From positions 1 to 36,284 of the forward strand of contig JABJHO010000054.1 of assembly GCA_018661775.1 (NCBI GenBank): a DNA stretch of 36,284 nt. Direction: 5' to 3'. Each line of letters begins with the position of its first letter. Position 1 is the first letter of the stretch. Both the position numbers and the translations under genes were made by a program. Below are positions 1 through 36,284 of the stretch, piece after piece. The notes under the pieces were generated by a model that had not been told where the DNA came from, did not search any database, and worked only from the letters and a program-made list of their open reading frames with translations. This DNA is from Candidatus Magasanikiibacteriota bacterium (GTDB lineage Bacteria > Patescibacteriota > Patescibacteriia > Magasanikbacterales > UBA922).

Positions 1-716
1 AGAAAAAACTGCACACCCTGCGGCACACCAACACGGAACAACTCTTGTATGTGCTGTCGTGTAAAGCGCACCAGAAGGGGGCCTTGGATTTTTTGGTAAC
101 CAATAATAATACCAGCTTGCACAACCACGCCAATAAGTGTGGCAAAGACAATACCATGAAGACCAAAATCGGTATACTCTTGCGAGACATAATTAAGTAC
201 ACCGTTAAGTGTATTTCCTATAAGCGTCGCAATCATGGTCACTTTGGTGTTGCCGATACCATATTGATATTCACGAACACAATTCTGAACAAACAGTATT
301 GGATATCCCCAAGAGCGCAGTGTAAGGTACGTAATGGCTGCTGCTGTTGTTGCAGGTGTTTCGCAATATGATGCGATATATGGAGCCACTGCATAAATAA
401 TACCTACATAACAGATACCAATAGTAACAGCAAAGCTCCAGCCTGTAGAGATATACACCAGTGCCTTTTGCTTTTTTTCTGCACTGTTTCCATTTGTAGA
501 GCCACAAATAGTAGCTACAAGTGCCTTAGTAGCCTTGATAATGCCATTTGGTAAAGTGGAAAGGACCCAGGCAATGGTTCCTGCAAGAGCAACTCCGGCA
601 AACACCTCTTCGCCCAAGTTTCCAACAAAGTACATATCAACAAGCGTCATGACACTAAAAGACAAGGAAGACACAGCAATAGGCCATGCCAAAGATATAA
701 TAGATCTTCTGTACAA
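1..716 (-). CDS. MATE family efflux transporter, N-terminal part (truncated by the left window edge)
   Basis: Manual translation of the reverse complement gives (M)YRRSIISLAWPIAVSSLSFSVMTLVDMYFVGNLGEEVFAGVALAGTIAWVLSTLPNGIIKATKAL...FRVGVPQGVQFF, open to the edge. TTG start at 716-714 is preceded by AGGAG. Absent from the ORF track, probably because it is incomplete and lacks an early ATG. Confidence 0.85.
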   Translation of the reverse strand, partial: MYRRSIISLAWPIAVSSLSFSVMTLVDMYFVGNLGEEVFAGVALAGTIAWVLSTLPNGIIKATKALVATICGSTNGNSAEKKQKALVYISTGWSFAVTIGICYVGIIYAVAPYIASYCETPATTAAAITYLTLRSWGYPILFVQNCVREYQYGIGNTKVTMIATLIGNTLNGVLNYVSQEYTDFGLHGIVFATLIGVVVQAGIIIGYQKIQGPLLVRFTRQHIQELFRVGVPQGVQFF

Positions 717-801
717 TAGAATCTCCTATTTTTGTAATAAAAAGAACAAACAGAAGCATAGATTAGCATAACTATGTTTGTTTGTCAAGAAGTTGGGCAA
801 C

Positions 802-833
802 AAAAAAACCGCACCTAAGGAGGTGCGGTTTTT
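802..833. terminator. Bidirectional rho-independent terminator
   Basis: AAAACCGCACCT-aagg-AGGTGCGGTTTTT; lies just after the rplK stop codon. Confidence 0.9.
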
Positions 834-847
834 ATTTTCTCTGTTGT

Positions 848-1273
848 TTAGTCTTCAATGGTAATTCCCATTTGCCTTGCTGATCCGGCAATAATTTTCA
901 TTGCGGCATCAATATCGTTTGCATTTAAGTCTGGCATTTTCTTTTCTGCAATTTCTTGCAATTGTGCTTTTGTAATCTTGCCAACTTTTTCTTTGAGTGC
1001 ATTTCCAGAACCTTTTTTTAGTCCAGCAGCTTTTTTAATCAGCGCACTTGCTGGAGCCACCTTCATGATAAAATCAAAACTTCTATCTTCGTATACATTT
1101 ATAATAACTGGCACAACTTCACCTTTTTTGTCGGCAGTTGCATTATTAAATTGTGTACAAAAGTCTTGAATATTTAATCCGTGTTGCCCAAGGGCTGGTC
1201 CTACCGGTGGGGCTGGATTTGCGGCACCACCTTTAATTTGTAATTTAATTTGTGAAACAAGTTTTTTTGCCAT
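848..1273 (-). CDS. rplK: 50S ribosomal protein L11 (uL11)
   Basis: [43 protein letters not shown]... classic L11 N-terminus. Confidence 0.98.
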
Positions 1274-1341
1274 AGTAGTCTATTAAATATATCCAATCAG
1301 GACGAGAAGCGCCACAAAGGACCATCCTGAAGAAGATATAG

Positions 1342-1887
1342 TTATACCTTCTTTACTTGTAGTGCATCAAGCTCTACAGGTGTTTCTCTACCAAACATGC
1401 TTACCAGTACTTTAATTTTTCCTTTTGTGTCATCAACTTCAGAAATTTTCCCTTCAAATCCTTTGAATGGACCATCTATAATAGTTACCGACTCATCAAC
1501 AACGAAGTCAATTTTATGTGTAGGATCTTCCACACCCATTCTTTTTTGTAGTGCGTCAACTTCTTTTTGATCAATAGGTGTTGGTGTGGTTCCAGACCCA
1601 ACAAATCCAGTGACGTTTGGTGTGTTTCGTACCACATACCAAGAATCATCTGTGACGACCATATCCACAAGAACATATCCTGGAAATATTTTTTCTTCTA
1701 CCACAGTTCTTTTGCTATTCTTGATTTTAATCTTTTTTTCTTTTGGCACAAGGACACTAAAAATCTTATCACTCATGTCGAATGTGTCGGCACGTTGCTC
1801 AAGGTTTCGTTTAACGTTCTCTTCGTAGCCACTATATGTGTGAAGCACATACCAGCGACGACCAAGATCTTGGGTTTGTTTTGCCAT
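1342..1887 (-). CDS. nusG: Transcription termination/antitermination protein NusG
   Basis: RRWYVLHTYSGYEENVKRNLEQR..., PGYVLVDM, C-terminal KOW (VTIIDGPFKGFEGKI). Confidence 0.97.
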   Translation of the reverse strand: MAKQTQDLGRRWYVLHTYSGYEENVKRNLEQRADTFDMSDKIFSVLVPKEKKIKIKNSKRTVVEEKIFPGYVLVDMVVTDDSWYVVRNTPNVTGFVGSGTTPTPIDQKEVDALQKRMGVEDPTHKIDFVVDESVTIIDGPFKGFEGKISEVDDTKGKIKVLVSMFGRETPVELDALQVKKV

Positions 1888-1918
1888 ATGTTAAGTAATA
1901 TAGATGAAAAAGGCTGTG

Positions 1919-2110
1919 TTAGCTAATAATAGCAGAGAGTCCTTTGTTTAGTATAAAATCAAGTGCACCAAAGAATATTGCAACACCAACGCTCATTGCA
2001 ATAACAATAATAGAATACATGGTTATTTGCTGTTTTGTTGGCCATGTAACTTTTTTTAGCTCACTAATGGCTGCGTGAAGGTAGGTTTTGAGAGAAATAA
2101 GATACTTCAT
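1919..2110 (-). CDS. secE: Preprotein translocase subunit SecE
   Basis: 63 aa, YLHAAISELKKVTWPTKQQ motif plus one TM; upstream of nusG. Confidence 0.95.
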   Translation of the reverse strand: MKYLISLKTYLHAAISELKKVTWPTKQQITMYSIIVIAMSVGVAIFFGALDFILNKGLSAIIS

Positions 2111-2164
2111 ACTATAGTAATAATCGTGTATTTAAAAATGGCTCTTTGGCCATCTAGTGACACT

Positions 2165-2193
2165 AGTGTACCGCAAATGAAGAAAAAAGTCAA
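2165..2193 (-). promoter_or_regulatory. Putative sigma70-type promoter for secE-nusG-rplK
   Basis: Minus strand TTGACT (2193-2188), 17-nt spacer, TACACT (2170-2165). Confidence 0.6.
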
Positions 2194-2291
2194 ATATTTG
2201 TGATTTTAGAGTATCTGGACAAAAGAGTGATAATGTGGTATTGTTTTTTTGTGACAATGTCGTCACCATTTCACAAAATAGGAGTTTTTTC

Positions 2292-2669
2292 GTGAAAGTA
2301 CGTTCTTTGATAATTGCTATTACTGTACAGCATATTTTGGGTGCAACACTTCTCTTGATTCATTTTGGAACCATAAACCTCTACAATATACCAGATATTG
2401 GTATACTCCGGATGGAGCTTGAGATTGGTGTGCTACTTACTTTTATCTGTCTATTTTTAGATACGCAGCAAGGTGGGTATGGTATTGACCACAGAAGAGA
2501 TGTGTTTGTTTTCTTTGTGTTTCAGGCTACTATATTATCACTTATCTCTTCTTTTCTTGTTCATAACTTTATGTGTTTATTTCTTGTCACTGCATCTCTC
2601 ATCGTGTTTATGTGTATATTGCATTTGTGGAAAAAAGAGGAGGTGCAAATAGCGCAGGTCATAGAATGA
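2292..2669 (+). CDS. Hypothetical multi-pass membrane protein
   Basis: GTG start with AGGAG upstream, in frame with track ORF 2235..2669; several hydrophobic segments. Confidence 0.6.
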   Translation: MKVRSLIIAITVQHILGATLLLIHFGTINLYNIPDIGILRMELEIGVLLTFICLFLDTQQGGYGIDHRRDVFVFFVFQATILSLISSFLVHNFMCLFLVTASLIVFMCILHLWKKEEVQIAQVIE

Positions 2670-2706
2670 AGTGAGGGCAAAAACCTTTTTTTGTAGAAAG
2701 TGTCAC

Positions 2707-2735
2707 AAAACCACCCAATTACGGGTGGTTTTTTT
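2707..2735. terminator. Rho-independent terminator between convergent genes
   Basis: AAAACCACCC-aattac-GGGTGGTTTTTTT. Confidence 0.85.
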
Positions 2736-2747
2736 ATTACCTATTGT

Positions 2748-4796
<2,049 letters not shown>

Positions 4797-4902
4797 TTAA
4801 ATAGTGGCAGTACTATACCATATGGGGTGGGGTAAAACAAGGGGGTGTTTTTTATCATTCTTGTGTGTGGTATAATAAAACAATATAGTACTCATCTGTG
4901 TT

Positions 4903-5808
4903 ATGACAAAAAAAACAAAAAAATCTATTGCAAAATATGAAGATGTATCAGGACAATTTTCAAACAAGACGTTGTTTCAGTCTTTTTGGTTTGTTAAGCA
5001 TAAACTCATAATACGTAAAATAGGTATAGCACTTCTTGGGTTTGGGGGCGCCTCTTCGGTTTTGTTTAGTGTGGTAGTTTTTGGAGAGTATGTATTATTT
5101 GGATACTGGGAAGACAAAGCTATGTACACGGCACAAGTGCAAGAATTTCCAAATTTTGCACAAAATAAACATGTATATGCAGCAAAAAATATTACCATAT
5201 CACCAACCAGAGTGTTTGCAGAGAGTCCTGAAAAGTATAGTATATACACAAGAATAAAAAATCCCAACGAGCAGTTTGTTGCCGAAATATTTTTTCATTA
5301 TGATGTGCAAGGAAAAAACACCTCATCTGAAAGTATTTTAGTAATGCCACAAAGTGATCAGTTTTTGGCAGTGCGCGGTGTGTTTTCTGGGGCACGCATT
5401 AGGTCACCAAAGCTGGTCATTGAACATATTAGGTGGAAGCGTATTAGTCCGCATCGGATTGATAATATTTCAGCATTTGTTGCAGACAGGCTTCAGTTTC
5501 ATGCAGGAGAATTTACTGTTACACCGCCAAAGAGTGTTGATGATGTAGGCACGGCTCAGGCAGAGATTGAATTATTTAATGATTCAGTGTATTCTTTCAA
5601 TACCCCTAGTTTTTTTGTCGTGTTATATCGGGGTAGGGGTGTAGAATATATTCATTACACAACACAGCTGGATTTTCTTTTTGGGCAAAAAAGAATACTA
5701 CGCTTTGCCACATTATTACCACTTTCATCTATTACGAGTATAGAAATCATTCCTATTATTGATGTATTTAATCATGACGAGTATCTTTCGATAGATTATG
5801 AAGGATAG
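4903..5808 (+). CDS. Hypothetical membrane-anchored protein
   Basis: 301 aa, one N-terminal TM (IGIALLGFGGASSVLFSVVVFGEYVLF) then a soluble region; TATAAT box about 30 nt upstream; just before rodA/ftsW. Confidence 0.7.
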   Translation: MTKKTKKSIAKYEDVSGQFSNKTLFQSFWFVKHKLIIRKIGIALLGFGGASSVLFSVVVFGEYVLFGYWEDKAMYTAQVQEFPNFAQNKHVYAAKNITISPTRVFAESPEKYSIYTRIKNPNEQFVAEIFFHYDVQGKNTSSESILVMPQSDQFLAVRGVFSGARIRSPKLVIEHIRWKRISPHRIDNISAFVADRLQFHAGEFTVTPPKSVDDVGTAQAEIELFNDSVYSFNTPSFFVVLYRGRGVEYIHYTTQLDFLFGQKRILRFATLLPLSSITSIEIIPIIDVFNHDEYLSIDYEG

Positions 5809-5837
5809 TAAGATGAGGTGGTTAGGGTTCATGATGT

Positions 5838-6965
5838 ATGTTTTCTAAATTCACAACATTTTTTCGTGGATACGACTGGTTTTTGGCAGTCGTTATTTTT
5901 GTTTTATGTGCAATAAGTTTATCGGCTATTTACAGTGTTGACCTTTCTCAAGGAAAGGATTTAGTATACTTTCCCAAACAACTACTTAATATTATTATCG
6001 GATTTATTTTAGTTTTTGTGCTTGGACGTGTACACAGGACGCGATATATGGGGTTGGCAAGATTTGTATATATATTTGGTTTGTTACTATTAATACTTGT
6101 CTTATTTTTTGGGCAAAATATTAGAGGAACCACAGGGTGGTTTCGTGTTGCAGGGTTTTCTTTTCAGCCGGCTGAGTATGCCAAGTTTGCGCTTATTATA
6201 TTGCTTGGGTGGTGGATTCAAAAGCAAGGAAGATCATTTCATAGTATTTCATTTTTAATTTCAACAGCATTGGCAATGGGTTTTTTGGTGGGTCTGGTGA
6301 TGTTGCAGCCTGATTTTGGTTCGGCTATGGTTTTGGTTGGTATTTGGTATGGTATGTTGGTGGTTGTTGGGGTAAAAAAAAGATTTACTGCTGGTATAGT
6401 ACTTATTGGTATTTTTGCAATGGTGTGTGCGTGGTTTTTTCTACTTGTGCCATATCAAAAAGAGCGTATTTACTCGTTTTTACAGCCCGATCGTGATCCT
6501 CTTGGTAGCGGGTACAATGTGCGCCAGTCTCTTATTGCGATAGGGTCAGGGAAGCTTTTTGGTGGTGGTATTGGCTTTGGTTCACAGAGTCAACTTCATT
6601 TTTTACCAGAGGCTCAGACAGATTTTATTATGTCTGTAATAGGGGAGGAGCTTGGTTTTGTTGGGTTTTTTCTGGTTCTTGTATTATGGTACATGCTTAT
6701 TTGGCGTCTTATTTCTATTGCTGGCAAAGGTGATGATGATTTTTCTTCGTATACGGTTATTGGTGTTGCTTTGCTCTATGGCATACAAATACTAGTAAAT
6801 GTGGGAGGGGCTACTGGTATGTTGCCTGTAACAGGCGTGACTTCTCCTTTTTTAAGCTACGGTGGTTCTTCGCTGCTTATTAATTTCGCACTACTTGGGG
6901 TGGTAATGAGTATTTCTCGTTCCCAAACCCTTCGTATCAACAAGGATATGTACTATGTAGAGTAG
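5838..6965 (+). CDS. rodA: FtsW/RodA/SpoVE family cell-shape/division SEDS protein (RodA-like)
   Basis: Multi-TM with QPDRDPLGSGYNVRQSLIAIGSGKLFGGGIGFGSQSQLHFLPEAQTDFIMSVIGEELGFVG and GVTSPFLSYGGSSL. Confidence 0.93.
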   Translation: MFSKFTTFFRGYDWFLAVVIFVLCAISLSAIYSVDLSQGKDLVYFPKQLLNIIIGFILVFVLGRVHRTRYMGLARFVYIFGLLLLILVLFFGQNIRGTTGWFRVAGFSFQPAEYAKFALIILLGWWIQKQGRSFHSISFLISTALAMGFLVGLVMLQPDFGSAMVLVGIWYGMLVVVGVKKRFTAGIVLIGIFAMVCAWFFLLVPYQKERIYSFLQPDRDPLGSGYNVRQSLIAIGSGKLFGGGIGFGSQSQLHFLPEAQTDFIMSVIGEELGFVGFFLVLVLWYMLIWRLISIAGKGDDDFSSYTVIGVALLYGIQILVNVGGATGMLPVTGVTSPFLSYGGSSLLINFALLGVVMSISRSQTLRINKDMYYVE

Positions 6966-7062
6966 ATTGATTTGCTTATATAATACTGGTATACTTCTAC
7001 TAAAGGCTTGGGGTTTTATACATTGACAAGAATTTATTTTTTTGTTATCATATTTCATACAT

Positions 7063-7425
7063 ATGAAAGACAATATATCATCACGTTTCTCTCAGCTTGG
7101 GGGAGGTGGGGAGATAAAAATTATAAAAGAGTGTCCAACGTGCGGAAAAGGGTATCCAGAGGCCGCAATTAACATTATTGAAGACGACTCGGAGGCACAA
7201 CTACTCCATGTTACCTGTGAGGTGTGTGCCAATGCAATTTTGGTTTTGATTGTTGTTTCTGATATCGGAGTAAGTTCTGTTGGTATGTTAACCGACCTCC
7301 ACGCAAGTGATGTGGTTCGTTTTCGACAAAAAACCCCACTTGACGAGGATGATATGTTGCAGTTTTATTCATTACTGCACAGTAAAAAAGGAGAGATTAT
7401 TCATTATTTAGCAGAAAAAAAATAA
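7063..7425 (+). CDS. Hypothetical protein with paired CxxC motifs
   Basis: Likely start ATG 7063 (MKDNISSRF...); CPTCGKGYPEAA and CEVCANAIL suggest a zinc-ribbon-like fold. Confidence 0.6.
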   Translation: MKDNISSRFSQLGGGGEIKIIKECPTCGKGYPEAAINIIEDDSEAQLLHVTCEVCANAILVLIVVSDIGVSSVGMLTDLHASDVVRFRQKTPLDEDDMLQFYSLLHSKKGEIIHYLAEKK

Positions 7426-7426
7426 T

Positions 7427-8080
7427 ATGAGCATTGTATTAGTAGCAAAAAAAAGAACAGAAGAAGTTGATGTGGTTCGTTCAGAAGGAAGGGTGCCTGC
7501 TGTAGTGTATGGGAAGGGTATGGAAACTACGTCTTTATCAATCCCAGCGATGGCATTTCAAAAATTATATGAACAGGCTGGAGACTCTTCTTTGGTTGAT
7601 TTACAAATAGAAGGTGGAGAAACTTTGCCAGTGGTTGTGCAAGATGTGCAAATGAATCCAGTAAAACGGGATGTAATGCACGTAGACTTTAAACGTGTAA
7701 TAATGGGAGAAGTTATGACAGTAGATGTGGCTTTGGAGTTTACAGGTGTACCACCTGCAGAAAAAGGGTTGGGCGGAACAACTATTAAATCTATAGACAG
7801 TATTACTGTATCTTGTTTGCCAAAAGATTTGACCGATCGTATTGTGGTAGACCTTTCTTCTTTACAAACATTTGATGACAGTATTTCCGTAAGTGATATC
7901 GTTCTTCCAGAAGGCATGACACTAGTAACAAGTGCTACGGCACTTGTGGCAAAAGTTGCCGCACCTATTACAGAAGACAAACTTAAAGCAATGGAAGAAG
8001 AAGGTGTGGGTAATATAGAAGATATAGCAGTAGAGGAAAAAGGAAAGAAAGAGGAGTCGAAAGAAGAAGAAAAAGCATAG
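7427..8080 (+). CDS. rplY: 50S ribosomal protein L25 (bL25/Ctc family)
   Basis: VRSEGRVPAVVYGKGMETTSLSIP..., PVKRDVMHVDFKRV, acidic C-terminal tail. Confidence 0.93.
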   Translation: MSIVLVAKKRTEEVDVVRSEGRVPAVVYGKGMETTSLSIPAMAFQKLYEQAGDSSLVDLQIEGGETLPVVVQDVQMNPVKRDVMHVDFKRVIMGEVMTVDVALEFTGVPPAEKGLGGTTIKSIDSITVSCLPKDLTDRIVVDLSSLQTFDDSISVSDIVLPEGMTLVTSATALVAKVAAPITEDKLKAMEEEGVGNIEDIAVEEKGKKEESKEEEKA

Positions 8081-8095
8081 TGTATTTTTTCTCGC

Positions 8096-8127
8096 AAAAA
8101 GCACCATATTATTTGTGGTGCTTTTTT
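8096..8127 (+). terminator. Rho-independent terminator after rplY
   Basis: GCACCA-tattatttg-TGGTGC followed by TTTTTT. Confidence 0.85.
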
Positions 8128-8161
8128 ATCCCTCATTTTTTTGGTATGATAGAGTAATATA

Positions 8162-9283
8162 ATGAGTATGGCTAAAAAGAAAAAAAGAAAACACAAGAAA
8201 CAAAAAGATATTGTATTTTTTATACAATGCGGCGCTTTTTTACTGTGTGTATTAAGTGTTTTTTTGGCGTACAAAGTACTGTTTCATTCATTTAATCTAT
8301 CGGATCTTTCTTTTAAAAAAACACCGAAGTTGCTACAGCAAATAAGTGGGGTGCAAAGCATGGAACAAGCACAAAAAGATACTAGCGAAGTTTGTGAGTT
8401 TAGACATGGTACCACTGGCGTATGTGGAAGCGGAGAGGAAGATGTAACCGAACCTTTGGTTGCGGTAATAGTAGAAAACCATAAAGATGCTCAACCTCTT
8501 TCGGGTATAGCTCAAGCTGATATCGTGTATGAAGCTCCTGCAGAAGGTGGGATTCCAAGATTTTTAGCATTTTTTAGAGAAAATACTCTTGTTGAGAAGG
8601 TTGGTCCTGTGCGTAGCGCTCGGCCATACTTTTTGGATTGGCTGGGTGAATACGGCACCCCGCTATTTTTTCATGTGGGTGGTTCTCCAGAATCATTGAG
8701 GCGCATTGCACAAGAAGGCGTTCGTGACATGGATGAGTTTTCACGAAGTTGGTATTTCTGGCGAAGTACTAAAAGACATGCACCACATAACACATACACT
8801 TCAGGTAAATTATGGAAAGGGGCCGGAGAAAAATATGGTAACGGAAGTGTTTCTTCAAAAAAACGATGGAAGTTTGAAACACTACCTGTTTGTGAACATG
8901 ATTGTATTACCATGATAGATGTGGATTATTTTTATACACACGAGTGGTGGTATGAGTCAGACGAAAATCGCTATCTTCGTAACCAATTTCGTAGACCTCA
9001 TGTTGATGAGAATGGAGAGCAGATTTCGGCATCAACTGTTATTGTACAGTACGTTGATGCTCGTGTTATAGACTCTGTTGGAAGGCTTGACATAGAGACT
9101 TCTGGGAGTGGTAATGCACTTGTGTTTCAAGGGGGGAGAGTTGCAGAGGGTGTATGGAAAAAAGATGCGACAAGTGGGATAACCGAATGGTTTGATGATT
9201 ATGGAGAGCACATTCCACTACATCCGGGTAATATTTGGATTGAAATAGTGTCACGAACCGATGGAAAAGTGGTGTATAAGTAA
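8162..9283 (+). CDS. DUF3048 (YerB-like) domain-containing membrane-anchored protein
   Basis: VAVIVENHKDAQPLSGIAQADIVYEAPAEGGIPRFLAFFRE...VGPVRSARPYFLDWLGEYGTPLFFHVGGSPES is the DUF3048 signature. Confidence 0.85.
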   Translation: MSMAKKKKRKHKKQKDIVFFIQCGAFLLCVLSVFLAYKVLFHSFNLSDLSFKKTPKLLQQISGVQSMEQAQKDTSEVCEFRHGTTGVCGSGEEDVTEPLVAVIVENHKDAQPLSGIAQADIVYEAPAEGGIPRFLAFFRENTLVEKVGPVRSARPYFLDWLGEYGTPLFFHVGGSPESLRRIAQEGVRDMDEFSRSWYFWRSTKRHAPHNTYTSGKLWKGAGEKYGNGSVSSKKRWKFETLPVCEHDCITMIDVDYFYTHEWWYESDENRYLRNQFRRPHVDENGEQISASTVIVQYVDARVIDSVGRLDIETSGSGNALVFQGGRVAEGVWKKDATSGITEWFDDYGEHIPLHPGNIWIEIVSRTDGKVVYK

Positions 9284-9302
9284 TAAGACATGCTTTAGGT
9301 AT

Positions 9303-9329
9303 AAAAAAGCCCAATTTGGGCTTTTTTTT
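9303..9329. terminator. Rho-independent terminator
   Basis: AAAAAAGCCC-aattt-GGGCTTTTTTTT. Confidence 0.85.
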
Positions 9330-9355
9330 GCTTCTTCACTCTTGTTTGTTTAGGC

Positions 9356-9384
9356 TTGACAAATGTACCCATCTTTGTTAGTAT
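9356..9384 (+). promoter_or_regulatory. Putative sigma70-type promoter
   Basis: TTGACA (9356-9361), 17-nt spacer, TAGTAT (9379-9384). Confidence 0.7.
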
Positions 9385-9418
9385 GGTAATTACGTTCATT
9401 ACAATGAAAGGAGAACGT

Positions 9419-9532
9419 GTGAAAACAATATTTCAAGCGATAAGTTTTGCTTCTACCTTAAATACCTGCATATTTGTGGGGTATGGTTTCTTTTTTCTTC
9501 AATACATTAATAGTCAGGGAGATATATTTTGA
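9419..9532 (+). CDS. Small ORF (37 aa), possible leader/membrane peptide
   Basis: GTG start preceded by AAAGGAG; (M)KTIFQAISFASTLNTCIFVGYGFFFLQYINSQGDIF*; its TGA overlaps the TTG start of the next gene (TTGA). Confidence 0.5.
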   Translation: MKTIFQAISFASTLNTCIFVGYGFFFLQYINSQGDIF

Positions 9533-12081
9533 AAGTTTTTATTTTATTATTTATTTTTAGTGTTACTGCATGTAGTACTGATTCTCAAAAATCCGATGAA
9601 ACGTCTTTTCAGTTTGACAGCGCAATACCACAGCTTGATGTTTCTGTCATTGACGATGGGGACCATTCTGAAGGTTTATTTCCAAACGGGTTTGATCAAG
9701 GTGTCGTTGACTACGGTGCTTTAGAAGATTTTGACACTGAATACTTCGAAGATGACTTTGGTATGTTTGGTATAGGTGCTGATTTTTCTCAAGACCATGA
9801 TCAAGGTGTTGAATACATGAACACTGATCTTTCTCAAGATGGTGGTCAAGAAATTGTTGACGCAGAAGTTCTAGAAGAAGTTGACGCGTCTACCACAGAA
9901 GACTCTGATGTCGAGGATGATGACTTTTCTATGGATGCTGGTCAAGAAATGGCTGATACCGAGGTTTTAGAGGCTGGCGCTGAGATTGACCCTGAAGAAG
10001 AGGGGGGTGAAGAACCTTTCTTTGGTGACGATAGAAGGAGAGGGCTTGGAAGTATGGGGGATCTTCAGGTAACACTTATTTCAGATCCATTGCAGATTGT
10101 AGAAGAACTCAATCTTGTTGACGGAGATGAAGTAATTCTTGCACAGTATCAATTTTGTGCAACAACCGAAGAAGACATCACAATCCCTGCTATTGAATTA
10201 GCCTTTAAAGAGGGTGTGTCGTTAGATGTGGAATTTGAGTTTGGAGACTTGGTGTCTGTGGCATATGCAGTCGACTTTGGGTCACGTCTTACCATTTTTC
10301 GTGAGTCCGGAGAAGAGATGGTTGTTGCGGGTAACAGCTGTGAAACCGTATTAATCAAAACAACTCTTCCAACTGACAGCACACACGTGGAGGTGTATAT
10401 TGCTGGTGTGGTAAACACAGAAGGTGAAATGTTATATAATGGGGGGCAGGATTGGCGTTATGTGAATGGTGTAAGAACGGTTTTTGTTTTAGGGGATGCG
10501 TATTTTTTAAATATTCATTCGGCTAATACTGAAGTATCTTCGAGTGCGGGATTTCGGTGGCTTACCAATTTTGAGATTGAGAGCATGGGGAATGCCAGGG
10601 TTGATATTTCTCGACTTCGTTTCTACTTTTCAACAGTAGGTGATGTTTTACCAATCTCTTACACACTTGCTTTTCAAGAATTTGGTGAAGACTCTTTCCA
10701 GTTGATTCATGAAAGCAATGTCTTTGAGGATGGAGAGGAGCTTGTCATAGACACTATTCGTCCAGATGGAGTCAGCGAAGATATTTCATTTAGTGGTAAA
10801 CTATTCATCCAGTTTTCTTTATTATTTTGCCCACAGGATCTAGTGCAATTCCAGATCCACCTAGACAATGTGGAAGGTAATGGATCGCTACTTAGCTTTC
10901 ATGAAGAGCCGGGGGTTGTGACAGAGTCACCTCTTGCAGAGTCGCCGCTTTTTGAGGTGGTTGAGGAGGTTGGATTAGTTCCACACTTGAGTTTAAGGTA
11001 TTTAGGGAAATATGGGGCCAACCGTAGTCAATATTTCTTGTGGTCGGAAAGCGGGCATGATGAGTGCGATGAGCAGTTTCGATTTGATGGTGTGTGTCCT
11101 GCTTTGGGATTAGGAGTTGAAAGCGTTACGCCAGACCAGCGATTTCCTGTCACTTTCGAGTCACTTTCTTTTAGGGTTACCGGACAGGGTATCCAAGAGA
11201 ATCTCCCGTTTCGTGTAATGGTAAAAACAGCAGCAGGAGGAGGAAATCTTTTGGATGAACCAATTGTCTTCTCTCAAGGTAATGAGGAGCAGGTTGTGAC
11301 TTTGGAGCATTCTATTGATTTTCAGCAAGAGAATAGCGAGGTGTGGGTATTTGTTTATCTAGATGAGCTACCTGTTGAAGATTTAGAAACTCTGATGCCT
11401 CAAGAATTTAGTATAGAAATTCTTGAAGCAGAAGCAATGTATCTCGGAAATCCTGCACCTGTGTCAATATATGCACCGACTGCTCCGGGAAATTGGCCAT
11501 GGGGTCCGCAAGAAATACCCTATCTAGGCCCAAAAATGATTTGTGCCTCGCCGGAAGTCTGGCTTGAGTCAAATCCTATCGGAAGACCTGAGACTGTGTC
11601 AATCGGGGATGAAAATAGGACCGAAGTAGAACTGCTAGAGATAGAATATTCGAATGAACGGGAAAGGGTTCAGTTGTGTGACATAGTATTTGCACACAAC
11701 ACAGAAAAAGACACACCTGTTTTTCATAGTATTGAGGTCCGATTTGGTAACGAAACCTTCACATTGAGTGATTGGGATCGTGAAAGAGCGGTATTCCGTG
11801 TTCCAGAAGGGTTTTGCCATACCATTGGCAATGGTTGGAACGATTCTATGATTGTTTTTGGAAGAAATCCTTCCAGTAGTACCAATCCAGGACAGCCACT
11901 ACAACTAGAGCTTATTGAGTTTGGAATGCATCCACTAAGGGCTTGGGAGTATGGCATGTCTTTGGAGGGCCAGGAGTATGACGTGCCGTTTATTGTTGGT
12001 TACGAAAACAGACATAAGATCCTTTTGGGCGAAGATGATGCACGACGGGTTCTTGGTCGGATCGTGAACATTATCGAGTAG
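9529..12081 (+). CDS. Large secreted lipoprotein, acidic N-terminal low-complexity region
   Basis: TTG start; signal peptide with lipobox (KVFILLFIFSVTAC|STDS); D/E-rich N-terminal ~150 aa, then long likely beta-rich region. Confidence 0.75.
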   Translation: MKVFILLFIFSVTACSTDSQKSDETSFQFDSAIPQLDVSVIDDGDHSEGLFPNGFDQGVVDYGALEDFDTEYFEDDFGMFGIGADFSQDHDQGVEYMNTDLSQDGGQEIVDAEVLEEVDASTTEDSDVEDDDFSMDAGQEMADTEVLEAGAEIDPEEEGGEEPFFGDDRRRGLGSMGDLQVTLISDPLQIVEELNLVDGDEVILAQYQFCATTEEDITIPAIELAFKEGVSLDVEFEFGDLVSVAYAVDFGSRLTIFRESGEEMVVAGNSCETVLIKTTLPTDSTHVEVYIAGVVNTEGEMLYNGGQDWRYVNGVRTVFVLGDAYFLNIHSANTEVSSSAGFRWLTNFEIESMGNARVDISRLRFYFSTVGDVLPISYTLAFQEFGEDSFQLIHESNVFEDGEELVIDTIRPDGVSEDISFSGKLFIQFSLLFCPQDLVQFQIHLDNVEGNGSLLSFHEEPGVVTESPLAESPLFEVVEEVGLVPHLSLRYLGKYGANRSQYFLWSESGHDECDEQFRFDGVCPALGLGVESVTPDQRFPVTFESLSFRVTGQGIQENLPFRVMVKTAAGGGNLLDEPIVFSQGNEEQVVTLEHSIDFQQENSEVWVFVYLDELPVEDLETLMPQEFSIEILEAEAMYLGNPAPVSIYAPTAPGNWPWGPQEIPYLGPKMICASPEVWLESNPIGRPETVSIGDENRTEVELLEIEYSNERERVQLCDIVFAHNTEKDTPVFHSIEVRFGNETFTLSDWDRERAVFRVPEGFCHTIGNGWNDSMIVFGRNPSSSTNPGQPLQLELIEFGMHPLRAWEYGMSLEGQEYDVPFIVGYENRHKILLGEDDARRVLGRIVNIIE

Positions 12082-12112
12082 TATCGGAATGTTGTTAAGC
12101 GCTCCTTTTTAG

Positions 12113-12138
12113 ACCCTCACTTTTAGTGAGGGTTTTTT
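12113..12138 (+). terminator. Rho-independent terminator
   Basis: ACCCTCACT-ttt-AGTGAGGGTTTTTT. Confidence 0.85.
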
Positions 12139-12228
12139 GTTACAAAAGTTTTGCACAGGTTTCTTATATAGTGTTTTGTTCAAATGGATAAAAAATGGTA
12201 TACTGTGAACATATAAAATTATTGTGTT

Positions 12229-12972
12229 ATGTACCATGTAATTAATACACTGTATCGGGATCACATAAAAAACCAAATTCAAGATTGGCTTCTTGCTGGT
12301 GACACAATAACAACTAAAAATAATCCCAATATTGCCCGGGCAGTGAGTTATCATCCACATTATAATGCGGTAGATATTCCAGGTGGTAAACAGGTGATAG
12401 GAATGCAAAATTCAGCGTGCGGGTCGTGGACTGGGATTGCGCCACGTGTTTCTGTGTCACCACAGCAATTATTATATGAATACCGATTGTGCAGACCATA
12501 CACCAAACAACAGATAGTGTCTATTTTACAAGAAGGTGACAATGCAGTTTGTGGGGATAGTACCGATTTAATCGAGGGGTTGCGTCAGCTTAAAGATCAT
12601 TATCATGTGGTAGAAAATAACGATGGTGTACATATAGTTGGTGTGAATAGGGGGGTAAAAAAAAGAAAGGGTTGGGTTGGTGTAGCGCCAACACCCGACT
12701 ACATGATACAAGAACACGGAGACGAATTACACAATGAAATAGTACGAAACCATTATAACTTGTGGACGTATAGAAAGAAGGGCCATGTCGCTGATGTTAT
12801 TAAAACAGATGGTGTCTATACGGTTCACAAAGAAGACAACCTGCCAAAATATCTTGCGTGTCAAAGAGTAGCTCAAGAAAGAAAGCCAAGATATACTATA
12901 GAATTTACCGATGATTGTGCAAATATTCGAGGGGTGTGTGGAGCAAAAGGGAAGTGGTTTGGTAAAAGGTAA
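12229..12972 (+). CDS. Hypothetical protein (247 aa)
   Basis: Isolated ORF flanked by two terminators; no family recognised. Confidence 0.6.
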   Translation: MYHVINTLYRDHIKNQIQDWLLAGDTITTKNNPNIARAVSYHPHYNAVDIPGGKQVIGMQNSACGSWTGIAPRVSVSPQQLLYEYRLCRPYTKQQIVSILQEGDNAVCGDSTDLIEGLRQLKDHYHVVENNDGVHIVGVNRGVKKRKGWVGVAPTPDYMIQEHGDELHNEIVRNHYNLWTYRKKGHVADVIKTDGVYTVHKEDNLPKYLACQRVAQERKPRYTIEFTDDCANIRGVCGAKGKWFGKR

Positions 12973-12985
12973 AACAAATAAAAAG

Positions 12986-13015
12986 AAAAAACGGTGACTA
13001 GGTCACCGTTTTTTA
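12986..13015. terminator. Bidirectional rho-independent terminator
   Basis: AAAAAACGGTGAC-tag-GTCACCGTTTTTT. Confidence 0.85.
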
Positions 13016-13024
13016 TTATAGGTA

Positions 13025-14383
13025 TTATCTACACTCTGTGGGACTAATTTGGAATGACCCAGCGCGTAATGGGTGAATCATGTCTGCTGGTCCAGCAGAA
13101 GAGCGTGGGTGCAGGTTGTGGGACAAAAAGCTTGTTACAAGATAGAATTTACCATCATAAGTATACGCTTCGGATTCAAATTCTTTTTGTTGCATTTTTT
13201 CTTCAATCTTTGTGTTCAGCTCTTCTAAATCTTCTTGTGAAAGTGTAATATGCCGTATGTTTTCTGGAGTGTAGGTACTTTCTCCTAATGAGACAAAGCC
13301 CCAAACAACTCGACCACCGTCTGCCTGCACTGTTTTATCTGCAAAAATGTGGTCACCTTCGTAGTGGGCTTGTTGGAGCTTGAGCTCTAATGTGGTGTAG
13401 TTGCTTGCACGTAGGTCTGGGTTGGGCATTTGAGTTTTTATTGCCGCACCATAAGAGGTTCTCCAAGTGAGTCGGTGTTTTACGGGTGCAAAAGTTTCCG
13501 GTAAAGTAATTTCCACACTATCTAATGTACAACCATCAGTTGAAACATTCCAAACAAGATCTTTTCCATCTGCGGTATTAAGCTTGGTTGTTTTATATAG
13601 TTTTCGGTCTTCTTTCCAGAGTGTTAGCTCACCTTCGTCTTCTTCTTGAGGAACCACACCATTTGCCACAGAAAATTCACTTGCTTTGGTTATTGGCGCA
13701 CCGGTTTCAAATTGCAGGTTGTTTGGTATAAGTGCTGGTCTGTCTATGCGGTAATTAAGGTCATAAAATACTTGCTCATTTGTGACATGGTGTTTTTTCT
13801 CTACTTGCGTCTGGGGATCTTTTACAAGAATATATATTTTTGGATCTCCATTATATTTTATCGCAAGAAAGCTTGGGATTGTTGCGTTTGCTTGGTCAAG
13901 TGGAATAGATATGTTTTCGGCTGTTTCATATTTTTCTAGGAATTCTATTGAGACGTCTTCTACCATATCAAACGTAAGGCCCATGCTTGCAAAGGCGGCT
14001 TCTGTGGTAATCCAGTATTTTTTACCTTGGAGCAATAGATATGTTTCTGCTTGGTATGGACTTTTTACGAGCGCACCATGTCCTGCATTATAGTTTGGGC
14101 CTTGGGGGGTTCTACCAACAACAGGGTCAATAGGTATGTTATTAATGTTTGACTGTGTGGTAGATTTTACCTGAGACCATGCATTGAAATAGGTAAAAAA
14201 GAGTCGCGCATTTGGAAATCGTTGTTTGGTGCAATCTTGGGTAATATAATACACACTAGATTTACTCGGTGTTTTGTACGCTCTTTGTGTGTCTAGTGCA
14301 CAAGATGTTTCTGCTTGTGCTTGGAGGTTTGTGAAGGAAGAGAGGGTGAGAGTGGCTATGATACAGAAGATGATCTTTTTCAT
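13025..14383 (-). CDS. Secreted hypothetical protein with repeated aromatic motifs
   Basis: Likely start at internal Met (MKKIIFCIIATLTLSSFTNLQAQAETSC, signal peptide). Repeated segments: KQRFPNARLFFTYFNAWSQV, KKYWITTEAAFASMGLTFDMV, KKHHVTNEQVFYDLNYRIDR. Confidence 0.7.
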   Translation of the reverse strand: MKKIIFCIIATLTLSSFTNLQAQAETSCALDTQRAYKTPSKSSVYYITQDCTKQRFPNARLFFTYFNAWSQVKSTTQSNINNIPIDPVVGRTPQGPNYNAGHGALVKSPYQAETYLLLQGKKYWITTEAAFASMGLTFDMVEDVSIEFLEKYETAENISIPLDQANATIPSFLAIKYNGDPKIYILVKDPQTQVEKKHHVTNEQVFYDLNYRIDRPALIPNNLQFETGAPITKASEFSVANGVVPQEEDEGELTLWKEDRKLYKTTKLNTADGKDLVWNVSTDGCTLDSVEITLPETFAPVKHRLTWRTSYGAAIKTQMPNPDLRASNYTTLELKLQQAHYEGDHIFADKTVQADGGRVVWGFVSLGESTYTPENIRHITLSQEDLEELNTKIEEKMQQKEFESEAYTYDGKFYLVTSFLSHNLHPRSSAGPADMIHPLRAGSFQISPTECR

Positions 14384-14531
14384 AGGGTAGTATTTATGTG
14401 AATTATGTGATTGCTGTAGTATATCATGCTTTTTTTGTTTGCAATAGACATGTCTTGCTACCGCCTGAAACGACAATTCTAATACAATGGATTTTCTCTC
14501 ATCTACTTTTTCCGACTACACCAGGCTCTCC

Positions 14532-14555
14532 TTACTTTTTGTAACCAAAAAGTAA
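14532..14555. repeat. Perfect inverted repeat (10-bp arms)
   Basis: TTACTTTTTG-taac-CAAAAAGTAA. Confidence 0.7.
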
Positions 14556-14705
14556 CAAAAAGTTTTGGCGGGTGCAGAACTCGTTGCTTTGTATGTAGTA
14601 CGGTATTTTGTGGTGAAGTCTATCACATACATAACATGTATGAAATGGAGGCTGCACCTCCAAACCCCCATTCGCTACACCTCATTACTCAGTTTGTGTT
14701 TTGTG

Positions 14706-15713
14706 TTATAAGTATTCAAAGGTCACATCAATTCCTTTTTTTTCTTGCTCTATTTTTATTTTTTTTACTTCTTCCTTGTCTAGTTGAGAAAAACTGCCTT
14801 TAAGGTAGATGTTTCCCATAATCCCCGCATAATTGAGTTTTTCTAACCCTGCTGTAAATGTAAGTGATCCAAGGTTAAGATCTTCACCTACTATTTCTGG
14901 CAATACTAACCCTTTTGCAGATTCAAGTGAGTAAAGATTGAGATATCCACCTATTGTTTTTGGTAACACTAAACCTTCTGCAGATGTAAGCGAGTAAAGA
15001 TAAAGATCTCCCCCTATTGTTTTTGGTAACACTAACCCTTTTGCAGATTCAAGTGAGTCGAGAACAAGATGTCCACCAACATATTCAAGATTTTTTGGGA
15101 GTTTTGCGTTCTTGCTGTCTGATTGCAAATTACCGCTTACATGCTTCAGAGTTTCAGGGAGCTTTTGGTCTGTGAAACCAAGCTCCTCTCCAATAAAAAC
15201 AACAATATTGCTATTTTTTTCAAATACATCATCTTGTTTTGAAGTAATCTGCTCTGGTCTACGTCCGTATATTCTCGCATGGTCTTCTTTTTGTTTCTCC
15301 TCGCTTCTGTTTTTTCTACAAACCTCTAAATTGCTGTATCTGTAATAGTTGTCTCCAGCATCATCTAATATTGGCTTAAAATTAAAAACCCCATATTCAG
15401 TTTCCCACACTTCTGTCATGTGTATAGAATGTAGTTCATCTATTGAAAGATCTACATTACGGCCTCCTTTATCCAGTTTTTCCGCTATTTTGTCAATTCT
15501 TTGTATGTTTTTTGACCTTCTTTCCCATGCTTTTAGGTTCTGTCGTAACTCAGAATTATCCTGAAGGGTTTTTTTGAGCTGCAGAAACAATACACCAATT
15601 TCATCAAGATTATCTAAAGAGTCGAGATCTTTGTGTAATTCAATAAACCTGGGTGCCGATTTGTCTATTTCCTCTAGCATTGCTTTTACATCTTTACACT
15701 CTTGTTGAGTCAT
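14706..15713 (-). CDS. Leucine-rich-repeat-like protein with 21-aa repeats
   Basis: Charged/helical N-terminal region, then tandem LVLPKTIGGDLYLYSLTSAEG units; DNA period 63 bp (14898, 14961, 15024). Confidence 0.75.
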   Translation of the reverse strand: MTQQECKDVKAMLEEIDKSAPRFIELHKDLDSLDNLDEIGVLFLQLKKTLQDNSELRQNLKAWERRSKNIQRIDKIAEKLDKGGRNVDLSIDELHSIHMTEVWETEYGVFNFKPILDDAGDNYYRYSNLEVCRKNRSEEKQKEDHARIYGRRPEQITSKQDDVFEKNSNIVVFIGEELGFTDQKLPETLKHVSGNLQSDSKNAKLPKNLEYVGGHLVLDSLESAKGLVLPKTIGGDLYLYSLTSAEGLVLPKTIGGYLNLYSLESAKGLVLPEIVGEDLNLGSLTFTAGLEKLNYAGIMGNIYLKGSFSQLDKEEVKKIKIEQEKKGIDVTFEYL

Positions 15714-15768
15714 ACATATTTGTTATATCGCTATAGTATACCATTTTTCTTATCTCATAAAAACAAAA

Positions 15769-15802
15769 AAACACACCAGTATCGCACTTGGTGTGTTTTT
15801 TG
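15769..15802. terminator. Rho-independent terminator, mainly for the upstream minus-strand gene run
   Basis: ACACACCA-gtatcgcact-TGGTGTGT flanked by A and T tracts. Confidence 0.8.
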
Positions 15803-15812
15803 ATTTTTTGTT

Positions 15813-16778
15813 TTATGTAATCTTTTGTTTAAATTCTTCAATCATTGGTACTTGCTCTGCTTCGTGTCCGTAATGTTTGGCAAGGGTAATGGCTACCCAG
15901 TCGGCAGTCAGAATTGATGTAAAGATTTTTTCTTCAGATGTTGCTCCGGAAAGAGGGATTTCCATAGTAGTAATACCTCTGGCTTCATACAATTCTTTTA
16001 CCACCTGCATTCTTTTTATATTTTGTGGGTGGTCGGTATCATCAGACAAAAGAATAACGCAAAACTGTTTTGCCAAATGTCGGCTATTTTCCTGTAAGTC
16101 AAAACCATTCATTTCGTTGTGATTGAGTTCTGGAATAGTGTTATAAAATGCGGGGATCTTTCCGGTTTCATTACATTTTATTTTCCAGTTGTAAGCAATA
16201 GAGAGGTTTTTTTGTGAGGCGTATATAATTGGTGTTTTTTCTTCTAGTTTGGATGCTATTTCTTCCCCTTGTTTTTGTAGCGATGCTGGGTCAAGGAGAT
16301 GTTGTAGTTGTTGTATTTGGCTGAGCAATGCATCTTGTTTCATGATTTTGAGTAGTGCAAGCAAGCTAAACCCAAGTGCGGAGCGTGGTTGAATACCGGT
16401 GTCTGGTATTTGAATGTATGGTGTTCCATCGGCTTTTGCTAACGCAATAAGTGTGCCGCCTGTTGCAAGTACGGCAATTGCCGTTCCTGCCGCTTTTGCC
16501 TGGCGATATCCTTCGACCACCTCTTCGGTGTTGCCAGAATAAGAGCTGGCTATAAACAGGCTCTGTGCGCTTTTTTCTTTTGACACTGGTGCAACACCAT
16601 AATCATGATGAATGGTGAGGTCGATTTCTGGTAGGATATTTTTTACTATATCTGCTGCCAAATGAGACCCTCCCATACCAGTGAGTAAAAACGAGGTATA
16701 TGTCTTTAGTGTCTCACTATGTTCTACAGTCGGTTCGTATGCAAATTGCTTTGCAAAATCAAGAATTGCTTGCTCCAT
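15813..16778 (-). CDS. SIS-domain phosphoglucose/phosphomannose isomerase
   Basis: LLTGMGGSHLAADIVKNILPEI, ASSYSGNTEEVVEGYRQA, IQPRSALGFSLLALLKIM, IPELNHNEMNGF. Confidence 0.88.
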   Translation of the reverse strand: MEQAILDFAKQFAYEPTVEHSETLKTYTSFLLTGMGGSHLAADIVKNILPEIDLTIHHDYGVAPVSKEKSAQSLFIASSYSGNTEEVVEGYRQAKAAGTAIAVLATGGTLIALAKADGTPYIQIPDTGIQPRSALGFSLLALLKIMKQDALLSQIQQLQHLLDPASLQKQGEEIASKLEEKTPIIYASQKNLSIAYNWKIKCNETGKIPAFYNTIPELNHNEMNGFDLQENSRHLAKQFCVILLSDDTDHPQNIKRMQVVKELYEARGITTMEIPLSGATSEEKIFTSILTADWVAITLAKHYGHEAEQVPMIEEFKQKIT

Positions 16779-16784
16779 ATACGC

Positions 16785-17036
16785 TTATGCTAGTTTTTCC
16801 ATTAATGTGTTTTCATTGTGCAGTGCTTGCACATCATCATATCCGCCAACAAGCTCATCATCAAAAAATATTGCAGGAACGGTTTGCCAGTCATATTTTT
16901 CTACTAACTCATCACGTTTTGCCGTATCAACCGAGACATCAACACTGGTATATGTCAGGTTGAGTGAGTCAAACAATTCTTTTGCATTATTACAATATGG
17001 GCAAGTTGGTGTGGTGTAGATGGTAATTTTTTTCAT
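16785..17036 (-). CDS. Glutaredoxin-like thioredoxin-fold protein
   Basis: MKKITIYTTPTCPYCNNAKELFDS..., CPYC active site, TVPAIFFDDELVGGYDDV. Confidence 0.93.
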   Translation of the reverse strand: MKKITIYTTPTCPYCNNAKELFDSLNLTYTSVDVSVDTAKRDELVEKYDWQTVPAIFFDDELVGGYDDVQALHNENTLMEKLA

Positions 17037-17040
17037 AATA

Positions 17041-17922
17041 TTATGTGGTCAAAGAAATAGATAGTGGTATTTGATCTTCAATGAGACCGTCTCCAAGGTT
17101 GCTAAAGAATTTTCCTGACCCAAATCGCACATCCCACAATGACCTGTCTATAGAAAAGTTTGCCTGTGCAGTGTAGGTACTTGCTGATCCGCTAAGAGTA
17201 GTGGTAAATGTAACAGGGTGTGTGATATTTTTGAGTGTAAGATTGGCGGTAACGGTATATGTGGTATCGTTTTTTTTCTGTGCATTTGTAATCACAAGAC
17301 GTGCCTCTGGATGGGTAGCTGTTGCAAAAAAATCATCTGATTTTAAATGGTTTTCTAAAGAATTTTTTGAACCACCACTCAGGTCTTGCACATTGATACT
17401 TTGCATGTTGATGGTAAAATCTCCACCGACGAGTGTATCATTTTCAAACATGAGTGTACCGCTTTTGAGTGCGATTGAGCCAAAATGTTTTGCCCCAACC
17501 TTTTTGTTGCCTTTCCAGCCAATGGTATGGCTTGTTATTGGAAGCGAGCTTTTGACCACAGACGTGGCTGGTTGTGGAGTTTCTATAGGAGGAGTATTAT
17601 TTTGTGTTGTTGCCTCAGGCTGTTTTGGCGAGGTGTTAGCATTCTCCACCTCACGTTTTTCTTGAGTATCACTCTCTCCTTCAATAACGACACCTTCTTC
17701 TATTGTTACCCCTTCCTCTATTACCACATCATTATGTTCTTCCCCTTCTGCTTCCTTGTTTTCTTCCTCTACTTCTATTGTTTCTTGGTTGTCATTTTGT
17801 ACGTTTGCGGCCGCTGTATCATTTGCTGGTTCAGTGTTTTGTGTGGTGGTATTTGACTGACCACACCCTACAATAAGACCAACGAACATAACAAGACCGA
17901 CAATACTGGTGAGTTGTTTCAT
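17041..17922 (-). CDS. YceI family lipoprotein with acidic linker
   Basis: Lipobox (LIVGC|GQSN), E-rich linker, then SHTIGWKGNKKVGAKHFGSIALKSGTLMFEND... YceI-like domain. Confidence 0.85.
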   Translation of the reverse strand: MKQLTSIVGLVMFVGLIVGCGQSNTTTQNTEPANDTAAANVQNDNQETIEVEEENKEAEGEEHNDVVIEEGVTIEEGVVIEGESDTQEKREVENANTSPKQPEATTQNNTPPIETPQPATSVVKSSLPITSHTIGWKGNKKVGAKHFGSIALKSGTLMFENDTLVGGDFTINMQSINVQDLSGGSKNSLENHLKSDDFFATATHPEARLVITNAQKKNDTTYTVTANLTLKNITHPVTFTTTLSGSASTYTAQANFSIDRSLWDVRFGSGKFFSNLGDGLIEDQIPLSISLTT

Positions 17923-17926
17923 ATAA

Positions 17927-19186
17927 TTAATATTTACTAATATCTCTTGGAGAAAATAAATTAATAGTCCAGTCTACAATAACACGGAGTTTCTTTTGCC
18001 ACGAAATAAGTTTTGAGACATAAATACTTCGCCAGAGCCACCAAATCGTTCTTCCACTAAGCTGTACCCCGGCTATTTGTCCTGCTGCCATCCACTGACC
18101 AAGTGAAATAAGCAATCCTTTTGAAGAGTAGGTGAGTGGGGTAAGTGGTTTCTTTTCGATTAGGGCTGCAATATTGTCTGCCACAAATTTGCCTTGCTGC
18201 ACAGCAACTTGTGCGAGTGCCGGAAGTGGTTCTTGTGTTTTTGGGTCCACACAATGTGCCATGTCGCCAAGCACAAAAATACTGTCGTTTCCCATGGTTT
18301 GTAGTGTTGGTCTTACTATAATACACCCTTTTTTATTTTGTGCAAAGTCTTCTGTTGAAGGGATTTGTCTTGGTGCGACACCGGCGGTCCAAATTGGCGT
18401 AGTTGTGGCTATTTTTGGATACGTATCGTGCGTGGTGGTAATGGCGTGCTTTGTTACACCAGTTACTTTGGTGTTAAAGAGTATTTTTATCTGGTGCTTT
18501 GCTAAAATACTCTTTGCTTTTTGTCGTATTTTTTTTGGAAACATGGGAACGAGTTCTTCACCTTTTTGTATAAGGAGGATTTCTACATCATCCATAAGGT
18601 GTTTGGGGTAATATTTACCAAATGTGCCATAAAAGAGGTTTGCGGTTTCTGTGGCGAGCTCAACTCCTGTCGGACCACCGCCAATAATAACACAGCGGAG
18701 CAGTTCTTTTCTTTTTTCTGCATCGTGCTCTTTTGACGCACGCTCCATTTGTGTAATAAAATGATTTTTGAGTGTAATAGCGTCTTCAAGTGTTTTGAGG
18801 GTAAATGCGTGTTCGTCTGCACCAGGTGTACCAAAAAAATGACTTTGCGACCCAAGCGCAAGCACAAGATAGTCATACGCAAGCGGACCTTGTGTTGTTT
18901 CTATAATATTTTTTTTGGTGTCTACATTTTTTACGCTACCAATATAGATATCAGACAAGCAACAGCGAAGCACTTTTCTGAGTGGTTCAATAATATTTTC
19001 TGGACTAATACTGCCGGTTGCAACTTCATGAAGAAGGGGAGTAAAAAGAAAATAATTTGTTTCATTAATCAGAACAAGCTCTACGTTTTTATTTTTGTGA
19101 AAATGTTTGTGGAGTTGTTTGTAGGTATACACCCCACCAAATCCTACGCCAGCGATAACTATTCTTGTTTTTTTGCTTGGAGTCAT
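17927..19186 (-). CDS. ndh: NAD(P)/FAD-dependent oxidoreductase, type II NADH dehydrogenase-like
   Basis: RIVIAGVGFGGVYTYKQL, FLFTPLLHEVATGSI, CVIIGGGPTGVELATE, PIWTAGVAP, IFVLGDMAHC. Confidence 0.88.
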   Translation of the reverse strand: MTPSKKTRIVIAGVGFGGVYTYKQLHKHFHKNKNVELVLINETNYFLFTPLLHEVATGSISPENIIEPLRKVLRCCLSDIYIGSVKNVDTKKNIIETTQGPLAYDYLVLALGSQSHFFGTPGADEHAFTLKTLEDAITLKNHFITQMERASKEHDAEKRKELLRCVIIGGGPTGVELATETANLFYGTFGKYYPKHLMDDVEILLIQKGEELVPMFPKKIRQKAKSILAKHQIKILFNTKVTGVTKHAITTTHDTYPKIATTTPIWTAGVAPRQIPSTEDFAQNKKGCIIVRPTLQTMGNDSIFVLGDMAHCVDPKTQEPLPALAQVAVQQGKFVADNIAALIEKKPLTPLTYSSKGLLISLGQWMAAGQIAGVQLSGRTIWWLWRSIYVSKLISWQKKLRVIVDWTINLFSPRDISKY

Positions 19187-19196
19187 AAGATGTTGT

Positions 19197-20009
19197 TTAA
19201 GATAAAGATAGGTTAGTCGAAAAGTGTTGTGCTATGTGTTCATGGACGTGTCCATTTGTAGCAAGGATACCAAGCATATTCTTTGTTTCTTTTGTGTTGT
19301 ACACCAAAGCATTACCACGCAAGTCTGTCATTTTTCCTCCGGCACTTTCTATAATGCATTGCGCGGCACATGCATCCCAAAGTGAGGTGTGTTGACTGGT
19401 GTTATAGTATATGTCTGCGTATTTTTCAGCTATTTTTCCTATTTTTACACCAACACCACCAGACATGATGTGTTTTGTGATTCCGAGTTTTTTTATAATA
19501 CCATCTTTTTCTGGGTGTGAGCGACTACTGATAACGGTCACTTCCTGTATATCTTCAATATCCGACACGTGTAATTTCCGGACTGCTTTTCCTGGTTCTG
19601 AAACAAACGCACCGATACCTTTTTGTGCATAATAACATTTTTTTGTTGCAGGCTCATATGACACACCAAAAACAGGGGTATTACCTTGCACGAGACCAAT
19701 CATTACAGAGAATTCACCGTTTTTTTTAATAAAATCACTTGTGCCGTCGAGTGGGTCAACAATCCATACATATTCACTGGATAGTCTTTCTGGTGTATCT
19801 TGTATTTCTTCGGAAAGAATAGGGTGTTTTGAAATATTTTTAATCCCAGAAGTGATAATATTGTTTGATGTTATGTCAGCTGTTGTTACCGGAGAATCGT
19901 CATCTTTTTTCTCAATAACATACTTTTTGTTGTATATTTCCATGATCGCATTTCCTGCTTCTTTTGCGATTGGTATAACATCTGTGTATATCTTATCAAT
20001 ATCAGGCAT
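19197..20009 (-). CDS. Inositol monophosphatase family / CysQ-like 3'(2'),5'-bisphosphate nucleotidase
   Basis: DDDSPVTTADITSN, LSEE, WIVDPLDGTSDFIKKNGEFSVMIGL, WDACAAQCIIESAGGKMTDLRG. Confidence 0.9.
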   Translation of the reverse strand: MPDIDKIYTDVIPIAKEAGNAIMEIYNKKYVIEKKDDDSPVTTADITSNNIITSGIKNISKHPILSEEIQDTPERLSSEYVWIVDPLDGTSDFIKKNGEFSVMIGLVQGNTPVFGVSYEPATKKCYYAQKGIGAFVSEPGKAVRKLHVSDIEDIQEVTVISSRSHPEKDGIIKKLGITKHIMSGGVGVKIGKIAEKYADIYYNTSQHTSLWDACAAQCIIESAGGKMTDLRGNALVYNTKETKNMLGILATNGHVHEHIAQHFSTNLSLS

Positions 20010-20012
20010 AGA

Positions 20013-20570
20013 TTAAAATAGTTGTTTTTTAAAGTGTGCAATATCTTTGTACCCCAATTGCATGCGCAAAATATCTTCTACAATTTCATGGCCATGAAAA
20101 TTACTGGTTACTGTAACGGTTTCAATAAACTCCTCAAAAGATACTGTGGAAATAGAAATTTTTTCTCCAGGATCAAGTTGCTGTGGATGTGTTTTTGTGC
20201 AGTTTTTTGCGATGTACACAAAGACTTCCCAATCGATTTTGTTGTATGGTTTGTACGATTTATATAACGCCCATTCATTTGACGTGTATCCAGATTCTTC
20301 TTGTAATTCTCTTTTGGCAGTTTGGAGTGGGGTTTCGCCAGGATCTTGTTTACCGCCAGGAAGAGAAATAAAGTCATCGTGATGAGGTTGTTGTTGGTGT
20401 GCCAAAAGAATAGTGTTTTCTTTTGTGGTTGCGAGTATGCTTACTGTGCTCATTCTTTTGAGCATTTCAAACGTGGCGGTTGACCCATCAAACATGGTTT
20501 GCTCCCATTGGTAGGTGTCAAAAATCACCCCAGAAAACATTTTTTTTGCGTGGTTTGGTATGTGAGACAT
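20013..20570 (-). CDS. NUDIX hydrolase
   Basis: GGKQDPGETPLQTAKRELQEESGY (Nudix box). Confidence 0.93.
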   Translation of the reverse strand: MSHIPNHAKKMFSGVIFDTYQWEQTMFDGSTATFEMLKRMSTVSILATTKENTILLAHQQQPHHDDFISLPGGKQDPGETPLQTAKRELQEESGYTSNEWALYKSYKPYNKIDWEVFVYIAKNCTKTHPQQLDPGEKISISTVSFEEFIETVTVTSNFHGHEIVEDILRMQLGYKDIAHFKKQLF

Positions 20571-20590
20571 GGAGAATTATTGGAAATAGA

Positions 20591-21451
20591 CTACTCTATT
20601 GTACCGTAGACCAGTCTCTCGTGTCCAGCAAGATCTTTTTTTGTTTGTATGGAACTTTTTGGAAAGTGAACCCGAATACTTTCGTATAATTCTTTGGTTT
20701 GTGTTGGGTCAATTTCAAAAAAGAACTGTATAGTTTTTGGTTTGGTCTTCCATGCGTTAATTTGCACAAGGAGTTCTTTGTATAATGCAAGACCATTGTC
20801 TTGTGCCACAAGTGCGTGTTTTGGTTCGTGTGCAATACTTTTTTCGCTATTAAATTGTTCTTCTGTAATGTATGGAAGGTTTGCTGTAATAACGGTGGGC
20901 GAGTGTTTGGGAATAGAAACATGCTGAATAATAGGTTGGAGAAGATTGCCAGTATGGAATGTAATAGATATGCCATGTGTTTGTGCATTTTTCTTTGCCA
21001 CGTCTATTGCTTTTGCAGAGATGTCTGTGCCATGCAGTGTGAGGTGTGTGTTTTGCTTTTCTGCGGTTTTTGCAATAGCTATTGGCACACAACCAGTCCC
21101 AACACCCACATCAATAAGTGTGCCATTTTCTTGTATATGCTTAAGCACTTCCTCGACCATAAGTTCAGTTTCTGGTCGTGGAATAAGGGTGTGCTTGGTG
21201 ACCAAAAAATCTAAACCAAAAAATGCCTTTTCTTTGGTAAGGTAGGCAAGTGGTATGCCACGCATTCTTTTATATACTACCCAACGGTACCGAAGGGATT
21301 GTAGGGGAGATATTCGTTCTTCCGGGTGAGAGATAATGTGTTCGCGGGTTGTGTGTAATACATATGCAAGTAAACACTCTTTGTCGAGTGTGTCGACGTG
21401 CAGGCACTCGGTAAGTGCATCTTGGATTGTGTTATGCATCCAATGTTTCAT
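20591..21451 (-). CDS. prmC: Peptide chain release factor N5-glutamine methyltransferase
   Basis: [37 protein letters not shown] (NPPY variant); overlaps prfA by 20 nt. Confidence 0.93.
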
Positions 21452-22490
21452 ATTCGGCTGTTCTTAATGTTTCTACAACAGCACCCATGTCTCCCGAGAG
21501 TATGGTTTCAATATTGTTCCAACTCTGTTTAATTCTGTGGTCAGTAATCCTGTCTTGTGGAAAATTGTATGTACGGATTTTTTCACTTCTATCACCCGAT
21601 CCAATTTGACTTCTGCGCGCCTCGGTTTCTTCTGCGAGCCGTTCTGCTTCTGCTGCTTCGTGGACTCTGGCACGAATTACTTGCATGGCTTTTATTCTAT
21701 TTTGAATTTGGGATTTTTCGTCTTGGCATTGCGCCACAATACCTGTTGGAATGTGGGTGATACGGACGGCGGAGTAGGTGGTGTTCACACTTTGACCACC
21801 ATTACCACTTGCGCAATAGGTGTCTACACGCAAATCATTTGGTTGAATATCTATTTCGGTTTCTTCTACCTCTGGCATAATAGCAACGCTCGCAGTGGAC
21901 GTGTGTATCCTTCCTTGTTTTTCCGTTTCCGGGATTCTTTGTACACGGTGTACGCCCATTTCGTATTTCATGTCTTTAAACACTTCTTTACCGTGTATTT
22001 CAAAAATAACTTCTTTGTATCCACCAACACCAGTTTGGTTTTCGGAAAGCAGAGACGTTTTCCATTTCTTTTTTTCTGCGTAGCGCATATACATCCGCAT
22101 CAGGTCTCCAGCAAAAAGTGCCGCCTCGTCTCCTCCTGCTCCAGCGCGTATTTCTACAATGACATCTTTTTTATCTTTTGGGTCAGTTGGACGGGTAAGA
22201 ATGCGCAATGCTTCTTCCAAAGCTTTTTGTTGATTAGCAAGTTCTGACAACTCTTCTTCTGCCATTTCTTTGAGCTCTGCGTCGGTCTCAGTTTCAATAA
22301 GAGTGTGAGTTTCGGTAATAGCGTGTTCTATCTTCATGAGTTCTGCTATTTTTTCTGCCGCAAGCTTGGTTTCATTGTATTCCCGAGATACTTCTTGTAT
22401 TTTTTTTGCATCACTAATAATAGCTGGATTTGTGAGATCAGTTTCAAGGGTTTTGTGCTTTTCATAGATTTTGGTGTATTTTTCTAACAT
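21432..22490 (-). CDS. prfA: Peptide chain release factor 1
   Basis: [64 protein letters not shown] (GGQ). Confidence 0.96.
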
Positions 22491-22573
22491 AGTGTTTGAT
22501 ATAGTGTATCATGTTTTATTTTTTTTATATATAAAAAACAGACTATAAAAGCCTGTTCTTTATTATTGATCTG

Positions 22574-22906
22574 CTATTTTTCTGTTTTTTCTTCTTCGGA
22601 TTGTGCCACTGCTTTTGCTGCGGCTCGTTTTACTTTTTTTCCTTTTCGTCCAGTAGATACAGAATCTTTTTTCCCCATACGTGCTTGGAATTTTTCCACT
22701 CGTCTTGCAGTGTCAATAAGCACCTGTTTTCCGGTATAAAATGGGTGTGACGCAGAAGAAATTTCTGTATGAATCACAAAATGCTTTACACCATCAATAT
22801 CACGAGTTTCTTTTGATGTTCGTGTTGAGGTGGTGATAAACTCTTCTTTACAAGAGCTATCTACAAATACAACAGGGTGTACCTGCGGGTGAATGCCTTT
22901 TTTCAT
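22574..22906 (-). CDS. rpmE: 50S ribosomal protein L31 (bL31) with basic/acidic C-terminal extension
   Basis: MKKGIHPQVHPV..., SHPFYTGKQVLIDTARRVEKFQARMG. Confidence 0.9.
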   Translation of the reverse strand: MKKGIHPQVHPVVFVDSSCKEEFITTSTRTSKETRDIDGVKHFVIHTEISSASHPFYTGKQVLIDTARRVEKFQARMGKKDSVSTGRKGKKVKRAAAKAVAQSEEEKTEK

Positions 22907-23092
22907 ATATTTTCACTATATTTTATGTGCCAGAAGTATATCATGGGCCTTGTATTTTGTCAATACAGTAGGGGATAAGGGGTTTTTAGTAAAGAATTCG
23001 GTGTTTTTTTGGTTTGTGTAATAGGTAGTGTGTTGTTATAATATGGGTATACGATTCGCGACTAAATAAAATTATTTTTTAATCAATAACAT

Positions 23093-23464
23093 ATGCGCGA
23101 AATACTAAATATAGTAATATCACTTAGTACACTGGTTTCAATTGTAGCTCTAGTCATCCTTTGGGCAATAGCCATGTATGAAGTGGTAAAAAGAAAAGAC
23201 CTTAAAAAAAGCCGCTTGCTATGGATTGCACTTCTTTTGTTATTTATACCTTTTGGCTTAATTATGGATCAATACTTAGAAATCCTTGCATGGTTTGTTA
23301 GTATTTTACTTCTTATGCCTATTGCCTTAATAATGTATTTTTTTACAGAAAAAAGAAAAAAACAAGGGTATATTGCTAGATTATTTTTCTTTATAATAAT
23401 AGCCAGTTTTATTGTTTTTTCGGTATTAAATATATTCTTCAGTACACTTGGTTTTGCAATATGA
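23093..23464 (+). CDS. Hypothetical small membrane protein
   Basis: 123 aa with 3-4 hydrophobic segments. Confidence 0.65.
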   Translation: MREILNIVISLSTLVSIVALVILWAIAMYEVVKRKDLKKSRLLWIALLLLFIPFGLIMDQYLEILAWFVSILLLMPIALIMYFFTEKRKKQGYIARLFFFIIIASFIVFSVLNIFFSTLGFAI

Positions 23465-23504
23465 TTGTGGTAATATAGAAAACATAAAGAGAAATTCCAA
23501 TAAA

Positions 23505-23927
23505 ATGATAAAATTCTTCAACAAAATAATATCACCTATACTTTTGACAAAAAAATGGAACCCTTTAACAAAAGTTGGGGAGTTTAGGTTCAAAATATAC
23601 CCCAAAGACTTTGAGTTGGTCCGAAACTTTTATGAAACAGTACTTGAGTATCCGGTAGTAAAAGAGTGGGATAGTGCTAAAGATGACAAAGGAGTGTTGT
23701 TTGATGTTGGCGGTACAACGATAGAACTACTTTCACCAAAAGATGTGTACAAGCCAATTGGTGGCTGTGGATTATCCCTTGAAGTTGTTGATGTGTGGAA
23801 ATTGTGGAAAAAATTTGAAAACGCTGATAATATTATTTTTCCAATACGAGACAATGCCTGGGGTGATACATCTTTTTGTGTTAGTGATCCAGAAGGTTTT
23901 CATATTACGTTTTTTACCAAACCGTAA
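23505..23927 (+). CDS. VOC (glyoxalase/bleomycin-resistance fold) family protein
   Basis: FRFKIYPKDFELVRNFYETVLEYPVVKEWD...GGTTIELLSPKD...FCVSDPEGFHITFF; likely start MIKFF at 23505 within track ORF 23448..23927. Confidence 0.75.
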   Translation: MIKFFNKIISPILLTKKWNPLTKVGEFRFKIYPKDFELVRNFYETVLEYPVVKEWDSAKDDKGVLFDVGGTTIELLSPKDVYKPIGGCGLSLEVVDVWKLWKKFENADNIIFPIRDNAWGDTSFCVSDPEGFHITFFTKP

Positions 23928-23995
23928 CGTGCTACGTAGCTAAGTTTTTCTTGTTTTTTATAAATGAAAAATCCACAACAAAAAAACTGTAGAAT

Positions 23996-24200
23996 TAAAA
24001 AATCGGTGTGAGGGTACACACCGATTAAACAATAACACTGATTGGTCATCAGGATCGTGTATTGTTACACACTAGCTAACAGTCGAGCATCGTGATAATC
24101 GCGAAAGTTTAAAACTAATTATTACGAAATGCCGCGGTCTGCATCGGCTAGTGTCGGCCAACCATACACTTATAAAGGACCCTGTATTACGTTGGTTGAA
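23996..24200 (-). ncRNA. Candidate structured small RNA, family unknown
   Basis: Minus strand: TTGACA (24232-24227), 17-nt spacer, extended -10 TGaTATCGT, nested inverted repeats over ~150 nt, terminator AATCGGTGTG-TACCCT-CACACCGATTTTTT (24026-23997). No ORF explains it. Confidence 0.6.
23997..24026 (-). terminator. Rho-independent terminator of the candidate ncRNA
   Basis: Stem 24001-24010/24017-24026 (10 bp perfect), followed on the minus strand by TTTTTT. Confidence 0.8.
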
Positions 24201-24203
24201 TAC

Positions 24204-24232
24204 ACGATATCAGAAATCTAAATATTTGTCAA
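24204..24232 (-). promoter_or_regulatory. Strong sigma70-type promoter with extended -10
   Basis: TTGACA, 17 nt, TATCGT preceded by TGn. Confidence 0.75.
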
Positions 24233-24440
24233 CCTAAGGTGCGTAAAATACTCTTATATAGTAACAAAACTGGTTCTTTTCTTAGGAATTACACAGAGAG
24301 CGACATGTTTGATCTAATCAGAACGTGGTACAAAATTAGCCATTTTTCCTTGATTTATGGTATTATATATGCAAAGACTTGATTTTTTCTGGCTTTTTGT
24401 GTATAGTAATAGGACGAAATAATTAATAGTAACAGTTTAT

Positions 24441-24662
24441 ATGGATGCAATTCTGCAAGTTGTACAGACAATAATTAGCGTATTACTCATAGTGGTTATT
24501 CTATTACAACACAAAGGTGCCGGACTTGGCGCTGGGTTTGGTGGCGGTGGCGGTGGTCCTGTGGTGACCACAAGGAGGGGTGTAGACTTATTTTTACACA
24601 AAATAACTATTGGATTGGCAGTATCCTTCTTTGTTCTTGCATTTATTGGTATTTTTATCTAA
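24441..24662 (+). CDS. secG: Preprotein translocase subunit SecG
   Basis: 73 aa, two TMs, LLQHKGAGLGAGFGGGGGG. Confidence 0.9.
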   Translation: MDAILQVVQTIISVLLIVVILLQHKGAGLGAGFGGGGGGPVVTTRRGVDLFLHKITIGLAVSFFVLAFIGIFI

Positions 24663-24713
24663 AATACCCAACATCTCTTGTCTTATACTTTTTAAGTATA
24701 TTAATCTTCTCTT

Positions 24714-26762
24714 GTGAAATTTTCTGCTGTTTTTAGTTTTTTTTCGCGCATGTTCTCGCGTGTACGAAGAAAAAAAACACAACCATTGGTGGGATATACA
24801 CACCACCTTAAGTTGCTCCAAAAAGTGGAAGGAAAAAAAATTCCACGATTAGCACAGTTGCAACATGTAAAGAAAACCCTTTCTCCGGTTGAGAAGAGTA
24901 TTCTTCAGTTTTGTGCACTGGTTTTTTGTATTGGTGTTGTGTGGTTTGGGCTACTCGCACGACAACAGTATAGAACCGCAGTGCCAGATTATGGAGGAAA
25001 ATATGCAGAGGCTATTGTTGGGTCACCAGAATTTGTTAATCCTATATTTGCATCACTCAACGAGGTAGATGTTGACATTGCCAGACTCGTGTTTTCTGGG
25101 TTAATGCGACATAACAAAGAACAGGTGTTGGTACCAGATTTGGCAGCAGACTATTCCATTAGTGAAGATAAAAAAATATACACATTAAAACTTCGTGAGG
25201 ATGTGTATTGGCATGATGGAGAGCCGTTTAGTGCGCGAGATGTAGTGTTTACCTTCAATGCGATAAAAAACAAAGATACAAACAGTCCATTGTATATTAG
25301 TTTTCAAGGTGTTTCTGTTGATCTGGTTGATGAGTATACCGTTGTGTTTACATTACAAAAACCATTCCAACCATTTTTGTCAGCGCTTACTGTGGGTATT
25401 TTACCCGAACATGTGTGGTCAGATATTCCTGTAGAGCAGTATCATTTGACACAGCTGAATTTACAACCTATTGGCACGGGTCCGTTTGTGTTTGAAGAGC
25501 TCGCAAAAGATGAAACAGGTTTTGTGTTTAGGTACCAGTTACAAAGGAATGAGACACACTACGATTCACGAGCATTTCTTGAGACATTGGTATTTCATTT
25601 TTTTGGGGAATACGAAACAGACTTGGGGGCAATCCATGCATTAAGACAAAAAAAGGTGGATGGTCTACATTTTGTTCCGTCACATCTGAAGGATCAAGTG
25701 AAGAGAAAGCATATTACTATTCACACGTTGCAGCTTCCGCAGTACACAGCACTCTTTTTTAATGAAAAGAATAATAGCTTTTTGGCCAAAAAAAATGTAC
25801 GGAAAGCTTTGGGGTATGCAATCGACAAAGAACGCATCTTACGAGAAACATTAGGTGGTGAGGGTCGTGTTCTATATGGACCAACGTTACCTGGGTTTCC
25901 TGGGTTTGACGAGAATATAGAAAAAACACCATACAATGTGGAAGAGGCTAACACCATGCTTGATGCGCACTCAAAAAAGATAGAAGCATCGGAATATCGA
26001 GAAGAGCGTAGGGCATATTATGAAAAACAATATGACACAGGAGAAGATGAAGAAGACAAAAGCACAGAAGATGCAGAAGTGGTTGATAATGAAGGAGAGG
26101 TGTCAGTCACAAGCACAGAACCTGTGGTTGATAATGTGGTTAAGAAAAAAGAACAAGAAGAGGGGATTGCGCGTTTAGTTGATCAAGAGGTTTCAGAAAC
26201 ACAATTATTTTATAGAAAAAATACTAGTGGCGAACTTCTGACTATTCGATTGGTTACGGCGCATACAGAAGAATATAGGAAGGCAGCAGAGCGGATTGCT
26301 GGGTTTTGGCAAGAGCTTGGGGTTGAGACAGACATAGAATATGTAGACCCAAAGAGTATGTCGCAAGAGGCGCTGAAGGATAGAGATTTTGATGTTTTAC
26401 TCTATGGTATTATTCTAGGAAATGACCCTGATCAGTTTCCTTTTTGGCACTCTTCTCAAGTGAACCACCCTGGGTTAAACCTAGCACAGTATGTGAATAG
26501 GTCGACAGACACGACACTTGAGTCTATAAGAGAGGAGTCTGATCCAGAAAAAATACAAAAATTATATGAGACATTTCAAAATACTATCATAGAGGATATA
26601 CCTGCGATTTTTCTCTATACACCAATTTACAGATATGCAACAGGTGAGGATGTTTATGGTATCTCTTTGGAGAGAATTTTTCATCCAGCCGATAGGTTTT
26701 CTGGAATTACAGAATGGTATAAAAAAACAAAAGGGGAATGGGTGTTTCGTAAAAAGAATTAA
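24714..26762 (+). CDS. Peptide/nickel-type ABC transporter substrate-binding protein (SBP_bac_5 family)
   Basis: GSPEFVNPIFASLNEVDVDIARLVFSGLMR, YTLKLREDVYWHDGEPFSARDVVFTFNAIK, KNVRKALGYAIDKERIL; GTG start; N-terminal TM. Confidence 0.9.
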   Translation: MKFSAVFSFFSRMFSRVRRKKTQPLVGYTHHLKLLQKVEGKKIPRLAQLQHVKKTLSPVEKSILQFCALVFCIGVVWFGLLARQQYRTAVPDYGGKYAEAIVGSPEFVNPIFASLNEVDVDIARLVFSGLMRHNKEQVLVPDLAADYSISEDKKIYTLKLREDVYWHDGEPFSARDVVFTFNAIKNKDTNSPLYISFQGVSVDLVDEYTVVFTLQKPFQPFLSALTVGILPEHVWSDIPVEQYHLTQLNLQPIGTGPFVFEELAKDETGFVFRYQLQRNETHYDSRAFLETLVFHFFGEYETDLGAIHALRQKKVDGLHFVPSHLKDQVKRKHITIHTLQLPQYTALFFNEKNNSFLAKKNVRKALGYAIDKERILRETLGGEGRVLYGPTLPGFPGFDENIEKTPYNVEEANTMLDAHSKKIEASEYREERRAYYEKQYDTGEDEEDKSTEDAEVVDNEGEVSVTSTEPVVDNVVKKKEQEEGIARLVDQEVSETQLFYRKNTSGELLTIRLVTAHTEEYRKAAERIAGFWQELGVETDIEYVDPKSMSQEALKDRDFDVLLYGIILGNDPDQFPFWHSSQVNHPGLNLAQYVNRSTDTTLESIREESDPEKIQKLYETFQNTIIEDIPAIFLYTPIYRYATGEDVYGISLERIFHPADRFSGITEWYKKTKGEWVFRKKN

Positions 26763-26904
26763 TTAATTATTTATTTATATTACACAAACAATCATGTAGC
26801 ACGTATCTTCTTTGTAATATGTAGTAGCGACATACAGTTGTCCGGACTATATTACATTGTGTTATATGGCGTTATTTTACAGTTTGTGTATGAGTTATGT
26901 ATAT

Positions 26905-28788
26905 ATGAAAGAAGAAATAAAACAACATGGTCGGCCACTTGTACGGCACGACAGGACATCTGGACAATCTTCCAAAGAAGGTGCACGGGTGACTAAAAAT
27001 AGCGGAGCAAATAGCACGCACAAGAAAAGAAGTTACGGAGGAGGAAAGAACCCTCGACGCTCAGGTACACCAAAGCCTGCGCACTCTTTTCAAAAACGTG
27101 TCACAAAGCTCCCAGACCTTCCACCAAAAACATTACGTGTGGTGGCTATTGGGGGTTGCGAAGAAGTGGGAAGAAACTGCTTTGTGTTTGAATATGAAAA
27201 GGATGTGGTAATTTTGGATATGGGATTACAGTTTCCAGAAGAAGATATGCCAGGAATTGATTATATTATTCCAAACTTATCATATTTAAGAGGGCGTGAG
27301 AAAGATGTAAAAGGAGTAGTGTTTACTCATGGGCACTTGGACCATATTGGTGCGGCACCGTTTTTATTGAATCAGCTCAACTACCCAACAATTATATCTC
27401 GGGACCTTACCCTTGCGTTAATAAAACACAAGCAAGAAGATTTTCAAAAAGGGAGTAGTAGTAAATTAAAAATTATTCGTGTGAATAATTTAAACCAAAG
27501 AGTAAAGTTAGGAAAAATCACCCTTTCATTTTTTCAGGTTGAACACTCAATTATGGATTCTATGGGCGTTTGTGTACATACACCAGCCGGTACAGCAATT
27601 CACCCAGGTGACTGGACTATGGAAAGAGACAGAGACGGTATTACGCAGATTCGCTATGACAAGCTTGCTTCTGTGCCGGGTCCAAAAATGCTATTACTCG
27701 AAAGTTTGGGTGCACTGAGTGATAAACGCCATGGCACATATGAAGAAATGTATGATAATATTTACTCTATTTTACGTAGTGCTCCAGGTAGGATTATTGT
27801 AGGTACGTTTGCTTCTCAGGTTGAGCGAGTAAAGTGGATTATTTATGCGGCTGCAAAGCTTGGAAAAAAAGTTGCCCTTGACGGGTACAGTATGAAACTC
27901 AATGTTGAGATTGCAAGAAAATTAGGGTATGTTAAACCACCAAAAGGTGTATTGATTGATATTAAGAAAATAAAAGACTACCCAGATAATCAGGTCGTGG
28001 TGTTATGTACCGGTGCGCAAGGTGAGAAAAATGCTGTATTGATGCGTATCGTAAATAAGACACATCGACATGTTGAACTAAGAAGAGATGATACCATTAT
28101 TTTCTCTTCATCGATTATTCCGGGTAACGAAAGAACGATTCAGCGCCTCAAAGATAATATTTATCGTCAATGTGATAATGTGATTCATGGTGATATTATG
28201 GATGTGCATATTAGCGGACATTCAACAAAACGTGATATTTTAGAATTTATTTCACAAACCAAGCCAGATTATTTTGTTCCAGTTTTTGGTAATCACTTCT
28301 TTCTTAAAGAGGCACGAAACCTTGCAGTAAGAAATGGGTTTCCTGAAAAGAACACTATAGTTCCAGACAATGGTACCATAATTGACATGACCCAAAATGG
28401 GGTCAAGGTGCACAAAGAAAAAGCAAATACTGACTATGTCTTTGTTGATGGGTTGGGTATTTCTGACATGCAACACGTGGTGTTACGAGACAGACAGGTG
28501 CTCTCAGAAGATGGTATGGTGGTAGTTATTGCAACGGTTGATACAAAAACAGGGAAACTGGTACAAAATCCAGATATTATCTCACGAGGCTTTGTCTTTC
28601 TTAAAGACAACAAAAAATTGATTGAAGATGTACGGAGAAAGGTGAAAGATTTAATTATAGAATCAGACCCAAGGAGTTGGGCCGACACCAATCAAATACG
28701 AAATGATATTCGTGATAAAATAGGTAAATTCCTGTTTTCTAAAACAGAAAAACGACCAATGGTATTGCCTGTTGTGATAGAGGTATAA
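26905..28788 (+). CDS. rnj: Ribonuclease J
   Basis: FTHGHLDHIGAAPFLL, GDWTMERDRDGITQIRYDKLA, SGHSTKRDILEFI, RGFVFLKDNKKLIED; basic N-terminal extension; likely ATG at 26905 within track ORF 26857..28788. Confidence 0.92.
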   Translation: MKEEIKQHGRPLVRHDRTSGQSSKEGARVTKNSGANSTHKKRSYGGGKNPRRSGTPKPAHSFQKRVTKLPDLPPKTLRVVAIGGCEEVGRNCFVFEYEKDVVILDMGLQFPEEDMPGIDYIIPNLSYLRGREKDVKGVVFTHGHLDHIGAAPFLLNQLNYPTIISRDLTLALIKHKQEDFQKGSSSKLKIIRVNNLNQRVKLGKITLSFFQVEHSIMDSMGVCVHTPAGTAIHPGDWTMERDRDGITQIRYDKLASVPGPKMLLLESLGALSDKRHGTYEEMYDNIYSILRSAPGRIIVGTFASQVERVKWIIYAAAKLGKKVALDGYSMKLNVEIARKLGYVKPPKGVLIDIKKIKDYPDNQVVVLCTGAQGEKNAVLMRIVNKTHRHVELRRDDTIIFSSSIIPGNERTIQRLKDNIYRQCDNVIHGDIMDVHISGHSTKRDILEFISQTKPDYFVPVFGNHFFLKEARNLAVRNGFPEKNTIVPDNGTIIDMTQNGVKVHKEKANTDYVFVDGLGISDMQHVVLRDRQVLSEDGMVVVIATVDTKTGKLVQNPDIISRGFVFLKDNKKLIEDVRRKVKDLIIESDPRSWADTNQIRNDIRDKIGKFLFSKTEKRPMVLPVVIEV

Positions 28789-28885
28789 AAAAATTTCTGT
28801 AGAAAAATAAGTTATGAATAAGTGTGTTTGTGTGTATTATGTATTTTTGGTATACTTATAATATATATTTATTTAACAAAAATTT

Positions 28886-29287
28886 ATGACAGCAGTTAAG
28901 ACTAGAACAAAAACAAACACAAGAACATTGCTTCTTGTGGCGGTTGGCTTACTTGCTGTGGGTGCTGCAGCTTTTGCAATGGTTAGCAGAGCAAGACAAG
29001 CGGGGTATCAGAATTTCTATGTACAGTGTCATGATGGTGCGTGGAGGGAGTCAAATAGTTTTGTATCAAGAGATATGCCAAACCCTTCACTACCGGAGGG
29101 GATTTACTATTATCCTTCAGAAGGTTGTCAGACTGCCGCACACTGGAAAAGAACTGCGGCTAGATATTGCCAAGGCCGAGGAGGTGAGATAAAGACCGGT
29201 ATTAACACCTTTAAGATAAGAAGAAAGTGCACGCTCTCTAACCCAGGCAGAGGGTATGGGTATGGTTATGGATATAGAAGAAGATAA
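28886..29287 (+). CDS. Hypothetical secreted/anchored protein with Gly-Tyr C-terminal tail
   Basis: N-terminal hydrophobic segment; four Cys in the soluble part; ends GRGYGYGYGYRRR. Confidence 0.6.
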   Translation: MTAVKTRTKTNTRTLLLVAVGLLAVGAAAFAMVSRARQAGYQNFYVQCHDGAWRESNSFVSRDMPNPSLPEGIYYYPSEGCQTAAHWKRTAARYCQGRGGEIKTGINTFKIRRKCTLSNPGRGYGYGYGYRRR

Positions 29288-29292
29288 CATAC

Positions 29293-30687
29293 ATGCACAT
29301 GGTTTGTAGAGTTAAAAAACACCTTACTATTTGTAGTACAAAAAGATCCTTCTGGATCTTTTTTGGCATACTCCTTCTATATGGTCTGTCACGCATTTTT
29401 GGTGTATATTTTTTTGGCGATGCTATTTTTGGATATGACACAGGTATTTACAGAAGAGTGTTACAAGAACCAATTGAGTTTGTGTTCTTTTTTCAGACAG
29501 TGCTGAGACCATTTTTTTTAGTAGGCCTATCGCTAGATACAATACTTTTTGGCCTTTATTTTTTGGTGGGTCTGTGGGTGTTGGTGTTTTTCTATCTTTG
29601 TGTAAAAAGATACAGCAACACAAACACAGCGCTTATAGCGAGCCTCCTTTTTGCATTTTCAACAGTCCAGTTTGATTTCTTTTGGTGGTTTTACTATCGT
29701 AATTTAGTCGCTCTATTTTTTTTGTTAGTTATATTTTATTTTTATAAAAAAAATGCACCAGTATGTTTTTTTTCGTTAATACTCCTCATTAGCTTCCATC
29801 CATTGACAGGGCTTTTTGCTGTAGCAATATTTTGTGCGTATGCTGTCTATAAGAAGGAATATTATATAATAGTTTGGGCAGCTATGGGGTCTTTTATTGC
29901 ATTTGCAGTAAATTATAAGGAATTTATTACATATATAGACATGCTTTTTGATTTTAGTCCCACAATGCATGGGGTACCTCAGATAAGAAAAGGCGAGCTT
30001 ACAGGACAGTTTATGTCTGTATCTGTGTATTTGAGAGAAGCAATATTTTATCTACCTTTTGGGTGTGTTGGTGTGTATAAATATGCAAAAAAAAATGTAT
30101 TATGGGCAATAGTATTTTTTTTCAGCGCTTTTCTTATAATTATTCAGTTTTTGCTGTACAAACGTTTTTTTATCTTCCTTGATTTGGCCGTTATTTTTTT
30201 TGCTGCGCTATACCTCAATTCTATTATCGTGTTTATTAAGGATAGAACAATAAAATATATGAGCATCTTTATTTACACTAGTTTTTTAGTGCTCAATATA
30301 TTATTTTTCTCTTCAACAATAGCGCCAGAAGTGAGCCTTGAAGAGGTTGTACATATGGTACAACTTCAGGATCAGATTCCTGAAGATCAGGCAATATTGA
30401 CAGTATACAATACATACGCACCTTGGGTGTATGGGTACGCTGGGAGACATGTGATTATAGCGCCTGGTATGTTTGAGGTAAAAAAATGGACCATGAGTGA
30501 GTGGGAGGTTTTTTGGACCACAAGGGACCATGGCGTAAGGAATAACTTGTTGTCTCAGTATGGTTTGGACAAAATATATTTATTTAGTGGGTATAAGAAC
30601 ATTGGATACATTGAACAATTATTCTTGGATAATCCTAAAATAATAAGAGTGTCCAAGTTTGTTTGGTTGTATACAAAAAACCCATAG
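29293..30687 (+). CDS. Multi-pass membrane protein, possibly glycosyltransferase-like
   Basis: 464 aa with ~10 hydrophobic segments and a short C-terminal soluble region; general layout only. Confidence 0.6.
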   Translation: MHMVCRVKKHLTICSTKRSFWIFFGILLLYGLSRIFGVYFFGDAIFGYDTGIYRRVLQEPIEFVFFFQTVLRPFFLVGLSLDTILFGLYFLVGLWVLVFFYLCVKRYSNTNTALIASLLFAFSTVQFDFFWWFYYRNLVALFFLLVIFYFYKKNAPVCFFSLILLISFHPLTGLFAVAIFCAYAVYKKEYYIIVWAAMGSFIAFAVNYKEFITYIDMLFDFSPTMHGVPQIRKGELTGQFMSVSVYLREAIFYLPFGCVGVYKYAKKNVLWAIVFFFSAFLIIIQFLLYKRFFIFLDLAVIFFAALYLNSIIVFIKDRTIKYMSIFIYTSFLVLNILFFSSTIAPEVSLEEVVHMVQLQDQIPEDQAILTVYNTYAPWVYGYAGRHVIIAPGMFEVKKWTMSEWEVFWTTRDHGVRNNLLSQYGLDKIYLFSGYKNIGYIEQLFLDNPKIIRVSKFVWLYTKNP

Positions 30688-30736
30688 ACTCTTGATTTAT
30701 TTCCTTTTATCGTATATACTATTTCCACAAAGATAC

Positions 30737-30818
30737 GCCGACGTGGTGAAATTGGTATACACGCTTGCCTTAGGAGCAAGTGCCTTCGGGCGTGAGAGTT
30801 CGAGTCTCTCCGTCGGCA
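30737..30818 (+). tRNA. tRNA-Leu (anticodon UAG)
   Basis: Acceptor GCCGACG/CGTCGGC, anticodon arm CTTGC-CTTAGGA-GCAAG, long variable arm, T arm GAGAGTTCGAGTCTCTC; CCA not encoded. Confidence 0.95.
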
Positions 30819-30821
30819 CAA

Positions 30822-30852
30822 AAAATACAGTCAATATTGACTGTATTTTTTT
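30822..30852 (+). terminator. Rho-independent terminator after the tRNA
   Basis: AATACAGTCAATATTGACTGTATT palindrome followed by T tract. Confidence 0.85.
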
Positions 30853-30903
30853 GATTCGTATTGAGTTACAAAACGGCTGGTTTTATAATACTCTCAAAAC
30901 CTA

Positions 30904-30932
30904 TTGACAAAAAGGTGGTGGTGTGGTAAAAA
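30904..30932 (+). promoter_or_regulatory. Putative promoter of the helicase gene
   Basis: TTGACA (30904-30909), 17 nt, TAAAAA (30927-30932). Confidence 0.45.
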
Positions 30933-30977
30933 ATATACAGTGCTCCTTATATCAATAACAACACAGAAAGGAATTTT

Positions 30978-33104
30978 GTGATGGAAGTATACATTCTACG
31001 AGAGTATCAACAGCAGGCTGTTACATATTTTAGTAACAAGCCAAAAGGTATTATCTACATGGCAAGTGGCCTTGGAAAAACACTTGTTGCCGCAGACATT
31101 ATTCACAACACGCTTATCATGAAAGATACTGCACGGATATTGTTTCTGTGTGACAGTCGAGATATTATTACCCAAGCACATGATGTGTGCCAGCAAAGTA
31201 TTAACGACAAAAGTGTCACAATGAGTGTGTTTTGTTCGACAGACACGAACACACATTCTAGCCAAGTGGTATTTGCCACATTTGCAGGATTGCGACGCCA
31301 TACACATCTCTACAGCAACGATACGTTTGACCTAATCATTGTAGACGAAGCACATCATGCATGTGCGCCAACCTACAAAAAAACCATAACGTATTTTTCT
31401 CCCACACAACTCCTGGCACTCACCGCAACACCAAACCGTATGGACAAACAGGATATACGAGACATCTTTGGTGAGATTGTGTATACATACACGCTTGCTC
31501 AAGCACTTGCCGACCAGACATGGCTTGCAGATCTGAGCTATTTTCTTCTCACAGACAACTTCAGTGAGAAAAAACTTGCCGCACTTCAAGAAATGGTCTG
31601 CAATGGTGAACGTGTTACACAAACCATGCTTGATGCCTGTTTCCAGCAAGAACGTTTAGAGAGCGTTGCCAAAAAACTCCGCACAGAACATGCTGGAAAA
31701 AAGACTATTGTCTTTGCTCAAAATATTTCTCATGCAAAACAAGTTGAAGAGGTAATGCCAGAAGCACGTGCCTACCACTCAGAGTTGTCACAAAAGCGTC
31801 AACAAGACATTCTCACAGCATTTCGCAATAATACTCTTTCTATCATTGTCACTATAGACAAGTTTAATGAAGGTGTTGACATTCCAGATGCAGACGTCCT
31901 AGTTTTTCTTCGCTCAACCGCATCTGAAACTGTATGGTTACAACAACTCGGAAGAGGGTTGCGAAAAACCACAGACAAAACCCATGTAACCATTCTTGAC
32001 TATGTTGGCAGCTACACCCGTCTTAAGCAGGTTGATGCACTAGACAGAAAAGTCCGAGAAGCACAAGAAAAGAACACACCATCTTCTTCCACTTTTACTG
32101 TTCCCGGACTCGGTCTTCATTTCACCAAAGTCTTACAAGATATTGTGCAGATTCTTGCTCGCATACATAAAGACTTTTATCCAACCATTGAAGAAGCTAT
32201 GGAAGCAGTGCAACGTCTTGATCCTGTGCCAACATTAATAAGAGAATACCACAAAACCTACACACAGGACGCACGTCTTCCGAGTAATCCAGATCAGCAC
32301 TACAGCAAAGAAGTTTGGGATCGTATTGGTGGGTGGAAAGGGTTTCTTGGTCAACCTATCCCAGAAGAAAAATATGCAACCACTGAAGAAGCAATGGTAG
32401 CCGTACAACGCCTGGATCCTGTGCCAACAATAATCAAAGAATACCAAAAAACCTACCATCAGGATGCACGTCTTCCGAGTAATCCGGATAACTACTACGG
32501 TAAAGAAGATTGGGATCGTATTGGTAAATGGATTGGGTTTCTTGGTACTGGAAAATACCCAACCATTGAAGAGGCGATGGAAGCGGTACAACGCCTGGAC
32601 CCTGTACCAACATCACACAAAGAATACCAAAAAACTTACATACAAGATGCACGTCTTCCGTCTAGTCCGAATGAGTACTACAGGAAAGAAGCTTGGGATC
32701 GTATTGGTAAATTCATTGGGTTTCTTGGTACTGGAAAATACCCAACCATTGAAGAAGCAATGGCAGCCGTACAACGTCTTGATCCTGTGCCAACATTAAT
32801 AAGAGAATACCACAAAACCTACACACAGGACGCACGTCTTCTGAGTGCTCCGGATAAGTACTACAGCAAAGAAGTTTGGGGTCGTATTGGTAAGTGGAAA
32901 GGGTTTCTTGGTACTGGAAAATACAAAACCATTGAAGAAGCAATGGCAGCGGTACAACGTCTGGATCCTGTGCCAAAAAAACAAAGAGAATACAAAAAAA
33001 CCTACCCTCAGGACGCACGTCTTCCGAGTAATCCGAATGAGTACTACAGGAAAGAAGCTTGGGATCGTATTGGTAAATTCATTGGGTTTCTTGGTAAGAG
33101 GTAA
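30978..33104 (+). CDS. SF2 DEAD/DEAH-type helicase fused to five C-terminal ~61-aa repeats
   Basis: LREYQQQAVTYF...MASGLGKT (Walker A), LIIVDEAHH (DEAH), LLALTATPNR, QQLGRGLRK; five units EEAMxAVQRLDPVP...EYxKTYxxDARLPSNPxxYYxKExWDRIGxWxGFLG. Confidence 0.9.
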   Translation: MMEVYILREYQQQAVTYFSNKPKGIIYMASGLGKTLVAADIIHNTLIMKDTARILFLCDSRDIITQAHDVCQQSINDKSVTMSVFCSTDTNTHSSQVVFATFAGLRRHTHLYSNDTFDLIIVDEAHHACAPTYKKTITYFSPTQLLALTATPNRMDKQDIRDIFGEIVYTYTLAQALADQTWLADLSYFLLTDNFSEKKLAALQEMVCNGERVTQTMLDACFQQERLESVAKKLRTEHAGKKTIVFAQNISHAKQVEEVMPEARAYHSELSQKRQQDILTAFRNNTLSIIVTIDKFNEGVDIPDADVLVFLRSTASETVWLQQLGRGLRKTTDKTHVTILDYVGSYTRLKQVDALDRKVREAQEKNTPSSSTFTVPGLGLHFTKVLQDIVQILARIHKDFYPTIEEAMEAVQRLDPVPTLIREYHKTYTQDARLPSNPDQHYSKEVWDRIGGWKGFLGQPIPEEKYATTEEAMVAVQRLDPVPTIIKEYQKTYHQDARLPSNPDNYYGKEDWDRIGKWIGFLGTGKYPTIEEAMEAVQRLDPVPTSHKEYQKTYIQDARLPSSPNEYYRKEAWDRIGKFIGFLGTGKYPTIEEAMAAVQRLDPVPTLIREYHKTYTQDARLLSAPDKYYSKEVWGRIGKWKGFLGTGKYKTIEEAMAAVQRLDPVPKKQREYKKTYPQDARLPSNPNEYYRKEAWDRIGKFIGFLGKR
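32178..33101 (+). repeat. Five tandem coding repeats (starts 32178, 32373, 32556, 32739, 32922; period 183 bp after a 195-bp first unit)
   Basis: Read directly; two long identical blocks: 32211-32280 = 32772-32841 (70 nt) and 32666-32730 = 33032-33096 (65 nt). Confidence 0.95.
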
Positions 33105-33135
33105 GTAGCTTTTTCTGTTTGTTCCTTTTTTCGTC

Positions 33136-33159
33136 ACCAGCCATAATATGGCTGGTTTT
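33136..33159 (+). terminator. Rho-independent terminator after the helicase gene
   Basis: ACCAGCCAT-aat-ATGGCTGGTTTT. Confidence 0.75.
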
Positions 33160-33200
33160 GTAATACAAAAAATTAGTTAGTTTTTTTTGTAACAAAAAAA

Positions 33201-33488
33201 ATGCTATACTTTTCTGATAATAACCACACATTTATGGAAGAATATTTTGATGGCGTTGCTGGCATACCAGAAATAGATTTGCATGGTATGTATCCCGATG
33301 AAGCAGAACAATTATTACACAGCGAACTATATCGTTTTGGCGAAAATAATCAAAAAGTTGTTCGTGTTATTTATGGTGCAGGAACCGGTGTGCTTGCCAA
33401 AACTATTACAGAATCTCTTGCGCAAAATCCAATGGTATCAAAAAGTTTTGTAGAAAGCCATGGTGGCGCCAGTATTGTTTTTTTGTAA
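33201..33488 (+). CDS. Smr-domain protein
   Basis: IPEIDLHGMYPDEAEQLLHSEL...VRVIYGAGTGVLAKTITESL; true start may be ATG at 33234. Confidence 0.8.
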   Translation: MLYFSDNNHTFMEEYFDGVAGIPEIDLHGMYPDEAEQLLHSELYRFGENNQKVVRVIYGAGTGVLAKTITESLAQNPMVSKSFVESHGGASIVFL

Positions 33489-33490
33489 AC

Positions 33491-33961
33491 TTAATAATGA
33501 TACTGTTTTCCAGAAATAATGGTGTGCGCTCTGTAGAGTTGTTCGAGTAAAATGGTACGAACCATTTGATGCGGGAAGGTGAGTGAAGAGAGTGAAAGTT
33601 GATGTGTTGTTGTGTTAAGAAAATTTCTATCAAGCCCAAGTGGTCCACCAAGAACAAATACAATATGTTCACCATGCGTTGTTTGCCCTTCTAAAAAGTC
33701 TGCAAAGGCTTTTGAGGTATGGGTTTTTCCCTGTTCATGAAGTGCAATTACGGTTGCGTTTTTTGGTATATGTTTTTGCAACTGTTCCGCTTCTTTTTTT
33801 CGCACAGCATCAGTTTGTGAAATATGGGAAAAAGGGATTTCTTTTAGTTCTATTATTTCTAGTTTTGCATATATTGAGAGACGCTTGAGGTATTCCTTTT
33901 CGGCCGCTTTCCAGTAGGATTCTTTGAGTTTTCCAAGGGTAATAAGGGTGATTTTCATCAT
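33491..33961 (-). CDS. rlmH: 23S rRNA (pseudouridine-1915-N3)-methyltransferase RlmH
   Basis: MKITLITLGKLKESYWKAAEKEYLKRLS...FVLGGPLGLDRNFL...LSLSSLTFPHQMVRTILLEQLYRAHTIISGKQYHY. Confidence 0.95.
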   Translation of the reverse strand: MMKITLITLGKLKESYWKAAEKEYLKRLSIYAKLEIIELKEIPFSHISQTDAVRKKEAEQLQKHIPKNATVIALHEQGKTHTSKAFADFLEGQTTHGEHIVFVLGGPLGLDRNFLNTTTHQLSLSSLTFPHQMVRTILLEQLYRAHTIISGKQYHY

Positions 33962-34020
33962 ATGTGTGTATTCCATTAAGAGGTGAGTACTATTTATCCC
34001 CAGGCACAGAGGTTTGATGC

Positions 34021-34049
34021 TTGACAGGGGAAAAGTGATTATGTATAAT
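34021..34049 (+). promoter_or_regulatory. Perfect consensus sigma70 promoter upstream of 23S rRNA
   Basis: TTGACA (34021-34026), 17-nt spacer, TATAAT (34044-34049). Confidence 0.85.
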
Positions 34050-34218
34050 AATCAAGCAATCATTTAAAACATATTAATCGCAAATCACCAAATTGGTGAC
34101 CACGTCCTCGCTTTGCCCGGACCTCTGGGATATACTATACCATGTACTACAATATTGTACACACAATACGTCAGCATCATATCTATATCTCTTAGCACCA
34201 CCAGGCAATACATAGTAT

Positions 34219-34241
34219 TCGCTCGGTAGCGATTTTTTTTT
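34219..34241 (+). terminator. Terminator-like hairpin within the 23S leader
   Basis: TCGCT-cggt-AGCGA followed by nine T. Confidence 0.6.
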
Positions 34242-34256
34242 CGGAAAAAATGTTTT

Positions 34257-34291
34257 CACACAAATGAATATATCTTGTATCCATTTGTGTG
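34257..34291 (+). promoter_or_regulatory. Long leader hairpin, boxB-like position
   Basis: CACACAAATG (34257-34266) / CATTTGTGTG (34282-34291), 10 bp perfect, 15-nt loop. Confidence 0.5.
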
Positions 34292-34355
34292 GAAGGATTG
34301 AAATAGGTTCAGAACGAACGAACATTACAATTTAAGAGTTCAACAATATAAAAAA

Positions 34356-34371
34356 GTAAGTAAGTAAGTAA
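34356..34371 (+). repeat. (GTAA)4 microsatellite just before 23S rRNA
   Basis: GTAAGTAAGTAAGTAA read directly. Confidence 0.9.
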
Positions 34372-34399
34372 AATTAACAGAAGCACCATTGTGTGTTTC

Positions 34400-36284
<1,885 letters not shown>

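Follow-up and report, generated by a model that had tools for sequence, protein, structure and literature searches.

The 36,284-nucleotide stretch of DNA analyzed here (the window) appears, on balance, to carry a small RNA gene that is restricted to its species or lineage and is read from the minus strand of the gap between a VOC-domain gene and secG. A promoter, an intrinsic terminator, a GC contrast and folding strength support a free-standing gene; the multi-branched closing stem that a sequence-only reading had proposed for the same RNA is not supported.

The window is contig 21 of a relative of Magasanikbacteria with a tiny genome of 981 kb, and the protein encoded downstream of secG is 44-51% identical to its nearest named relatives, those of Candidatus Magasanikbacteria. 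The genes prmC, prfA and rpmE (the last assigned from its sequence) lie on the minus strand and are followed by a 123-aa membrane-type open reading frame (ORF) and the VOC gene on the plus strand, and then by the RNA candidate. Past the candidate, the plus strand carries secG, a family-5 solute-binding protein gene and an RNase J gene. Farther along, a 708-aa helicase-like ORF (30978-33104, plus strand) contains several near-identical repeats in its C-terminal part, seen in translation (TIEEAM.AVQRLDPVPT...KTY.QDARLPS). The gap between the VOC gene and secG spans 513 bp, and its features and flanking genes are as follows:

23502 to 23927, plus strand: VOC / glyoxalase-like protein gene (Pfam PF00903, E 2.5e-8)
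23997 to 24026, minus strand: intrinsic terminator by consensus match, with 10 perfect pairs (stem 24026-24001), a loop of 6 and a T-run
24001 to 24197, minus strand: predicted small RNA of about 195-197 nt, its start placed from the -10 position and its end at the end of the terminator stem
24038 to 24052, minus strand: small hairpin CTGAT-GACCA-ATCAG, from sequence and fold
24069 to 24154, minus strand: long irregular arm closed by ACACTAGC / GCTAGTGT (z -2.8 on the minus strand, -3.2 on the plus strand)
24158 to 24195, minus strand: hairpin CCAAC / GTTGG with ATACA / TGTAT inside, from sequence and fold
24199 to 24208, minus strand: 10-bp 5' arm of the proposed closing stem (partner 24054-24063), overlapping the -10 element and probably not transcribed
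24204 to 24212, minus strand: extended -10 element TGaTATCGT (TATCGT at 24209-24204, with TG before it), separated from the -35 element by a 17-nt spacer
24227 to 24232, minus strand: -35 element TTGACA, matching the consensus at 6/6 positions
24379 to 24407, plus strand: probable promoter of secG (TTGATT-17-TATAGT), pointing away from the RNA promoter
24441 to 24662, plus strand: secG (Pfam PF03840, E 6e-16)

Both of the minus-strand signals described by the sequence-only reading, the promoter and the 10-bp perfect terminator, are present at these positions. Among dinucleotide shuffles of the 513-bp gap, an equally good promoter arose in 1.1% and a 10-bp perfect terminator in 0.2%, and the two occurred jointly in 0 of 1000; plain counts of promoter-like and terminator-like sites over 1.4 kb were near expectation. 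The block at 24027-24208 has a GC content of 41% and the terminator 50%, against 26-30% in the adjoining non-coding DNA. The joint shuffle result and the contrast with the neighboring spacer both argue against the view that the region is a non-functional spacer, left over from an insertion between rpmE and secG, whose signals and repeats are coincidental or fossil. We consider that view unlikely, and return to the observations in its favor below. A blastn search of 144 relatives found no copy of the RNA; its sole match was in one relative (G036 / L003), where a nearly identical promoter stretch (TTGACAAATATTT...TTTCTGATAnnGTGTATT, 36 nt matched at 86%) precedes an ORF. The match covers the promoter stretch itself and supports the promoter, not the RNA.

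From this sigma-70-type promoter, RNA polymerase would start near 24197 and release a structured RNA of roughly 195 nt with the terminator hairpin at its 3' end. No ORF with a plausible start lies inside the predicted transcript, in agreement with the earlier reading, and no hidden small protein was found there. A cis-acting leader or riboswitch is unlikely because the RNA ends before any minus-strand gene, and the candidate is not a classical cis-antisense RNA since it overlaps neither the VOC gene nor secG. Nor is its structure a leader of secG, for which there is a separate promoter-like site further downstream; similar sites are visible before secG in two relatives (L005 and L020). Going by anatomy, the most likely mode of action would be that of a trans-acting regulatory RNA working through base pairing or protein binding; alternatively, it may be a young RNA without a settled function. 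RNA duplex predictions against 12 translation starts in the window gave a best z of -2.0 (25 shuffles each), and no pairing was conspicuous. The RNA promoter and the probable secG promoter diverge from a common region of ~146 bp, so that the two could influence each other's transcription.

The folding results are more equivocal. The 237-nt element on the minus strand has an MFE of -64.4 (z -3.4, with 0/200 shuffles as stable), and the predicted transcript (24197-24001) likewise has a z of -3.4 (0/400 shuffles); the neighboring spacer (24233-24440) gave z values of +1.4 and +0.75. When both strands of the window were tiled with 182-nt stretches at 150-nt steps (459 in total), the minus-strand stretch at 24001 had a z of -4.1, the lowest save for both strands of the stretch with tRNA-Leu. 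A large share of the minus-strand z is due to the terminator hairpin: without it, z is -1.95 (15/400 shuffles as stable), and the internal fold is only weakly significant. The plus strand folds better, with a z of -4.4 for the 237 nt and a range from -3.8 (155 nt, from one closing arm to the other) to -4.8, and its fold has twice the G-U pairs of the minus-strand fold (6 versus 3). In an RNA selected for its shape, the transcribed strand is normally expected to fold at least as well. Both observations favor an element of the plus strand, for example a processed or stabilizing 3' region of the VOC mRNA or a plus-strand RNA. However, the gap holds no plus-strand terminator, a scan gave no plus-strand promoter-like site before the structured element, and a T-run flanks the hairpin only on its minus-strand side. 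We regard a plus-strand element as improbable.

The proposed architecture fared less well than the gene. The nested inverted repeats listed in the sequence-only reading occur with the sequences and coordinates it gave, and 2.3% of shuffles of the 513-bp gap contained a perfect 10-bp inverted repeat with an 8-bp one nested inside. Inverted repeats of 10 bp alone are not exceptional (2 observed versus 0.23 expected, seen in 5% of shuffles), and these near-chance repeat counts, like the internal minus-strand fold at a z of about -2, are what a non-functional spacer might show. The accompanying caveat that the closing arm overlaps the predicted -10 proved correct: 24199-24208 runs into the -10 element, so an RNA starting at ~24197 would lack this 5' arm. 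With one arm overlapping the -10 element, a weak internal fold on the minus strand, a better fold on the plus strand and no homologue found, a multi-branched RNA held together by such a closing stem is unsupported. Among the internal helices, the arm at 24069-24154 is the best supported.

We searched for homologues with a covariance model (R1) built from the single window sequence and its minus-strand fold. Across 144 relatives, 86 genomes of the order and 381 of the class (overlapping sets), R1 matched the window only, under stricter filters that very diverged homologues could escape. No copies of the RNA were found by blastn in phages and plasmids, and none of the RNA region by exact-pattern scans of viral contigs. 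No syntenic counterpart was found upstream of secG in relatives either; automatic location of secG succeeded in only 6 relatives besides the window, but R1 was run over all loci. In one of these loci (L045), rpmE and secG are divergent and ~210 nt apart, measured between ORF ends, and in three others (L005, L009 and L020) they are likewise divergent and close together, in each case without the RNA. The block comprising the 123-aa ORF, the VOC gene and the RNA was found between rpmE and secG in no relative examined. Given the adjacency of rpmE and secG in relatives, the block is either an insertion in this genome or has been lost from the relatives. The closeness of these two genes elsewhere and the lack of conservation among the genomes searched with the covariance model both speak for the spacer explanation.

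The requested comparison among relatives thus yielded no homologue, and without one no covariation test was possible. No conservation in relatives was found, an outcome that the sequence-only reading had said would refute an RNA gene; we take it to weaken the small RNA gene without refuting it, because young small RNAs are often limited to one species. The only genome searched from the same genus is 89% complete and lacks a secG match, so the absence of the RNA there is weak evidence and does not decide whether the RNA arose after the genus did.

The two plus-strand genes at 23093-23927, the membrane-type ORF and the VOC-domain gene, separate rpmE and secG, which are near neighbors in relatives. 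Genes related to the VOC gene were found in only 3 of 94 other genomes (G015, G003 and G055), in different gene contexts, and in one of the three the match is interrupted by stop codons. None of the three showed similarity to the RNA, which does not appear to travel with the VOC gene. Nested inverted repeats within a block absent from relatives could also mark an element acting at the DNA level, such as the end of a mobile element, a recombination site or a replication hairpin. This we find very doubtful, since the element is present in a single copy in the genome and has no convincing flanking duplication, no adjoining transposase-like gene and no phage or plasmid match.

Known RNA families were searched with Rfam at gathering and relaxed thresholds, and the region had no match; the scan returned only tRNA and 23S elsewhere, plus a PreQ1 match at E 2.9, attributable to chance. 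The earlier reading had seen no tRNA-like domain of a tmRNA, no P4 motif of RNase P RNA and no GGAA-loop motif of SRP RNA in the region. ARAGORN found no tmRNA in the region, and the tmRNA of the genome is at G000:C4:10968-11360. Its RNase P RNA (RF00010) is on another contig (G000:C51:14266-14676). SRP RNA (RF00169, RF01854) and 6S RNA (RF00013) had no match in the region at the relaxed threshold, and 6S motifs are absent from it.

A diverged housekeeping RNA missed by Rfam is nevertheless conceivable: no SRP RNA model matches this genome or 11 relatives, the size of the candidate suits 6S RNA, and a 6S match was seen in only one relative. Such an RNA would be common to relatives, though, and none was found there; tmRNA and RNase P RNA are accounted for on other contigs, relaxed cmscan gave neither an SRP nor a 6S match, and GTGTGCAAGC, GAAGCCTAA and CCACCT, which occur in the 6S-like RNA of relative G003, are all missing from the candidate. 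We judge this explanation very improbable. The 6S-like RNA itself (L074 449-546, minus strand) lies just upstream of prfB and scores 37.9 bits versus the Rfam cut-off of 46.4. As a separate observation, the two SRP RNA models gave no match in 12 genomes (G000 and the 11 relatives, of the same family or order), and control genomes gave matches; either these 12 genomes have lost SRP RNA or theirs has diverged beyond the reach of the models. Both tmRNA and RNase P RNA were found in most of the 12.

The small RNA gene preferred here is at present an ordinary orphan candidate, with no relative found to carry it. It is highly unlikely to represent a new class of structured RNAs, confined to a narrow Patescibacteria lineage, with a true multi-branched fold and acting on a conserved process, for example secretion, beside secG. 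Full-text searches of the literature found no paper on such small RNAs in Patescibacteria, this lineage included. Alone, the candidate alters no picture, but being well delimited by a promoter and a terminator it offers a usable entry for transcript mapping.

Among known systems, bacterial SRP RNA shares with the candidate only the location beside secG; the candidate has no match to the SRP models and was not found in relatives. The resemblance to 6S RNA (RF00013) extends to a length of ~190 nt and a long irregular arm, without the motifs of the G003 6S-like RNA. The closest likeness in kind, though not in family, is to intergenic trans-acting small RNAs with a sigma-70 promoter and an intrinsic terminator. 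The candidate differs from these in having no target and no conserved seed and in being known from sequence alone, and it resembles them in its length of ~200 nt, its free-standing signals, its lack of an ORF and its limited phylogenetic spread.
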